From Chitinophagales bacterium (GTDB lineage Bacteria > Bacteroidota > Bacteroidia > Chitinophagales > CAIOSU01), in the NCBI GenBank assembly GCA_018401955.1, contig JAGYJT010000013.1, forward strand, positions 1-64,000: a stretch of 64,000 nt of DNA. Reading direction: 5' to 3'. Below are positions 1 through 64,000 of the stretch, piece by piece. A model generated the notes under the pieces. It made no database searches and was not told the DNA's origin. It was given only the letters and a program-made list of their open reading frames with translations. The number at the start of each line of letters is the position of its first letter. Within the stretch, counting starts at the first letter, position 1. A program made the position numbers and the translations under genes.

Positions 1-351
1 GCCCTCAAGGGTTTCTTTTATCAGTGCAGCATCAATAGGCGCCACATGGTCTTGAAACTTTTCGAATTCATCTATCAGCTCCTGTGGCAATAAATCGGGC
101 CTATTGCTGGCTATTTGCCCAAACTTGATGTAGGATGTGCCAAGCTCTTCAAAAGCCAAACGCAAGCGCTCAAATCTACTGAAATCGAACACCGACTGCC
201 CTTCGCGGGTGGGTACCCATTTCTCGTTTTTGGGCACTAGCTTACTAAAGTAGGTATGCGATACAAAATCGGCAAAACCATACTTAAGCAATATGCTTAA
301 TACCTGGCGGTAGCGTTTGGTGTGTTTAAATGGCGATTCTGTTAGGTCCAT
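1..351 (-). CDS. ABC1/UbiB (AarF) family protein kinase-like protein, N-terminal part
   Basis: The gene begins with ATG at 351 and runs off the left edge, leaving 117 codons. Residues about 70-105 carry the family signature near the start of the ABC1 domain, with GTSYIKFGQIASNRPDLLP followed by an ELIDEFEKFQDHV stretch; in the family this reads as GPTYIKFGQxxSTRPDLLP. ABC1/UbiB proteins are atypical kinase-like ATPases linked to isoprenoid quinone biosynthesis or lipid homeostasis, usually membrane associated. The catalytic core lies outside the window, so activity cannot be judged. It is the first gene of a minus-strand unit, with tRNA-Arg upstream on the same strand. The family call is firm; the exact role is inference. 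Confidence 0.85.
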   Translation of the reverse strand, partial: MDLTESPFKHTKRYRQVLSILLKYGFADFVSHTYFSKLVPKNEKWVPTREGQSVFDFSRFERLRLAFEELGTSYIKFGQIASNRPDLLPQELIDEFEKFQDHVAPIDAALIKETLEG

Positions 352-511
352 CAATAGCGGTTGATACTGCTAAGGTACAAATAATAAAAAACTAGAAATG
401 TTGAGATATATCAGGCTATGGATAGATTTTAGTTGGGTTTTGAGCAGCTAGGCTATTCGTTCACTAAAAACAAAACCCCACCAAATTGGCAGGGCTTTAA
501 ACGATAAGTTA

Positions 512-543
512 CCAATCAACCAATAACTAGTTAACCGATAACC
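512..543. repeat. Dispersed GGTTAT-type intergenic repeat, copy 1 (inverted)
   Basis: Read on the minus strand this 32-base segment starts ggttatcggttaactagtta and resembles two other intergenic copies at 9176-9207 and 24103-24134. It lies just downstream of the 3' end of tRNA-Arg. The function is unknown. Confidence 0.5.
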
Positions 544-552
544 AAGAAGAAG

Positions 553-625
553 TGACCTTGAAGGGACTCGAACCCCCAACCTACAGAACCGGAATCTGTC
601 ATTCTATCCATTGAACTACAAGGCC
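553..625 (-). tRNA. tRNA-Arg (anticodon CCG)
   Basis: The minus strand folds into a full cloverleaf of 73 bases. The acceptor stem pairs GGCCTTG with CAAGGTC (one G-U), the discriminator is A, the anticodon stem ACAGA/TCTGT encloses the loop TTCCGGT, which gives anticodon CCG for the CGG codon, and the T loop contains TTCGAGT. CCA is not encoded. A promoter-like TAATTTTG lies 17 bases upstream. Confidence 0.95.
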
Positions 626-642
626 AGTATTATTCAATGCTG

Positions 643-650
643 CAAAATTA
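643..650 (-). promoter_or_regulatory. Candidate -7 box for tRNA-Arg
   Basis: Minus-strand TAATTTTG matches the Bacteroidota -7 consensus TAnnTTTG and ends 17 bases before the tRNA. I find no good TTG element at the usual distance upstream, so the call rests on the -7 box only. Confidence 0.4.
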
Positions 651-715
651 ATACCTTTTGCACTGAATATTGTAGCTATAGTTGAATAGTTTTGCAGCAA
701 ACTAAAACTACTGCC

Positions 716-1243
716 ATGGCACGCGCTAAAACCCCTAAAGAATCAGAGACCATTATGACCGAGATAGTGTTGCCCAACGACACTAACGCGCTGCATAACC
801 TTAGGGGTGGTAAAATTTTGCACTGGATGGATATTGCCTCGGCTATTGCCGCTGGTCGCCATGCTGAAGCAGTGGTAGTAACGGCTTCCGTTGATTCGGT
901 TTCGTTTGAGAACCCGATTAAACTGGGCGATGTAATAACCATTAAAGCCACGGTTACCCGCGCGTTTAAAACTTCCATTGAGACTTATATTGAGGTTTCT
1001 GCGGAAAACCTGCCTAGCAAAACGCACTACAAGTGCAACACTGCCTATTATACTTTTGTGGCCTTGGATAGCAACGGCAAGCCTAAAATTGCACCCCAAG
1101 TAGAACCCGAAACGCCTGAGCAGCAAGAAAAATTTGAAGGTGCCATGCGCCGCCGCGAGCTGCGCTTGGTGCTGGCCGGCCGCATGAAGCCTGCCGATGC
1201 AAAAGAAATACAGAGCCTATTTGCTAATTTGGATAAAGCCTAG
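716..1243 (+). CDS. Hotdog-fold acyl-CoA thioesterase
   Basis: The protein has 175 residues from ATG at 716; an in-frame TTG at 692 exists but the ATG gives the usual family N-terminus. The acyl-CoA thioesterase (YciA/BACH-like) signature is clear: an N-terminal strand MTEIVLPNDTNALHNLRGG, then RGGKILHWMDIASAIAA, where the Asp after the Trp-Met lies on the central hotdog helix, and later SVSFENPIKLGDVITIKA, typical of the substrate-channel strand. Such enzymes hydrolyse acyl-CoA to free acid and CoA in the cytoplasm as hexamers. The C-terminal 45 residues are charged and lie outside the hotdog core. The gene stands alone between tRNA-Arg and a DUF3050 gene. Chain-length preference cannot be told from sequence. 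Confidence 0.88.
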   Translation: MARAKTPKESETIMTEIVLPNDTNALHNLRGGKILHWMDIASAIAAGRHAEAVVVTASVDSVSFENPIKLGDVITIKATVTRAFKTSIETYIEVSAENLPSKTHYKCNTAYYTFVALDSNGKPKIAPQVEPETPEQQEKFEGAMRRRELRLVLAGRMKPADAKEIQSLFANLDKA

Positions 1244-1304
1244 TCGGCTTCAAACATTTTTAAGCTTTTCCTTGTTTCGTAGTAGTCATCTTTAATATTG
1301 AGCT

Positions 1305-2114
1305 ATGAACCAGTTTATCCAGAATTTGAATGCCCAAATTGAGCCTTTGCGCCAGCAGATTATCAAACACGAATTGTACCAGCATATTGACGATTTGCCA
1401 AGCTTGCGCATATTTATGAAACATCATGTATTTGCGGTATGGGATTTTATGTCATTGTTAAAAACGCTGCAAAATAATTTAACCTGCACTAAGGCTCCTT
1501 GGTTTCCGGTGGGTAATGCAGGTACCCGTTTTTTGATAAATGAAATTGTGGTAGGCGAAGAGTCGGATGTAGACCCAGAGGGGAATAGGATTAGCCACTA
1601 TGAGCTATATTTGCAGGCCATGAAGCAAAGTGGTGCCGATGTAAGCCAGATTAGTGCTTTTGTAACGGAATTGGCGGAAACGGGAAGTTTTGAGCTAGCC
1701 TATAATAAGGCAAAGGTTTTGACAACGGTGAAAGAATTTGTTGATTATACATTTAACATAATTGATGAGAATAAAGCCCACGTGCAAGCAGCTGTTTTTA
1801 CTTTTGGTAGAGAAGATTTGATACCGAGTATGTTTATTTCGTTAGTAAATGATTTAAGCGGCAGGTTGCCAGAGCGCGTTACGTTGTATAAATACTATCT
1901 CGATAGGCATATTGAAATTGATGGCGACCACCATAGCCATCTTGCGATGGAAATGACTGCTACTCTGTGTGGCGATAGCGGAGAGTATTGGAAAGAAGCG
2001 GAGGATGCAGTTTATTTGGCGCTTCAAAAGCGTTTAAGCCTATGGGATGGAGCTTTGGCAGAGATAAAAAGCCTCAAGGCAGCAAATCGCCGTTCATCAA
2101 TTGCCACTTTTTAA
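1305..2114 (+). CDS. DUF3050 family protein (haem-oxygenase-like fold)
   Basis: A protein of 269 residues with no signal peptide or membrane segment. Its start (LNAQIEPLRQQIIKHELYQH) and the segment FMKHHVFAVWDFMSLLKTLQ match the DUF3050 family, an all-helical group placed in the haem-oxygenase-like superfamily. Further features are an NEIVVGEESD stretch, an HYELYLQAM helix, and a late cluster of histidines (DGDHHSHLAMEM) that could bind metal. Several members of this superfamily are di-iron oxidases, but no member of this exact family is known to me with an assigned reaction, so function is left open. The gene ends three bases before a convergent lipoprotein gene. Confidence 0.8.
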   Translation: MNQFIQNLNAQIEPLRQQIIKHELYQHIDDLPSLRIFMKHHVFAVWDFMSLLKTLQNNLTCTKAPWFPVGNAGTRFLINEIVVGEESDVDPEGNRISHYELYLQAMKQSGADVSQISAFVTELAETGSFELAYNKAKVLTTVKEFVDYTFNIIDENKAHVQAAVFTFGREDLIPSMFISLVNDLSGRLPERVTLYKYYLDRHIEIDGDHHSHLAMEMTATLCGDSGEYWKEAEDAVYLALQKRLSLWDGALAEIKSLKAANRRSSIATF

Positions 2115-2117
2115 CCC

Positions 2118-2663
2118 CTACCTACAAATATCGTCCAAGGTATTAGCTGTGCGAGGCTTTAATACCCTCGATGGCAAGAAACAAGTACTAATATTGCCCG
2201 GGCAGTAACCTACCTCTTTGAGCAAACAAACAGCGCCATTGTATTCAAGCGTATCGCCATTGGTGAGCAATAGTTGCACCCAATAGGTATATACCCCGTT
2301 TACAACCTGCGTTCCCAACGAATCTTTTTTACCGTTCCAAAGGCTGGTGTATCCAGAGTCGATGGGTTGGTTTAATAGTGCGTTCAGGGTATCGGTACCC
2401 TCAAGCACGGCGCTGTTTATTTCGGCGGTAAAGTTGCTGTATATATTAAATTCCGTTTCTTGGCTATCGCGGGCAGGCAAAAACAGGTTGGGGATGTAAA
2501 AGGTATCGGTGCCGCTAACTTCCAGCACTGCCTCGGTGCGGCAGCATTGGTTAATGTTGCTGTAGGCAATGCTCCCAGCGTATGGGTCTTCTTCTTTGGC
2601 ACAAGAGGCCATTAGTGAGAGGGTAAGCAGTGCTAAAAAGCCTTTTTGTATGTAGTTTGTCAT
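2118..2663 (-). CDS. Lipoprotein with gliding-motility-type C-terminal domain
   Basis: A protein of 181 residues. The N-terminus is a lipoprotein signal peptide with a lipobox ending in MASC at about residues 18-21, followed by AKEED. Residues about 55-150 resemble the C-terminal domain found on Bacteroidota gliding and secreted proteins (TIGR04131 type): FYIPNLFLPARDSQETEF corresponds to the usual VPNAFTPNGDGxND strand, and LWNGKKDSLGTQVVNGVYTY to the WDGxxxGxxVPxGVYxY strand. A short Cys-containing tail follows. In T9SS substrates that domain normally directs secretion; here it follows a lipobox, so the protein may simply reuse the fold on the cell surface or in the periplasm. No partner is evident nearby. 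Confidence 0.7.
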   Translation of the reverse strand: MTNYIQKGFLALLTLSLMASCAKEEDPYAGSIAYSNINQCCRTEAVLEVSGTDTFYIPNLFLPARDSQETEFNIYSNFTAEINSAVLEGTDTLNALLNQPIDSGYTSLWNGKKDSLGTQVVNGVYTYWVQLLLTNGDTLEYNGAVCLLKEVGYCPGNISTCFLPSRVLKPRTANTLDDICR

Positions 2664-2720
2664 CAGGTGCTAAATTAGATGATAAATATCAGTTTAGCAC
2701 TTTTTGCCTGCATAGGATTG

Positions 2721-2728
2721 TACCTTTG
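2721..2728 (+). promoter_or_regulatory. -7 box directly before the truncated haemoglobin start
   Basis: TACCTTTG matches TAnnTTTG exactly and ends four bases before the ATG at 2733. Transcription would begin at or beside the start codon. A TTTTTG tract lies 14 bases upstream, shorter than the usual spacing. Confidence 0.5.
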
Positions 2729-2732
2729 CTGC

Positions 2733-3137
2733 ATGGATACCCCAAAAAGAACCATTGAAACCCGAGAAGATGTGAGCCACTTAGTGCGTAGTTTTTATGC
2801 CAAAGTGCGAGAGGATGATTTTATCGGCTACTTTTTCAACGAAACCATTACCGACTGGGAGCACCATTTGGAAAAGCTCACCGATTTTTGGCAGGGCAAC
2901 CTGTTGGGCATACCTGGCTACAAAGGCCGCCCGCCCATGGAGCACATTAAGCTTGACTATGCCTATGGCCATACCATTACACCTGCGCACTTTGGCCAAT
3001 GGCTCAACTTGTGGATTAATACGTTGGATGAAAACTTTGAAGGCCCTAAAGTTGATTTAGCCAAAGACAAGGCCCGCCAGTTGGCCGAGTTTTTTACGCT
3101 GAGGATTTATCAGGCTAGGCCGCAGCCTCAACCTTAA
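2733..3137 (+). CDS. Group III truncated haemoglobin
   Basis: A protein of 134 residues from ATG at 2733; an upstream in-frame start at 2679 would put the promoter inside the gene. The sequence follows the group III (trHbP) pattern: EDVSHLVRSFYAKVREDDFIGYFF in the A-B/C region, then a distal segment WEHHLEKLTDFWQGNLLG, a YKGRPPMEHIKLD turn, and HFGQWLNLWINTLDENFEGP, where the His of HFGQWL is the expected proximal haem ligand. These proteins bind O2, NO or peroxide-type ligands in the cytoplasm; a role in microaerobic or nitrosative stress is known for relatives but not shown here. It stands alone. Confidence 0.9.
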   Translation: MDTPKRTIETREDVSHLVRSFYAKVREDDFIGYFFNETITDWEHHLEKLTDFWQGNLLGIPGYKGRPPMEHIKLDYAYGHTITPAHFGQWLNLWINTLDENFEGPKVDLAKDKARQLAEFFTLRIYQARPQPQP

Positions 3138-3173
3138 CTCATTTTTAGGGTGAATAACCCTATAGCGTTTTAC

Positions 3174-3198
3174 AATTGACAAAAGTTATTTGCTTATG
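3174..3198 (+). repeat. 25-base direct repeat, left copy
   Basis: Bases 3174-3198 are identical to 4002-4026, and both copies are preceded by tatagcg some 6-7 bases earlier. The two copies bracket the broken propeller gene. They may be a shared promoter-proximal element or duplicated coding sequence. Confidence 0.85.
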
Positions 3199-3202
3199 AA
3201 GG

Positions 3203-3970
3203 ATGTAGAAATACTGACATAGAAAGTGGCAAAGTTGTTTCAGCATTTGAAACCATTTTGATTTTGGAGAACCGAATGACCATTAGTAATGATGGAAAAA
3301 CTTGTATTTGTGGTTGTTGGGAGCGTTATGGAATAGCAGCATGATACCAAACGGGCAAGGTACTTTAGCGAAAAGATCTGAAAAAGTTCAGCGGATGAAA
3401 ATATTATTGGGTGATCGAGTTTTGTTTGCTCAATTTGAAAGGGTGCTAGTGGCTTTAGATATTAATACGGGGCAAGACGTTAAGAAACTTAATGGAGTTG
3501 GTTATTATTTTGAAAGCCAGTTTTCAATTAGGGCATATGGCAATATGAACCTTCGTTTGTTTCAAGAAGAAATACAAACCATTTGCCAAAATAATAAATT
3601 CTTTGCATTTAGATGTAGCATTTCACCAGATGCCATACTAATATCAGCGCGAGGGGCAACGAGTTGTTATAATATCGGGGCGATACCAGGTGGAGTATTG
3701 CTGTCGAAGGAGATGAGCGTTTTCTTAGTTTGGTGTATAATGAAAAGCTGGGCCATGTTTATATGTGTTACAAGGCCTAATGGTCATTAGGCCAATAGAA
3801 AGCTTGCTATTAACCCGGATAATGGTAGTGTCGAAGAATTGTTTGGGAAATGGAAATTGAATGCAAATTTGCCTTAAAAGGTCAAGTATTGGTTTCGTCA
3901 GCAACGAGATAATCAACATCAATACGGGGCAAGTTACAGGTTGGATATAGAACCCATCTGGTACATAATG
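3203..3970 (+). pseudogene. Broken PQQ/WD-like beta-propeller gene (decayed or mis-sequenced)
   Basis: No single frame is open, but joining frames restores one protein of about 250 residues. Recognisable pieces in order are DIESGKVVSAFET, TISNDGKTCICG, AYDTKTGKVLWRKDL (after repairing missing bases), LVALDINTGQDVKKL, DTRWSIAVEGDERFLSLVYN, INPDNGSVEELFG and INTGQVTGW. The recurring D-x-x-TGK/Q turn followed by a hydrophobic strand is that of PQQ-binding-like or WD40 propellers. Most breaks are single-base losses in short homopolymers, for example after acc-aaa near 3350 and at ttc-ag near 3390. The neighbouring cstB-like gene is broken the same way, so local sequence error is as likely as true decay. 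No N-terminal signal can be defined. Confidence 0.65.
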
Positions 3971-4001
3971 CGTTCTATTGTGCATTGCTTATAGCGCTCA
4001 T

Positions 4002-4026
4002 AATTGACAAAAGTTATTTGCTTATG
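4002..4026 (+). repeat. 25-base direct repeat, right copy
   Basis: Perfect copy of 3174-3198, lying 77 bases upstream of the cstB-like start. It is followed by a CCTAA-N8-TTAGG inverted repeat (4030-4047) that could be an operator; that last point is only a suggestion from symmetry. Confidence 0.85.
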
Positions 4027-4060
4027 TAACCTAAGTTACGGTTTAGGCAATTTTGGCTTG

Positions 4061-4068
4061 TACATTTG
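4061..4068 (+). promoter_or_regulatory. Candidate -7 box of the cstB-like gene
   Basis: TACATTTG matches TAnnTTTG exactly and ends 34 bases before the ATG at 4103. No clear TTG lies at 17-23 bases upstream; a CCTAA/TTAGG inverted repeat occupies that position. Confidence 0.45.
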
Positions 4069-4102
4069 TGTAGTTATCTGAAATAACCTAAAAACATACA
4101 CA

Positions 4103-5525
4103 ATGAAAGTTCAACAAATTTATACCGGTTGTTTTGGCACAAGGTGCCTATTATATTAAGGAGCAACGGCGAAGCCACCATTATTGACCATTGCGCGAAG
4201 TGCAGCCATATATTGATATGGCCAACGAGCGTGGCGCCAAGATTAAGTACGTTTTCGAAACCCACTTCCATGCCGATTTTGTAAGCGGTCACCAAGACCT
4301 AGCTGCTAAAACAGGTGCAACCATTGTATTTGGCCCTACCAAAATGGAAACCGGGTTCGAGGCTTTGATTGCTACCGACGAGCAAGAGTTTAAAGTGGGC
4401 AATGCCACCGTAAAACTATTGCACACCCCAGGCCATACCTTAGAGAGTAGCTGCTATTTGCTAATAAACGAAGATGGTAAGGAAGAAGCCATTTTTACTG
4501 GCGATACCTTGTTTATTGGCGATGTAGGTCGCCCAGACCTTGCGCAAAAAGTAATAAAAGACCTTACGCCTGAGATGTTGGCGGGGCACTTGTACGATTC
4601 GTTGCACAACAAAATCATGCCTTTGGCCGACGATTTGATTGTGTACCCGGCGCACGGTAAAGGCAGCGCTTGTGGTAAAATGATGAGCGCCGAAACCAGT
4701 GATACGCTTGGCAACCAAAAGAAGGTAAACTATGCCTTAAACCCTCAGCTATCCAAAGAAGAGTTTATTGCTGAGATATTGAACGGCCTTACCCCACCGC
4801 CAAGCTATTTCCCGCAAAACGTGTTGATGAACATACAAGGTTATGCGGGGGTAGATGAAGTGGTAAGCCACGGTAGCAAACCGCTTGAGGTTGACCAGTT
4901 TGCTACAATTGCTGAAGACACCGATGTAATGGTATTGGATACCCGCAAAGCCGATGAATATGCAAGCAGTTTTATACCTGGTGCTATAAATGTAGGTTTG
5001 GATGGTGACTTTGCCGTGTGGGTAGGTACGGTGCTAAAAGATGTAAACCAAAAATTGGTATTTGTTGCTGAAGAGGGTAGGGAAGAGGAAGTAGCAGTAA
5101 GGTTGGCCCGTATCGGTTTCGATAGTGCTTTGGGTTACTTAAAAGGTGGCATGGATGCTTGGGTTGCAGCCAATTATCCTACCGATAGTATCCAATCGTT
5201 GACGGTTGACGTGTTTAACCAAAAGTTTAATACCGAAACAGATACCGTATTGGATGTGCGCAGGAAAAGCGAATACGAAAGCGAACATGTAATTGGAGCT
5301 ATTAACGCACCGCTTGACTATTTTGATGAAAACTTAGCCACGGTGCCTAAAGATAAAACTACCTATGTGCATTGTGCGGGTGGATACCGTTCCATGATTT
5401 TTGCATCACTTGCCAAAGCCAAAGGCTATAACAATTTGATTAATGTTGAAGGTGGTTTTAAGGCCATTAAAGAAAACGGTAAAATAGAAGTATCGGCTTA
5501 CGTTTGTCCTACAACTTTGTTGTAA
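4103..5525 (+). CDS. CstB-like persulfide dioxygenase-sulfurtransferase (MBL + two rhodanese modules), 5' end frameshifted
   Basis: From the ATG at 4103 the protein starts MKVQQIYTG, but an extra t near 4132, an extra g near 4163 and a missing c near 4190 break the frame; from 4191 it is open for 444 residues. The metallo-beta-lactamase domain has THFHADFVSGH (Phe replaces the last His of HxHxDH), HTPGHTLESSCY and GDTLFIGDVGRPDL, as in ETHE1-type persulfide dioxygenases. Two rhodanese modules follow. The first lacks a catalytic Cys (VAEEGREEE), the second has YVHCAGGYRS with the active Cys. MBL, pseudo-rhodanese, rhodanese is the layout of CstB, which oxidises glutathione- or thiol-persulfides and yields thiosulfate. 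Bacillithiol is the probable thiol here, since bshB1 is in the window. A terminator follows. The indels are probably sequence errors. Confidence 0.82.
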
Positions 5526-5554
5526 ACACCTACGAGCTGTATAGAGCTATGTAT

Positions 5555-5589
5555 GCATGGTGGTCAATTGGGCCACCATGCTTTTTTTT
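5555..5589 (+). terminator. Rho-independent terminator after the cstB-like gene
   Basis: GCATGGTGG pairs with CCACCATGC over a nine-base loop and is followed by eight T. Confidence 0.9.
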
Positions 5590-5708
5590 GCCAAAAAATG
5601 GCGAGTTAACAATAAATAGGTGGGCAGTGCGACTTATTTTTATGGCGAGCAACTATTTTGCCTCAAACAGCGTATTGTATATAGCTGATAATCAAAAATT
5701 TCATTGCA

Positions 5709-6362
5709 TTGGTAAAACGACCGGTAATACAAAGTTTTAAAGAGGAGTTGCTTAACAGCATTACCCACGGCCTAGGCTTTTTGCTGAGCGTTGCCGGGCT
5801 GCTTACGTTGGTAATATTGGCCTATGAAAATGGCAATGCTTTACAAATATCAAGTGTAGCTGTTTTTGGTGCCAGCCTTACCATTTTATATGGTGCATCA
5901 ACACTTTACCATATGGTAAAACCGGGTACGGCCAAAAAATACCTGCGCATATTTGATCATGCAGCTATTTATGTATTAATAGCAGGCTCCTACACGCCAT
6001 TTGCGCTTATTAACTTGCGCGATCATGGTGGGCTTCCCATCTTTTTCATATTGTGGGGTATTACCATAGCGGGCATCATCTTTAAGTTTTTCTTTGTTGG
6101 CAAATTTAATGTGCTATCCACCATACTATACTTGCTTATGGGTTGGATGGCCGTATTTGTTTATGAGCCCATGTTAGAGCTTTTGCCCTTCAATGGTTTG
6201 GTGCTGCTTGTTGCTGGTGGCTTAAGCTACAGCATAGGCACTATTTTCTTCCTTTGGGATAGGTTGCCTTTCAATCATGCTATTTGGCACATGTTTGTGC
6301 TGGGTGGCAGTGTTTGCCACTTTATGGCCGTTTATTATTCTTGCTTGCCCCAGCAATGCTAA
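5709..6362 (+). CDS. Haemolysin III / PAQR family membrane protein
   Basis: A protein of 217 residues with about seven membrane helices. The family signatures are all present: EELLNSITHGLGFLLS at residues 11-26, ILYGASTLYHM at about 59-69, FDHAAIYVLIAGSYTPF at about 81-97, and a final NHAIWHMFVLGGSVCHF. The conserved His, Ser and Asp positions make up the putative metal site of the haemolysin III/PAQR group, which is related to adiponectin receptors. No ATG lies in a suitable place; TTG at 5709 is used, giving MVKRPVIQSF. The biological role in bacteria is poorly defined. A small exported-protein gene follows 50 bases downstream. Confidence 0.87.
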   Translation: MVKRPVIQSFKEELLNSITHGLGFLLSVAGLLTLVILAYENGNALQISSVAVFGASLTILYGASTLYHMVKPGTAKKYLRIFDHAAIYVLIAGSYTPFALINLRDHGGLPIFFILWGITIAGIIFKFFFVGKFNVLSTILYLLMGWMAVFVYEPMLELLPFNGLVLLVAGGLSYSIGTIFFLWDRLPFNHAIWHMFVLGGSVCHFMAVYYSCLPQQC

Positions 6363-6412
6363 TGGTTGGAACGCTTTTTGGTTAGTCGAGTATCTAACCA
6401 ATAACCATACAC

Positions 6413-6901
6413 ATGCGCACCCTATTATTTATGCTGTTTGCACTGTCGGGCACGGCAACCCTTGTAGCCCAAGATGTTAAGCCCATTACCACCGATGCTT
6501 TTTTGAATGAACCCTTTGGTTTTGAGGAGACTATTACTAAACTTACCTTGTTTAGTGGCCTAAAGTTTAAAGTTACCAGAGAGCCAGTCGCCAACATCCA
6601 CAACCCTGAAGTAGTAGATACAGTTTACCACTTGAAAAAGGGTAAAAATACTATTGATGTTTACAAGGGTAATGGTAAAATGTTTGTTTATCAGGCTTTT
6701 TTGAAAAGCAAGAAGTTAAACATGGCCAATGGTATCCATCCTGGTATTACCCGCGAAGTGTTTTATAGCAGTTTAAAGGGAGCTAAAGACTTGGGGACGA
6801 ATGTCCACAAAATCCACAATAGTGAGAAAACAGCCACGGCAACTGTTAATTTTAAGCGCGATAGGGTAAAAAGCATCCTACTGGAATATAGCGTTGATTA
6901 A
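6413..6901 (+). CDS. Exported protein of unknown function
   Basis: A protein of 162 residues. Residues 1-20 form a signal peptide ending in TLVAQ with cleavage likely before DVKP. The mature part is about 142 residues, basic and rich in Lys and Thr, with no cysteine and no membrane segment; it contains FGFEETITKLTLFSGLKFKV and a YHLKKGKNTIDVYKGNGKMF strand pattern that suggests a beta-rich fold. I do not recognise the family. It lies between the haemolysin III gene and a secreted metalloprotease, both on the same strand, but nothing ties it to either functionally. Confidence 0.7.
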   Translation: MRTLLFMLFALSGTATLVAQDVKPITTDAFLNEPFGFEETITKLTLFSGLKFKVTREPVANIHNPEVVDTVYHLKKGKNTIDVYKGNGKMFVYQAFLKSKKLNMANGIHPGITREVFYSSLKGAKDLGTNVHKIHNSEKTATATVNFKRDRVKSILLEYSVD

Positions 6902-6985
6902 ATGGTTATTTTCTACATTCGATGAAAGGTTTTGGCATCAACGGCTTTTTGTGATATTTTAGCCAACCAATTAACCTCCTCTTAA

Positions 6986-8605
6986 ATGAAAATTACCTTT
7001 TTCAGCGTGCTTTTGTTAGCACCCTTTTTTCTTTTTGCACAACAGCATGACCGTTGCGCCAGCTATGATATCATTGAAAACTGGGAACAACAATACCCGG
7101 GCACAAGGCAAGCGCTTGACGAAGTGATACTGAATGCGCAAAAGTACAGCCAGCACCAAGGCAAACGCAGTGGTGCCCGCGCTGCTGATACTATTTACCG
7201 CATACCGGTGGTAGTGCACATTGTTTATACTAACGCTGCTGAAAACCTTGATGACTCGTTGGTGTACAGCCAAATTGAGGTTTTGAATAAAGCCTTCCGT
7301 AGGGATAATGCCGATAGCTCTGATACCCGTGCCGAGTTTAAGCCATTTGCCGGTGATGCAGGTATTGAGTTTTATTTGGCTGACCTAGACCCTAACGGGG
7401 TGCCAACAACGGGCATTACCCGCACGGTGGGTAATCCTCCGCCATTTTTTGGTTTCTCTCCGTTTGGCGATGAGGTAAAGAAAACTTCAGCAGGTGGTAT
7501 AGATGCTTGGCCTACTGATAGGTATTTGAATATTTGGGTTTGTAACTTATTTAATGGTTTAGGCGTGTTGGGTTATGCTTATCCGCCCGTTGGTAACCTT
7601 TCTAATTGGCCTGCTGGTGCCGCCCCGGCTGATACCGCGCTTCAAGGTGTGGTTGTATACCATGAAGTATTTGGATTTAGAAATCCATTGGCATTGGCTA
7701 GCCCGGCGTACAATATTGCTGCCGAAGGCAAAACTACCGTGCACGAAGTAGCCCACTACCTTGGTTTGCGCCATATATGGGGCGATGGACCGTGCAATGA
7801 GGATGACTTTGTGGCCGATACCCCAGAAGCTAGCGATAACTCACAACAGCAGTGCAACTGGACATTGAATCAATGTGCACCTACCTGTTCATTGCTTCCA
7901 GATTACCCTAACATGATTGAGAACTACATGGACTACAGTGCCGATTCGTGCATGAACATGTTTACTTATGGTCAAATTGCCATTATGCGCGGCGTATTGG
8001 CTACCTATCGCAGTCGCTTGCCCGAGATTACCTTTGGCACCATTAAGCCGTCAAGCGGTAATATTAATGGTAACACGTTTGTGGTGAATACTACCGACTC
8101 GTTGGTGGTTACTATTGACCTTACCCGTTGGCAAAACGGTACTGCTTATCCTTACACTTTTAGTACAGGTGACTCGTTGAATGGTAACGTGTCTGGAGTG
8201 TTTCAAGCGGGCAGCTGCCAGCAAGTAGTATTGTATCCTGGCGATTATTTGATTACCGCTTCGGGTGATACTTTGTTCTTTACTCCTGGTGATACCGTTA
8301 GCACTTTTGACGATGGTACGGTTCAAATTAGACCTTTTGTTCAAACTGTAGGTATCAACAATTTGCATGGTGCAAGCTTTAAGCTTTACCCTAACCCTGC
8401 AAACGGTTTAGTTTATATTAATACCAGCAATGGTGCCCAACTTACTACTGTTACCATGGTAAACTTGCTGGGCGAAGTAGTTGCTACCCAACTAGTAAAT
8501 AGCAACGCTACTACTGTTGATGTGAGCCACTTGGCCCCAGGTATTTACTTGGTGCAGGTTAACAGCACCGAGGGTATGCTAACGCAACGCTTGGTTGTAG
8601 AGTAA
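6986..8605 (+). CDS. Secreted M43-type (pappalysin/cytophagalysin) zinc metalloprotease with T9SS sorting domain
   Basis: A protein of 539 residues. A signal peptide ends at about residue 19 (FLFAQ). The catalytic site is TTVHEVAHYLGLRHIWGD at about residues 250-267, the HExxHxxGxxH motif of metzincins, followed by CNEDDFVADTP and a Met-turn segment ENYMDYSADSCMNMFT, both typical of family M43. Before it lies IPVVVHIVY, the usual first strand of the domain. The last 80 residues (FKLYPNPANGLVYI, LAPGIYLVQV) are a type A T9SS sorting domain, so the protein should cross the outer membrane and be anchored or released. It probably degrades external protein. A terminator follows. Confidence 0.9.
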   Translation: MKITFFSVLLLAPFFLFAQQHDRCASYDIIENWEQQYPGTRQALDEVILNAQKYSQHQGKRSGARAADTIYRIPVVVHIVYTNAAENLDDSLVYSQIEVLNKAFRRDNADSSDTRAEFKPFAGDAGIEFYLADLDPNGVPTTGITRTVGNPPPFFGFSPFGDEVKKTSAGGIDAWPTDRYLNIWVCNLFNGLGVLGYAYPPVGNLSNWPAGAAPADTALQGVVVYHEVFGFRNPLALASPAYNIAAEGKTTVHEVAHYLGLRHIWGDGPCNEDDFVADTPEASDNSQQQCNWTLNQCAPTCSLLPDYPNMIENYMDYSADSCMNMFTYGQIAIMRGVLATYRSRLPEITFGTIKPSSGNINGNTFVVNTTDSLVVTIDLTRWQNGTAYPYTFSTGDSLNGNVSGVFQAGSCQQVVLYPGDYLITASGDTLFFTPGDTVSTFDDGTVQIRPFVQTVGINNLHGASFKLYPNPANGLVYINTSNGAQLTTVTMVNLLGEVVATQLVNSNATTVDVSHLAPGIYLVQVNSTEGMLTQRLVVE

Positions 8606-8625
8606 GATATTTAAGCCATAATGAC

Positions 8626-8665
8626 AGAAACAGGTTTCGTATTTGCGGAACCTGTTTCTTTTTGT
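8626..8665 (+). terminator. Rho-independent terminator after the metalloprotease gene
   Basis: AGAAACAGGTT pairs with AACCTGTTTCT over a twelve-base loop, then a run of T. Confidence 0.88.
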
Positions 8666-8764
8666 CTAACATTTATGGGCTGGCACGGTTTGTGAAATTG
8701 CTGTTTCAAGAAACTTATTAGTTATTTTTTCGTTTAAAATAGTAGCAGAACTACTGGAGGCATT

Positions 8765-9175
8765 ATGCTAAAAGATATTGATTTTAAGAAAGTAACCGAC
8801 TTAGCCGTAGCCGTGGTGCCCGATGAAGAAGGCGCACCCACCGACCCTGAACAGTATAAGGTGTACCTCATTAACACGGGCACTGAGCCTATTACCAGCG
8901 TTATGGTAAGCTCACAAGGCTATGGTACCGTTGATGGTAAGGAAGTAAAAACCTCTGCCATTAGGCAGCTAATTGAGTTGATAGGTGGCCAGCAATTTGT
9001 GGCCGTTGAAATCATTACCGAAGAGTTGAAGCAAATTAACAACCAGTTTTGGGTTAGTTATTACCAAAAAGGGGAGCTTTTTGATAAAAAATATGTGTTT
9101 GTTACCGAGAGTATTCAAGAAGAGTTTTTTACCAGCATACCGCTTTTAGGTAAGAAAGGTGTGATGATACGCTGA
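8765..9175 (+). CDS. Conserved Bacteroidota protein of unknown function
   Basis: A protein of 136 residues, acidic at the start, with no signal peptide, membrane segment or cysteine. It has a beta-rich look: EQYKVYLINTGTEPITSVMV and FWVSYYQKGELFDKKYVFV suggest an immunoglobulin-like sandwich, ending in FFTSIPLLGKKGVMIR. I remember similar short proteins in this phylum, sometimes labelled as phenylalanyl-tRNA synthetase fragments, but nothing here resembles a synthetase domain. An RBS-like ggagg lies 5 bases before the ATG. It is followed by the pseudouridine synthase gene after a repeat. Function unknown. Confidence 0.75.
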   Translation: MLKDIDFKKVTDLAVAVVPDEEGAPTDPEQYKVYLINTGTEPITSVMVSSQGYGTVDGKEVKTSAIRQLIELIGGQQFVAVEIITEELKQINNQFWVSYYQKGELFDKKYVFVTESIQEEFFTSIPLLGKKGVMIR

Positions 9176-9207
9176 GGTTATCGGTGTATGGGTTATCAGT
9201 TAATTGG
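9176..9207 (+). repeat. Dispersed GGTTAT-type intergenic repeat, copy 2
   Basis: This 32-base segment matches 24103-24134 at 27 positions and begins one base after the stop region of the upstream gene. It overlaps no recognisable hairpin. Confidence 0.6.
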
Positions 9208-9280
9208 TGTGCAGTATAGCCATTTCTATAATTCTAACATTCTGTAAATACTGTTTCAGACAAGCACGCAACTAATTGCG

Positions 9281-9288
9281 TATTTTTG
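9281..9288 (+). promoter_or_regulatory. -7 box directly before the rluD-like start
   Basis: TATTTTTG matches TAnnTTTG and ends four bases before the ATG at 9293. A TTTC lies 23 bases upstream at the -33 position. The transcript would have almost no leader. Confidence 0.5.
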
Positions 9289-9292
9289 CATC

Positions 9293-10354
9293 ATGTTAGA
9301 AGACGAATCAGCGTTTGATGCCAGCGAAGAGCTGGAAGACGAAAAGGAAGAACTATACGAGCACACGGTAATAAAAGTTGATAGAGGTCAGCAACCCATC
9401 CGCATTGATAAATTCCTTACCAACAGAATGGAAGCGGTGAGCCGCAGCCGAATACAGAACGTTGCCGAGGCAGGTTTGCTTAAGGTAAACGGGGTGGCGG
9501 TAAAGGTTAACTACAAGATTAAGCCGCTGGATGAGATTACCGTACTGGTAACCAAACCATCGCACGAATACTCACTAGACCCTGAGAATATACCATTAAA
9601 CATTGTTTATGAAGATGACTCTATTGTAATCATCAACAAGCAAGTGGGCTTAGTGGTACACCCTGGCTCTGGTAATTATACGGGTACATTGGTAAATGCA
9701 TTGCTGTACCACTTCGGTAACAACTTGCCCGTAGGCCAAAACAGCGTTGAAATACGCCCAGGATTGGTGCACCGTATTGATAAGGATACTACCGGCCTAA
9801 TGATTATTGCCAAAGACGAGAAGGTAATGACTAGTTTGGCTAAACAGTTTTTTGAGCATACCATTAAGCGCCGCTATGTAGCTTTGGTGTGGGGCGACGT
9901 GGCAGAAGATGAAGGTACCATTAATGTAAACCTGGCACGTAACTTACGTTTCCGTAAAAAGATGGACGTTTTCCCGGATGGCGACCATGGCAAACATGCC
10001 ATTACGCACTATAAGGTGCTGGAGCGCTTAGGTTATGTAACCCTTGTGGAATGTATTTTAGAAACTGGTCGTACGCACCAGATACGTGTGCACATGATGT
10101 CTATAGGGCATCCGTTGTTTAACGACAGCACTTATGGTGGCGATCAGATACGAAAAGGCACCATCTATAGCAAATACAAGCAATTTGTAGATAATTGCTT
10201 TAAGTTGATGCCAAGGCAAGCGCTGCATGCAAAGGTACTGGGCTTTTATCACCCTGTATTGAAAAAAGAGATGTTGTTTGAAAGTCCGTTACCGGAAGAT
10301 TTTGAATCGGTGTTGGAGAAATGGCGCCATTATAACAAGTATAAGAAGGATTGA
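9293..10354 (+). CDS. rluD: RluA/RluD family 23S rRNA pseudouridine synthase
   Basis: A protein of 353 residues. An acidic N-terminal tail of about 30 residues precedes an S4 RNA-binding domain (IRIDKFLTNRMEAVSRSRIQ). The catalytic domain follows from about residue 100, with motif HRIDKDTTGLMIIAKD; the Asp of HRID, at about residue 163, is the catalytic nucleophile of this family. Later GRTHQIRVHM and HAKVLGFYHP are also family signatures. The enzyme isomerises uridines in helix 69 or elsewhere in 23S rRNA; the RluD assignment is by general resemblance and another RluA-type target is possible. In many Bacteroidota this gene sits beside the PASTA and ddl genes, here it is about 4 kb away from them. 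Confidence 0.88.
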   Translation: MLEDESAFDASEELEDEKEELYEHTVIKVDRGQQPIRIDKFLTNRMEAVSRSRIQNVAEAGLLKVNGVAVKVNYKIKPLDEITVLVTKPSHEYSLDPENIPLNIVYEDDSIVIINKQVGLVVHPGSGNYTGTLVNALLYHFGNNLPVGQNSVEIRPGLVHRIDKDTTGLMIIAKDEKVMTSLAKQFFEHTIKRRYVALVWGDVAEDEGTINVNLARNLRFRKKMDVFPDGDHGKHAITHYKVLERLGYVTLVECILETGRTHQIRVHMMSIGHPLFNDSTYGGDQIRKGTIYSKYKQFVDNCFKLMPRQALHAKVLGFYHPVLKKEMLFESPLPEDFESVLEKWRHYNKYKKD

Positions 10355-10400
10355 TTTTTTTGGGTTTGAAATGTTTTGCGCACCAACGTGGCAATATATC

Positions 10401-10424
10401 AATAGCGTCGGGCACCACCCGACG
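10401..10424. repeat. Dispersed hairpin repeat, copy 1
   Basis: aatagcgtcgggcacc is shared with 13273-13288, and both copies continue into a stem CGTCGGG/CCCGACG. Here the loop is CACCA. No T-run follows, so it is not an ordinary terminator; it resembles a REP-type element between genes. Confidence 0.75.
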
Positions 10425-10526
10425 TATGTATGCGAAATATGACAAAATGGCGCTTACTGTCAATATGAAGGTATCATTTACGCTTTGCACGAATTTTGAT
10501 GTACCCCAGTATATTGAGATTGAATT

Positions 10527-11483
10527 ATGGACTACAAAGACTATTACCAAACGCTTGGAGTGGAACGCGGTGCCTCAGCTGACGAGATAAAGAAAGCCTT
10601 TAGAAAGCAGGCCAAGAAGTTCCATCCTGATAAGAACCCAGGCAACGCACAGGCCGAGAAGAAATTCAAGGAGGTGAACGAGGCCTATGAAGCACTTAGC
10701 GACCCCAATAAGCGCCAAAAGTATGACCAGTTTGGCGAAAACTACAAGCAATACCAGCAAGGTGGTGGCGCTGGTGGTGCCGATGATTTTTTCCGCCAAT
10801 ACCAACAAGGTGGCGGTGGCGGTACATACTACCAAGGCGACTTTGGAGATATGTTTGGTGGGGCAGGCGGTGCTGCTGGTGGCGGCGGTTTTTCTGATTT
10901 TTTTCAAAACCTTTTTGGTGGTGCCGCTGGTGGCAGCAGGCAGTATGGCGGTGGTGGCCGCAGCAGGGCTCGCCAAGGGCAAGATTATAATGCTAAGTAC
11001 GAAGTTACCCTAGAAGATGCCTACACGGGCGTAGATACGGTTGTAAATGTGGGTGCTGAAAAGTTAAAACTTAAGCTAAAGCCAGGAGTACGCGATGGGC
11101 AAAAATTGCGCATTAAAGGTAAAGGCGGCCCTGGTATGGGCGGTGGCCCTAATGGCGATTTGTACCTTGAGGTAACAGTAAAGTCGCACAAGGTGTTTGA
11201 GCGCAAAGAAGATGACCTGTATCGCGATTTGCCTATCAGTGTATCAACGGCCGCTTTGGGCGGCAAGGTTACCGTGCCATTGCTGCAAGGCTCAATAAGT
11301 ATGACTGTAGCAGCGGGTACCAACAATGGCAAAGTGCTTCGCCTAAAAGGCAAAGGGATGCCCGCATATGGCAAAGATACCGCTGGCGATTTGTATTTAA
11401 CCGTTAGGCTGCAATTACCGGATGACCTTACCAAAGAGGAGTTGGCACTATTTGAGCAACTACGTAAGTTGAGGGAGGGTTGA
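10527..11483 (+). CDS. DnaJ-family co-chaperone, CbpA type
   Basis: A protein of 318 residues. Residues 1-70 are a J domain with the HPD motif ([11 protein letters not shown]) that stimulates DnaK. Residues about 75-150 are a Gly-rich linker with repeats of QYQQGGG and GGAGG. No CxxCxGxG zinc finger is present, so this is a type II (CbpA-like) protein rather than DnaJ proper. The C-terminal substrate-binding region starts near [11 protein letters not shown] and includes [18 protein letters not shown] and GDLYLTVRL. It would deliver unfolded proteins to DnaK or act on the nucleoid as CbpA does in E. coli. The gene stands alone after a repeat-containing gap. Confidence 0.93.
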
Positions 11484-11489
11484 TTTTTA

Positions 11490-11578
11490 GTCCATGGTCG
11501 ATAGTCGATGGACCATGGATGACCATAATTTGAAGAAATATTTCATTAACAACTTCCATGGACCATGGACTATCGACT
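11490..11578. repeat. Palindromic CCATGG/GATAGTC repeat cluster
   Basis: agtccatggt at 11490 reappears inverted at 11562, and gtcgatagtc at 11498 reappears inverted at 11568; ccatgg occurs four times in this stretch. It fills the gap before the hydrolase gene and encodes meaningless ORF starts if read through. Confidence 0.7.
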
Positions 11579-11586
11579 TACTACCG

Positions 11587-12393
11587 ATGCAAAAAATGCT
11601 ATACTTTATTGCAGTTATTGTTATTGGCTACATTGCGGCCTGCTTGGTATTGTATTTCTTTCAAGAGAAGTTGATTTTTCACCCCTACACGCTTCCGCAG
11701 GATAGGGTATTCCATTTTGAGCAGCCGTTTGAGGAACATTTTGTAGATGCCGGCGACGGTGTAAAACTTCACGCCATCCATTTCCACCCATCAGGCGAAA
11801 GCAAGGGTATGGTGATATACTACCATGGCAATGGCGGCAGCATGGATAGGTGGGGCTTTGTGGCCCAAGATTTTACCGAACGTGGCTATGAAGTGTTTAT
11901 GACTGATTACCGTGGCTACGGCAAAAGCGGCGGCACCATACAAAGCGAAGCCCAGTTTATTAACGATGCCAATAAGCTTTACGAGTATGGCGTGGCATTA
12001 GCGCCCGGCAAGAAGGTAGTAGTGGTAGGAACCTCAATGGGTAGCGGTGTGGCGCCAGGTGTTGCGGTTAAGTATAACCCAGACATGTTGATTCTCAACA
12101 CACCTTACAATAGCCTAATAGATGTAACCAAGCACCATACCATGGGTATTTTGCCTATTGGTTGGATATTGAAATACCACCTTAAGAGCGAAGACTTGAT
12201 TGGGCAATACAATGGCCCTGTCTATATCATCCACGGCACTGCTGATGGCACGGTGCCTTACGCCTGTGCCGAGAAGCTGGCTAAGCGTAGCAACCCAGCC
12301 AATACAACTTTTATCACTGTGCCCGATGGTACCCACCAACTAGGCACCGACCCTGAGTATTATAAAATGCTGGATGAGGCGTTGGGGAAATAG
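11587..12393 (+). CDS. Alpha/beta hydrolase, membrane-anchored (BEM46/ABHD13-like)
   Basis: A protein of 268 residues from ATG at 11587; an upstream in-frame ATG at 11494 lies inside the palindromic repeat and is rejected. An N-terminal membrane helix (about residues 3-24) is followed by FQEKLIFHPY, usual in this family. The hydrolase core has YYHGNGGSMDRWG (oxyanion region), TDYRGYGKSGG, the nucleophile elbow GTSMGSG with Ser at about residue 145, a late Asp in HGTADGTVP and a His in PDGTHQLG. This gives a complete Ser-Asp-His triad. Substrate unknown; relatives are esterase- or thioesterase-like and face the cytoplasm or periplasm from the membrane. Confidence 0.85.
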   Translation: MQKMLYFIAVIVIGYIAACLVLYFFQEKLIFHPYTLPQDRVFHFEQPFEEHFVDAGDGVKLHAIHFHPSGESKGMVIYYHGNGGSMDRWGFVAQDFTERGYEVFMTDYRGYGKSGGTIQSEAQFINDANKLYEYGVALAPGKKVVVVGTSMGSGVAPGVAVKYNPDMLILNTPYNSLIDVTKHHTMGILPIGWILKYHLKSEDLIGQYNGPVYIIHGTADGTVPYACAEKLAKRSNPANTTFITVPDGTHQLGTDPEYYKMLDEALGK

Positions 12394-12396
12394 ATA

Positions 12397-12549
12397 TCAA
12401 CCACCAGTTTTTCTTACCATGTTTACCTTAGGCTTCATTTGGCCGCCTTTAGGTGGCTTAGCGGCATTAACGCCTTTAGTATTAGGGGTGCCAGGTTTTT
12501 TGCCACCTTTCTTGTTGGAGCCTTGCTGGTTTTGATTGGTAAGTGACAT
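12397..12549 (-). CDS. Small basic Lys/Gly/Pro-rich protein (50 residues)
   Basis: An open frame of 50 codons starts with ATG at 12549 and reads MSLTNQNQQGSNKKGGKKPG, then PNTKGVNAAKPPKGG and PKVNMVRKTGG. It is strongly basic and low in complexity, with no membrane segment. The regular codon composition, a proper ATG and its placement between two genes with only four bases to the neighbouring stop support it as real; I recall short Lys/Gly-rich proteins ending in a similar VRKTG motif in this phylum, but cannot verify that. It could bind RNA or DNA. Function unknown. Confidence 0.6.
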   Translation of the reverse strand: MSLTNQNQQGSNKKGGKKPGTPNTKGVNAAKPPKGGQMKPKVNMVRKTGG

Positions 12550-12718
12550 AGGTATGTTGTTTTAACTAAAGTTACGGTATTTTCTGTATTGATTTGTTCA
12601 AACGAACAATTGAGTGAGTTTATTCTTATTCCGAAGGCAATTTGACTCATTTTTTGAACTTAGTTAGCAGCGATGCGTTACTCATTACAGTAAATTTTAT
12701 AATCTCACTAAAGTTATC

Positions 12719-12740
12719 ACCCTGAGCGTAGTCGAAGGGC
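12719..12740 (+). repeat. GAGCGTAGTCGAA-type dispersed repeat
   Basis: accctgagcgtagtcgaagg resembles the elements at 31491-31511 and 31592-31615, which share gagcg/gcgtagtcgaa cores. CCCT and AGGG can pair across it. It sits 15 bases before the msrB start. Confidence 0.55.
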
Positions 12741-12754
12741 TGATTCAGACCACT

Positions 12755-13207
12755 ATGGAAACCAAGACCATCACCTGGAAAGACGTAATACATTATACCC
12801 AAGCGGGCAACCCCACACCACCTAAGCGCGTGGAGAAAACCGATGCTGAGTGGAAGGCCCAGCTTACCGACGAGCAATACTATGTAACCCGCCAACACGG
12901 CACCGAGCGCCCGGGCAGCGGCGAGTTTTGCTCTAAGTTTGAGCCGGGTTTGTATGCATGTGCTTGTTGCGGCACCACGTTGTTTGATAGTGGGCAAAAG
13001 TTTGAATCAGGTACCGGTTGGCCGAGCTTTACCCAGCCCGTGGAGGAGGATGTAATAAAATACATTGCCGACAAAAGTTTTGGTATGGTGCGCGTGGAAG
13101 TGCAGTGCAACGTATGCGATTGCCACTTGGGCCACGTTTTTCCTGATGGGCCCGCACCCACGGGTTTAAGGTATTGTGTTAATTCGCTGTCGTTGAGTAA
13201 GGTGTAG
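12755..13207 (+). CDS. msrB: Peptide-methionine (R)-S-oxide reductase MsrB
   Basis: A protein of 150 residues. The MsrB fold is plain: LTDEQYYVTRQHGTERPGSG at the start of the domain, two zinc Cys pairs (CACCG and CNVC), SGTGWPSF, and the catalytic Cys in LRYCVNSLSL at about residue 141. The enzyme reduces the R form of methionine sulfoxide in proteins, with thioredoxin as the usual electron donor; trxB is also in this window but far away. There is no signal peptide, so it is cytoplasmic. A family hairpin repeat follows the stop codon. Confidence 0.95.
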   Translation: METKTITWKDVIHYTQAGNPTPPKRVEKTDAEWKAQLTDEQYYVTRQHGTERPGSGEFCSKFEPGLYACACCGTTLFDSGQKFESGTGWPSFTQPVEEDVIKYIADKSFGMVRVEVQCNVCDCHLGHVFPDGPAPTGLRYCVNSLSLSKV

Positions 13208-13272
13208 TTTCGTTTTTTTATGAGGATTCTTACTTTATAATTTATACATACGCCCCAAATGGGCACAATATT

Positions 13273-13296
13273 AATAGCGTCGGGCACCGCCCGACG
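13273..13296. repeat. Dispersed hairpin repeat, copy 2
   Basis: Here the stem is CGTCGGGC/GCCCGACG with a three-base loop ACC, differing from the copy at 10401 by two loop-proximal bases that keep or lengthen the stem. It lies between the convergent msrB and MscS genes. No T-run follows. Confidence 0.78.
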
Positions 13297-13309
13297 TACG
13301 TTACGAAAG

Positions 13310-14206
13310 TCAATTCTGTCCTCCCTTATCCAATTTCACTGATAGTGAGCTACTGGCATCATACATCTTATGGTCTACCACAAAGTTTGGCAGGTTAAAC
13401 CCTTCACGCAGCAATATACTAGTCACCTCTCTTATAACCTTGCTGCGAACCGTTTCGGCAGTTTTATGCAGTTCGGGCTCTTCGGCTATTTCATAAGTGT
13501 TTACCCAAAACATTACTTTAACATCAATGGTAAAGTCGCCAAGCCCTTCAACTATCACATTAGGCTTAGGATTTTTTAGCACATCTGCCTCATCTTCCAA
13601 AAAGGCAAGGATATAGTTTCGTGCTCTTTTAATGTCAGTGCTAGTATCCAGCCCAATCATAAACTCTTGACGAATCAATCCATCGCGGGTAAAGTTGGTG
13701 AGTATGTTTTTTACAAAAATGGAGTTAGGGATAAAAATATCCCTACCGTCAGGCATGCGCATTAAGGTAGTACGGATGTCCATACGGGTTATAGTTCCTT
13801 TATAGTTTTGGATTTCAACGATATCGTTTATCCTAAAGGGCCTATTGATGGCCAGAATAAAGCCCGCTAAAAAATTTTCGGCAATATCTTTAAAAGCAAA
13901 ACCAATAACAATGGCCGATACGCCCGCGCCGGCAACCAAGCTACCCGCTACACCGCCAAAACCTAATACATACATGGCTGTAGCCAGTCCAATTAAGTAC
14001 AGAAAACCTTTGATGGCGAGGCCGGTAAAATTTACTACTATGCTATCGTCCCATTTGCGCTGAAACCGATTGGTGAATACGCGGGTAGTCAATCGGCCCA
14101 ATCCCCAAAAAATGAACAATACTACTATAGCTACCAATAATTTAGGTAGTAGGGCAACAAGTTCAAGTTTAAATTCGGTAAACTGGGCTACGAGTTCTTC
14201 TTTCAT
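13310..14206 (-). CDS. Small-conductance mechanosensitive channel, MscS family
   Basis: A protein of 298 residues starting MKEELVAQFTEFK. Three membrane segments lie at about residues 18-38, 65-85 and 88-115. The pore-lining third helix carries the Gly/Ala-rich run GGVAGSLVAGAGVSAIVIGFA, the family hallmark, followed by KDIAENFLAGFIL. The beta domain has RPFRINDIVEIQNYKGTI and MRMPDGRDIFIPNSIF, as in MscS/YggB. The channel opens under membrane tension and releases solutes during hypo-osmotic shock, in the inner membrane. It has no close partner gene on the same strand. Confidence 0.93.
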   Translation of the reverse strand: MKEELVAQFTEFKLELVALLPKLLVAIVVLFIFWGLGRLTTRVFTNRFQRKWDDSIVVNFTGLAIKGFLYLIGLATAMYVLGFGGVAGSLVAGAGVSAIVIGFAFKDIAENFLAGFILAINRPFRINDIVEIQNYKGTITRMDIRTTLMRMPDGRDIFIPNSIFVKNILTNFTRDGLIRQEFMIGLDTSTDIKRARNYILAFLEDEADVLKNPKPNVIVEGLGDFTIDVKVMFWVNTYEIAEEPELHKTAETVRSKVIREVTSILLREGFNLPNFVVDHKMYDASSSLSVKLDKGGQN

Positions 14207-14350
14207 GGTGTGGTATTAAAGATAACAATTTATGCACAACCAAATTGAATGCCACTGCCCACTGAATAGTGCACCTACGGATATGTATTGATACTATTCC
14301 ACCGTTGTTATGGTAATATATTTTAACCGAAAGTGTAAATTTACGCCCGT

Positions 14351-17062
14351 ATGAGAGTAGGTATCTTTTTTGGAGGCCCATCCAGGGAGCGCGAAATATC
14401 TTTCGCAGGCGGGAGAACGGTATATGACAACCTGAATAAGGCATTGTTTGAGCCCGTTCCTATATTTGTGGATAGCCTAAAGAACCTAATCTTGCTCGAT
14501 TGGCAATATATGTACAAAGGTACCATCCGCGATTTTTACCCGCCTTTGGGGTATTTGCCCGATAGCCCTAACAATTTCCAGATTTATGTTGAGAGCCTAG
14601 CTAGCCTTGATGATGATGAACTGCGGCAGATGATAAGCAAAGTGGGGAAATTGATTCTACCTTACGAATTGCCAAACTATATGGATTTTGCTTTTCTATC
14701 CATGCACGGTAGCTATGGGGAAGATGGACAGATACAAGGTATATTGGAGTCGTTGAACATTCCTTACTCCGGTTCGGGTATTATGCCATCGTCAATTGGC
14801 ATGAACAAGGCTTTCCAGAAAAAGGCATTGGAGCATATCACGTTGCCTTCGCCTAAGTTCCATATTGTAAATCGCACACAATGGCTACACCACCACGATA
14901 AGGCAGGCCTGTATGCTCAAGTAAAGGCCAAAGTAGGAGAGAAGTTGGTAATAAAACCATCTAATCAAGGTTCTTCAATAGGTGTATCTATCATTACTGA
15001 AGATAACCAAGCGGCCTTTGAGCGTGGTTTGGATAAAGCATTCTTTATAAAGCATCTAGAGCCTTTAGATTGGGTAGACCTTGACGATGAGGCGAAAGTG
15101 AGTTTTGTGCGCGACCTAGCTGATATACGCGAAGGGTTGGGTATGCCGGTATTTGCAGGCCATGCACATAACGATGGAGAGGTGGTGATTTTCCACCCCG
15201 AAGACTTGTTGAAATACATTGAAAACTACTTTGAAGAGAACCAAGAACCTTTGCGCTTGATGGCCATGGATGCCGAAAGCGAAGTGGTGGTTGAGGAGTT
15301 TATATCGGGCAAAGAGTTTTCGTGCATAGTGGTGCGCAATGAGGATGGCAATGCTGTAGCCCTGCCGCCTACCGAAATTGTGAAGGGCAAAGAGGTGTTT
15401 GATTATCGCTCAAAATACTTGGCTGGCCTATCGCGTAAGGTTACGCCAATTGAGGTAGATGATGATACACTGGCCCGCATACGTAAAGATTGTTTGGAGC
15501 TGTTCGACTTTTTCGGTTTCCATGTTTATGCGCGTATTGATGGCTTTATTAGGGAGGATGGTACTATTTTCCTTAACGACCCTAACACCACTTCGGGTAT
15601 GTTGCCGTCCTCGTTTTTCTTCCATCAAGCGGCCGAAATTGGCTTAAACCCTTCGCAGTTTTTATCATACATTATTAGGACATCATTAGAAGAGCGCCAA
15701 CGCCAGCAACCCATGAACCTTGATATAAGGTTGACGCTGGATGAGCTTGATAATGATTTGATTATACTTAAAACCCAAGCGCTGGAAAAACAGCGTATTG
15801 GGGTGATTTTAGGGGGCTATTCTTCTGAAAGGCATATATCCGTAGAGAGTGGTCGTAACATATACGAGAAACTTTCATCATCAGAAAAGTACGAGCCTAT
15901 TCCTATTTTCCTCACGGGCAACGATGAGCATTTTGACATTTACCAAATACCGGTAAACCTGATGCTAAAGGACAATGCCGATGATATTAGGGACAAAGTA
16001 TTAAACTACAAGCGCCACCCGCTAATTGAACAAATTAGGAAGGAGGCCAGTGCTATTACCGAGAAATACACTGATGATACCATGACCTTTGAGCCACGAA
16101 AGCTCAACTTTGATGAGCTGGGTGAACTGGTTGATGGCGTGTTTATTGCACTTCACGGGCGCCCTGGTGAAGATGGAGCATTGCAAGCAATATTAGAGCA
16201 GCACGGCATACCTTACAACGGAAGCGGTGTAGCATCTTCTAACACTACCATCAACAAATACGAAACCAACCAATTGCTTAAAAAGCATGGTTTTGAAGTA
16301 GCCGACCAAGTGTTGGTTAATAAGGCTGATTACGAAAGCGACAACGACGGCACAATTGCCAAACTGCTTACAGAGCTTAAGTTTCCGTTAATTGCCAAGC
16401 CTGTTGATGATGGCTGCAGCTCGGCAGTTAAAAAGATAAAGAATGTTGAGGAGCTAAAAGCGTTTTTTGCGCAGTTGTTCCGCGATACGGATGCTTTGGA
16501 GCCCGAATCAGCTAAGCTATTGAAGCTAAAGGCTAAAGAAGAGTTTAGCCGCAAAGAGGTGGCATTGATAGAGAGTTTTATTGATAGGCAAGGCGCCAAG
16601 TACTTTCTGGAGGTAACGGGTGGTATGCTTACCCACTACAACGAAGCTGGCCAGCAAGAAATAACCTACGAGGTGTTTGAGCCTTCGGAGGCGTTGGCCG
16701 GTGGCGAGGTATTGTCATTGGAAGAGAAGTTTTTGGCAGGGGAGGGGCAAAACCTTACCCCAGCCAGGTTTGGTAAAAACCAAGAGGAGTACGACCATAT
16801 TTCGGCCAAGGTGAAGGCAGACCTTGGAGCGGTAGCAAAACTGTTGCAAGTGGAGGGTTATTGCCGCATAGATGCCTTTGTAAGGGTAACCGATAGTATG
16901 GAGGTGCATACAATAATCATAGAGGTAAACTCGTTACCGGGTATGACTCCAGCTACGTGTATCTTTCACCAAGCGGCCATCAATGGTTATAAGCCCTATG
17001 ATTTTATCGACGGTATTTTAGATTTTAGTATTAAACGCAATCGGGTTGAAAGGTCTCATTAG
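14351..17062 (+). CDS. Double-length D-alanine-D-alanine ligase (two Ddl modules in one chain)
   Basis: A protein of 903 residues, about twice the usual Ddl length of 300-370. Both halves show the Ddl/ATP-grasp order. Module 1 (about 1-475): GGPSREREISFAGG, LSMHGSYGEDGQIQGILE near 118, KPSNQGSSIGVSI, ARIDGF, NDPNTTSGM near 409. Module 2 (about 480-900): GGYSSERHISVESG, ALHGRPGEDGALQAILE near 600, KPVDDGCSSAVKKI, CRIDAF, EVNSLPGM near 858. In standard Ddl the metal site is ExN in EVNTxPGM; module 1 has DPNTTSGM (Glu to Asp), while module 2 keeps ExN but has lost the GSSxGV loop. The enzyme makes D-Ala-D-Ala for peptidoglycan. The next gene, a PASTA protein, overlaps its end by 17 bases. Confidence 0.9.
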   Translation: MRVGIFFGGPSREREISFAGGRTVYDNLNKALFEPVPIFVDSLKNLILLDWQYMYKGTIRDFYPPLGYLPDSPNNFQIYVESLASLDDDELRQMISKVGKLILPYELPNYMDFAFLSMHGSYGEDGQIQGILESLNIPYSGSGIMPSSIGMNKAFQKKALEHITLPSPKFHIVNRTQWLHHHDKAGLYAQVKAKVGEKLVIKPSNQGSSIGVSIITEDNQAAFERGLDKAFFIKHLEPLDWVDLDDEAKVSFVRDLADIREGLGMPVFAGHAHNDGEVVIFHPEDLLKYIENYFEENQEPLRLMAMDAESEVVVEEFISGKEFSCIVVRNEDGNAVALPPTEIVKGKEVFDYRSKYLAGLSRKVTPIEVDDDTLARIRKDCLELFDFFGFHVYARIDGFIREDGTIFLNDPNTTSGMLPSSFFFHQAAEIGLNPSQFLSYIIRTSLEERQRQQPMNLDIRLTLDELDNDLIILKTQALEKQRIGVILGGYSSERHISVESGRNIYEKLSSSEKYEPIPIFLTGNDEHFDIYQIPVNLMLKDNADDIRDKVLNYKRHPLIEQIRKEASAITEKYTDDTMTFEPRKLNFDELGELVDGVFIALHGRPGEDGALQAILEQHGIPYNGSGVASSNTTINKYETNQLLKKHGFEVADQVLVNKADYESDNDGTIAKLLTELKFPLIAKPVDDGCSSAVKKIKNVEELKAFFAQLFRDTDALEPESAKLLKLKAKEEFSRKEVALIESFIDRQGAKYFLEVTGGMLTHYNEAGQQEITYEVFEPSEALAGGEVLSLEEKFLAGEGQNLTPARFGKNQEEYDHISAKVKADLGAVAKLLQVEGYCRIDAFVRVTDSMEVHTIIIEVNSLPGMTPATCIFHQAAINGYKPYDFIDGILDFSIKRNRVERSH

Positions 17063-17888
17063 TTTTATTTTCAGTAGGGTGTTTTTGGTGAATGTTGCGA
17101 TAGCAATACTCATCATGATCATGTTGCTTTTTGGCACCATGTGGTATCTTAAGAGCTATACCCGCTTTGGCGAAACAGTTACCGTAAAAGACCTTACCGG
17201 CCTTAGCGTTAGCGAAGTGGAAGAGGCATTGGTGAGCAGCAACCTTAAGTATGTGGTCTACGATTCGGTATTTATACCAGGTAAAAAGCCCTTAACGGTA
17301 ATTGACCAAGAACCGAAGCCACTAAGCAAGGTAAAAGAGAACAGAACTATCTACATCACCATTAATGCATCAAAGCCTCCTAAAGTAGCGTTGCCCGATG
17401 TAATTGAAAAACCATTTAGAGAAGCCAGTAAGAAAATCCAAAATGCAGGGCTAAAACTGGATAGCGTTATCTATAAACCCTCTGGCGTAAACGGTAATTT
17501 TGTAATGGAGGTGTTGTTCGGTGGTCAACCCGTGAATGCAGGGTTTAGATTGCCAGTAGGTTCTTCGGTTGATTTGGTGGTAAGCAGCGGCTTTGGCGAG
17601 CCTGCGGCCGTACCATGTTTGTTGGGCTTAACCTACGGCGAGGCGCAACTAAACCTTACGGTTAACTATCTTGCAATTGGGGCCTTGGTATATGATGCTA
17701 CGGTAACCGATACGGCAAATGCCGTAATAGTGCGGCAAATTCCCGAGCCACAGCCTGATGTAACCTTGAACGTTGGTACGCCTATTGATTTGTTCTTTTC
17801 GCAAGATATGCCACAAGAGTTGGTTGAAAGAAACCCTTGTAATGATATGCCTTCGGATACAACGATGATTGATTCTGTAGGGTATTAA
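17046..17888 (+). CDS. Membrane-anchored protein with three PASTA domains
   Basis: A protein of 280 residues from a TTG start at 17046 that overlaps the ligase gene by 17 bases; no ATG fits the N-terminus. One membrane helix at about residues 10-33 leaves the rest outside the cytoplasm. Three PASTA-type repeats follow at about 43-108 (VKDLTGLSVSEVEEAL), 113-182 (LPDVIEKPFREASKKI) and 187-253 (PCLLGLTYGEAQLNL). PASTA domains bind peptidoglycan stem peptides or beta-lactam-like ligands. There is no kinase or transpeptidase domain. Coupling to ddl by overlap suggests translation together and a role in wall synthesis; this gene pair is commonly conserved in the phylum. Exact function unknown. Confidence 0.88.
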   Translation: MKGLISFIFSRVFLVNVAIAILIMIMLLFGTMWYLKSYTRFGETVTVKDLTGLSVSEVEEALVSSNLKYVVYDSVFIPGKKPLTVIDQEPKPLSKVKENRTIYITINASKPPKVALPDVIEKPFREASKKIQNAGLKLDSVIYKPSGVNGNFVMEVLFGGQPVNAGFRLPVGSSVDLVVSSGFGEPAAVPCLLGLTYGEAQLNLTVNYLAIGALVYDATVTDTANAVIVRQIPEPQPDVTLNVGTPIDLFFSQDMPQELVERNPCNDMPSDTTMIDSVGY

Positions 17889-17948
17889 CAAGCAAATGAA
17901 TACAGGAATTGAGTAGGTGCTTTGTGTACTTGCTTCGAAAATGAAACT

Positions 17949-19829
17949 ATGATGCGAAAGCTGTTAACTATACTGATAATAATTGCTACGGTCGCTACTA
18001 TGCATGCCCAAGTAGAGCAGGTGGTTGACCTTAAAGGTCGTTTTGTGCCGCAAGGCAGCCCACAATGGAATCAGATGTTGGCTCACAAACAGCAATCTGA
18101 TACGTTGGATTTGCCTTTTATCGACGACTTTTCTTACAACTCTTTTTATCCTGATGCTGTCCTCTGGACAAACAGGATGGTCTACATTAACAATGATTAC
18201 CCCATCAATAAAATTAGCTACGGGGTTGCCACTTTTGATGGAATTGATTCTATTGGAAAGCCATATCGTGTTGGTAACACTGGCCTTACCGAAGGTGGTG
18301 CTGATACGCTTACTTCAAAACCTATTGATATTAGCACACTGGGCGTAATTGATTCCGTATATTTTAGTTTTTCGTACCAGCCAATGGGTTTAGGCGATTA
18401 CCCTGATAGGGGCGATTCGTTAATGTTGGAGTTTAGCTTTGATGATACCACATGGGTGAAAGTATGGTCGGTGGATGGCTTTATTACCAGGCCCGTTGAC
18501 CCGGAGTTTACACAGGTGTTTATCCTTTTGGATAACTTGTTCTATTTCCGTAACGATTTCCGATTCCGTTTCCGCAACCGGGCTACCATAACCGGTAACA
18601 ACGACCATTGGCATTTGGATTATGTTTACATGGATGCCAACCGCAGTGCAGCCGATACCGTGTTGCGCGACATTACCGTGTTAGAGGAGCCAACACCATT
18701 CCTTAAGAATTTTACCATGATGCCTTGGAACCAGTTCAGCGGTTATGAGGCTAATGAAACCCTGCCAAATGTAACCCTTTGCTACCGCAACAACTTCTCG
18801 GCTAATACCAGTATCGATTTCCGTTACCAAGCATTTGCCCAGGTAAACGGTGGCACGCCAAGCCAGTTGTTTGCCAGTTCGTTGTTCAACTACAACTCAT
18901 TACCGCAAAGTGATAGTTGCTTTACTTTTGGTGCTGCCGATTACCTAACCCCATTGCAATCAATACCAGCGGTGGATAATGATAGTGTACTGGTTACACT
19001 AAAAACCTTTGTTACCAATATCGGCGACATTAGCCGCAATAACGATACGGTATCTAGGGAAGTGGAATTCTATAATCTACTGGCTTATGACGACGGCACA
19101 GCGGAAAAAGGTTATGGCCTTGCCGGTGCGGCTGGCCTAAAGCGTTTTGCCATGGAGTTTACCCTCAATGAGCCAGATACGCTTAGGGCCGTGATGATGC
19201 ACTTTACGCGCATTAACGAAGATGTAAGCAACGAGTTGTTCTCGTTTTTTGTATGGAAAACATTAGATGTTAACAACACAGGCGTTACCGAAGATACCTT
19301 GTATGTAATCGATTTTCAACGCCCTGTTTATGTAGACAAATATAATGGGTTTGCCACTTTTGCCTTGCCCGAGCCTTTGTTGGTGGATGGTACTTTTTAT
19401 GTTGGATGGCAGCAAGTATCAGAAGAGAACCTACAGATAGGCATGGATATACAGAATAGTGCCCAACAGCACATGTATTACTTTGCCAATAATACTTGGT
19501 TTGCCTCGCAAGTGCAGGGCGCTCCTATGATTCGCCCATTGCTGGGTAAAACGGTACCTTTGGTGGGTATTATAGAGCCAGTAGCCGGCAATGCAGCCAA
19601 TAGCATCAAAGTATATCCAAACCCTGTAAACAATACACTGTTTTTGGAGTTGCCAAACCAAGAAGAGTACACCATCCGTGTGTTTGATGTTTCGGGTAGG
19701 TTATTGATGGAGCAAACACAAAGCACCAACAGTATTAGCACCCAACAGTTGCAAGCCGGCATGTATGTGGTGCAAGTTGCGGATGGTAAGGGAACTTTCA
19801 TCCGTACCGCACGCTTTATCAAGCTGTAA
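17949..19829 (+). CDS. Secreted T9SS type A protein of unknown function
   Basis: About 626 residues from ATG at 17949. The signal peptide ends at about residue 20 (ATMHAQ). The N-terminal half has FIDDFSYNSFYPDAVLW and a DHWHLDYVYMDAN segment typical of a concanavalin-like beta sandwich seen in large secreted Bacteroidota proteins; the middle has FVTNIGDISRNNDTVSREVEF, a repeat-like adhesin strand. The C-terminus (SIKVYPNPVNNTLFLEL, LLMEQTQSTN, LQAGMYVVQVADGKG) is a type A T9SS sorting domain, so the protein is predicted to be exported across the outer membrane. The stop codon overlaps the next start as TAATG. Function beyond export unknown; an adhesive or structural role is a guess. Confidence 0.82.
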   Translation: MMRKLLTILIIIATVATMHAQVEQVVDLKGRFVPQGSPQWNQMLAHKQQSDTLDLPFIDDFSYNSFYPDAVLWTNRMVYINNDYPINKISYGVATFDGIDSIGKPYRVGNTGLTEGGADTLTSKPIDISTLGVIDSVYFSFSYQPMGLGDYPDRGDSLMLEFSFDDTTWVKVWSVDGFITRPVDPEFTQVFILLDNLFYFRNDFRFRFRNRATITGNNDHWHLDYVYMDANRSAADTVLRDITVLEEPTPFLKNFTMMPWNQFSGYEANETLPNVTLCYRNNFSANTSIDFRYQAFAQVNGGTPSQLFASSLFNYNSLPQSDSCFTFGAADYLTPLQSIPAVDNDSVLVTLKTFVTNIGDISRNNDTVSREVEFYNLLAYDDGTAEKGYGLAGAAGLKRFAMEFTLNEPDTLRAVMMHFTRINEDVSNELFSFFVWKTLDVNNTGVTEDTLYVIDFQRPVYVDKYNGFATFALPEPLLVDGTFYVGWQQVSEENLQIGMDIQNSAQQHMYYFANNTWFASQVQGAPMIRPLLGKTVPLVGIIEPVAGNAANSIKVYPNPVNNTLFLELPNQEEYTIRVFDVSGRLLMEQTQSTNSISTQQLQAGMYVVQVADGKGTFIRTARFIKL

Positions 19830-20221
19830 TGGAACGAATTATCCTTTTTGATGGGGTTTGTAACTTTTGTAATGCGTCTATCAATTTTGTGATGGACCAC
19901 GACCCCAATTTTCATTTCAAGTTTGCCGCCTTACAATCAGAATTTGCAAAAGACCATTTGGCCAAAGCTGGCATGAATACTGAAGATTTCGATACCATTG
20001 TACTTATAGAGGCAGGAAAAATCTACACCCGTTCTACTGCTGCATTGCGTGTAGCCAAAAAGCTTTCAGGTGCTTGGCCTTTGCTTTATGGCTTTATTAT
20101 CGTGCCACCGTTTATTCGCAATGCCGTATATAACCTCATTGCTCGTAACCGCTACCGTTGGTTTGGCAAAAGCGAAAATTGCCGGCTGCCAAGTCCTGAG
20201 GAGCGGGCGAGGTTTATTTGA
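19829..20221 (+). CDS. DCC-family (DUF393) thiol-disulfide-type protein
   Basis: A protein of 130 residues. The name-giving motif is at the start: ILFDGVCNFCNASINFVMDHD, where DGVCxxC is the DCC signature and the two cysteines form a CxxC pair. A RSTAALRVAKKLSG segment and LIARNRYRWFGKSENCRLP tail are also usual in the family. The group is assumed to have thioredoxin-like folding and redox activity, though no reaction is established. Its ATG overlaps the stop of the T9SS gene by one base, which suggests translational coupling, but a shared function is not apparent. Confidence 0.9.
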   Translation: MERIILFDGVCNFCNASINFVMDHDPNFHFKFAALQSEFAKDHLAKAGMNTEDFDTIVLIEAGKIYTRSTAALRVAKKLSGAWPLLYGFIIVPPFIRNAVYNLIARNRYRWFGKSENCRLPSPEERARFI

Positions 20222-20308
20222 GAGTGATGTATGTGGGCTATTAGGTTTTAAATGGAATGATAATACCTTATCCACCCAGCCCAACCTATTGAAATTAACT
20301 TAGTGAGT

Positions 20309-21190
20309 TTATCGTGTATAATCCTTAAAATCTTTCGAAGGATCGAAGTCATTTTTTGTGATAATGGAATGCAATTCGCTGTTAGGGTCTTTTGACCTAA
20401 GGATTGGAAAAAACAGTTGTACATACCACGGCTCCTTTAACTGGTTCCAGGCACCAAATCGGGTAGGATATTTGCGTGTAATTTTGGCCGTGCCGAATAT
20501 TACGTCCCATATAAAAAGCAAGTTGCCATAGTTGCCGTTAGGGTGCGAAACGCCATCTTCAGCCGTTAAGCCATGATGAGCAAAGTGGGTGCTCGGCGTT
20601 GAAATGGTACGCTCTATAACCCATGTCAATGGACTAAGAATTTTATACTTATATAGAAATCTATCCCATTTGGTCTCGCTGTGGGCAAGTAGAATTACGG
20701 TGAGTTTAATGGGTAAGTAGAATAGATAAACATAACCCATGCCCATATAAACCAGCATTGCTGAGAACCAGATGCCAGGCATAAAAGCATAGTATAATGC
20801 TGCATTTCTATAAGTTACCAGCACGCCCATTTCTTCAACCACATGGTGTGGTCTATGTAACTTCCACATGGCTCTATTTACATGCGATAGCCTATGCCAC
20901 CAATATTGGGTCATATCATCTAGAATTAGGAATGCTACTATGTGCCACCAAAATGAAGTATCGGCAAAGTAATCCTGCAAATCGGGGAACAATGTAGACA
21001 TGCCGAATATTACAAAAAAGAAAATGCCAGGTTGTATTAAAGTTGGTAAAGTAACAAGGCTCAACAGCTCAATAGTAAAGTCGTTTCTCGTTCTTTTATC
21101 GTTGAGGTACAAGCCACCGATAGCCTCCAATAGGCCTAATACCAATAATACTATACCAGGTACAAGTTTACTGTAAAAATCATCACCCAT
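20309..21190 (-). CDS. Sterol desaturase / fatty acid hydroxylase family membrane protein
   Basis: A protein of 293 residues with four or more membrane helices. The histidine boxes of the integral-membrane di-iron family are present: HRLSH (in YWWHRLSHVNRAMW) at about residues 115-130, HRPHH next to it, and TPSTHFAHHG near residue 215. The family oxidises lipids such as sterols, carotenoids, fatty acids or sphingolipids with O2 in the membrane. The actual substrate is unknown; ornithine lipid, sphingolipid or carotenoid hydroxylation would all be plausible in this phylum. It is convergent with the DCC gene and lies downstream of tRNA-Val on the same strand. Confidence 0.88.
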   Translation of the reverse strand: MGDDFYSKLVPGIVLLVLGLLEAIGGLYLNDKRTRNDFTIELLSLVTLPTLIQPGIFFFVIFGMSTLFPDLQDYFADTSFWWHIVAFLILDDMTQYWWHRLSHVNRAMWKLHRPHHVVEEMGVLVTYRNAALYYAFMPGIWFSAMLVYMGMGYVYLFYLPIKLTVILLAHSETKWDRFLYKYKILSPLTWVIERTISTPSTHFAHHGLTAEDGVSHPNGNYGNLLFIWDVIFGTAKITRKYPTRFGAWNQLKEPWYVQLFFPILRSKDPNSELHSIITKNDFDPSKDFKDYTR

Positions 21191-21263
21191 AAACAGAGCA
21201 TCAACTAATTAAACCTAATCTTGATTAAATGCTACTGTAACTTACAGCTAATAGGCCAAAAAA

Positions 21264-21295
21264 CAAAAAAGCCTCTCCGTTTCGGGAAAGGCTTT
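21264..21295 (-). terminator. Terminator of tRNA-Val
   Basis: On the minus strand AAGCCTTTCC pairs with the GGAGAGGCTT region (one mismatch) and is followed by six T. It begins 12 bases after the tRNA 3' end. Confidence 0.85.
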
Positions 21296-21306
21296 GGTGG
21301 TGGGTG

Positions 21307-21381
21307 TGGGCACTACTGGATTCGAACCAGTGACCCTCTGCTTGTAAGGCAGATGCTCTGAACCAGCTGAGCTAAGCGCCC
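21307..21381 (-). tRNA. tRNA-Val (anticodon TAC)
   Basis: The minus strand folds into a 75-base cloverleaf. Acceptor GGGCGCT pairs with AGTGCCC, discriminator A, D arm with GCTCAGCTGG, anticodon stem TCTGC/GCAGA around the loop CTTACAA (anticodon TAC), T loop TTCGAAT. CCA is not encoded. It has a strong promoter and a terminator of its own. Confidence 0.97.
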
Positions 21382-21414
21382 GTAAACGTCAACCATGTTG
21401 CTCGTTTGGGACGA

Positions 21415-21445
21415 CAAATGTAGAACGTTTATTTTCATTTTCCAA
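21415..21445 (-). promoter_or_regulatory. Promoter of tRNA-Val
   Basis: On the minus strand TTG (21445-21443) is followed after exactly 20 bases by TACATTTG (21422-21415). This is the TTG-N17-23-TAnnTTTG pattern of Bacteroidota housekeeping promoters. The -7 box ends 33 bases before the tRNA. Confidence 0.82.
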
Positions 21446-21538
21446 CTCTAAAATCATTTTCTCCTAAAAATTTTTTGCCCCACTTAAACTTTCTAGCTTC
21501 GCATAACACATTCTCAAGCACTTAGCGTTATAAGTAAC

Positions 21539-24097
21539 ATGGAACGGGAGCAGATAAAAAAGTGGTTGAAGTACTTGGCGTGGTTTATTGGCGGCGCGGT
21601 GGTGCTGTTTATTGCGCTGCTGTTGGTGGTTACCATGTTGTTTGGCGATGAAATGAAGGAGCGGGTTATTGCTGAAATGAACGACCACATACAAACCGAG
21701 ATAAATATTAGGGGAGGAGTGGAGTTCTCGGTTTTTAGCCAGTTTCCTAAAGCTTCACTTGAGTTGAAGGATATTGTGGTAATGGGCAGTACCAAAAAGC
21801 CTGACGATACTCTGCTTGTGGCTAAACGCGTTTATCTATTGGCCAATATATGGGAGTTGGTTAGTCAAGATTGGAACATCCGTAGTATTGTTATTGAAGA
21901 TGGCAAAATGCACATGCGTGCCATAAAGCCCGGGGTAACCAATTTTCAGTTAGTTAAGCCATCAAAGAGTACCGACACCACCTCAGCGCACTTTTTATTG
22001 AATCTCTCGGCGGCCAAACTCAAAAATGTACAATATATATACGAGGATATCCCGTCGAGTGTGTTAGTCGATTTGCAAATACACAGTGCCGAGGTGGCGG
22101 GCAATTTTTCAGAAAGCAAATTCTATATTGAGACGGATGCCATTTTGTTTTCCAATCACCTCCAGATAAAAGGAATTGACTATGCCAAATCAAAAGACAT
22201 GGCCTTGGAAGGCAACATCCGCATCTTACCCGAAACAAATGCTTACAGCCTTGAAATTCCGTCTTTACAAATACAAGACAATAATTTTAGTGTTGCAGGC
22301 AGTTTTGAAATCCCCGAGACGAAAACAGTATTTGATCTGGATATACAAGGGCGCGACCTTTCGGTATCGAGTTTCCTCCAGTTATTCCCAGATACGGTCC
22401 TCAGCTACACGCGCGATTACCAAGTTGAAGGGGCGTTGAAGTTTGGGGTGAAAGTAAAAGGCGACCTATCCAAAACCCAAAGCCCTAGGGTTGATATCGA
22501 TTATCAGTTGGATAAGGCTACCGTGTATTACAAGCCACTAGATAGAACCGTTGAGAAACTGTTGATAAAAGGAAGTTTTACCAATGGCAACAAACAACGC
22601 CTAAGCACATCAGCGGTAGTGGTTGACGAGATGCTTGCATACCTTGATGGCGAAAAACTGGAACTAAAGGGCAGCATGAAAAACCTGGATAGGCCGCTTT
22701 ATGATGTAGCTGCCAATGGCATTTTTTCATTAGATATGCTCAACTCTATATTAACGGATACTACTGCGGTGCATAATTTATCGGGCAAGGTGTTAATTAA
22801 CGATTTGGCATTTAAAGGCACACTTGAAGACCTAAGTATGACCAACCACGAACGCCCTGTAGAATTGAAAGGGGTGGTAAGTTTTGAGGAAGCAAGACTT
22901 AATTTTGGTACGGACACCTTTTATTTTCCGCAGGGTAAGATAGATATCAGCCCATGGACCTTGAAAATGGAGAAACTGCAATTGCAGGTGCCGGGCCTAA
23001 AAGCACAGTTGGATGGACAAGTGGTTTATTGGAAAGGTTATTATTATACCTTAGCAACCAACAGAGAAGCCAGCGTAAAACCGCTGGAAGTTGACTTGAA
23101 ACTGAAGATAGATTATTTGCACCCCGACTTGATGAAGCTGCCGGCCAGTGGCAATAAAACTACCAGCGCTAGTGGCACGGGTGCAACAGCACGGCTTGCT
23201 ACCAACTTAACGGGCAAAGTGGCATTTTGGTGCGACCATTTTAAGCAAGACAAGCTCAATATTCGTGAGATAAATGGTAAGATGATATTTGAGCCAGGTA
23301 AAGTAGTATTGGATGAAGTATACACGGCCATGTTTGGCGGCAATGTGCGATTTACCAGCACTATTGTAAGATCGGGTGATTGGCTGCGCACCGAAACCAA
23401 CGGGCACATAAGCAACGTGGATATTAGCCTAATGCTTAAAGAACTGAATGATTTTGGTCAAACCGACCTAACACATAAAAACTTGCAAGGTAAGCTAAAC
23501 ACGACCTTTAAATTGAAGGCGGATGTAAAAGATGGCGAGCTGGACTATAAATCGCTATACCTGTTGGCTGATGTTAGCTTAAAAGAAGGACGATTAATGA
23601 ACTTTAAACCACTTGAAACCCTAAGCAGGTTTATAAGGCTCGAAGAACTTCGCGACATAAAGTTTGCTACCCTTCAAAATCAGATTGAGATAAAGAACGA
23701 GGTAATTTCTTTTCCACAAATGATTATCAAATCCACTGCACTCAATCTGGCAGTATCGGGCACCCATACCTTTGATAATTATATTGACTATAGCATCAAG
23801 GTTAACGTGTTTGATATCTTGGCCAAAAAATTCAAGAAAAACGCAAGGCAAGGGGATGAGTTTGAAGAGGTAAATGAAAATAGCTTCAACCTCTTTATCA
23901 CCATGAAGGGGCATATTGACAATCCAGAGATTAAGTATGACCGTAAGTTGGTTAAGGTAGATTTTAAAAAGCAAGGCAACGAAATGCGCAATGCCATTAA
24001 GGGCGTATACGATGAGTATAACACCAAACGTGAAGAGCAGGACTGGGAAATACCCGAAGAGCCCGTTTACCTAGACTGGGAAGATGAAGTACCGTAG
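21539..24097 (+). CDS. AsmA-family membrane protein
   Basis: A protein of 852 residues. A single N-terminal membrane helix (about residues 14-36) is followed by an AsmA-type start: MNDHIQTEINIRGGVEFSVF and FPKASLELKDIVV. The long middle is beta-rich with repeated strands, and the C-terminal part has the AsmA_2-like stretch SLKEGRLMNFKPLETLSRFI and IKSTALNLAVSGTHTFDNYI. AsmA-like proteins are anchored in the inner membrane and reach across the periplasm; relatives carry lipids to the outer membrane or modulate its assembly. The gene stands alone. The transport role is inferred from the family, not shown here. Confidence 0.87.
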   Translation: MEREQIKKWLKYLAWFIGGAVVLFIALLLVVTMLFGDEMKERVIAEMNDHIQTEINIRGGVEFSVFSQFPKASLELKDIVVMGSTKKPDDTLLVAKRVYLLANIWELVSQDWNIRSIVIEDGKMHMRAIKPGVTNFQLVKPSKSTDTTSAHFLLNLSAAKLKNVQYIYEDIPSSVLVDLQIHSAEVAGNFSESKFYIETDAILFSNHLQIKGIDYAKSKDMALEGNIRILPETNAYSLEIPSLQIQDNNFSVAGSFEIPETKTVFDLDIQGRDLSVSSFLQLFPDTVLSYTRDYQVEGALKFGVKVKGDLSKTQSPRVDIDYQLDKATVYYKPLDRTVEKLLIKGSFTNGNKQRLSTSAVVVDEMLAYLDGEKLELKGSMKNLDRPLYDVAANGIFSLDMLNSILTDTTAVHNLSGKVLINDLAFKGTLEDLSMTNHERPVELKGVVSFEEARLNFGTDTFYFPQGKIDISPWTLKMEKLQLQVPGLKAQLDGQVVYWKGYYYTLATNREASVKPLEVDLKLKIDYLHPDLMKLPASGNKTTSASGTGATARLATNLTGKVAFWCDHFKQDKLNIREINGKMIFEPGKVVLDEVYTAMFGGNVRFTSTIVRSGDWLRTETNGHISNVDISLMLKELNDFGQTDLTHKNLQGKLNTTFKLKADVKDGELDYKSLYLLADVSLKEGRLMNFKPLETLSRFIRLEELRDIKFATLQNQIEIKNEVISFPQMIIKSTALNLAVSGTHTFDNYIDYSIKVNVFDILAKKFKKNARQGDEFEEVNENSFNLFITMKGHIDNPEIKYDRKLVKVDFKKQGNEMRNAIKGVYDEYNTKREEQDWEIPEEPVYLDWEDEVP

Positions 24098-24102
24098 CGG
24101 TT

Positions 24103-24134
24103 GGTTATTGGTGTATTTGTTATTAGTTAACTGG
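24103..24134 (+). repeat. Dispersed GGTTAT-type intergenic repeat, copy 3
   Basis: Matches 9176-9207 at 27 of 32 positions and also starts a few bases after a stop codon on the same strand. A short aatcaact tandem repeat lies about 60 bases further on. Confidence 0.6.
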
Positions 24135-24219
24135 GGGGATGTTTTCAGTCGTAGTTAATTGAAACTCAAAGATGAGCAAACGAACTTTCTTTTAATCAAC
24201 TAATCAACTAATCAACCAA

Positions 24220-24714
24220 CTACCGATGAGCAGAGGGGAAATCGAGCCAACGGAAAATGCCGTTTTGTAGGGTAACGTCACTCCAGTTATCTACCTCAAA
24301 CTGAATACAGGCTACCCCAGCTGTGGGCACATTTTCATAATCGATGGGGGAGTAGTTGTTTACCAAATCAAGCGTATCAGGATTGTGGCCAACAACAAAA
24401 ATGTCATCGTGGCTGCTGTTGGTTTGCTGTATTACCTCAAGTATCTGTGGCATTCCGCTAAAATAAAGCGTATCGTTTTGTTCTATTTTATCAATACTGT
24501 AACCAAGCGTTTCAGCAAAAATGCATGCCGTATCGTAAGCACGTTTGGCAGGGCTGCTCATAATCAAACTGGGCATTATGCCTTTCCCACGCAATAGTTT
24601 GCCCATAATTTGCGCATCGCTCTCGCCACGCTTTTTCAACGGACGGTTTCTATCATCCAAGTCAGGGTACTTCCAAGATGATTTTGCATGTCTAGTTAAA
24701 TATAGAGTGCGCAT
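24220..24714 (-). CDS. sixA: Phosphohistidine phosphatase SixA-like protein
   Basis: A protein of 164 residues of the histidine phosphatase (phosphoglycerate mutase-like) superfamily. The catalytic RHG-type motif is LTRHAKSSW at residues 6-14, with His as the phosphate acceptor; further motifs are MSSPAKRAYDTA and VVGHNPDTLDLV, which holds the second catalytic His. The short length and lack of a lid domain fit SixA, which removes phosphate from histidine phosphotransfer domains. Many Bacteroidota carry such a gene. It stands alone, upstream and divergent from the nqr operon. Confidence 0.85.
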   Translation of the reverse strand: MRTLYLTRHAKSSWKYPDLDDRNRPLKKRGESDAQIMGKLLRGKGIMPSLIMSSPAKRAYDTACIFAETLGYSIDKIEQNDTLYFSGMPQILEVIQQTNSSHDDIFVVGHNPDTLDLVNNYSPIDYENVPTAGVACIQFEVDNWSDVTLQNGIFRWLDFPSAHR

Positions 24715-24932
24715 GTTTTTTGAGGCGTTTTAGGTATTTATGGTTTTGTTTGATAAAGCTAATAAAGAAAGCCTATATAATTGCCAGTAAGTCATGTACA
24801 ACTAAAATGGTAAAAACAATTTAATATCCCTACTGTTATATTGGTTTTGAAGGATTGGGGATATTGAGTAGATAATAGTGTATAAACAGGAAATTTTTTC
24901 TTTTTTGATACTCCCGTTTGTAAAACATATTG

Positions 24933-24940
24933 TAGCTTTG
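24933..24940 (+). promoter_or_regulatory. Candidate -7 box of the nqr operon
   Basis: TAGCTTTG matches TAnnTTTG and ends 31 bases before the nqrA start. TTG triplets lie 12 and 25 bases upstream, neither at the best spacing. The 24715-24970 gap holds nothing else that I can identify. Confidence 0.45.
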
Positions 24941-24971
24941 CCCCCGAATTCCGTTAAATTTTACCCCTGTA

Positions 24972-26681
24972 ATGATAAACTATCGGAAACGGGTTTTAAA
25001 CTTAACTAATAAGTTGAAATACCAATCTTCTTTAAAGCTGGCCGCAACTTTAGCCTTGATCGCGATATGCGGTCAACTGCCAGCGCAGACTGCAGAATCT
25101 ATTTCTCAACCAAGCAACAATTTGGAAGCCATACTATTGGCCGTATCGCTTATTACCGTAGTGTTGGTAGGCTTTGTGGTATTTATGGTTTCTGATAAGC
25201 TGATAACCATATCCGCTGTAAGGGTGCGTGGGGAGTCGGTGCTTGAAGACGAGGATGCTACTGCCGACCTTTCACTTATTCCTTCGCTCAAAGAAATTTT
25301 GCCAGCTGATGCCCATGCGAGCTATGTAGGTAAGGTGCACAACCTTAAGCGTGGCTTTGACGTGAAAATTTCGGGCAAAGCCGCATTGGTGGTTGCAGGC
25401 GATTTAAACTCGCCAAGCCACTCGGTAAAACCTACCGACTTTTTAGGCATGCAGCCCATACCTAAAATGATGGTTGAAGAGGGCCAAGAAGTTAAGGCTG
25501 GCGACCCTTTGTTTTTTGATAAAAACAAACCTGAGGTGTTGTATACAGCCCCAGTTAGCGGTGAGGTTACTCAAATTCGCCGTGGTGAGAAACGCTCAAT
25601 TGTTGAGGTGGTTATATTGGCCGACAAGCAAATATCGTTTAAAGATTTTGGCAAGGCTGACCCTAATAGCCTTAGCCGCGAAGAGGTGGTGAGTCGTATG
25701 TTGGAGTCTGGTTTATGGACTGCCTTGCGCCAGCGCCCATTTGACATTACCCCTGACCATAATGATGTACCTAAGGGTATCTTTATTTCCGGTTTCGATT
25801 CTGCTCCTCTGGCAGTTAACTATAATTTTACCTTAAAAGGAGAGTCTGTTGCTTTCCAAGCAGGTATTGATGCGTTGCGCAAACTAACTAATGGGCAGGT
25901 GCACCTTAGCTTAAATGCTGCTAAAACCCCGGTTGATACTTACTTGAATGCTCAAAATGTTGAGAAACATTGGTTTAAAGGCGCACACCCAGCTGGTACG
26001 GTAGGTGTTCAAATTCACCACATTAGCCCAGTGGGCAAAGGTGAAAGTGCATGGTATATCAATCCTCAAGATGTGGTAATATTGGGTCGCTTGTTTACTG
26101 AGGGTAAATACAATACCAAGCAGTTGGTAGCTGTAGCAGGCCCAGAGGTTACCAAGCCACAATACTATACTACTTACAAAGGTGCCAATGTAGGTGCTTT
26201 GGTAAATAATAATGTTGGTATTGAGAACGTGCGCTACATAAGTGGAAACGTGCTTACCGGCACCGCAGTTACTACCACTGACCATTTAGGTGCTTATGAC
26301 CGACTGGTTTCGGTAGTTGAAGAAGGTGATTTCTATGAGTTCTTGGGTTGGATTTTACCAAGTTATGCTCGTCCTAGTTTATCTCCAACATTTCCTTGGG
26401 GTATATACTCAGGTATGGAGTATGATGTAAATACCAACACCCATGGTGAAGAGCGTGCATTTGTAATGACTGGTCAGTACGAAGAGGTATTGCCTATGGA
26501 TGTATACCCTCAGCACTTATTGAAAGCAATTATGGCCCGTGATTTTGAAAAAATGGAAGGCCTAGGTATATATGAGGTTGGTGAAGAAGAAATGGCTATT
26601 TGTGAATTTGTTTGTACATCAAAGCAGCCTGTTCAAGCCATCCTTCGCGACGGTTTAGATTACATGAGAGAACAAAGTTAA
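24972..26681 (+). CDS. nqrA: Na+-translocating NADH:quinone reductase subunit A with N-terminal membrane extension
   Basis: A protein of 569 residues, where NqrA usually has about 450. The standard part starts at about residue 123 (HNLKRGFDVKISGKA) and is complete: FLGMQPIPKMMVEEGQEV, VLYTAPVSGEVTQIRRGEKR, LRQRPFDITPDHNDVP, a HQISP-like HHISPVGKGE and the C-terminal ICEFVCTSKQPVQ. The first 122 residues are extra: a hydrophobic segment at about 21-39 ending in LPAQ like a signal peptide, then a strong membrane helix at about 51-74, then an acidic linker. NqrA binds quinone at the cytoplasmic face and normally has no membrane helix. First gene of nqrABCDEF. No alternative start inside the extension is obvious. 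Confidence 0.93.
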   Translation: MINYRKRVLNLTNKLKYQSSLKLAATLALIAICGQLPAQTAESISQPSNNLEAILLAVSLITVVLVGFVVFMVSDKLITISAVRVRGESVLEDEDATADLSLIPSLKEILPADAHASYVGKVHNLKRGFDVKISGKAALVVAGDLNSPSHSVKPTDFLGMQPIPKMMVEEGQEVKAGDPLFFDKNKPEVLYTAPVSGEVTQIRRGEKRSIVEVVILADKQISFKDFGKADPNSLSREEVVSRMLESGLWTALRQRPFDITPDHNDVPKGIFISGFDSAPLAVNYNFTLKGESVAFQAGIDALRKLTNGQVHLSLNAAKTPVDTYLNAQNVEKHWFKGAHPAGTVGVQIHHISPVGKGESAWYINPQDVVILGRLFTEGKYNTKQLVAVAGPEVTKPQYYTTYKGANVGALVNNNVGIENVRYISGNVLTGTAVTTTDHLGAYDRLVSVVEEGDFYEFLGWILPSYARPSLSPTFPWGIYSGMEYDVNTNTHGEERAFVMTGQYEEVLPMDVYPQHLLKAIMARDFEKMEGLGIYEVGEEEMAICEFVCTSKQPVQAILRDGLDYMREQS

Positions 26682-26708
26682 GTACCCAGTATAAATTAGA
26701 TTCGTTAA

Positions 26709-28106
26709 ATGAAACCATTACTGAATTTACTGGAGAAGCTGGAAGGCGCATCAAAGAAGAATAAGTACTTACACACTACTTATGATGCCTTTGCCACCTT
26801 TCTTTTTCAGCCTAAAGAAACCACTGGCCTAAAGGGTGGTGTTCACGTACGCGATGGCATGGACCTAAAGCGTACCATGGTACACGTGGTTATTGCCATG
26901 CAATTGGCATTATTGCACGGTTTTATTAACATTGGCCACCAGCACTATGTTGCGTTGGGCATGTATCCAGATTTGTTTGACGGCTTCTTTTTGAAAGCTG
27001 CCTACGGGTTGTTGCAACTATTGCCTCTTATAATTGTAGTGCACGTAGTTGGTTTGGGTATTGAGTTTGTGTTTGCTGCCATTAAGGGACATGCGGTAGA
27101 AGAAGGTTTCTTGGTATCAGGTATGCTTATTCCGTTGATTATGCCGCCAGCTACACCATTATGGATGGTAGCCGTAGCTACAGCATTTGCAGTAGTAGTT
27201 GCCAAAGAAGCATTTGGTGGGACGGGTATGAACTTGTTGAACATAGCATTAACCGCCCGTGTATTCGTATTTTTTGCATACCCTACTGAGATATCGGGTG
27301 ATGTGGTTTGGATAAGTTACGATTACAACTTGTTGCACCAATTGTTTGGTATGAAACAACACACGCTTGATGTACTAACCAGTATGTACGGAAGCTTAGA
27401 TGTGGCTAGCATGCCAAAGTTTGTGCCGGAAAGCGTTAAAAAGGCAATGGATGCAGGTGCTTTAAGCGTTGCATCGATTGCTGATGGTGCTAAAGGTTTT
27501 CAAGCATTGGTGGTTGACGGTTATTCTGGTGCTACACCGCTAGCCCTTGCCGCTCAAGGTGGCTGGGATAAAGTATTAGCAGCAAAATTACCTGATGGCA
27601 GCCAGCAATATTCTACTAGCAATCTTTGGTGGGGCATCATGCCGGGCTCTATTGGCGAGATGAACAAGATTTTCATTATTCTGGGTGCTATTTTCTTGGC
27701 GGTAACCAAAATTGCTAGTTGGCGTATTATGGCCTCTATGGTGCTAGGTTGTGCTGTAGTGGGTATCTTGTTTAATATGTTGGCTGTTGGCATAGCTGCC
27801 GAAAGTCAAATTTCGGTTACCAGCATGTTTATTGGAGTGCCTTGGCAGTATCAGTTTGCTATGGGTAGCTTTTTCTTTGCTATGGCATTTATGGCTACCG
27901 ACCCAGTAACTGCTAGTGCAACTAATACAGGAAAATTAGTGTATGGATTTATGATAGGTGCTTTGGGTATGGTAATTAGGGTGCTTAACCCAGCTTACCC
28001 TGAAGGTTGGATGCTTGCCATCTTGTTTATGAATGTGTTCGCACCACTTATCGACCATATAGTTTTGTCTTTTAACATGAAAAAACGCTTGAGCCGTGCC
28101 GTTTAA
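26709..28106 (+). CDS. nqrB: Na+-NQR subunit B
   Basis: A protein of 465 residues with about ten membrane helices. The N-terminus (LLEKLEGASKKNKYLHTTYDAFATFLF) and GGTGMNLLNIALTARVFVFFAYP are NqrB hallmarks. The covalent flavin site is in GYSGATPLALAAQGG, where the Thr of SGAT carries FMN through a phosphoester bond. NqrB also binds riboflavin and forms part of the Na+ path in the inner membrane. The gene lies 27 bases after nqrA and its stop is overlapped by the nqrC start. Confidence 0.96.
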   Translation: MKPLLNLLEKLEGASKKNKYLHTTYDAFATFLFQPKETTGLKGGVHVRDGMDLKRTMVHVVIAMQLALLHGFINIGHQHYVALGMYPDLFDGFFLKAAYGLLQLLPLIIVVHVVGLGIEFVFAAIKGHAVEEGFLVSGMLIPLIMPPATPLWMVAVATAFAVVVAKEAFGGTGMNLLNIALTARVFVFFAYPTEISGDVVWISYDYNLLHQLFGMKQHTLDVLTSMYGSLDVASMPKFVPESVKKAMDAGALSVASIADGAKGFQALVVDGYSGATPLALAAQGGWDKVLAAKLPDGSQQYSTSNLWWGIMPGSIGEMNKIFIILGAIFLAVTKIASWRIMASMVLGCAVVGILFNMLAVGIAAESQISVTSMFIGVPWQYQFAMGSFFFAMAFMATDPVTASATNTGKLVYGFMIGALGMVIRVLNPAYPEGWMLAILFMNVFAPLIDHIVLSFNMKKRLSRAV

Positions 28107-28830
28107 CCGCGATTCCACATCATACATACTCATTTTCGTTGCCATTATGGTAGGCGTAGTGGCTATATCTTTAGCTTTTGTAAGCTCTGCGCTGCAACCT
28201 ACTATTAAGGATAACGAGGTGTTGGATAAAAAAATCCAGATTTTGAGTTCTGTTATTACTGATAAAGAGTTTACAAAGGACTTTGTAAACGCTCAGTACG
28301 AAGGGAATATTGAAGAAATGCTCGTTGACAAAGACGGTAATAAAATTGCCGTTGATGCCGATAACAAACCTTTCGATATAGCCTTGAACTTCAATAAAGA
28401 AATCCGTAAACCAGAAGAAGAGCGCAGGTATCCTGTGTTTAAATACTCAGGGGATAATGGTGAATACTACATCTTGCCATTAGAAGGTCAAGGTCTTTGG
28501 GATCGTATTTGGGGTTATGTTTCTGTTGAGAGTGATTTCAATACCATCTATGGTAGTTCTTTTGGTCACAAAGGTGAAACCCCAGGTTTGGGCGCATTGA
28601 TTACCGAGATGTGGTTTCAAAAGCAATTCAACGGCAAAAAAGCTTTTGATGTTGATGGTGTATACCAACTTGAAGTATTAAAAGGGCAAGGAAACGAATT
28701 GGCAAAAACCAGTACATATAACGTTGACGGTATTTCGGGTGCAACTATTACAGCCCAAGGCGTTGATGCCATGCTAGAGAAAGGCTTTAATATGTATAGG
28801 CCATATTTTGAAAAAGTAAGCGAAAACTAA
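28096..28830 (+). CDS. nqrC: Na+-NQR subunit C
   Basis: A protein of 244 residues from a GTG start that overlaps nqrB by 11 bases. One N-terminal helix (about residues 9-31) anchors a periplasmic FMN domain. The covalent flavin motif is DGISGATITAQGVDAML near residues 212-228, where the Thr after SGA (SGAT) is flavinylated by ApbE. Sequence GHKGETPGLGALI before it is also typical. The protein takes electrons within the complex. Encoded in standard order between nqrB and nqrD. Confidence 0.95.
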   Translation: MPFNRDSTSYILIFVAIMVGVVAISLAFVSSALQPTIKDNEVLDKKIQILSSVITDKEFTKDFVNAQYEGNIEEMLVDKDGNKIAVDADNKPFDIALNFNKEIRKPEEERRYPVFKYSGDNGEYYILPLEGQGLWDRIWGYVSVESDFNTIYGSSFGHKGETPGLGALITEMWFQKQFNGKKAFDVDGVYQLEVLKGQGNELAKTSTYNVDGISGATITAQGVDAMLEKGFNMYRPYFEKVSEN

Positions 28831-28835
28831 TAAAG

Positions 28836-29498
28836 ATGAGTGAAGTAGCACAAGCAACAAAAAGCGAAGGGCTGTTCAGTAAAAAGAACCGCCGCTTGCT
28901 CGTTGACCCGTTGAATGATACCAACCCGATTACGGTGCAGGTGTTGGGTATCTGTTCGGCGCTGGCAGTTACCTCTTCGGTAATGAATTCTTTGGTTATG
29001 GGTATCGGTGTTACCTTGGTGGCATCTTTGGCCAATTTAACCATCTCTTCATTGCGAAACTATATACCCAATCGTATACGTATGATTGTGCAATTGGTAG
29101 TTATTGCTTGGTTGGTAACTTTGGTATCCATCTTTTTGCAAGCTTTCCTTTACGATACTTATAAAGAGCTATCGGTTTTCGTTGGTTTGATTATTACCAA
29201 CTGTATCGTAATGGGTCGTTTGGAAGCATATGCTATGGCCAACAAGCCTTGGCCATCATTTTTGGATGGTTTTGGTAACGGTTTGGGCTACACTGTTATC
29301 CTTTTAGCTATTGGTGCTATCCGCGAGATTTTTGGTGCTGGTAAGTTTTTGGATTTCCAAGTTATACCTAATGCTGTCTATGACCTGGGTTATGCCAACA
29401 ATGGTTTGATGGTATTGCCTATATCGTCTATCATCCTTATCGGTATAATTATTTGGATTCAGCGCGGATTTAACCAGAAGTTGGTTGACGTATCTTGA
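28836..29498 (+). CDS. nqrD: Na+-NQR subunit D
   Basis: A protein of 220 residues with six membrane helices. NPITVQVLGICSALAVTSSV near the start and GLIITNCIVMGRLEAYAM are NqrD/RnfE-type signatures; the conserved Cys residues in both segments are the ones that hold the intramembrane iron-sulfur site together with NqrE. A soluble N-terminal tail of about 25 residues is Lys-rich. Five bases separate it from nqrC. Confidence 0.96.
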   Translation: MSEVAQATKSEGLFSKKNRRLLVDPLNDTNPITVQVLGICSALAVTSSVMNSLVMGIGVTLVASLANLTISSLRNYIPNRIRMIVQLVVIAWLVTLVSIFLQAFLYDTYKELSVFVGLIITNCIVMGRLEAYAMANKPWPSFLDGFGNGLGYTVILLAIGAIREIFGAGKFLDFQVIPNAVYDLGYANNGLMVLPISSIILIGIIIWIQRGFNQKLVDVS

Positions 29499-29522
29499 TA
29501 ACTACAAGCAGAAAATAAACAA

Positions 29523-30134
29523 ATGGAAGCTTTAAACGTTTTTATAAAAGCAGCCTTCATCGAGAACATGGTGTTGGCTTATTTCTTGGGAATGTGTTCT
29601 TTTTTGGCCGTTTCTAAGAGTGTAAACACCGCAGTTGGTTTGGGTGCAGCTGTAATATTCGTGTTGTCTATTACAGTGCCAATTAACTGGATAGTTTACA
29701 ATAAATTATTGGCAGAAGGTGCACTAGCGTGGATACACCCCTCTATGGCTACGGTAGACCTTACCTTTTTAGGTTTGATAGTTTACATTGCGGTTATCGC
29801 ATCTATGGTGCAGGTGGTTGAGATGGTTGTAGAACGCTTTTCTCCAACCTTGTATAACTCACTCGGTATTTTCTTGCCTTTGATTACGGTAAACTGTGCC
29901 ATTTTGGGTGGGGTATTGTTTATGATAACCAAAGAGTTGAGTTTTGGGCTAAGCTCAGTGTACGGTTTTGGGGCTGGTTTTGGTTTCTTCTTGGCCATTG
30001 TAGCTATGTCGGCTATCCGTGAGAAGCTACGTTACAGCAATGTACCTGCCCCACTTCGTGGTTTAGGTATTGCCTTTATCATTACTGGCCTTATGGGCAT
30101 TGCCTTTATGAGCTTGGTAGGAATTAAATTATAA
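29523..30134 (+). CDS. nqrE: Na+-NQR subunit E
   Basis: A protein of 203 residues with six membrane helices, sequence-related to NqrD in inverted topology. [20 protein letters not shown] and [18 protein letters not shown] contain the conserved Cys residues that complete the iron site. Ends in [18 protein letters not shown]. The gene follows nqrD by 24 bases and precedes nqrF by 25. Confidence 0.96.
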
Positions 30135-30159
30135 TAACGCAGAATTAAATCCTTGAGCA

Positions 30160-31431
30160 ATGATGCTTTTCGGTGCAATTGAAATATCCGTGATATTGGC
30201 TAGTGTAGGTGCTTTCGCCCTTATACTGAGCTTATTGGTAGGAATGCTACTATTTGCGAAGGCCAAGTTGGTACCTTCAGGAGATGTAAGCATAATAGTA
30301 AATGGCGATAGCGCAGATCCTTTGGTGGTTTCTCCTGGTGTATCGTTGCTAGGTGCCTTATCAGAAAAGAATGTATTTCTTCCATCTGCTTGTGGTGGTG
30401 GTGGCACTTGTGCTATGTGCAAATGCCAGGTGCTTGATGGTGGCGGTGATGTATTGCCTACCGAGTTGAACCACTTAACACGCAAAGAAGCTGCCGATCA
30501 CTGGCGTTTGGCTTGCCAAGTGAAAGTTCGCGGTGATATGAAGATTAAAGTGCCAGAAGAAATTTTTGGTATCAAAAAGTGGGATTGTACCGTTAAGAGC
30601 AATGATAACGTTGCAACTTACATTAAAGAGTTTGTTGTTCAATTGCCAGAAGGCGAGCACCTAGAGTTTGAATCTGGTGGTTATATACAGGTGGATGTAC
30701 CAGCTATTACCGTGAACTTTAAGAATGACTTGTATGCTATTCCTGACAAGTTCCGTGATGATTACGATAATTACAAAATTTGGGATTTGACCATGAAGAA
30801 TCCTGAGCCGGTGTTCCGTGCTTACTCTATGGCCAACCACCCAGCAGAAGGTAACATCATCATGTTGAACATTCGTTTGGCAACACCTCCTTTCGACCGT
30901 GCCAAAAACGGCTGGATGGATGTAAATCCAGGCATTTGCTCTTCATTTGTGTTCTCTCGTAAACCTGGTGATAAAGTAACTATCTCTGGCCCTTATGGTG
31001 AGTTCTTTATTAAGCCTACTGACAAAGAGATGGTTTATATCGGCGGTGGCGCAGGTATGGCTCCATTACGCTCACACATCTTCCACTTGTTCCATACTAT
31101 GAAGAGCGATCGTAAGGTTTCCTATTGGTACGGTGGTCGTTCAAAGCGTGAATTGTTCTATACTGATCAGTTCCGTGATATTGAGAAAGACTTTCCTAAC
31201 TTCCAGTACAATGAAGCATTGTCAGAGCCTATGGAGGCTGACAACTGGACGGGTTACCAAGGTTTCATTCACAAGGTGTTGTATGATAACTACTTGAGTA
31301 AGCATCCTGAGCCAGAAGAAATTGAGTACTACCTATGTGGCCCACCAATGATGATACAAGCAGTATTGAAAATGCTTGACGATTTGGGAGTACCAGAATC
31401 AAATATTGCTTTTGACGATTTCGGAAGCTAA
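30160..31431 (+). CDS. nqrF: Na+-NQR subunit F (NADH dehydrogenase, 2Fe-2S/FAD)
   Basis: A protein of 423 residues. An N-terminal membrane helix (about 7-29) is followed by a ferredoxin domain with [15 protein letters not shown] supplying three of the four Cys ligands and LACQVK the fourth. The reductase part has FRAYSMAN for FAD binding, [13 protein letters not shown] for NADH binding and YYLCGPPMM near the end. NqrF oxidises NADH and feeds electrons into the pump. It ends the operon; a strong terminator follows after 12 bases. Confidence 0.97.
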
Positions 31432-31443
31432 ACAAATATAGAA

Positions 31444-31476
31444 GCCTCGCCTCGAATAACGTGGCGAGGCTTTTTT
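31444..31476 (+). terminator. Terminator of the nqr operon
   Basis: GCCTCGCC pairs with GGCGAGGC over an eleven-base loop and is followed by six T. apbE therefore probably has its own transcript. Confidence 0.92.
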
Positions 31477-31480
31477 GTTT

Positions 31481-31641
31481 TTGTGTCATGGTGAGCGGAG
31501 CCGAACCATCCGCAATACAGTAACGAAACGTTAAGTGCAAAACGGGTATTGATATTTAATATTATAGTATTTTGCCACCTACAAAATGGATGGTTCGTAG
31601 TTCGACTACGCCCACTATGACATCCGCTCACCATGACACAA
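31481..31641. repeat. 161-base inverted-repeat element between nqrF and apbE
   Basis: Nineteen bases at 31481-31499 recur perfectly inverted at 31623-31641, and an inner pair cgaaccatcc (31502-31511) / ggatggttcg (31588-31597) is nested inside. The middle contains a smaller hairpin cgtag-ttcga-ctacg. No open frame lies within. It resembles a small non-autonomous or REP-derived element built from the GAGCG/AGTCGAA family. Confidence 0.8.
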
Positions 31642-31671
31642 GAGGGTGCTATCCCCACAACACTAAACTCA

Positions 31672-32724
31672 ATGAAACACCTTCTCCTCCTTCCAATAAT
31701 AGCCTTAATATTCGCTTGCAACCAGCCAGCACCCAAAACCATACAAGAGGTAAAGTTGGAGGGCAATACTATGGGCACCACTTATCATATAACCTATCTT
31801 GATTCAGCTGGGAATAACTATCAGAAGGAGATTGATTCCGTGTTGGTAGCAGTTAATAATTCCATGTCTACGTATATCCCAACTTCCTTGATATCTCAGT
31901 TCAATCAAAGGGATAGTATGAGGCAGTTGGAGGTAGATGAGCACTTTGCTAAGGTATATAACTTATCTCGAAGCGTATATTTTACCACTGATGGCTCTTT
32001 TAACCCAACAGTGATGCCATTGGTAAACCTTTTTGGTTTTGGTTTTGAGAAAATGGGCGAAGTGGATTCAGTAACTGTTGATAGCTTATTATCACTACTT
32101 CAATTTGACTCTATTATTTTACTTACTGTCGCTCCAGAAACCCCATCACAGAAGTTTATCATTTTTAAGAAAGAGCCACATTTGCAACTTGATTTCTCCG
32201 CAGTAGCTAAAGGTTATGGTGTTGATGTGGTTGGTTTGGTATTGGAAAGCAAGGGCATAACCAATTACATGGTTGAGATTGGTGGCGAAGTGCGCGTGCG
32301 TGGTATTAACAAAGCAGGTGAAAAGTGGCGCATCGGCATTGATAAGCCTAGTGAAAGCTTAGGTATGGGTCACGAGTTTGAAGCCATTATACAATTAGAA
32401 AACGAAAGTATGGCAACTTCTGGCAATTATCGAAACTTTAAAGAGAAAGATGGAGTAAAGTATGTGCATACCATCAACCCAAGAACAGGCTGGCCCGAGA
32501 TAAATAATACGCTTAGTGTATCGGTAATAGCTAAAGATTGTGCCACTGCAGATGCCTATGCTACGGCTTTTATGGTAATGGGTGTGGACAGTGCATATGA
32601 AATAGCCCTAGCAGATACTTTGCTTGAGGCGTATTTTATTTATTCAGGTGCCAATGGCGAGTTGTTGACAAAACAAACTCCTGGTTTGGATAAAAAACTT
32701 ACTGCTCTGGAACAATTGAATTAA
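31672..32724 (+). CDS. apbE: FAD:protein FMN transferase ApbE, lipoprotein
   Basis: A protein of 350 residues from ATG at 31672; an in-frame ATG at 31633 lies in the inverted-repeat element and is rejected. A lipobox ends in IFAC at about residues 14-17. The ApbE signatures are present: GNTMGTTYHITYLD at the start of the domain, LDFSAVAKGYGVDVV, EIGGEVRVRG, SMATSGNYRNF and INPRTGWP, with the late TADAYATAFMVMG holding metal-binding residues. The enzyme cuts FAD and transfers FMN to Thr in NqrB and NqrC in the periplasm. Its position after nqrF makes those the likely substrates. Confidence 0.95.
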   Translation: MKHLLLLPIIALIFACNQPAPKTIQEVKLEGNTMGTTYHITYLDSAGNNYQKEIDSVLVAVNNSMSTYIPTSLISQFNQRDSMRQLEVDEHFAKVYNLSRSVYFTTDGSFNPTVMPLVNLFGFGFEKMGEVDSVTVDSLLSLLQFDSIILLTVAPETPSQKFIIFKKEPHLQLDFSAVAKGYGVDVVGLVLESKGITNYMVEIGGEVRVRGINKAGEKWRIGIDKPSESLGMGHEFEAIIQLENESMATSGNYRNFKEKDGVKYVHTINPRTGWPEINNTLSVSVIAKDCATADAYATAFMVMGVDSAYEIALADTLLEAYFIYSGANGELLTKQTPGLDKKLTALEQLN

Positions 32725-32930
32725 GCAGGCTGCACATCTTCTTGCTTGCAGTCTTCGCCAGGTTTGCGGCCACAAACGGAACATTCGCCAAACTCATTCT
32801 TAATCATGGGGTTGTTGGTGGCGCAACTGCCGCGGAAAAACCCATCTTTCACAAAAAACATACGGATACCTATCATTGCTACTGCGGTGCCTAACACTGC
32901 TAGGGTTACTATCAAAGTAGGTACAAACAT
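32721..32930 (-). CDS. nqrM: NqrM-like maturation factor for Na+-NQR
   Basis: A protein of 69 residues. Residues 4-26 form one membrane helix; a short basic linker leads to FRGSC, then GECSVCG and GEDCK, four cysteines in all. NqrM (DUF539) has the same size and plan: one helix, a GSC motif and a closing Cys cluster, and is needed for putting iron into the NqrD/NqrE site. The gene is convergent with apbE and overlaps its end by four bases. The identification rests on layout, Cys pattern and position; sequence similarity is modest. Confidence 0.75.
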   Translation of the reverse strand: MFVPTLIVTLAVLGTAVAMIGIRMFFVKDGFFRGSCATNNPMIKNEFGECSVCGRKPGEDCKQEDVQPA

Positions 32931-32972
32931 AATTGCTGTCTTTTATGTAGTTTTGGGTATGGTTGAGCGGTT

Positions 32973-32984
32973 AATCAGCTGATT
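32973..32984. promoter_or_regulatory. Perfect 12-base palindrome upstream of nqrM
   Basis: aatcagctgatt is fully palindromic and sits 43 bases upstream of the nqrM start, within a wider TTAATCA/TGATTAA-rich stretch. It could be an operator. No regulator is suggested by the sequence. Confidence 0.3.
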
Positions 32985-33166
32985 GATTAATCGGTCAAAA
33001 TACCTTTTAATTATTTACTATAATTAACAGGCAAAGTTACTTAATGGTTCTAGACTTTTTTAATTTTTGTCATTTTACTACCAATAATTAAATTGGGAAT
33101 CATCAGCATCATAAATTGCCTTTTGAGCAACTTTTAACTGATAAACCAATTAACAAACCACTCAAA

Positions 33167-33946
33167 ATGCAGGAGAAATTGAAAGCTTTTGAACGTTTAC
33201 TCAACATAATGGATGACTTGCGCGACAAATGCCCGTGGGATAAGAAGCAGACCTTTCAAACCCTTAGAAACCTAACTATTGAAGAAACCTATGAGCTTGC
33301 CGATGCATTGCTGGATGAGGATTTGAAGAACATTAAGGAAGAAATTGGCGATGTAATGCTGCATATGGTTTTTTATGCCAAAATTGGTGAAGAAAAAGGA
33401 GCGTTTGATATTGGTACCGTTATCAATGATTTGTGCGATAAGCTGGTTAACCGCCATCCGCATATATATGGTGATGTAATAGCTGCTGACGAGCAAGCGG
33501 TGAAAGAAAACTGGGAACAAATAAAATTGAAAGAAGGCAAGAAATCTATATTGTCGGGGGTGCCAAAATCATTACCCGCCATGGTAAAGGCATATAGGTT
33601 GCAAGATAAATCGAAACAAGTTGGTTTTGAGTGGGAAAACCGTGAGCAGGTTTGGGATAAGGTTGAAGAGGAGTTGGCTGAACTGAAAGAACATACGATT
33701 AAAGGAGATAATGCTGATGCCATAAAGGTTGAGGAGGAGTTTGGCGATTTGTTGTTTTCATTGGTAAATTATTCACGCTTTATTAATGTAGACCCTGAGA
33801 GCGCTTTGGAGCGAACCAATAAAAAATTTCAGCACCGGTTTCAATACATCGAAGCAAAGGCTAAAGAACAAGAGCGCGATTTGCGTGATATGACATTAGG
33901 TGAGATGGATGCACTGTGGAATGAAGCTAAAACGGTAAGCAGATAA
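33167..33946 (+). CDS. mazG: Nucleoside triphosphate pyrophosphohydrolase MazG
   Basis: A protein of 259 residues from ATG at 33167 (MQEKLKAFERLL). It has the two tandem MazG domains of the E. coli type: LRDKCPWDKKQTFQTLRNL with EETYELADAL and EEIGDVMLHMVFYA in the first, and a second EEELAELKE with EEEFGDLLFSLVN. The ExxE and ExxD acidic pairs bind Mg2+. The enzyme hydrolyses (d)NTPs to monophosphate and pyrophosphate and is thought to clean the nucleotide pool or lower ppGpp. It opens a run of six closely spaced plus-strand genes; the next starts two bases later. Confidence 0.95.
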   Translation: MQEKLKAFERLLNIMDDLRDKCPWDKKQTFQTLRNLTIEETYELADALLDEDLKNIKEEIGDVMLHMVFYAKIGEEKGAFDIGTVINDLCDKLVNRHPHIYGDVIAADEQAVKENWEQIKLKEGKKSILSGVPKSLPAMVKAYRLQDKSKQVGFEWENREQVWDKVEEELAELKEHTIKGDNADAIKVEEEFGDLLFSLVNYSRFINVDPESALERTNKKFQHRFQYIEAKAKEQERDLRDMTLGEMDALWNEAKTVSR

Positions 33947-33947
33947 G

Positions 33948-35228
33948 ATGGTTTTTCGTATTGTGGTATATTTTTCACTGCTTTTTATAGCTAATGCTGC
34001 CATAGCTGGAGGGTTTCAAGTAGCGTTGCAAGGAGTGAAACAAACCGGAATGGGTGGCACAGGCGTAGCTAATCCATTAGATGCTACTGCTATCTATTTT
34101 AATCCGGGAGGATTGTCTTTTACCCAAAAAAACAGTCTTAACCTCAATGCTTGGATTATATTGCCCAAAGCCCAGTTTAGGGAACAAGGCACTAATAACA
34201 TTTATGATATGAATGCGGGGGCATCGTTCCCTTTTGCGGGCTATTGGAGCTGGAACACTAACCCAAAGCAACGTTGGAAGCTCGGTGTTGGTGTATATAC
34301 CCCTTATGGCAGTACCGCTGATTGGGGAAATACCTGGGCTGGCCGGTATGTGCTAAATAAGATTCAATTGCGCACCATACATGTACAACCAACGTTTAGC
34401 TATAACATAGGTAATATGGTTGGTATTGGTGCAGGTTTCGTATACAGCCGTGGTAGTGTAGAGCAAAGCAGGGTGTTGCCTATAATGCTCAATACAGGTA
34501 ACGAAGGCCAAGTAAACCTTAGCGGCAAAGCAGGTGGTTATGGGTTTAATGTGGGTGCGTTGGTGCACATTACCCCTAAACTTGATATAGGTGCTTCTTA
34601 TAAATCATCCATAAAATACAACGCTGATAACGGTAGTGCCAAGTTTACGGTGCCAGATGCCTTTATAGATTCTTTTCCGAATTCGAGCATCAGTACTACG
34701 CTGCAAATTCCATGGTCGTTAGATATGGGTATAACTTATCGCCCTGAGCCCAAGTTGGCCATAAATTTGGATGTAAACTTTGTGGGATGGAAGGTGTATG
34801 ATGAAGTAAATATTGATTTTGCACAAAACACCGCGGTACTTAACGATATTACCTTGCCGCGTAATTTTAAAAATGCAATGACGTTTCGTATCGGAGCGAG
34901 CTACGATATAGATAGTTCATTTACCATTCGTTTTGGTACTTATCTCGACTTGAACCCAGTACCAGATGGGTTTGTATCACCTGAAACCCCCGATGCCGAT
35001 CGTTTTGCCATTACCTTAGGTGGAACCTTGCATAGCGGTAATCGCTTTGATTTGGACGTAAGCTTCACTTATTTGGAGAGTGTAAGGCGCCAAGAGTTGC
35101 AAAGTGAGAACTTTGCCAACCTAGGCGGCACTTATAAAGGCAGAGCAATAACTATAGGTGTTGCACTTGCCTTTGATTTAGCTAAAAAGCAGAAGCCCGT
35201 AATTATTGAAAACCCTACAGCGCCATGA
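33948..35228 (+). CDS. Outer-membrane transporter of the OmpP1/FadL/TodX family
   Basis: A protein of 426 residues. A signal peptide ends at about residue 20 (NAAIAG). The mature start GGFQVALQGVKQTGMGGTGVA and DATAIYFNPGGLSF is the hatch region of FadL-like channels, followed by a 14-strand type barrel with alternating aromatic strands such as DIGASYKSSIKYNADNG. The family takes up long-chain fatty acids or other hydrophobic compounds across the outer membrane. The next gene, a lipoprotein, overlaps the stop as ATGA, suggesting joint expression. Confidence 0.9.
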   Translation: MVFRIVVYFSLLFIANAAIAGGFQVALQGVKQTGMGGTGVANPLDATAIYFNPGGLSFTQKNSLNLNAWIILPKAQFREQGTNNIYDMNAGASFPFAGYWSWNTNPKQRWKLGVGVYTPYGSTADWGNTWAGRYVLNKIQLRTIHVQPTFSYNIGNMVGIGAGFVYSRGSVEQSRVLPIMLNTGNEGQVNLSGKAGGYGFNVGALVHITPKLDIGASYKSSIKYNADNGSAKFTVPDAFIDSFPNSSISTTLQIPWSLDMGITYRPEPKLAINLDVNFVGWKVYDEVNIDFAQNTAVLNDITLPRNFKNAMTFRIGASYDIDSSFTIRFGTYLDLNPVPDGFVSPETPDADRFAITLGGTLHSGNRFDLDVSFTYLESVRRQELQSENFANLGGTYKGRAITIGVALAFDLAKKQKPVIIENPTAP

Positions 35229-36514
35229 GGTATTGGTTTGTGATAATAGCATTGCTTGTAGCTGGTTGTGGCAAAGATTTATTGCAACCCGAACCAATAG
35301 ATAAGGGTGTTTTACCAGTGCGGCCCTATGTAGCAATAGGTGGCTCAGAAACGGCAGGATATGCCGATGGTGCGCTACATTTGCAGGCCCAGCAGTATAG
35401 TTACCCCGCATTGATTGCGCAACAATTGCAGCTTGTAGGAGGGGGGGCATTTACACAACCCCTTACCGTTGACTCTGGGGGATACGCCATTGCTAATGGT
35501 GAGCTGCTGAGTAAGCTGAATTTGGCTTACCGTGTTGATTGTAACAACGAAGAATCTCTTGTGCCTGTGCGGGGGCCTGTTGATGGCGGTACTTTAGAGA
35601 GTTTTACATCTGTTGGTCAATCTGGGCCATATGGAAACTTAGGTGTACCGTTTATTAAAACAGCCGATTTAAACCAGTTAAGCTTAAGCAGCACCAATAC
35701 CTATTTTCGTAGAATGGGTATAAGCCAAAACACCTTGCTACAAGGCATTGTAAGTCGCAACCCCAAGCTTTATACAATTTGGTTGGGCATGGAAGATATT
35801 TTGGGCAGCATCATAAATCAAAGCCCTGAGATAGCGCCAATACAGTTTTTTAATAACCTAACCCCACTGCTTGATAGCCTAGCGGCAGATACTACAGCGG
35901 CGGGTTTTATTGCTACCATACCTGATGTAACGGCATTTCCATTTTTTAACACCATTCCGTATAATGCTTTGGAACTTGATCAAGGCTTGGCCGATGTGCT
36001 TAACCAGCTATATGCAGGCTCAGGCATGAGCTTTCAAGCTGGGCCTAATCCATTTGTAATTGAAGACCCCAATGCACCAGGAGGTAAGCGCCAAATAAAA
36101 GCTACCGAGAAGCTAATGCTTACATTGCCCGTTGATTCGGTAAGGTGTTTGTTTCTAGGCTCATTAACGCCTATTTCGGCACGGTATGTGCTGGATGAAA
36201 CCGAACTCGATTTTGTTCGATATCAGGTGCTTAACTTCAATATGTTCATTCGTGATTTGGCTGTAGACAAAGGGTTGCATGTGGTAGATATAAACGCATT
36301 ATACCAAAGGTTACCTTTAGGTATACAGGTAAATGGCATGGAATTGAACGATAAGTTTGTTAATGGAGCGTTTTTTTCGTTGGATGGCATTAACCCGAGC
36401 AAGCGTGGTGCAGCTTTAATTGCCAATGAGTTTATTAAAGTAATGAATGAAAACTATCGGGCATCCATACCATTAGTATCAGTGGTGGCAGTACCTGGTA
36501 TTAAGTTTCCGTAA
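35225..36514 (+). CDS. SGNH/GDSL-hydrolase-like lipoprotein lacking signature residues
   Basis: A protein of 429 residues. The lipobox is LLVAGC, with Cys at residue 15. Block I is YVAIGGSETAGYADGALH, with the Ser in place. Block III, normally GxND, is LGMEDIL with Glu at residue 190. Block V, normally DGxHP, is SLDGINPSKRG with Asn at about residue 390 in place of the catalytic His. So the serine is kept while the oxyanion Asn and the His are not. It may bind rather than cut esters. Its four-base overlap with the FadL-like gene suggests that it helps in uptake of lipids at the outer membrane; that is inference. Confidence 0.8.
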   Translation: MRYWFVIIALLVAGCGKDLLQPEPIDKGVLPVRPYVAIGGSETAGYADGALHLQAQQYSYPALIAQQLQLVGGGAFTQPLTVDSGGYAIANGELLSKLNLAYRVDCNNEESLVPVRGPVDGGTLESFTSVGQSGPYGNLGVPFIKTADLNQLSLSSTNTYFRRMGISQNTLLQGIVSRNPKLYTIWLGMEDILGSIINQSPEIAPIQFFNNLTPLLDSLAADTTAAGFIATIPDVTAFPFFNTIPYNALELDQGLADVLNQLYAGSGMSFQAGPNPFVIEDPNAPGGKRQIKATEKLMLTLPVDSVRCLFLGSLTPISARYVLDETELDFVRYQVLNFNMFIRDLAVDKGLHVVDINALYQRLPLGIQVNGMELNDKFVNGAFFSLDGINPSKRGAALIANEFIKVMNENYRASIPLVSVVAVPGIKFP

Positions 36515-36547
36515 ATTTATCCTTACACTAGCAACTACTCGGTAAAT

Positions 36548-39500
36548 TTGGATCGGTATCTAAAAATATTCCTCAGTTTGTTAATCGGCTTTTTGCTGAT
36601 ACTGTTGGCTACGCTTTTGATGGATTGGCGTGGGCTGTGGAATGTGAATATTGGCAGGATAGCAACCGAAGCTGAGGCAAAAATTAGAGTTTGGGAAGAC
36701 GACTATTACCAACTGGTAAATGATCAAGAGGTACTACAAGATATATTACTTAAAGGTTTTGAAACGGAGCATCTTGATGAGATAAGCAGCAAACCATTTG
36801 AGTTTTTGGTATACTCAGATGACTATCTGGTGTTTTGGAGTAAAAATGACGCCATACCACCCGCATTTTTAGCCCGCGCTCTTCAAGAAGGTACCAGTTT
36901 CTTAAAGCAACAAAGTAGTTACTACCAAATATTAAAATCTACACGGATAATTAATGGAGCTAAGTATTATGTAATCGGTATGATACCGGTGCGCACTTAC
37001 TACCCGGTGCAAAACGAGTATCTTACCGACCAGTTTAACCCAGCCCTTGACCTCCCGCCATACGTATTACTTGAACTAGAGAATTTGCCTGATGCCGTAT
37101 CGGTTAACAACAGGCAAGGCGAAGCATTATTCTATTTGCGGGCTGATATGTTTCAGTATAACAAGATGCCCAATGAACTGTTGGCTTTAATGCAGTTTTT
37201 GATGCTGTTAATATTGCTGGCGGCCTCAAACGTGCTTGCTTATGTGGTAGTAAAAAATGGCAAGGTTTGGCCCGGAGTGGCTCTTTTAGTAGCTATACTA
37301 GTGCTTATAAGGACTATCATGATTATGTTTGACTTGCCAAGAGAATTTAGCAAGTTGGCCCTATTTGACCCGCAGTATTACGCTTCATCCAACCTCAATA
37401 AATCTTTGGGCGATTTGCTGCTCAACATTTTGTTCCTTTTCAACATGGCTTGGTTTCTCTATCGGTTTGCCCCATTTCGCAAGCTCGATTTTAAATCGCC
37501 TACTGCCAATAAAATAATCGCTTTTGCCAGCTTTTTGGCGCTTTTCCTGTTTGCCCACTGGATAGGCCAGCTCTTTAACAGCCTCATGCTCAATTCGCGC
37601 ATACCTTTTGATTTAAACAACTTTCTTACCCTTACCAAGTATAGTCTTCTTGGTATGTTGGGTATAAGCATATTGTTATTGAGCTACTATTTGCTTACGT
37701 ATAAGTTCGTTCGTTACATTAGTAGGTTCCAGTTTAGGTTACGGTTTCATGCAGCATTGCTGAGCTTTTCGGCCGTGGTATATTTGACGGTGCTTTACGC
37801 CATCGGCGAAAATTGGGTGCTTTTGGTTTCGGTGCCATGGGTAACCGTTTATTTGTTGTTTATGCTTTGGCAGGTAGCTCGCCGGCGCAATTTAACGAGC
37901 TTTACCAACCTTACGCTACTCATCATTTTCTTCGCGGTTTTTTCGTCGGTGCATATGTACCAGTATAATCAAATGCGCGAACTGGAGCAACGTAAAAGCA
38001 GTGCCCGTAAGCTGGCCGACCAAAGAGACCGTATTACCGAGTATCTGTTTTTGGATGTGCAAAAGCGCATATTTGAAGACGAGTTTGTTAAAAACTACTT
38101 CCTTACACCGTTTATCTCTACAAAAGATATCGTAAAGCGTATTCGCACTATTTATTTTAGCGGCTACTTTAATAAATACGACATCAGTATTTACCTGATT
38201 AATAAGCAAGGCGACTTGATATTGGGCGAAGACGACTCCTTTTTTGATTTGTTGGATGAAAATGCTGAGTTGACACCGCCCAGCGATTACCTTTATTTTA
38301 TTCCCAAAACCGGCGGTAGCTACACCTATTTGTGTAACCTCCCAATCCTTTACAAAAACAAGTTTATCGGTACCATCATCATCGAGATGAACCCAAAAAG
38401 CTATGCAAAAACAAATTTATACCCTGAGCTTTTGCTTGAAGAGAAGATAAAATTGCCTGATGAAAACGACCTGTACAGTAGTGCCGTTTATGAGTTTGGC
38501 AACTTGATAAGCAAAGATGGAAGTTTTGCATACAGCTATGAGTTTGATTTTCCTGCTGAGCAAGATTTAGATGAAGAGTATTTCCACACGGTACGCAACG
38601 GTATAAGCCACTTGGCTTACTATGCCGGTAATGATAAGTGGGTAATTATCTCTAAACCTAGTGAAGGTTGGCTTGAGCCGGTTACCTTGTTCTCTTACTT
38701 GTTTGTGCTGTACTTGTTTTTCGCATTTATGGTATTGCTTATTCGCATTATTATAAGGCTTTACAATAAACAAACTACTTGGAACGGGTTGCTAGACCTA
38801 TCGTTTAAGGATAAGATACAATACTCCATGATTGCCATGTTGGTATTTAGTTTTCTAACTATCGGTTTTGTAACGGTGTTGCACTTTAGGGGTGAATATG
38901 ATTTTGACCACATGGATAGGTTAATACGCAAGCAAAACGCCATTAAAGCCTCTATAGAGTACAGCCTTAGGCAAAACGAAGACTTTTTGCTGATTAGGGA
39001 TTTTCGTTCTACCCAAAACATGAATGAAAGACCATCAGACTTGCCTACCTTGGCCGACATACATAACATGGATATCAACATCTATGACCTGGGTGGTAAC
39101 TTGGTAAATACTTCTCAGCCTGATATCTTTGAAAAAGGACTTTTATCCGATATTATCAATCCTTTAGCCTTTAAAGAGCTATCCGTTAGCAAACGCTCGC
39201 AGGTGCTGCAAACTGAAACTATCGGGGCCTTAAAGTACCTTGCCGTATACGTTCCATTACGTAACCTTAATGGCGAACTGGTGGCTTACCTTAACCTTCC
39301 GTACTTTGCAAGGGAGAAAGAGCTTCAAGGCGAAATATCATCCTTTTTGGTAGCCTTGGTTAATGTGTATGTGCTGTTGTTAATTGCTGCTGGCTCTATC
39401 GCTTATTTGCTATCCAATTCCATTACCTACCCGCTATCTGCCATAAGTGAAAAGATAAAGCAAACCCAACTAGGGCGCAAAAACGAACCCATTGAGTGGA

Positions 39501-40258
39501 AAAACAATGATGAAATTGGCAAGCTGGTGCAAGAGTACAACAAAATGATAGGGGAGTTGCAACAAAGTGCTGACCTGCTAGCCCGCTCAGAAAGGGAGAG
39601 CGCTTGGCGCGAAATGGCGAAGCAGATTGCGCATGAGATAAAGAACCCACTTACACCCATGAAACTGAGTATACAGCACCTACAGCGTGCCATGGCCGAT
39701 GGTAGACCTAATGTAGATGTATTGGCACAGCGGGTAATGGCCACTATGATTGAGCAGATTGATAGCCTTTCGCACATTGCATCTGAGTTTTCTTCTTTTG
39801 CCAAAATGCCTACTGCGCAAAACGAGGTTTTTGATTTGGCGGAGGTAGTAGCATCGGTAGCGGACTTGTTTAGAGAGGAACAAAATATAACTATTGACCA
39901 TCAGCAAGCTGAACCAATATGGGTATATGCCGATAAAAATCAGTTGTTGCGGGTGTTTAACAATTTGGTTAAAAATGCCGTGCAAGCCATACCTGATGAT
40001 AGGGGAGGAACTGTTGCAATAGGCGCAATGCGCGAGAACCATTATGTTACCGTATGGGTTAAAGATAACGGGGTTGGAATTGCTGAGGACCAACGGAGTA
40101 GGGTGTTTGTGCCCAATTTTACAACCAAAAGCTCAGGTACGGGCCTTGGGTTAGCAATGAGCAAGCAGATAGTGGAAAATGCTGGCGGGGAAGTTTGGTT
40201 TGATAGCGAATTGAACATGGGTACCACCTTTTTTGTTAAATTACCACTTCATAAATAG
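36548..40258 (+). CDS. Large NtrY-like sensor histidine kinase
   Basis: A protein of 1236 residues from a TTG start; no ATG fits. It has one helix at about 7-25, an extracytoplasmic segment, then a block of about seven helices between 215 and 475, a second extracytoplasmic domain (about 480-710), two more helices at about 715-800, a third sensor segment and a last helix at about 936-958. A HAMP domain follows, then the phosphoacceptor motif KQIAHEIKNPLTPMKLSIQH with His at residue 1029, then an ATPase domain with NLVKNAVQAI, VKDNGVGI and SGTGLGLAM. The HEIKNPLTP context is that of NtrY. No response regulator gene is adjacent. Confidence 0.88.
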   Translation: MDRYLKIFLSLLIGFLLILLATLLMDWRGLWNVNIGRIATEAEAKIRVWEDDYYQLVNDQEVLQDILLKGFETEHLDEISSKPFEFLVYSDDYLVFWSKNDAIPPAFLARALQEGTSFLKQQSSYYQILKSTRIINGAKYYVIGMIPVRTYYPVQNEYLTDQFNPALDLPPYVLLELENLPDAVSVNNRQGEALFYLRADMFQYNKMPNELLALMQFLMLLILLAASNVLAYVVVKNGKVWPGVALLVAILVLIRTIMIMFDLPREFSKLALFDPQYYASSNLNKSLGDLLLNILFLFNMAWFLYRFAPFRKLDFKSPTANKIIAFASFLALFLFAHWIGQLFNSLMLNSRIPFDLNNFLTLTKYSLLGMLGISILLLSYYLLTYKFVRYISRFQFRLRFHAALLSFSAVVYLTVLYAIGENWVLLVSVPWVTVYLLFMLWQVARRRNLTSFTNLTLLIIFFAVFSSVHMYQYNQMRELEQRKSSARKLADQRDRITEYLFLDVQKRIFEDEFVKNYFLTPFISTKDIVKRIRTIYFSGYFNKYDISIYLINKQGDLILGEDDSFFDLLDENAELTPPSDYLYFIPKTGGSYTYLCNLPILYKNKFIGTIIIEMNPKSYAKTNLYPELLLEEKIKLPDENDLYSSAVYEFGNLISKDGSFAYSYEFDFPAEQDLDEEYFHTVRNGISHLAYYAGNDKWVIISKPSEGWLEPVTLFSYLFVLYLFFAFMVLLIRIIIRLYNKQTTWNGLLDLSFKDKIQYSMIAMLVFSFLTIGFVTVLHFRGEYDFDHMDRLIRKQNAIKASIEYSLRQNEDFLLIRDFRSTQNMNERPSDLPTLADIHNMDINIYDLGGNLVNTSQPDIFEKGLLSDIINPLAFKELSVSKRSQVLQTETIGALKYLAVYVPLRNLNGELVAYLNLPYFAREKELQGEISSFLVALVNVYVLLLIAAGSIAYLLSNSITYPLSAISEKIKQTQLGRKNEPIEWKNNDEIGKLVQEYNKMIGELQQSADLLARSERESAWREMAKQIAHEIKNPLTPMKLSIQHLQRAMADGRPNVDVLAQRVMATMIEQIDSLSHIASEFSSFAKMPTAQNEVFDLAEVVASVADLFREEQNITIDHQQAEPIWVYADKNQLLRVFNNLVKNAVQAIPDDRGGTVAIGAMRENHYVTVWVKDNGVGIAEDQRSRVFVPNFTTKSSGTGLGLAMSKQIVENAGGEVWFDSELNMGTTFFVKLPLHK

Positions 40259-40268
40259 TAAATGCCAT

Positions 40269-41327
40269 ATGCCAACCAATAAATACATCAGTCCGCCAAT
40301 GGTATTTTATGTAGTGGTTTTCTACATATTTGCCAGCTACATGTGGTGGTCATTTTTGTTGGCAGATAAAAATGCGGTGGCCTTTGAGATGCGAGAGCAA
40401 AAGGAGCAATTGTTGTATAATATCGAAAACGAGCTGCCGCTGGATGATGAAACCTACTTTAATACAGACCGTTACCTTGAGCTGGATAAAAAATTTAACA
40501 GGCAAAAATGGATGATACGCAGTGAGGGTTTGGTGTTTATGCTATTGCTTGCATTAGGTGCATGGCAGTTGATGCGCACCTTTAGTAAAGAGATAGCCTT
40601 GGCTAGACAACAAAATAACTTTTTACTAAGTATTACACACGAGTTAAAATCGCCGATGGCATCTATTAAGCTATCACTTCAAACCATTACTAGGCGAGGT
40701 GGGTTAGAGGAAAAATTCAATAAGCTAGCTACCAATGCCGTTAGCGATGTAGATAGGCTAGAAACTTTGGTAGACAATATACTACTTGCGGCCAAAATTG
40801 AGGCGAAATCATACCCATATAATTTTGATGAGTTAAATCTTTCTGCTTTTGTAAACGAACTGGTAGCAAAGGCTCAAGCATATTATGGCGAAGAATGGAA
40901 ATTTGAGACCCACATACGGCCCAACGTATGGATGAAAATGGATCCTGTTTCATTTGCTTCGGCGATATGGAATTTGTTGGAAAACTCCGTTAAGTACAGT
41001 GGCAGTAATAAGTTGATAGTTATAAGCCTATCGTTAAGCGAAGGTATGGCGCAAATTTCGGTTGCTGATAATGGTATCGGAATATCCGGCAGCGAAAAGC
41101 GGCGGGTGTTTGATAAGTTTTACAGAGTAGGTAATGAACTAACTCGCACGGCTAAAGGCACTGGCCTAGGTTTGTTTATCGTTAAGCGTGTTTCAAACAA
41201 TCATAAAGGTGATGTTACCGTGCAGGATAACTCACCGACAGGATCGAAGTTTGTAATTAAAGTACCAGCTTGGCTTACGGTTGACAAAAGCCTCTCGTCG
41301 GAACCTAAATTTAAAGAGCCAGCTTAA
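40269..41327 (+). CDS. Two-helix sensor histidine kinase
   Basis: A protein of 352 residues from ATG at 40269. Helices at about 11-30 and 89-108 frame a periplasmic loop of about 55 acidic residues. The kinase core begins at about 115 with NNFLLSITHELKSPMASIKL (His at about residue 124), then NLLENSVKY, VADNGIGI, FDKFYRVGNE and KGTGLGLFIVK. It lacks HAMP and PAS domains. It starts ten bases after the NtrY-like gene and no response regulator follows, so both kinases need a partner elsewhere. Its stop overlaps the next start as TAATG. Confidence 0.9.
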   Translation: MPTNKYISPPMVFYVVVFYIFASYMWWSFLLADKNAVAFEMREQKEQLLYNIENELPLDDETYFNTDRYLELDKKFNRQKWMIRSEGLVFMLLLALGAWQLMRTFSKEIALARQQNNFLLSITHELKSPMASIKLSLQTITRRGGLEEKFNKLATNAVSDVDRLETLVDNILLAAKIEAKSYPYNFDELNLSAFVNELVAKAQAYYGEEWKFETHIRPNVWMKMDPVSFASAIWNLLENSVKYSGSNKLIVISLSLSEGMAQISVADNGIGISGSEKRRVFDKFYRVGNELTRTAKGTGLGLFIVKRVSNNHKGDVTVQDNSPTGSKFVIKVPAWLTVDKSLSSEPKFKEPA

Positions 41328-42013
41328 TGTATGGCATACAAATACCGGCTGCCATGTTTTGGAGTGGAGGCAAGGACAGTGCCATGGCTTTATACAAGGT
41401 GCTGGATGCGGGCCAATACCAAGTGAGGTGCTTGATAGTTACCATTAATAATGAGCTAGAGCGAGTGAGTATGCATGGGGTGCGCACAGAACTGATAGAG
41501 AGACAGGCTGAAGCCATGAACATTCCGGTGCATTGGATGCCGGTACCATCATCAACTAACCATAATGCTTATGAAAAAGCCTTGGCTGAAACGTTAGAAT
41601 GGCTCAAATCTCAAGGAATTGAGCATGTGATATTTGGCGATATCTTTTTAGAAGACTTAAGGCAGTATCGTGATCGGTTTTTGGCAGACGCAGCAATGGC
41701 AGGTGTTTATCCGCTATGGAAAGAGGATACTGGTATATTGGCAAAACATGTAACAGAAGTAGGCATTAATACTATGCTAGTGTGCGTTGATGGCAGTAAG
41801 CTTTCAAACTCATTTGCTGGCCGTGTGTTTAACGAGCAGCTATTAAGGGACCTTCCACCCAAAGTAGACCCGTGTGGTGAGAATGGTGAGTTCCATACGT
41901 TTGTATTTGATGCCCCTTATTTTAAGGCGCCTATTGCCATTACCAAGGGAGCATTGGTAGCTAAAAAATATGCAGGCTCTGAGTACGAGTTCTGGTTTCT
42001 GGACATAATGTAA
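41327..42013 (+). CDS. Dph6-related ATP pyrophosphatase
   Basis: A protein of 228 residues. The PP-loop SGGKDSAMALY at about residues 13-23 binds ATP; MHGVRTELIERQAEAMNIPV and FGDIFLEDLRQYRDRF are diphthine-ammonia ligase (Dph6, formerly ATP-binding protein of the MJ0570 group) signatures, and a late CGENGEFHTFVFDAP is nearly invariant in the family. Diphthamide is absent from bacteria, so the bacterial protein must adenylate another substrate, which is unknown. It ends the 33-42 kb gene run and a bidirectional terminator follows. Confidence 0.9.
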   Translation: MYGIQIPAAMFWSGGKDSAMALYKVLDAGQYQVRCLIVTINNELERVSMHGVRTELIERQAEAMNIPVHWMPVPSSTNHNAYEKALAETLEWLKSQGIEHVIFGDIFLEDLRQYRDRFLADAAMAGVYPLWKEDTGILAKHVTEVGINTMLVCVDGSKLSNSFAGRVFNEQLLRDLPPKVDPCGENGEFHTFVFDAPYFKAPIAITKGALVAKKYAGSEYEFWFLDIM

Positions 42014-42040
42014 GGTCAAGTGTCAGTAGCTCAAAATCAA

Positions 42041-42073
42041 AAAGCCCTTTGCGAAACTCGCAAAGGGCTTTTT
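42041..42073. terminator. Bidirectional terminator between the Dph6-like gene and rplS
   Basis: AAAGCCCTTTGCG pairs with CGCAAAGGGCTTT over a five-base loop, with A-rich sequence on the left and T-rich on the right, so it can end transcripts from both sides. Confidence 0.92.
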
Positions 42074-42092
42074 ATATAATGTACAGTAAAGC

Positions 42093-42458
42093 TTACGCTT
42101 TTGCTGCAGGAGTAAAACGTTTCTCGGCGATACGTGCTTTTTTACCGCTCAATTTGCGTTGGTAGAAGATACGTGCGCGACGTACTTTACCATACTTGTT
42201 CACTTCAATTTTCTCGATGTTTGGAGAAAAAGTAGGGAATACACGCTCAACACCTACACCGTTACTAATTTTACGTACTGTAAAAGTGGCAGTGGTACCA
42301 GTACCGCGACGTTGGATAACGTCACCACGGAATGGCTGCACGCGCTCTTTCTCGCCTTCTATGATTTTATAATATACAGTGATGTTGTCACCAGCTTTAA
42401 AATCAACGTGATTCTTTCCCGGTACAAGTTCTTGTGTGATTTCTCTAATCAGGTCCAT
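42093..42458 (-). CDS. rplS: 50S ribosomal protein L19
   Basis: A protein of 121 residues. It follows bacterial L19 along the whole length: [51 protein letters not shown] and [17 protein letters not shown]19 sits at the 30S-50S interface. It lies 63 bases downstream of trmD, the usual neighbour, and seems to have an extra promoter of its own in that gap. Confidence 0.98.
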
Positions 42459-42494
42459 GGCCTTATGTTATTCTAGATTTTTAAAACGTGACTG

Positions 42495-42502
42495 CAAAGA
42501 TA
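42495..42502 (-). promoter_or_regulatory. Candidate -7 box of rplS
   Basis: Minus-strand TATCTTTG matches TAnnTTTG and ends 36 bases before the rplS start. TTTG lies 15 bases upstream, a little short of the usual spacing. Confidence 0.5.
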
Positions 42503-42521
42503 ATGCTTTTTACGTTTCAAA

Positions 42522-43208
42522 CTAATTTATTTCATCAGTTAGTAGGTCGGGGCGACGATTTTTTGTTCTTTCCACAGCCTTTTCGTGTCTCCACAGTTCT
42601 ATTTGCTTGGTATTGCCGCTTAACAACACATCTGGAATGGCATGTCCATTATAGTCTGCAGGCCGCGTATATACGGGTGGTGCAAGCAGTCCATCTTGAA
42701 AAGAGTCAAACAATGCCGAGGTTTCGTCGTTTAGCACACCGGGTAGCAACCGCCCAATACTATCAACTAAAATTGCGGCAGCTAATTCTCCGCCCGAGAG
42801 AACATAGTCGCCCACCGAAATTTCTTTGGTAATGTATATTTCCCTTACACGTTCATCTACCCCTTTATAATGCCCACATAGTATAATCAGGTTTCCCTTC
42901 ATTGATAAGCTATTGCAAATCTGTTGGTTTAGGGTAACACCATCCGGGGTCATGTATATTATTTCGTCGTATAGTCGCTCACTCTTTAAATGCTCAATGC
43001 AGCGGGCTATAGGCTCAATGGTCATTACCATACCGGCACCGCCACCAAATTGGTAGTCATCTACCTTTTTGTGCTTATCGGTGCTATAGTCCCTTATATC
43101 ATGCACATGCACTTCAAGCAAGCCCTTTTCTTGGGCACGCTTCATAATGGAGTGCGAGAAAGGGCTTTCCAGCAATCCGGGCAATACGGTAAGTACGTCG
43201 ATGCGCAT
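42522..43208 (-). CDS. trmD: tRNA (guanine37-N1)-methyltransferase
   Basis: A protein of 228 residues from ATG at 43208 ([17 protein letters not shown]); a slightly earlier start is possible but not usual. The trefoil-knot SAM site is [20 protein letters not shown] followed by [36 protein letters not shown] early on is also conserved. The enzyme methylates G37 next to the anticodon and prevents frameshifting. It is followed by rplS on the same strand as in many bacteria. Confidence 0.97.
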
Positions 43209-43282
43209 GGGTGATGAGTTCAACATTAAAAACTAAAGATTTGAAATGTAGTGCAGGGCAATTTGAAGTTTTGAATTTCCAC

Positions 43283-44499
43283 TTACTTTTCAAACTCTTT
43301 AAGTGTAGTGGCGATGATGTCAATACATTCGCGCAGCTGCTCTTCGTTCATTACCAATGGTGGTGCAAAGCGTATCTTATCACCATGGGTAGGCTTTGCC
43401 AGTAAGCCATTGTCGCGCAAGCGTAGGCAAATATTCCAGCCTAGCTCCATGTCGTTGGTATCTAGTACTATCGCATTTAACAAACCCTTGCCACGTACTA
43501 TTTTAATAAGTGGGCTATTGAGCGCACGCAATTCTTTACGGAGTATTTTGCCGAGGTATTGCGCATTTTCGGCCAGTTTTTCTTCTTTAATTACTTCCAG
43601 TGCGGCCATGGCAACTTTGGCTGCCAAAGGGTTGCCTCCGAAAGTAGAACCATGCTGCCCAGGCTTTATTACGTTCATTATCTCATCATCGGCCAATACT
43701 GCCGATACGGATAAACGCCACCGCTAATGGCCTTACCTAAAATAACCACATCTTGGGCGTACGCCCTCATGGTCGCAAGCTAACAGCTTACCTGTGCGGG
43801 CAATGCCCGTTTGTACCCATCTGCAATAAACAATACATTGGCTGCTTTACATAGCTCGTAAGCATTGGCTAAGTATCCATCGCTAGGCACATATACACCC
43901 GCTTCGCCTTGTATGGGCTCAACTAAAAAGCCAGCAACATTTGGGTCAGTAGGCTTCTTTAAGTGCAGGTATATCATCATAAGGTATCATCTCGAAGCCA
44001 GGCGTATATGGGCCGAAGTTTTCCGTGCATCTGGGTCGTTGCTAAACGATACTATGGTAGTGGTTCTGCCATGAAAGTTGTGCTCGCATACTATTATCTT
44101 AGCGGCTTTTTAGCAATACCTTTTTCTCGTAAGCCCATTTACGGGTAATCTTTATGGCAGTTTCAACAGCTTCGGCACCGGTATTCATCGGCAATACCTT
44201 GTCGTCAAAGTATAGTGCATATATTGCTCATACTCACCTAACGAGTCGTTGTAGAATGCACGAGAAGTAAGCGTCAGTTTTTGTGCTTGGTTTACCAGTG
44301 CATTTACAATTTTGGGGTGGCAGTGCCCTTGGTTTACTGCCGAGTATGCTGATAAAAATCATAATAACGTTTGCCATCAACATCCCATACAAACACACCT
44401 TCGCCTTTTGACAATACTACTGGCGGGGGTGGTAATTGTGGGCGCCGTATCAGTCTTCAGTTCCATCAATTCTTGTGCGCGTGTTCCGGTAATAGGCAT
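43283..44499 (-). pseudogene. rocD: Ornithine aminotransferase, broken by single-base indels
   Basis: The reading frame is interrupted many times, but joined pieces give one protein of about 405 residues, the normal length. It starts MPITGTRAQELMEL at 44499. Recovered blocks in order are the aminotransferase segments [71 protein letters not shown], the [14 protein letters not shown] block, [10 protein letters not shown] with the PLP Lys, and [20 protein letters not shown]. Breaks include a missing base in the DEVQTG codons near 43825, an extra one near 43763 and a missing one near 43712. The enzyme converts ornithine and 2-oxoglutarate to glutamate semialdehyde. All damage is single-base, so sequence error is likely and the gene may be intact in the organism. 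Confidence 0.8.
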
Positions 44500-44612
44500 A
44501 CATTCAAATTTTAAGTGCGTAAATGTTACACAACCACATTGAGTTGCAATGATGTTTGCAAAGGTAACATTAGTGAGGCTAAAGAAGTGCCAATGTTGCC
44601 TACTTAAATAGG

Positions 44613-46665
44613 TTACTTTTGCTGGCTTAAGGCCCAGTTAAGGTTGTTTTTGCTAATGGATAATCTGGTTTATACTGCAAAGCCTTATTGCATGCAGCTA
44701 CGGCTAAATCCCATTGTTTTTAGTTCGTTATGGGCTGACATATATTATTGTATGCCTCGGCATAGCCTGGTTTATACTCCAAAGATTTATAAGCAGCACT
44801 AATACATTCTTCAAATGCCCCGATGTTGTAGTAAGCAAGGCTAAGGTTAAGGTAACTCGGCACTTGGGTCGGCTTCGGCTAATGCTTTTGCACTGGCAAT
44901 AATTTGATTGTCACTCTTCGAGCTATTTAAATAGGCAAAGGTGCGCTCATCGTTTGGCAATAATTGTAAGGTCTCGTTTGCTAGTTTACGTAATTCTTCG
45001 CTTTCGTTTTGCTCAGGTGCAACTGCATCAGCGAGTAGCGAGCGTTACGGTGGGCCGGGCTCATCTGTATAGTGCGTTTAAACTGGGCCTTAGCCTCGCC
45101 ATACTGTTTTTTGCGTTGTAACCAATTGCCATAATGGTAGTGCACCTCAGGGAACATATCGCCAACTACTAGCGCATATTTGTAATGTTTTTGGGCATTA
45201 TCTGGTTGGCCTAAGCCCGTACACACTATGCCTAGGTTAATGTGCAGGTAAGCATAATCGGGGTTGTACTGCAGGTGCGGTTTGGTAGTTCCTCTAGGGC
45301 CTTGGTGTACTCGCCACGGCCCATCAACACCAAGCCATAGTTCATCCACCCACGACCGTTCTTTGGGCTTTTTATGGTTACATCTTTCCATAGCGTTTCA
45401 TGACTTTGCCATACCTCGCAACGCAGGTAGGTACCATAAGCATAGCCAGTAAAAAGCACCAGGCAGCCAACCAAAGTTGCTTTGGCGGCAGTGGGGAAGG
45501 GGTTCTTTTTGGTGATTGTAGACATTACCCATTGCGCTGCTGGCCAACCTACGGCCAATATTAAACCTACAAAGGGAAAGTACATCCTATGGTCGTTCAT
45601 TACCTCTGATAGCGGGATGACACTGGATGTAGGAATCAATGCCAAGAAAAACCATAATATACCAAATGTTACGGGGCGCATACTGCGGTACGCCGAGGCA
45701 GTAAAGGCAATGGTTACCATAACTATCAAAAACAATAATCCACCATAAACCCTCATGTCGCTCAGGTCGGCAAAAGCTTTAAGGTCGGTATCTGCGGTAA
45801 GTTGTGTAGGCAAAAACAGCATTTTGAAGTAATGCCATATTACATAGGGCTGCGTAATAAGATAATTATAAGTAGAGGTTCCGCCAGGTATCCATTGCGG
45901 CTCCATTTGGCGGGTAAGTAAAAACCCTCCAGCACCAATTGCCCCAGTTGCAAGTATGTGCATCCATCCCGATTGGTTTTTTTTGCCAAAGGCGGTATGT
46001 AGTTGCATTACTGCAATTTCCCACTCAAACAACATGATGTAAACGCCCAATATAGGCACAAACATCACGGCCGTTGGTTTGGCTAATATGCCCAAAAACA
46101 TAGGAATAAGGTACAGAAAGTACTTGCGCCCGATACCACCGTTGATAAAAATGAGCATAGCTGCTACCACACCTACTGTGGAGAAAATATCGCTTCGGGC
46201 AATTATGTAGTTTACCGTTTCGGCATTTACAGTGTGCACGGCATACCAACCGGCAAACAAAATAGAGATTAACAAATTCCACGGGTGCACCCTTACCTTG
46301 TCAAGTATTTTTTTGAACAAGAAAACCATTAAAACTATTTGCAATAGAAACCAGCTAAAGTTGGTAATGTGGTATGGCGTTGTTATCAAACCATTGCCCC
46401 AGAAGGTTTTGCCAGCCCAGTAGTCAATTGCTAGGGTGGTAGTTACTAGGGGCCTGTAGCTTTGGTTGGTGGTTAATGAACTGAAGGTTTGCGCATCGGT
46501 AAAAAATAGTGGGATATTGCCTAAATCTTGAATAAATACATTGTTTTCGATTGTGTGGGAATCATCAAATTGGAAGGAATTGTCAAAATGACGTGAATAT
46601 GCCCCAAGCACCAGGACCAGAATAATCGCGCTGACTAAAATATTAACCCAAACTGGAGGTTTCAT
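44613..46665 (-). pseudogene. Multi-pass membrane protein with C-terminal TPR repeats, frameshifted
   Basis: From ATG at 46665 the frame is open for about 470 residues, then shifts near 45280 and again several times down to a stop at 44613; the repaired length is about 680 residues. The membrane part has roughly ten helices and resembles the DUF1736/TMTC-type plan: a first loop with FQFDDSHTIENNVFIQD (the DD acidic pair is typical of GT-C glycosyltransferases), then SYRPLVTTTLAIDYW and YFPFVGLI. The soluble part has TPR motifs such as NPDYAYLHINLGIVCTGLGQ and GEAKAQFKRTIQMSP, then LPNDERTFAYL and KPGYAEAYNNICSAYNELKQ. A glycosyl transfer role is inferred from the family. The indels resemble those in rocD next door. 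Confidence 0.75.
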
Positions 46666-46752
46666 TCCTATCTGTTTTTGTAATTTTGTACCGAAAGGGA
46701 AATAAGTACAATTAATTGTTGCTACTTACAACCTTACGGGCTTTGATTAACT

Positions 46753-46782
46753 CTTAAAACTGCAACAATTTGCTGTTTTAAG
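46753..46782 (+). promoter_or_regulatory. Hairpin in the leader of the TonB-receptor gene
   Basis: CTTAAAAC pairs perfectly with GTTTTAAG over a 14-base loop, about 80 bases before the start codon; there is no T-run directly after it. TAATTTTG at 46679-46686 could be the -7 box, giving a leader of about 170 bases. Regulatory meaning is uncertain. Confidence 0.35.
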
Positions 46783-46864
46783 GGTTTTACCATTTCCCGA
46801 TTGCCCAAAAATACATAAGATAAAGTTGCTGTTGTAACCAAAGTTAAAATCATTACTCCCTAGA

Positions 46865-49264
46865 ATGCCTCCTTTAATATCTTTCCTTTTTCGTTTGCCG
46901 TTTAGTATTGCGGTGGTGGCAATTACGTTTGCCTTTATCGCAATACCTCAAATGGTAAATGCCCAGGGAAAAAATACCATAAGCGGATATGTGAAAGATG
47001 GAAGTAATGGCGAGAGTCTTTTTTCGGCAACGGTGCAGGTTAAAGAAACCGGATTGGGTACTACTACCAATGAGTATGGTTTTTATTCCATTACGCTACC
47101 CGCTGGTGTCTATCACTTAGTGTTTTCTTATTTGGGCTTTGATAATACCGAAAAAACCGTTGATATAACCAAAGAAAACCAGCGGGTTAATATTGAGCTG
47201 GGCACCTCATCTATAACTACTGATGTGGTTGAGATTACAGGCAAGCGCCGGGATGCCAATGTGCAAAGCTCAGATATGGGCAAGGTAGAAATGACTATGG
47301 AAGAGGTAAAGCAATTACCGGCCTTGCTTGGTGAGGTTGATGTAATGCGCACGCTACAATTAATGCCTGGCGTAATGTCAGCAGGTGAAGGTAACTCTGG
47401 GTTTTATGTGCGTGGTGGCGGTCCCGATCAAAACCTAGTGTTGTTGGATGATGCCGTGGTTTACAATACCGGTCACTTGTTTGGTTTCTTTTCGGTGTTT
47501 AATGCAGATGCGATAAAAAATACCACCTTGATAAAAGGGGGCATGCCGGCGCAGTATGGTGGTCGCCTATCTTCCGTAATCGATTTGGGGATGAAAGAAG
47601 GCAACATGAAAAAGTACCAGATAGATGGCGGCATTGGGTTAATTGCCTCGCGACTTACGGTACAAGGGCCCATTAAAAAAGACAAAGCCTCGTTTATTGT
47701 TTCTGGCAGAAGAACATACATTGACCTTATAACCAAGCCAATATTAAAAAACGTGGAGGATGGCGCCTACGATGGAAATGCCTACTACTTTTACGACGTT
47801 AACTTGAAACTTAACTATAAGTTTAGTGATAAAGATCGTTTGTATGCCAGTGGCTATTTTGGTAGAGATGTGTTTGTGTTTAAAGATAACGAGGGCTCAT
47901 TTAATGCAGAGATACCTTGGGGCAACAGTACTGCAACCCTGCGCTGGAACCACCTGTTTAGCGATAGGTTGTTTATGAACGTTACCACCATTTACAACGA
48001 TTACAACTTTGCTCTTAAATCTAGCTTTCAAGATGTGGAGTTTAGTTTAAGCTCGGGTATAATGGATGCCTCAGCTAAAATGGATTTTGATTTTAGGCCC
48101 AACCAAAAGAACCTTATAAAATTCGGGGCTATTTATACCTACCATATTTTTACGCCTTATACCACTAGCGGGGTGTTTGGTGATGTAGAGATTGAGTCAG
48201 ACGACTTATCGCAGAAACATGCTCATGAAGCGGCAATATACATTCAAGATGAGATAGATATCAGTACCAAGTTCAGAATCAACATTGGTATACGAGGCTC
48301 TTTGTTTAGCCACGTAGGGCCATTGGAACGGAAGATATTTGATGAAAATGGCTCAATAGTAGATACCCTGAGGTATGATAGGAATGAAAATATTGCAACA
48401 TACGTGCGGGCAGAACCTAGATTTAATATGCGTTACCTTATTGATGAGGTATCATCGATTAAAGCGGGCGTAACCGTTAATAATCAATTTATACATCTGG
48501 TAAGTAGCAGTACTACCACTTTACCCACCGACCTTTGGGTGCCAAGTACCCAAAAAGTTAAACCCCAATTGGGTATACAATATAGTGTAGGTTATTTCCG
48601 CAATTTTAAAAATAACATGTTCGAAACCTCTGTTGAGGTGTATTATAAAGACATGTATAACCAGATTGAGTACGGTGAGAGTTTTACACCCGAGTTTAAT
48701 ACCGATATTGAAGATGGATTTGTATTTGGCCGTGGTACATCATACGGAGCCGAATTCTTCTTTAAGAAAACCCAAGGAAAGTTGAATGGCTGGGTAGGTT
48801 ATACCTTAGCATGGACCACCCGTCAGTTTCCTGACATTAATGACGGTGAGCGCTTTGCCGCTAAATTTGATCGCCGCCACGATTTATCTATTGTGGTAAT
48901 GTATGAGCCTAATAAAAAATGGCGCTTGGCAACAACGTTTGTTTATGGCACTGGGCAAGCAACCACTTTACCTATCGGTAGGTACTTTATCGACGGAAAA
49001 ATTGTGAATGAATATGGCGAGCGCAATAGCTATCGCATGGCACCATACCACCGTATGGATATTTCGGCTACCTACATTTTCCCGAAAACTAAATTCTATT
49101 CTGATATTACCATGTCGGTTTATAACGTTTACAATCGTATGAACCCATACTTTATCTACTATGACGTGGATGGCGACATATCTTCTGGAAACTTAGAAGT
49201 GCAAGCCAAGCAGTCTTCATTGTTTCCAGTATTACCTTCACTTACCTGGAATTTTAAGTTTTGA
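46865..49264 (+). CDS. TonB-dependent receptor with carboxypeptidase-regulatory-like N-terminal domain
   Basis: A protein of 799 residues. The signal peptide runs to about residue 34 (MVNAQG). Residues about 37-115 form a carboxypeptidase-D regulatory-like domain (ISGYVKDGSNGESLFSATVQ and GFYSITLPAGVYHLVFSYLG). The plug domain follows with MPGVMSAGEGNSGFYVRGGG and GGMPAQYGGRLSSVIDL, then a beta barrel to the end with a final strand in LPSLTWNFKF. Such receptors import a ligand bound at the cell surface using TonB energy. The next gene, a DUF4249 lipoprotein, overlaps its stop as TGATG, as is common for such pairs. Substrate unknown; no SusD partner is present. Confidence 0.93.
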   Translation: MPPLISFLFRLPFSIAVVAITFAFIAIPQMVNAQGKNTISGYVKDGSNGESLFSATVQVKETGLGTTTNEYGFYSITLPAGVYHLVFSYLGFDNTEKTVDITKENQRVNIELGTSSITTDVVEITGKRRDANVQSSDMGKVEMTMEEVKQLPALLGEVDVMRTLQLMPGVMSAGEGNSGFYVRGGGPDQNLVLLDDAVVYNTGHLFGFFSVFNADAIKNTTLIKGGMPAQYGGRLSSVIDLGMKEGNMKKYQIDGGIGLIASRLTVQGPIKKDKASFIVSGRRTYIDLITKPILKNVEDGAYDGNAYYFYDVNLKLNYKFSDKDRLYASGYFGRDVFVFKDNEGSFNAEIPWGNSTATLRWNHLFSDRLFMNVTTIYNDYNFALKSSFQDVEFSLSSGIMDASAKMDFDFRPNQKNLIKFGAIYTYHIFTPYTTSGVFGDVEIESDDLSQKHAHEAAIYIQDEIDISTKFRINIGIRGSLFSHVGPLERKIFDENGSIVDTLRYDRNENIATYVRAEPRFNMRYLIDEVSSIKAGVTVNNQFIHLVSSSTTTLPTDLWVPSTQKVKPQLGIQYSVGYFRNFKNNMFETSVEVYYKDMYNQIEYGESFTPEFNTDIEDGFVFGRGTSYGAEFFFKKTQGKLNGWVGYTLAWTTRQFPDINDGERFAAKFDRRHDLSIVVMYEPNKKWRLATTFVYGTGQATTLPIGRYFIDGKIVNEYGERNSYRMAPYHRMDISATYIFPKTKFYSDITMSVYNVYNRMNPYFIYYDVDGDISSGNLEVQAKQSSLFPVLPSLTWNFKF

Positions 49265-50226
49265 TGAAACGTAACTTTACATACAGCCTGCTATGCTTTG
49301 CCGCGTTATTCTATGTATCGTGCAACCAGATAATTGATGTAGATCTTCCATCACCCGAAAATTCAATTGTGGTGGAGGGCTCGATTGAAAACGGGGTGCC
49401 CCCAGTTTTGTTACTTACTCGCAATACACCTTTTTTTGGCGGCCTTGATTTGAATGATATTTCCCAATATTTTGTAAATGGGGCATTTGTGCAAGTTTAC
49501 AACGATAACGATACGGTGCAGCTGGTTGAAATTTGTGTGCAAGACTTACCTGCAAACTTACAAGCACAGGCAGCAGCCGCTTTTGGGTTTAACTTTAATG
49601 ACCCCTCGGCAGAAATACCCAACGTTTGTATATATACAGTACCAAACATAATCAGTTATTACCTGGGCGATACCACTGGTGTTTTTGTAGGTGAGCTGCT
49701 TACTACTTATCATTTGCGTATTGAAGTTGAAGGCCAAGTTTTAACGGCTAGTACCTACATACCCGGGCAGCTTGATTTTACGCTTGGTACCCGGCCACAC
49801 GATGATGTTACCAAAGATTCATTGATAACGGTACAGGTTACTTATAACGACCCAGATACTTCAGGTAATTTTCTTAGGTATTTTACCAAAAGAAACGATG
49901 AGCCATTTTATACTGCATTGAGTGGGTCGGTATATGACGATAACCTTATTAATGGACAAACGGTTACCCTCCCGGTTGAGCGCGGACAACCTGAATCAGA
50001 GAATATTGACTTTGAAGTGTATGGCTATTTTTGGAAAGGGGATACCGTGCAAGTAAAATTCAGTGCCATTTCTAAAGCCCATTATGATTTTTGGAGAACC
50101 CTTGAAGGCGATGGTGGAGATAGCCCTTTTAGCTCACCGGTAAGAATAGAGACCAATATCAATGGTGGTTTGGGTGTTTGGGGTGGCTACGGCAGTAGGG
50201 TAGTTACCATAATTATACCTGAATAA
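49264..50226 (+). CDS. DUF4249 family surface lipoprotein
   Basis: A protein of 320 residues. The lipobox ends in FYVSC at about residues 16-20. The mature part starts NQIIDVDLPSPENSIVVEGSI, the DUF4249 opening, and continues with strands such as LLLTRNTPFFGG and HLRIEVEGQVLTASTYIPG. DUF4249 lipoproteins occur next to TonB-dependent receptors in this phylum and are thought to act as their surface partners, analogous in place to SusD. The one-base overlap with the receptor gene supports a joint unit. Confidence 0.88.
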   Translation: MKRNFTYSLLCFAALFYVSCNQIIDVDLPSPENSIVVEGSIENGVPPVLLLTRNTPFFGGLDLNDISQYFVNGAFVQVYNDNDTVQLVEICVQDLPANLQAQAAAAFGFNFNDPSAEIPNVCIYTVPNIISYYLGDTTGVFVGELLTTYHLRIEVEGQVLTASTYIPGQLDFTLGTRPHDDVTKDSLITVQVTYNDPDTSGNFLRYFTKRNDEPFYTALSGSVYDDNLINGQTVTLPVERGQPESENIDFEVYGYFWKGDTVQVKFSAISKAHYDFWRTLEGDGGDSPFSSPVRIETNINGGLGVWGGYGSRVVTIIIPE

Positions 50227-50394
50227 GGAGTTTACAACCTTATCCACGTTATGTTGATGACTATTGGTTTTAATCAGCTTTTTTCCGGCTTGATATTATT
50301 ACTTTAGCAACTTAGTTGAAACCAAACCCAATCTGTTCAATGTTTGAACTTTGAAGCGGTTTAGGTGGTTAAACCATTGATGAAATAAGTTACC

Positions 50395-51366
50395 ATGAGC
50401 GACGCTAGTATAGAGAAAGTAAAATGTTTGATTATCGGTTCGGGCCCTGCGGGCTACACCGCGGCTATTTATGCTGCACGTGCAAACCTTAATCCGGTAA
50501 TATATCAAGGCCTTCAGCCAGGTGGCCAATTAATGATTACTACGGAGGTAGAAAACTTCCCTGGATACCCAAAAGGAGTTGAAGGGCCAGCTATGATGGC
50601 AGACCTAGAAGCACAAGCTGCGAGGATGGGCACTGATGTGCGCTTTGGTATGGTTACTGAGGTTGATTTTAAAAGCGAACCGAAAAGAGTAGTGGTTGAT
50701 GGAAATAAAACCATTGAAGCCGATGCCGTAATTTTATCTACTGGTGCATCTGCTAAATGGTTGGGTATTGAAAGTGAACAACGATTGAATGGCCATGGCG
50801 TATCTGCCTGTGCGGTTTGCGATGGTTTTTTCTACCGTGGGCAAGATGTTGCCATAGTGGGTGCTGGTGATACCGCTTGTGAAGAGGCATTGTACCTTTC
50901 AAAGCTTTGTAAATCGGTGCACATGTTGGTGCGTAGGGACGAAATGCGTGCCTCTAAGATTATGCAAGAGCGGGTATTTAAAACCAAAAACATCACGGTG
51001 TATTGGGATACCGAAACCGATGAGATTTTAGGTGATGCTACAAATGGTGTAACTGGGGTAAGAACCAGAAATCGTTTAACTGGTGAAACAGCGGAAATTG
51101 CTGTTACTGGTTTCTTTGTAGCTATCGGTCATACGCCAAACTCTGAAATTTTCAAAGGGCAGATTGATATGGATGAGCAAGGTTACGTTTTGGTTGAAAC
51201 GGGTTCTACTCGAACCAATGTGGAGGGCGTGTTTGCTTGTGGCGATTTGATGGATAAAATTTATCGCCAAGCAGTTACTGCTGCAGGTACAGGATGTATG
51301 GCCGCACTAGATGCTGAGCGCTATCTTGCCGATAAGGAATTGGAGTTGGAAAGCCAAGAGCAATAA
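50395..51366 (+). CDS. trxB: Thioredoxin-disulfide reductase
   Basis: A protein of 323 residues. FAD-binding GSGPAGYTAAIYAARANL at residues about 15-32, PGGQLMITTEVENFPG, the redox-active pair in ACAVCDGFF at about residues 138-146, the NADPH site VGAGDTACEEALYL, and the C-terminal GVFACGDLMDKIYRQAVTAAG are all present. It reduces thioredoxin with NADPH in the cytoplasm. The gene has 168 bases of upstream sequence without clear elements. It precedes bshB1, so two thiol-homeostasis genes lie side by side. Confidence 0.97.
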   Translation: MSDASIEKVKCLIIGSGPAGYTAAIYAARANLNPVIYQGLQPGGQLMITTEVENFPGYPKGVEGPAMMADLEAQAARMGTDVRFGMVTEVDFKSEPKRVVVDGNKTIEADAVILSTGASAKWLGIESEQRLNGHGVSACAVCDGFFYRGQDVAIVGAGDTACEEALYLSKLCKSVHMLVRRDEMRASKIMQERVFKTKNITVYWDTETDEILGDATNGVTGVRTRNRLTGETAEIAVTGFFVAIGHTPNSEIFKGQIDMDEQGYVLVETGSTRTNVEGVFACGDLMDKIYRQAVTAAGTGCMAALDAERYLADKELELESQEQ

Positions 51367-51424
51367 TGTTCGTGCTTGCTACTTTTCACTAATGGCAAAA
51401 GTATGCATTTCAAAATAATAGCAA

Positions 51425-52144
51425 ATGAAGTTAAATCTTTTGGCCGTTGGGGTGCACCCAGATGATGTTGAGTTGGGTTGTGGTGGCACCATACTTTCGC
51501 ACCTTCAAATGGGCCATAAGGTGGGCATAATTGACCTTACCCAGGGTGAACTAGGAAGCAGGGGCAGTGGCCCATTGCGCCTGCAGGAAGCCGAAGAGGC
51601 AGGTGAAATATTGGGTGTGCAGGCCCGCGAAAACCTGGGCTTGGCTGATGGTTTCTTTGAGAATAATAAAGAGAGCCAGCTTAAAGTAATACAAGCTATT
51701 CGCAAATATCAGCCCGACATTATTTTGTGCAATGCGCCTAGTGATAGGCATCCTGACCATGGGCGCGCTGCTAAGTTGGTGGCAGATGCTGCTTTTTTAT
51801 CAGGTTTGTTGCGAATCGAGACCTTTGACGAAAACGGGAATACACAAGCCCATTGGCGCCCCCAAGTAGTATACCACTATATACAGGCTATATTTATTAA
51901 GCCCGATTTGGTGGTGGATATTAGTGAGTTTATGGATAAAAAAATGGACTCGGTGCTGGCCTATCGCTCACAATTTTATAACCCCAGCTCAAGCGAGCCC
52001 GATACTTTTATATCGTCTCCAGAGTTCTTAGAAATGGTTAAAGCCCGTTCCATTGAGTTTGGAACTATTATAGGGGCAAGGTATGGCGAGGGTTTTATTG
52101 CCAATAGGTATGTGGGGGTAAAAAATCTGTTTGATTTAATGTAA
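51425..52144 (+). CDS. bshB1: Bacillithiol biosynthesis deacetylase BshB1
   Basis: A protein of 239 residues of the LmbE/PIG-L deacetylase family. The zinc site is VGVHPDDVELGCGGTI (HPDD) plus a later His in SDRHPDHGRAA. DLTQGELGSRGSGPLRLQE and LADGFFENN are features that set BshB1 apart from other LmbE proteins, and SQFYNPSSSEPDTFISSPEF is the usual C-terminal block. It removes acetyl from GlcNAc-malate to give GlcN-malate, the second step of bacillithiol synthesis. This indicates that bacillithiol is the low-molecular-weight thiol here. Confidence 0.94.
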   Translation: MKLNLLAVGVHPDDVELGCGGTILSHLQMGHKVGIIDLTQGELGSRGSGPLRLQEAEEAGEILGVQARENLGLADGFFENNKESQLKVIQAIRKYQPDIILCNAPSDRHPDHGRAAKLVADAAFLSGLLRIETFDENGNTQAHWRPQVVYHYIQAIFIKPDLVVDISEFMDKKMDSVLAYRSQFYNPSSSEPDTFISSPEFLEMVKARSIEFGTIIGARYGEGFIANRYVGVKNLFDLM

Positions 52145-52147
52145 CTG

Positions 52148-52735
52148 TTAGTGAAGTTTCTCGCCGCGCTCTAGCATTTCTACAAATTCTCTAATTTTTC
52201 GTTCGCGGGTTTTGGCTTTCTTTACGCTATTTATGCGGTAATATAAGGCATACCTATTGGTTTTGTTAAGCGTTTCGTAAAAGGCTTTAGCTTTTTCGTT
52301 TTTAGCCAATGCCTTTAAAAAGTTCTCGGGCATTTCAGCAGTGCTCGATGAGGCATAGGCCTTGGCCCACCTTCCATCTGCTTTTGCATCGTCTACGGTT
52401 TTTTGCCCAGCTGGGCGCATCATGCCCTCTTTGGTAAGGCGCTCTATATGGTTCACGTTTACCTTGCTCCAAACACTTTTCGGGCCACGCATAGTAAACT
52501 TTTGCAACCACGATTCAGCATCGTACTTATTCTTTTGCCCATCAATCCAACCAAAGCACAGACCTACTTCCACTGCCTCTTGGTAGGTAATGGTAGGTAC
52601 ATCAGAGCCCTTTTTAAAGATGCGCAGCCAAATACCAGGATGGTCTTTATGGTTTATTTCCAGCCACGCTTCAAATGCTGCTCTCGTTTCAAAAGCTATA
52701 ATGGGTTGCTCGGGTTTAGGGGCTTTGGTCTCCAT
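52148..52735 (-). CDS. YdeI/OmpD-associated family protein
   Basis: A protein of 195 residues without signal peptide. The family start IIAFETRAAFEAWLEINHKD, the middle TYQEAVEVGLCFGWIDGQKNKYD, FTMRGPKSVWSKVNVNHIERL and the end ALYYRINSVKKAKTRERKI are conserved in YdeI-type proteins (sometimes called bacteriocin-protection proteins). Biochemical function is not established. Its ATG overlaps the stop of the upstream sugar dehydrogenase gene by one base (TAATG on the minus strand), so the two are probably translated together, although no functional link is evident. Confidence 0.87.
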   Translation of the reverse strand: METKAPKPEQPIIAFETRAAFEAWLEINHKDHPGIWLRIFKKGSDVPTITYQEAVEVGLCFGWIDGQKNKYDAESWLQKFTMRGPKSVWSKVNVNHIERLTKEGMMRPAGQKTVDDAKADGRWAKAYASSSTAEMPENFLKALAKNEKAKAFYETLNKTNRYALYYRINSVKKAKTRERKIREFVEMLERGEKLH

Positions 52736-54693
52736 TAATGTTTTATAAGCTTTTGTATGCCTTTCAGGCCATAGCTGCTTACCGAAATAAAGTACACGCC
52801 ACTAGGCAATGTCTCTAGTTTCAGGGTATATTCACCCGAGAGAATTTGAGGGTTGCTTATTTCTTTAACCACCACCCCCGTTGCGTTCAAAATCAGAATC
52901 TTGTCTGCCTTTTTAAGGCCAGACAGCGTTATTTGATCGCTGGTAGGATTGGGGTACAGTTCGAAAGTTAGCGTGTTTACGATTTTTATACTACTTCCAA
53001 ATGTGAAGGGTATATCTACACTTTCGCATAAGGTTTTTACCCCGCACTGTGTGTATGCATAAATACAAAGGTCAAAAAACACGGAGCAAAGAACAGGGTC
53101 TGCTGTAGTGCAAGCAAATGAAACACTATCCGTAAGGTTGAAATTTTGAGTGTTAAGTATAGTGGTAGTATCGTTGTCAATCACCACAACTACTGAGTCG
53201 GCAAAAGGTGCATCAATGTTAAGCTCAACCATGCTAGGGTTGCCCAGTGTATCTAAAATTGTAACGGTGTAACTTATGTTGCTTGGTGCTGGCACCAAAT
53301 TAATCCTGAGGGTGTCAGTTACAATAGTACCGTTATTATCTGTTACGCTTACTGTATAAGTTATTGAATCGGTAAGGGTTGATTGTACCACAGGGTTTGG
53401 GCACGTTGTACAGCTTAAATTACTACTTGGGCTCCATGAATAGTTATACGGAAGTACCCCTCCAGAAGTAACAGGGTTAATTGTTATTGAGTCGCCATTG
53501 CATAAGTCAATATCTTGCCCAGCATCTATTTGAAGCAAACCCAAGTAGTTAGGGTTTTGTAAACGAATGATGGTGTGGGTATTTGGGGTATTGTTTCCAT
53601 AGGTTTCGCCATTTGTAGCTAAATACACAGCACCATCTGGTCCAAAACAAATGTCGCGAAGACGGCCCCATTGGTTTACAAAATAGCTGGTTTCTGATGT
53701 AATACTATCGCCTGTGGCATTAAGGGTTAGCCTAATGATTCGTTTGTTTTTAAGTACGGATACCAGCAATGTACCATTCCATTCTGGTATTGAAGGGTGG
53801 TTGTAATATATTAAATCGGATGGAGCAATCGTTGGTGTCCAATTGTAAATAGATTCGACCACGTTTGAGTCATTGCAAAAAGCTATTTCTGCAGTAGTAT
53901 TACAAAGTCCCGCTACATTGGGCCAGCCATAATTTCGAGACTGTTGTATAATGTTTATTTCATCATCAGTATTGGGCCCATGTTCGCTACTGTACAGTAT
54001 ACCCGTTGGTCCAAAAACCAACCCTTGGGCGTTACGATGGCCCCAACTCCAAACAGGGCTGCCCGCTATAGGATTGTCTGACGGAATGGTGCCATCTGTA
54101 TTAAATCGAAGCACCTTACCGCTCAAATTGGTAATGTTTTGTGCGTTTGGTTGAATTTGGGCATCACCAGTAGTCATATATAATTTATCATCTGGACCAA
54201 AAACAAGTCGCGAACCATTGTGCGTACTGCTCCCTAAAATGTCTTCGATAAGAGTAAAAGGATTGATAAGGGTATCGGTGGTATATTCATACTTAACCAA
54301 TTTTTCACGAACACTTCCACCTACACGATATGTGTAGGCAACGTATAGGTAGCTACTGTCAGGAAACTGTGGGTGGAAAGTAAATCCCAGCATCCCCGAT
54401 TCGCTAATTTGGTATACCTCTCCACCATTTGCCTGCGAGATGTCTAATATAATTGTGCGGGTGCCGGTCTGTGGATTAACACGGCTAACCTTTCCCTCGC
54501 GCTCAGTGAGCCACAGGTGGTCATCGTTGCCCCATTTAAGCTCCCAAGGTATATTAAGGCCTGTAAATACGGTATCGGCAACTATTGTAGTTGAATCTAA
54601 TGTAAATGATTGAGCTATAACTTCACCATAACTGATTAGTAACGATGAGCAAAGCAATATTGCAAGCTGGGTGTTGCGTAGAAAGTTGACCAT
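52735..54693 (-). CDS. Secreted PQQ-dependent sugar dehydrogenase-like protein with T9SS sorting domain
   Basis: A protein of 652 residues. The signal peptide ends at about residue 27 (GEVIAQ). Residues about 40-370 form a glucose/sorbosone dehydrogenase propeller: GLNIPWELKWGNDDHLWLTE, GMLGFTFHPQFPDSSYLYV, THNGSRLVFGPDDKLYMTTGD, WSWGHRNAQGLVFGPTG and EHGPNTDDEINII with NYGWPNVAG. Next is a PKD-like or SprB-like domain (DLCNGDSITINPVTSGG) at about 385-460, then a type A T9SS domain (FELYPNPTSDQITLSGL, LPSGVYFISVS). It would oxidise sugars or aldose-type compounds outside the cell with PQQ, if PQQ is available. No PQQ synthesis genes are in the window. Confidence 0.87.
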   Translation of the reverse strand: MVNFLRNTQLAILLCSSLLISYGEVIAQSFTLDSTTIVADTVFTGLNIPWELKWGNDDHLWLTEREGKVSRVNPQTGTRTIILDISQANGGEVYQISESGMLGFTFHPQFPDSSYLYVAYTYRVGGSVREKLVKYEYTTDTLINPFTLIEDILGSSTHNGSRLVFGPDDKLYMTTGDAQIQPNAQNITNLSGKVLRFNTDGTIPSDNPIAGSPVWSWGHRNAQGLVFGPTGILYSSEHGPNTDDEINIIQQSRNYGWPNVAGLCNTTAEIAFCNDSNVVESIYNWTPTIAPSDLIYYNHPSIPEWNGTLLVSVLKNKRIIRLTLNATGDSITSETSYFVNQWGRLRDICFGPDGAVYLATNGETYGNNTPNTHTIIRLQNPNYLGLLQIDAGQDIDLCNGDSITINPVTSGGVLPYNYSWSPSSNLSCTTCPNPVVQSTLTDSITYTVSVTDNNGTIVTDTLRINLVPAPSNISYTVTILDTLGNPSMVELNIDAPFADSVVVVIDNDTTTILNTQNFNLTDSVSFACTTADPVLCSVFFDLCIYAYTQCGVKTLCESVDIPFTFGSSIKIVNTLTFELYPNPTSDQITLSGLKKADKILILNATGVVVKEISNPQILSGEYTLKLETLPSGVYFISVSSYGLKGIQKLIKH

Positions 54694-54751
54694 TTACTAA
54701 AGATAGTAAAGCCAAAGAGAGAATACAACTATAACAACTATGGCATGTAAA

Positions 54752-57499
54752 CTACTTTTTTTCCTCAGGTACTATAAGCGTGTTTGGTATTTCAAGGGTT
54801 GGGTAATTACCGGTAACTTCTATAGGGTCTTTATAGAAGATGTCATCCAGGTGTTGCTCGCTATCCAGCGATACTTTTACTTTAGCCATTGCTACCCAAT
54901 CAAAAGAGAAACCTTCGTTAGCTCCAGTAACTACTATCGTAAACCCTTTGGCATCTTTGCTTTTTATGTAATACTTATCATAGTTGCCGTTTGGCGTAAT
55001 TTGTATAACCGGTTTTTGATTATCGCCTAACTTAGAGCTAAAGGTAGTAGCGAATGACACAGTAACTTCATTGCCCAACGCAGCGGTGTTTCCAAAATCG
55101 GTTATGGTTTGTTCAATTACATCGGTCTCATTGTAGCTGTAGCCCATGGCATTGGCCAATAGTTCAGTTCTAAGAGCTAAGCGCTCGTCTCGTTGCTTAC
55201 CTTCTCTGTCAAGCTGCCTAATGGCTCCAATAAACAATCCATTGGTTTTCTTCATGCTAATAAACGGTTTAGAAGGGTCGTAATCAGCATCTTGATAATT
55301 GGTGATACATTTTGGCATTGATTCAGGCTTCATAATCATTACATGGTGACCCAGTTTTTCATCCCAAAATGTTTCAGTTTCAATACTGTTAAGCAAGGCC
55401 AAATCGTCGTAAGTATCAAAGGTGTATCCAAACAGGCCTATATAATTATGGTCATCAGCATAAACGCTGTAAAAGTATTTAGAGCTGTTGCCGTAGTTAT
55501 AAGCACCAGCTCCGTTGGGGTATAGGTAACCTTGGAGTGTTACAGAGTTTGCTTTTAGCCATAGGTTATCGTCAATATGCTCATGTAGGTAAACATATTC
55601 TGCATCGCCAAAATTAAGCTTGGCGTTTGAAACAGAATTGCCAGAAGTAAGCCTTAACGTATTAGCGTTTCCAGTTTCGCTGTTGATATGTAATTTGTGC
55701 GAAGGGCTGGCAGTGCCAATACCTACCGAGCCTAATTGGGCATTAATGAAAGTATTGTTTTCGCTATAGAAATTTATATAAGTGGCATACGCTCCATCTG
55801 CAGCGTCAAGGTGCAAATTACCGTTGGTTGCGGCTACCGATGCGCCTGTAGTTACACGGCCGTTGCCACCAACCTGAAGGTAAGCACCCCAAGTTGAGTT
55901 GGGGCCGTAAAGGGTGTAACGGTCTTGAAACAAGTGCATAGCAGCACCTGGTGAGGCAGTACCTATACCAATGTTGGTGCCATTATCATAAATTATCGAA
56001 TTGACTAAGCTGCCAGCAGCATTAAACTTTGATACATAATTGGTAGTACCTCCTGTGGTGGTGAGTATATTGCCCCAAGCGTTCCATGTGGCAGAGGCCG
56101 GTTGCCCAGTGCGATAAGCTATACCGCCATCATTAAAATATAGCTGATGGTGAAAACCACCAGAGTTGTCGCTCCAGGGGGCAATAGTCAGCAAGCCTCC
56201 GTAGGTGCTGGTACTTACCCCTAATGTTGAAGCAGATTTAAATTCTAAAGCCATTTCGGTGGCATATGCGGTTGGGGCATCGTTGACATTTCGGGTGTCG
56301 AACATGTAATACCTCCCTAAAAAACGGCTGGTAGCTCTTACGTCGCCCGTTACATCAAGTTTATATGACGGGGCAATTTGTGATAGCCCTACGTTACCGT
56401 TGCTCAAAATGGTCATTAAGGTATTGCTGGCATAATTACGAATGCCACTATGCGGATTTAGGTCGGTTCCGGCATAATAACCGATGTCAAGAAAATTACT
56501 GTTTTGGGCTGAAGTTCCAATTGACCAATGTTTGTGCGCGCCTGAAGCTCCAGTATCATAGCTGCCTAACATAATAGTAGCGCCATGGTCAACGTTGGTA
56601 AGGTTACCGCTCATCATTACCAATTGCGGGTAGCCTCCAGTAATACCTACACTCGGCCTATCATTTGCGTCGCTTAATATACCGGCTGCATGGTTACCAG
56701 CAATATGCAGCTTGCCAATGGGTGCATTGGTGCCAATACCTACATTGGTAGTGGTATGGTTTTTTGGGTATAGGTTTGAGCCCGTTTTATCCCAGTCATC
56801 TGTACCAATAATGGCATTATCTACATAGTCTTTATTTACAGCATCGGTGCCGGCAGTTGGAGTGGCTACATTTATAATCTTGTAACCTGATAAATTCATT
56901 TCACCATTAAACTTGCTAGCACCACCCACTTCAAGCTTCATACCGCTTGTTATGTTGGTAACCCCTAGGCCTACGTTTCCTCCGCTGGGGTTTATATACA
57001 AATCGTCCCAGGCACTTAGCGTTGCGTTGTGCCCGCCAATAGTTGCCTTATTGCTTAACTCACCTAAAATTACCGTGGCGCTGGTATAACCAAATGCGCC
57101 GCCTCCTTTCCAACTGGGGCCGCTATTACTGTAGCTCCTAAAGTTTACTAACTGATTATCGCTTGTGGTGGTACCAACCGATAGCGGATGCTGAGGGGCA
57201 GAAGTACCAATACCTACAAAACCAGTGCGGGTAAGCACAAATCCTTCGGCAATATTTCCAGTAATGTTTGTGCCTGTTGAGAATCCAAAACTGAGGTAAT
57301 TGGTAGCCGCAGGTACAAATTTTAGTATAGGCTCACCATATAAATCGCTAAAACCTAAACCAAAAGTAACTGGTGCATTGTCGCTACCGCCTGATAAATG
57401 AAAACGATATTTTGGCAAGGTTGTACTGATGCCCACGTTTTGTGCAAAAGCAATGCTACCAAAGCTTATAGATAGTATTATTGCGTAAATCAATTTCAT
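54752..57499 (-). CDS. Large exported protein with phage tail-fibre-like repeats
   Basis: A protein of 915 residues. The signal peptide ends at about residue 19 (GSIAFAQ). At least six copies of a motif like VGIGTxxPxxKLHI recur: NVGISTTLPKYRFHL, VGIGTSAPQHPLSV, VGIGTNAPIGKLHI, VGLSQIAPSYKLDV, IGIGTASPGAAMHL and VGIGTASPSHKLHI. These repeats are found in phage tail fibres and in many exported Bacteroidota proteins. Between them lie beta-helix-like Gly/Asn-rich stretches. The C-terminal 230 residues hold a cohesive domain (NYIGLFGYTFDTYDDL, KKTNGLFIGAIRQLDREGKQ) without the SDxRLK motif of the S74 auto-chaperone and without a T9SS sorting domain. Function unknown; a surface or adhesive role is plausible. 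Confidence 0.75.
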   Translation of the reverse strand: MKLIYAIILSISFGSIAFAQNVGISTTLPKYRFHLSGGSDNAPVTFGLGFSDLYGEPILKFVPAATNYLSFGFSTGTNITGNIAEGFVLTRTGFVGIGTSAPQHPLSVGTTTSDNQLVNFRSYSNSGPSWKGGGAFGYTSATVILGELSNKATIGGHNATLSAWDDLYINPSGGNVGLGVTNITSGMKLEVGGASKFNGEMNLSGYKIINVATPTAGTDAVNKDYVDNAIIGTDDWDKTGSNLYPKNHTTTNVGIGTNAPIGKLHIAGNHAAGILSDANDRPSVGITGGYPQLVMMSGNLTNVDHGATIMLGSYDTGASGAHKHWSIGTSAQNSNFLDIGYYAGTDLNPHSGIRNYASNTLMTILSNGNVGLSQIAPSYKLDVTGDVRATSRFLGRYYMFDTRNVNDAPTAYATEMALEFKSASTLGVSTSTYGGLLTIAPWSDNSGGFHHQLYFNDGGIAYRTGQPASATWNAWGNILTTTGGTTNYVSKFNAAGSLVNSIIYDNGTNIGIGTASPGAAMHLFQDRYTLYGPNSTWGAYLQVGGNGRVTTGASVAATNGNLHLDAADGAYATYINFYSENNTFINAQLGSVGIGTASPSHKLHINSETGNANTLRLTSGNSVSNAKLNFGDAEYVYLHEHIDDNLWLKANSVTLQGYLYPNGAGAYNYGNSSKYFYSVYADDHNYIGLFGYTFDTYDDLALLNSIETETFWDEKLGHHVMIMKPESMPKCITNYQDADYDPSKPFISMKKTNGLFIGAIRQLDREGKQRDERLALRTELLANAMGYSYNETDVIEQTITDFGNTAALGNEVTVSFATTFSSKLGDNQKPVIQITPNGNYDKYYIKSKDAKGFTIVVTGANEGFSFDWVAMAKVKVSLDSEQHLDDIFYKDPIEVTGNYPTLEIPNTLIVPEEKK

Positions 57500-57569
57500 A
57501 TTGTAGGTTTTAGTGCCTAGTAATTAGGTTGTTGTGTACAATTTACTGCAATATATATTATTATGCAAT

Positions 57570-57601
57570 AAAAAACAGCCTCCCCAATGAAGGGAAGGCT
57601 G
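57570..57601 (-). terminator. Terminator between the tail-fibre-like and PKD genes
   Basis: On the minus strand CAGCCT (with GGGA/TCCC next to it) pairs with AGGCTG and is followed by six T. It lies 30 bases downstream of the PKD gene's stop. Confidence 0.8.
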
Positions 57602-57630
57602 CTGAACAAGGGTTTGACAATCCGACAATA

Positions 57631-59616
57631 TCACTCCCTAATAAACCGTGTATGTGCAGCGGTTTTGTTGTTAAAGCTGATGCTAAGTATATAACTGCCA
57701 GCCTGTTGGTTGTTCATATCAACCAATATGTTTTGGTTGCCCGGTAACACTTGGGTTTGTTGTACCAACACTACTTGGCAAAGCATATTAAGTACTCTTA
57801 CTGTTACACTACCTGCCTCTTTGGCATTGAATGATAAAGTACTTGTGCCAGTAACTGGGTTAGGGAAGAAGTTGGTTCCGTCAACAAATGTTGCATCAAC
57901 TTCCTTAACGCTGCTGTACACGCCATCTTCTTCAACTACCACGGCTACATCGCTTACCGATTCTTTGCTGGCACTAATAGTAACAATGTTAGGGTAGGTT
58001 GGTTTGCCCAATACTTCAGCATATACTTTGTAAGTACCATAAGCCAAATCTTCAAAGCTGAAGCCACCTGTTGATGAAGAGTAAGTATAACCTACAGGGC
58101 TGTCGTCCATATTCAATAACATTACTTGTACGTCGCTAAGTGGGTCGCCTTCGGTTTTATTTGCACCTTGGTTTACATTACCACCAATAAAGCCAGGGCC
58201 ACCTGGGTTATTGCCAGCTATCATATAAATGCTATGGAACGTATTTGGCCCAGTTGGAACCGATATTGTTGCGGCATCGTACCAGAACAAAGTACTTTGG
58301 TAATAGGTTGGTAAATAATCAGCATATGCAGGTGCCGATGGCACTAAGGCTGCTTTGAGCAAATAATTACCAGCAGCTACGTTTTGAAAGCTGAAAAAGC
58401 CGTTCAATGTAGTTTGGGTGTCTACTACGCTCAATGTTTGGGTTAATGAATCAAACTCAATAAGGTAAATCAAGGCCTCGCTCCAGCTACCAGTTGATGA
58501 GTCGCTAAAGGCTAATCCATGCAGGTTATAGTTATTATTGGTGTTGGTATTGCTACCACCAGCAACATATGCACAATAGGTGTCGCTACAGTTGTTTGAA
58601 GTATCGGTTACCGTTAAGCAAACGTAGTAAGTATCAACTGCAATGTAGTTGTGTGTAGGGTTATAAGCTGTGCTAGTAGAGCCATCTCCAAAATCCCAAG
58701 CATAATACAATGAGTTGCTTGTTGTGCTATCGGCCCAGAAGAATGTACCTGCTGGTGAGTTTTGTGCGGTAAATACAGCGTCGCAGTTGTTAACTGTTGT
58801 GGCATTAACTGTTACCGATTTGCAAATTGTATCAGTACAAGCAGTTATTGAATCAATAATTGTAAGACACACATTGTAAGTGCCTGGAGCATTATACGTG
58901 TGACGAAGGTTTTTTAATGTGCTAGTTGAACCATCCCCTAAGTCCCAGCTATAGTTATAATAGTAAGCCCCTGCAGAGGTATACGTTATCTCAAGCCCGT
59001 TATTTTGATAACCAAACTGTGCGCTACAGTTGGTTGGTACAGCAATAGAAACACTATCGCAATAGGTGCTGGTGCACGTTATGTTACCAGGACTGGTAGA
59101 TATAGTTACAGTTAGACAAATTTCAAAATCACCAGGCCTCAGGAAGGTATGGGTAGGGCTATTTAAGATGGTATATTGGCCATCGCCAAAGTCCCATGAG
59201 TAAGACGCAGATCCACCGCTTACTTGTGATTGATTGTTGAAACTAAAAATATAATCACTGTTGGGGCTAGGACTTATTGTAAAAAGTGAATTGCAAGTGC
59301 TTGGCATGGTGCCTACATACAAAGAGTCGCATTGGGTATCAACACAAATGTTACCAGTTACCTGATTCTCAATAGTGAAACAAACGTTATACCATCCCCC
59401 GGTTGTGTACTGGTGGGTAGGGTTTTGGAGGGTGCTGGTATTGCCATCGCCAAAATCCCAGAAATAAGTGGTTACATTCGGGTCGGTAGCAGAGCTATCA
59501 ACAAATGTGGCAGTGTAGTTGGCTGTGCTCCAGCCCATCCACCAAGCGGTACATTGTGCCGAGCTTACAGCGTATACTGCAACCATTAAGCTTAGCGTGA
59601 TTAATAGTTTTTTCAT
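57631..59616 (-). CDS. Secreted adhesin-like protein with four PKD domains and T9SS sorting domain
   Basis: A protein of 661 residues from ATG at 59616 (MKKLLITLSLMVAVYAVSSAQ is the signal peptide). Four PKD domains follow, each with a YxWDxGDGxxS core: YFWDFGDGNTSTLQNPTHQY, YSWDFGDGQYTILNSPTHTF, YSWDLGDGSTSTLKNLRHTY and YAWDFGDGSTSTAYNPTHNY. Each PKD unit ends with a conserved Cys pair (DTQCDSLY, STYCDSVS), suggesting disulfides. Two carboxypeptidase-regulatory-like modules (GFFSFQNVAAGNYLLKA, GGFSFEDLAYGTYKVYAEVL) come next, then a T9SS domain (FFPNPVTGTSTLSF, LSISFNNKTAAHTRFI). Likely exported to the surface or medium. Confidence 0.88.
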   Translation of the reverse strand: MKKLLITLSLMVAVYAVSSAQCTAWWMGWSTANYTATFVDSSATDPNVTTYFWDFGDGNTSTLQNPTHQYTTGGWYNVCFTIENQVTGNICVDTQCDSLYVGTMPSTCNSLFTISPSPNSDYIFSFNNQSQVSGGSASYSWDFGDGQYTILNSPTHTFLRPGDFEICLTVTISTSPGNITCTSTYCDSVSIAVPTNCSAQFGYQNNGLEITYTSAGAYYYNYSWDLGDGSTSTLKNLRHTYNAPGTYNVCLTIIDSITACTDTICKSVTVNATTVNNCDAVFTAQNSPAGTFFWADSTTSNSLYYAWDFGDGSTSTAYNPTHNYIAVDTYYVCLTVTDTSNNCSDTYCAYVAGGSNTNTNNNYNLHGLAFSDSSTGSWSEALIYLIEFDSLTQTLSVVDTQTTLNGFFSFQNVAAGNYLLKAALVPSAPAYADYLPTYYQSTLFWYDAATISVPTGPNTFHSIYMIAGNNPGGPGFIGGNVNQGANKTEGDPLSDVQVMLLNMDDSPVGYTYSSSTGGFSFEDLAYGTYKVYAEVLGKPTYPNIVTISASKESVSDVAVVVEEDGVYSSVKEVDATFVDGTNFFPNPVTGTSTLSFNAKEAGSVTVRVLNMLCQVVLVQQTQVLPGNQNILVDMNNQQAGSYILSISFNNKTAAHTRFIRE

Positions 59617-59824
59617 TGTCCTAGTTTTTTGTTTCTGTAAAACTAACTGCCTTAACACCCTACACCAATTACAAATTCGGGGTATTCTCAGTGCTTTTCT
59701 CAGCCAGTTTCCGCGTTTTTTTTGATTGTATTTGCCGATTATTGTTATTAAAATATTGATAGTCAATATTTTAGATGGTGTAATCTCGATTGCAAAAATC
59801 AATAAAAATCACTCCAATGCCTGT

Positions 59825-60928
59825 TTAGTCAATCAAAACTTTCTTTACAGCGGTACCTGCAGGGGTTGTAATTTGCAACAAATACATACCCTTTGATAGA
59901 TAAGAGCAGTCTATTTTATTGGTAGCGTTGGTTTCTATAGGTTGTGTTGCAACCGTTCTGCCATTTAGGTCGGTTAGTTTAAGTATACCGCTTTCTGGCA
60001 GTCCATCAATTGCCAAAATATTGTTTGTAGGCTGTGGGTATATTTTAAGGTTTTTTAGCTCCACAGTCGGCAGGCCAACCTCAATTTTACCAAACGGAAT
60101 ACTTAGTTCAACAGGGAATGCAGTTGATTTGTCTAGGTTTTGGGTATACATCCTAATGTTCCGTAGGTTTATGTTTAGTGGGTCTGCCATTGCAATACCA
60201 ATCAAGTTATCTTCAATAATAAAACTGATACTTAGTAGCTTTTGCCCTGTAAGTACCACAGGAGCCCCGGTAGAGCCACCAGCATTGGCACGCTTGCTAA
60301 GGGCTATTTCAAGGGTATTGGAGGAGGTATCTGTAGCAGTAAAAAATAATAACGGATCAGTGGGCGAGTTAATGGGTGAATCGGGAGTGGCAACTACGCT
60401 GTTGGCCACAATGATGTTAGTATCGTAACCAAAAGATAGTGCTATGCCAAAAAAATTGGCTGGCATTGTGATAGCCCCAGCAAAAACATCGATTGTTACC
60501 GTGTCTCCGGCATACAAAGAGTCAGGTATAGCACTAAAATAGAATGGAGGACTTATCAAGCTATCAGGCGCAGGAAATGAATCAATATTAAAGGGTTGAT
60601 GTGTAAGGCCAAAGTTCTGCTCAATGGCGGCTAAGTCATCAATATCAATAAACCCACTGCCATTGCAGTCTACAAATGCATAGTTAAGGCTATCAGGCAA
60701 TAGGTTGCTCCAAACCGCAGCAGAATCTGGCTGCCATGTTATACCTGGTGTAGTTCGTGCCGGCCCTTGTGTATTAAAACCAATGCCTAGGTACAATACA
60801 TCCAAGGTATTTACAACCCCATCATTGTTGGCATCGCCCGGCCAAACTACCACCTGCTGGCTAAATGCGGGTATAGCTGTAAATAGGGATATTGCCAAAG
60901 TAAAAAGTTTAATACTGGTATTTTTCAT
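59825..60928 (-). CDS. Secreted protein with dockerin-like repeats, cohesin-like domain and T9SS sorting domain
   Basis: A protein of 367 residues with a signal peptide ending at about residue 23 (AFSQ). Two calcium-binding dockerin-type loops follow, GDANNDGVVNTLDVLYLG at about 31-48 and VDCNGSGFIDIDDLAAIEQN at about 88-107. Residues about 130-270 look like a cohesin: VTIDVFAGAITMPANFFGIALSFGY and QKLLSISFIIEDN. The C-terminal 80 residues are a T9SS domain (LKIYPQPTNNILAIDGLPES, LSKGMYLLQITTPAG). Both partners of the dockerin-cohesin interaction in one chain would permit self-assembly. The gene shares the minus strand with the PKD gene, 208 bases upstream of it. Confidence 0.8.
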   Translation of the reverse strand: MKNTSIKLFTLAISLFTAIPAFSQQVVVWPGDANNDGVVNTLDVLYLGIGFNTQGPARTTPGITWQPDSAAVWSNLLPDSLNYAFVDCNGSGFIDIDDLAAIEQNFGLTHQPFNIDSFPAPDSLISPPFYFSAIPDSLYAGDTVTIDVFAGAITMPANFFGIALSFGYDTNIIVANSVVATPDSPINSPTDPLLFFTATDTSSNTLEIALSKRANAGGSTGAPVVLTGQKLLSISFIIEDNLIGIAMADPLNINLRNIRMYTQNLDKSTAFPVELSIPFGKIEVGLPTVELKNLKIYPQPTNNILAIDGLPESGILKLTDLNGRTVATQPIETNATNKIDCSYLSKGMYLLQITTPAGTAVKKVLID

Positions 60929-61192
60929 AGGGGTCGTAATTCAATTCGTAAGTGCCTTATTTCTCAAGTTTAAAGATATGTACCTAATTGGCGGAGATGA
61001 AATACAATTTATCGTAAAAATCAAAAGGTATTATTCATTTTTTGGGCGGATATTTTTTGTTTTTAGTTGGAAATCAATTGTTTGCGACTTTATTTTTTGT
61101 AATTAAATCAAATGTTTTGCTCTGCATTGATGTGATATAATTATAAAAATACAGTAGCTTTAAAACTTCGATGCCTTAAACCTAATTATATA

Positions 61193-62608
61193 ATGGAAGA
61201 TAGTAAGCTTATTGAACTGTTGAAGACTTTTAGCACTAAGGAGTTGCGCGAGTTCAATGAATTTGTTGTATCCCCGTTTTTCAATAAGAATGCTGAGTTG
61301 GTGCGTTTTTATGAGCACTTAAGAAGTTTGGCACCTGCCTTTGCCGCTTCAAAAGTGACCAGGGAGGCCATATTTTTGGCACTTTACCCAAAAGATAAGT
61401 ACAACGATAAGCAGCTGAACTACCTTAATAATTTTTTATTGAAGTTGGCTGAGCAGTTTATTGCATATACCCGTTTTAAGGACAACGAACTTACTGAAAG
61501 ATACCATTTACTTGAAGCCTATAATCAACGTAACCTTGATAAGCATTACCAATTTATCTACAACCAAACCAATAAGTTGCTTGACGAATGGCCAAACAGA
61601 AACCATGAGTTTTATCAGTTGCAGTATTTGTTGGCGGATATTAGTAACCGGTATTTTTTGAAACAACAGATTAGAAGGTATGATGACAGGCTGCAACTGG
61701 CCGGCGACTATCTGGATCAGTATTACGTGGTTACCAAATTGAAATACTGTTGCGAAATGCTAGACCGTAAAATGTCGATTGCAGCTGAGTATGAGGTGCG
61801 CTTTGCAAATGTGATAAGTAAGCTGGTGGATGACAATGCTGTACTAGCAACCCCATCAATAGCTATATACCATACCATCCTTAATATGCTTTTGGATATG
61901 GGCAATGCTGAGTGGTTTAAAAAACTGGTAGCGCTTACCGAAGAGCACAAAGCGTATTTCCCAATGGAAGAGCTTAAGGATTTATACTCTTACGCTATTA
62001 ATTATTGCATAAGGCGTGTAAACCAAGGGGCACCAGAGTTTTTAGAGGAGCTGTTTAAGCAATACCTAAAATCATTGGATGCAGGTACTTTAATGGATGG
62101 TGGCTTTCTTTCTCCTTGGGCATACAAAAACCTGATAGGGGTGGGGCTTAGGCTAAAGAAGTTTGATTGGACCGAGGATTTCATCAAGGATTACAATGAA
62201 AAGCTATCGCCTGAGTTTAGGGCCAATGCATTACATTACAACCTGGCAGAGTTGAGGTACTACCAAAAAAATTATGATAAGGCATTGGTGCACCTTAATC
62301 AAGTTGAGTTTAGCGATATATATTATAACCTGGACACTAAAAAAATGATGCTCAAAATCTATTATGAGCTTGATGAAATTGATGCATTATTGTCATTGCT
62401 GGCTAGTTTTAAAATGTTTTTGAGGCGCACCAAACTAATTTCAGCATCTAACAAAGTAGCTTACCTTAATTTTGTGCAGGCCCTTACGCTCTTGTCTCGA
62501 AAAGAAAAGCGTGTGCAACCAACTTTGCAGCGTATGCTCAACGACCCCGAGCCTTTGGGCGACAGGGCTTGGCTGAAACTAATGAGCGAAAATGCATCGG
62601 TTTATTAA
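61193..62608 (+). CDS. Helical protein of unknown function (TPR-like)
   Basis: A protein of 471 residues, no signal peptide or membrane segment. It starts MEDSKLIELLKTFSTKELRE, where FSTKELREFNEFVVSPFFN is a marker I associate with a Bacteroidota-only family. Long amphipathic helices follow, such as DRLQLAGDYLDQYYVVTKL and YNLAELRYYQKNYDKALVHL, which look like degenerate TPR or HEAT-type repeats. Many Tyr and Lys residues; no catalytic motif is visible. It is convergent with the response-regulator gene, two bases apart. Function unknown. Confidence 0.7.
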   Translation: MEDSKLIELLKTFSTKELREFNEFVVSPFFNKNAELVRFYEHLRSLAPAFAASKVTREAIFLALYPKDKYNDKQLNYLNNFLLKLAEQFIAYTRFKDNELTERYHLLEAYNQRNLDKHYQFIYNQTNKLLDEWPNRNHEFYQLQYLLADISNRYFLKQQIRRYDDRLQLAGDYLDQYYVVTKLKYCCEMLDRKMSIAAEYEVRFANVISKLVDDNAVLATPSIAIYHTILNMLLDMGNAEWFKKLVALTEEHKAYFPMEELKDLYSYAINYCIRRVNQGAPEFLEELFKQYLKSLDAGTLMDGGFLSPWAYKNLIGVGLRLKKFDWTEDFIKDYNEKLSPEFRANALHYNLAELRYYQKNYDKALVHLNQVEFSDIYYNLDTKKMMLKIYYELDEIDALLSLLASFKMFLRRTKLISASNKVAYLNFVQALTLLSRKEKRVQPTLQRMLNDPEPLGDRAWLKLMSENASVY

Positions 62609-62610
62609 GG

Positions 62611-63261
62611 TTATTTTGAAGCGCCGGCAATCAACCTGTTTATGAGTGCATATTTTATTAACCCTACTTCAGATTTTACGTTGAGCTTGCGGTACATATT
62701 TCGCAAGTGGTTTTTTACCGTTCCTTTAGATATGCCCATTTCTGCGGCTATATCGTCGTGCGAGCGCTCTAAATACACATGGTTCAAAACTATCAATTCG
62801 GTGGGCGTTATGTCGCGCAAAGGGTTTGTTCTATTATCAAGTACACTTTTTATAAAGCTGTTCATTACCGAGTTGCTGAAGTAACTGCTGCCATGGGCAA
62901 CAAGTTTAACTGCAGATATCAGCTCGTCGCTACCGGCAGTTTTCAGTATATAGCCATTTGCGCCCATTTTTACTACGGCTTCAATTTCTTCAATCAGCTC
63001 GCTCATAGTATGTATAAGTACTTTTAGGCTAGGGTACATGGCCTTCAATTCCTTGGTTATTTCAATACCATCTTTGCGGGGTAAATGCATATCCAACAAA
63101 ATCACGTCGGCTTTTACTTGCTCCAGTTGCACCATCAGTTGTTCGCCTGATTCGGCATCAGCTACCACATCTATATCTTTATCAGCCCTAATAATTGCCC
63201 GCAATCCATCTCTAATTATCTTATGGTCGTCAACAATTATTAATTTTATTGTATTGCCCAT
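62611..63261 (-). CDS. NarL/LuxR-type response regulator
   Basis: A protein of 216 residues from ATG at 63261 (MGNTIKLIIVDDHKIIRDGL). The receiver domain has the DD pair in VDDHK, the phosphoacceptor Asp in DVILLDMHLPRKDG at about residue 59 and a Lys in YILKTAG. A LuxR-type HTH follows from about residue 150: LRDITPTELIVLNHVYLERS, DIAAEMGISKGTVKNHLRNM, which fits the GerE fold. It binds DNA when phosphorylated. The kinase gene lies 13 bases upstream on the same strand. Confidence 0.93.
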   Translation of the reverse strand: MGNTIKLIIVDDHKIIRDGLRAIIRADKDIDVVADAESGEQLMVQLEQVKADVILLDMHLPRKDGIEITKELKAMYPSLKVLIHTMSELIEEIEAVVKMGANGYILKTAGSDELISAVKLVAHGSSYFSNSVMNSFIKSVLDNRTNPLRDITPTELIVLNHVYLERSHDDIAAEMGISKGTVKNHLRNMYRKLNVKSEVGLIKYALINRLIAGASK

Positions 63262-63274
63262 GAGTGTTACAATT

Positions 63275-64000
63275 TCAATTTGAAGTAGGAATAGAAAAAT
63301 AAAATTTACTGCCTTTGTTTGGCACCGACTCTGCCCATACTGTGCCATTGTGCCTGCTTACAATGCGCTCTACAATTGCCAAACCAGCCCCTGTGCCTTT
63401 ATACTCTGAGCTGGAGTGTATGCGAGAAAATGGTTTAAAGAGTTTGGATGCATATTTCATATCGAAACCTATACCATTGTCTTCAATGCAATAAGTAATC
63501 ATTTCGTTGTGTTTTTCTGCGCTAATATCGATATTTATTTTTGCAGATTTTTTTGAATACTTTATTGCGTTTGATATAAGGTTTTGCCAAACGCTTTTAA
63601 GTAAGGTTTCATCGCCTTTTACAACCCCTAATTTAGCGATTTTTATATTTATATCATGCCCTCCTTCTAAAGATAAAAGATAATTACTGGTTTCATGTGC
63701 CAGTCTATCCATGTCTATTTCTATTAATTTAATCTCTTGGTTTCTTAGTTTTGAAAACTCCAGCAGGTCGTTTATCAATGCTGTCATTTCATCGGTACAA
63801 ACCTTAATGTTTTGCACATACTCTTTACATTCAGTTCTTGTTACACAATCTCTGTTTAGCAGGGCGGCAAACATCTGTATGGCTCTTATAGGCGTTCTCA
63901 AATCATGCGAAACGGTGTAGTTAAAGGCTTCAAGCTCGTGGTTGCTTGCCAATAATTGTGAGGTGCGATGTTGCACGGTGTTTTCAAGGTGCTCTTGGTA
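63275..64000 (-). CDS. Sensor histidine kinase, 5' end outside the window
   Basis: The C-terminal 241 residues are present; the frame runs to the right edge without a start. The visible part begins YQEHLENTVQHRTSQLLASN, a linker as found after PAS domains, followed by the dimerisation motif FNYTVSHDLRTPIRAIQM with the phosphoacceptor His, then NLISNAIKYSKKS, CIEDNGIGF, FKPFSRIHSSSEYKGTGAGL and GSKFYFSIP. It is of the PAS/phytochrome-associated kinase type. It sits 13 bases upstream of the LuxR regulator gene and presumably phosphorylates it. Confidence 0.9.
   Translation of the reverse strand, partial: YQEHLENTVQHRTSQLLASNHELEAFNYTVSHDLRTPIRAIQMFAALLNRDCVTRTECKEYVQNIKVCTDEMTALINDLLEFSKLRNQEIKLIEIDMDRLAHETSNYLLSLEGGHDINIKIAKLGVVKGDETLLKSVWQNLISNAIKYSKKSAKINIDISAEKHNEMITYCIEDNGIGFDMKYASKLFKPFSRIHSSSEYKGTGAGLAIVERIVSRHNGTVWAESVPNKGSKFYFSIPTSN

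Follow-up and report, generated by a model that had tools for sequence, protein, structure and literature searches.

A predicted N-terminal membrane anchor on the NqrA subunit of Na+-NQR in Chitinophagales

Introduction

NqrA has been described as the sole subunit of Na+-NQR that has no membrane helix, and a 2025 review assigns it no direct function (PMC12174285). In the V. cholerae enzyme, NqrA has no helix and is attached to NqrB and the membrane through loop 330-379, which is intertwined with NqrB residues 34-54 (PMC9325719). The nqrA gene of a Chitinophagales bacterium, found in a 64,000-nucleotide stretch of DNA (positions 1 to 64,000 of contig JAGYJT010000013.1, here called the window), raises the question of whether this description holds for every NqrA, since its open frame places a signal-like segment and a putative membrane helix before the core of the protein. 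Is this extension translated, and, if it is, does it hold NqrA in the membrane? A literature search covering open-licence papers only returned no description of it, and its novelty is thus not proven, but a membrane anchor belonging to NqrA itself appears to have been undescribed so far.

The nqr operon and the NqrA core

Family models run on the open reading frames of the window revealed a complete nqrABCDEF operon at 24972-31431 with apbE downstream:

24972..26681, + strand: nqrA with N-terminal extension, first gene of the operon, ATG start, 569 aa
26709..28106, + strand: nqrB, usual N-terminal stretch present
28096..28830, + strand: nqrC
28836..29498, + strand: nqrD
29523..30134, + strand: nqrE
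30160..31431, + strand: nqrF
31633..32724, + strand: apbE, FMN transferase gene, 3' of the operon

The nqrA frame is open for 581 codons from stop to stop. The nqrC gene, listed with a GTG start, shares its first 11 bases with the end of nqrB (28096-28106). NqrB is 465 aa long, with an insertion at residues 225-253 (27381-27467) that precedes an SGAT sequence; this insertion and a few other short stretches are found in fewer than 40% of the homologues.

The NqrA matches to family models start late in the protein: NF003761 covers residues 124-567 (E 1e-159, 531.7 bits against a curated cut-off of 450), TIGR01936 covers residues 125-566 (E 5e-136, 454.1 bits, cut-off 321), and Pfam NQRA_N begins at residue 125. 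About 122 residues therefore precede the core, as the first-pass annotation had claimed; the reading frame and the limits of the two equivalog matches both bear out an extension of 122 residues in frame with a core of ordinary length. The alignment with V. cholerae NqrA, by sequence as well as by structure, begins at residue 124, and all three Pfam domains of the V. cholerae protein are shared. With Foldseek, the core matched V. cholerae NqrA chains 8a1y_A and 7xk3_A at a target TM-score of 0.94. Two parts of the core are referred to below:

25338..26678, + strand: NqrA core, residues 123-569 (family models, V. cholerae alignment, Foldseek)
26331..26477, + strand: approximate counterpart of the V. 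cholerae NqrA 330-379 loop, retained (alignment)

The window protein thus scores above the equivalog cut-offs, occupies the nqrA place in the operon and has the NqrA fold. It departs from the "no transmembrane helix" description in having a helix at residues 51-73, but this description was drawn from solved complexes and is not a criterion that the family models use. A protein that passes all NqrA models and yet carries a helix is best regarded as an NqrA variant, and family or homology models leave a conserved part of it uncovered when they begin at the core.

Architecture of the extension

The extension can be divided as follows:

24972..25085, + strand: signal peptide, residues 1-38 (sequence; Q-rule column of homologues)
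25086..25127, + strand: mature N-terminus (predicted to be Q39) with a short linker in the periplasm, residues 39-52, lacking K and R (A38|Q39 fits the Bacteroidetes Q-rule, PMC5837995)
25128..25190, + strand: transmembrane helix, residues 53-73 (homologues; AlphaFold helix 49-86)
25191..25226, + strand: conserved motif at the inner boundary, residues 74-85, SDKLITISAVRV, with (S/A)DNLxxIEAK as consensus (homologue alignment)
25227..25337, + strand: acidic cytoplasmic linker with proline, residues 86-122 (homologues, AlphaFold)

An AlphaFold2 model built from 82 aligned sequences has a confident core and a single helix at residues 49-86 (pLDDT about 81-91 over 51-80), which includes the hydrophobic segment at about residues 51-73 and extends beyond the membrane into the conserved (S/A)D(N/K)LxxI(E/S)A motif. 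Residues 4-33 are also helical, while residues 1-20 and 38-47 are of low confidence. The arrangement proposed in the first-pass annotation, a hydrophobic segment ending in LPAQ followed by the helix and then by a linker, is confirmed. No Pfam domain matched the window extension, and the extensions of homologues gave scattered weak matches to unrelated helix families, none of them consistent.

The extension as coding sequence

If translation started near residue 120, the upstream frame would be an untranslated leader that is open by chance. V. cholerae NqrA and most NqrAs of Bacteroidia do begin there, and nearly all Bacteroidia NqrAs other than the extended ones start five residues before the core. 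We read 73 NqrA genes with the extension, all of them from the host's order. The dN/dS values in the extension are 0.07-0.35 for close pairs, near or somewhat above the core value, and this purifying selection, together with the conservation of the extension in the 73 genes, argues that it is not a product of chance. Only 4 of the 73 extended genes have an ATG no more than 12 codons from the core start, vs 47 of 51 unextended ones, i.e., the extended genes have no conserved start codon at the core. The promoter also sits before the distal start. In the window, this is represented by the following element:

24933..24940, + strand: TAGCTTTG, which fits TAnnTTTG, the -7 promoter element of Bacteroidota, and lies 39 nt upstream of the distal ATG

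Of 72 extended loci, 66 have the TAnnTTTG element no more than 150 nt upstream of the distal ATG, where shuffles would lead one to expect 7.6; among unextended genes, 44 of 52 have it ahead of the canonical start. It precedes the core start in 2 of the 72 extended loci, a control that is itself coding sequence inside the extension, so that composition may explain part of the contrast. Translation from near residue 120 thus seems hardly credible. By four independent lines of sequence comparison, the extension is a real, translated coding sequence, and the same comparison establishes that it is conserved and built as a signal peptide followed by a helix. Its absence from close relatives with intact upstream sequence, which the first-pass annotation had named as grounds for abandoning the idea, was looked into, and the extension survived.

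The true start in the window could be the TTG of residue 15 (25014); most homologues have their MK start at the aligned position. The possibility is raised by three homologues (L042, L075 and L083) in which the signal peptide lies upstream of the first ATG and a TTG-Lys occupies the position that matches window residue 15.

In the three closest pairs of genes, pS was lower in the extension than in the core (0.18 vs 0.56 for L005/L006, 0.35 vs 0.60 for L085/L091 and 0.31 vs 0.48 for L022/L023), as if the 5' end of the gene (24972-25337 in the window) were under an extra constraint at the nucleotide level.

Predicted signal peptide cleavage

In Bacteroidetes, most substrates of signal peptidase I have a glutamine right after the cleavage site (the Q-rule), and the validity of this rule for inner-membrane proteins was stated as remaining to be tested (PMC5837995). 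The first segment of the window protein conforms to the rule, having a positively charged n-region, a hydrophobic segment, a small residue at -1 and Q at +1 (LPA|Q). Among the homologues, a small-x-small|Q pattern precedes the helix in 56 of 59 genes; 2000 shuffles gave 22.8 on average and never more than 34. Four more genes with A|Q (L042, L075 and L083, all three with a TTG start, and L104) had first been sorted as signal-less by an ATG-only rule or by window position. A lipoprotein signal was considered and rejected: C33 is preceded by I and not by A, G or S, and the homologues lack this cysteine.

The first segment may alternatively stay uncleaved, in which case NqrA would carry a two-helix hairpin with both its N-terminus and its C-terminus inside. 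The AlphaFold helix at residues 4-33 would suit such a hairpin, as would two homologues (L115 and L119) whose first hydrophobic segment has no clear cleavage site, and cleavage itself is a prediction. Against it stands the Q in the cleavage column of 54 of the 56 aligned signal peptides, which in Bacteroidetes is typical of the proteins that signal peptidase I cuts (PMC5837995). Moreover, the first segment is dispensable: nine genes (L019, L086, L089, L090, L094, L096, L098, L102 and L117) encode no signal peptide in frame and yet retain the helix, preceded by an N-terminus that is short and uncharged. The conserved part of the extension is therefore the helix and not the signal peptide, and we regard the hairpin as rather improbable.

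Probable topology and mode of anchoring

Cleavage, topology and tethering are what we infer from these comparisons. Among the homologues, the mature outer tail contains on average 0.10 K/R residues vs 2.56 in the 20 residues that follow the helix on its inner side, a charge bias that would place the N-terminus out and the core in. In the nine signal-less variants, the short uncharged N-terminus would be another route to the same N-out orientation. The presence of a signal peptide could also be taken to mean that the NqrA core is exported to the periplasm, but the signal peptide is followed by a strong stop-transfer helix with positive charges behind it, the nine variants would attain the same orientation without any signal peptide, and the parts of NqrB and NqrF that NqrA contacts are cytoplasmic. 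Export is thus extremely unlikely. The first-pass annotation had interpreted the extension as a cleaved segment with an outside N-terminus and a helix leading inwards to a cytoplasmic core, by which NqrA would be anchored. Comparison speaks for this sequence of events on account of the Q-rule sites, the charge bias, the nine variants, the place of the promoter and the purifying selection, and the interpretation as a whole is partly supported; its suggestion of an altered quinone site found no support.

Both elements of the known attachment, the NqrA loop and the NqrB N-terminus, are kept here, so the extension would be an additional tether. A possible trade-off, with the anchor gained and the NqrA-holding stretch of NqrB lost, was looked for and not seen: the NqrB N-terminus is unchanged. 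NqrB length was also tried as a correlate of the extension, and the ranges overlap within the order.

In the reading that we consider probable, the extension is truly translated and anchors NqrA in the membrane, with a cleaved signal and an N-out/C-in helix, added to the retained attachment to NqrB. The signal peptide would direct the N-terminus of NqrA to Sec, signal peptidase I would cut at A38|Q39, and Q39 would probably be cyclised to pyroglutamate. Helix 51-73 would then stop the transfer, leaving an N-out/C-in protein in which a linker of about 40 residues connects the helix to a normal cytoplasmic NqrA core. The anchor would add to the attachment between the NqrA C-loop and the NqrB N-terminus rather than replace it, and it probably holds NqrA close to NqrB and NqrF while the complex assembles and turns over.

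The inner boundary of the helix and a possible docking role

No conserved helix face was found in the aligned homologues (p = 0.61), and hence there is no evident specific packing partner; a helix of this kind fits a lipid-facing anchor. The (S/A)DNLxxIEAK motif at its inner end is conserved far above the helix itself (D in 55 of 67, E in 47 of 66 and A in 47 of 66 aligned rows), which hints at a contact there. It is possible, therefore, that the boundary segment, (S/A)DNLxxIEAKxxG, is not the mere end of an anchor but a docking element for a specific partner such as NqrB, NqrF or another respiratory complex. Besides this conservation, hhalign finds the profile of the extension similar to the N-terminus of CcoP (probability 95.5) and to a helix of ActA (76.5), and not to the anchors of NqrF and NqrC. 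The lack of a conserved helix face argues against docking, as does the fact that profile likeness between segments made of a signal peptide and a helix is largely compositional, and the motif is lost in some members of the group, such as L121 and L125. We consider docking unlikely on balance. More doubtful still is a narrower proposal, in which a specific docking anchor, related to the ones in CcoP and ActA, lets NqrA organise Na+-NQR together with other respiratory complexes in the order or fix the moving NqrF; if true, this would give NqrA a role beyond that of a passive scaffold. The two genes without a clear cleavage site, L115 and L119, likewise keep the helix without the DNLxxIEA motif, and two of the four genes L115, L119, L121 and L125 have a different first hydrophobic segment.

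Comparison with known systems

The window NqrA shares with V. cholerae NqrA (PDB 7xk3, 8a1y) its core fold, operon order and NqrB-holding C-terminal loop, whereas the V. cholerae protein has neither the transmembrane helix nor the signal peptide (PMC9325719). An anchored NqrA would be similar in design to NqrF and NqrC, each of which carries a hydrophilic domain on one N-terminal helix (PMC9325719), but their anchors have no detectable sequence relation to the NqrA extension (hhalign probabilities 2.6 and 0.7). CcoP, the subunit III of cbb3 oxidase, of the same order, has the same design of a signal peptide that usually ends in A|Q, a short linker and an N-out helix; it differs in what comes after these, another helix and a cytochrome c domain. 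The signal peptide before the first helix, usually with the A|Q end, was seen in CcoP proteins L147 and L188-L217. In ActA of alternative complex III, a helix is followed by a motif like NxLxxxAxxKEG, but this helix is internal and lies between cytochrome domains. Since the CcoP and ActA matches are short and compositionally biased, they demonstrate a shared design and not a common origin. RnfC, a distant homologue of the NqrA core according to Foldseek, differs in carrying redox cofactors, and the long C-terminal helix described for RnfC of A. vinelandii (PMC12174285) is not an N-terminal membrane anchor of the kind proposed here.

Distribution and history

Extended NqrA is carried by the window's own family (G005), by families f14, f11, f5 and f6, and by 62 loci of the large family f19. 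The extension is present in most relatives within the host's order that have Na+-NQR, and in these, as in the host, NqrA probably has an anchor of its own that fixes it in the membrane. Four genomes of the window's genus (G001-G004, 90-97% complete) gave no NqrA match, the nqr operon being patchy in the genus. Family f13 and other close lineages have full nqr operons without the extension. In a sample of the class Bacteroidia (396 genomes, 158 with a match), other NqrA open frames begin near the core, and the few long ones (e.g., L126, L127, L128 and L054) contained no helix on reading. A profile of the extension alone, run against a phylum-wide sample of 296 genomes, gave strong matches only in the host's order and weak ones elsewhere (E above 1e-4). 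The extension was also sought as a separate small gene, but no ORF with a signal peptide and a helix lies upstream of nqrA in 18 unextended loci.

In a tree built from 125 NqrA cores, the extension label requires 5 changes vs 40 for shuffled labels, and its history may be either a single old gain followed by losses or a small number of gains. Together with the helix-only variants and the losses, an order-wide anchored NqrA would make a natural comparison set for the role of membrane holding.

Five loci of f19 have no extension. In three of them (L112, L113 and L118), NqrA groups with other Bacteroidia on the tree, which suggests that nqrA, perhaps with the whole operon, was replaced by transfer. 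The remaining two (L092 and L100) look like true losses, which implies that the extension is not indispensable. In both, the upstream frame has a signal-peptide-like fragment, LTIFILFCCFAQNAN, immediately followed by a short NqrA that starts with ATG and lacks the helix, and it is possible that this fragment is a remnant of the lost extension.
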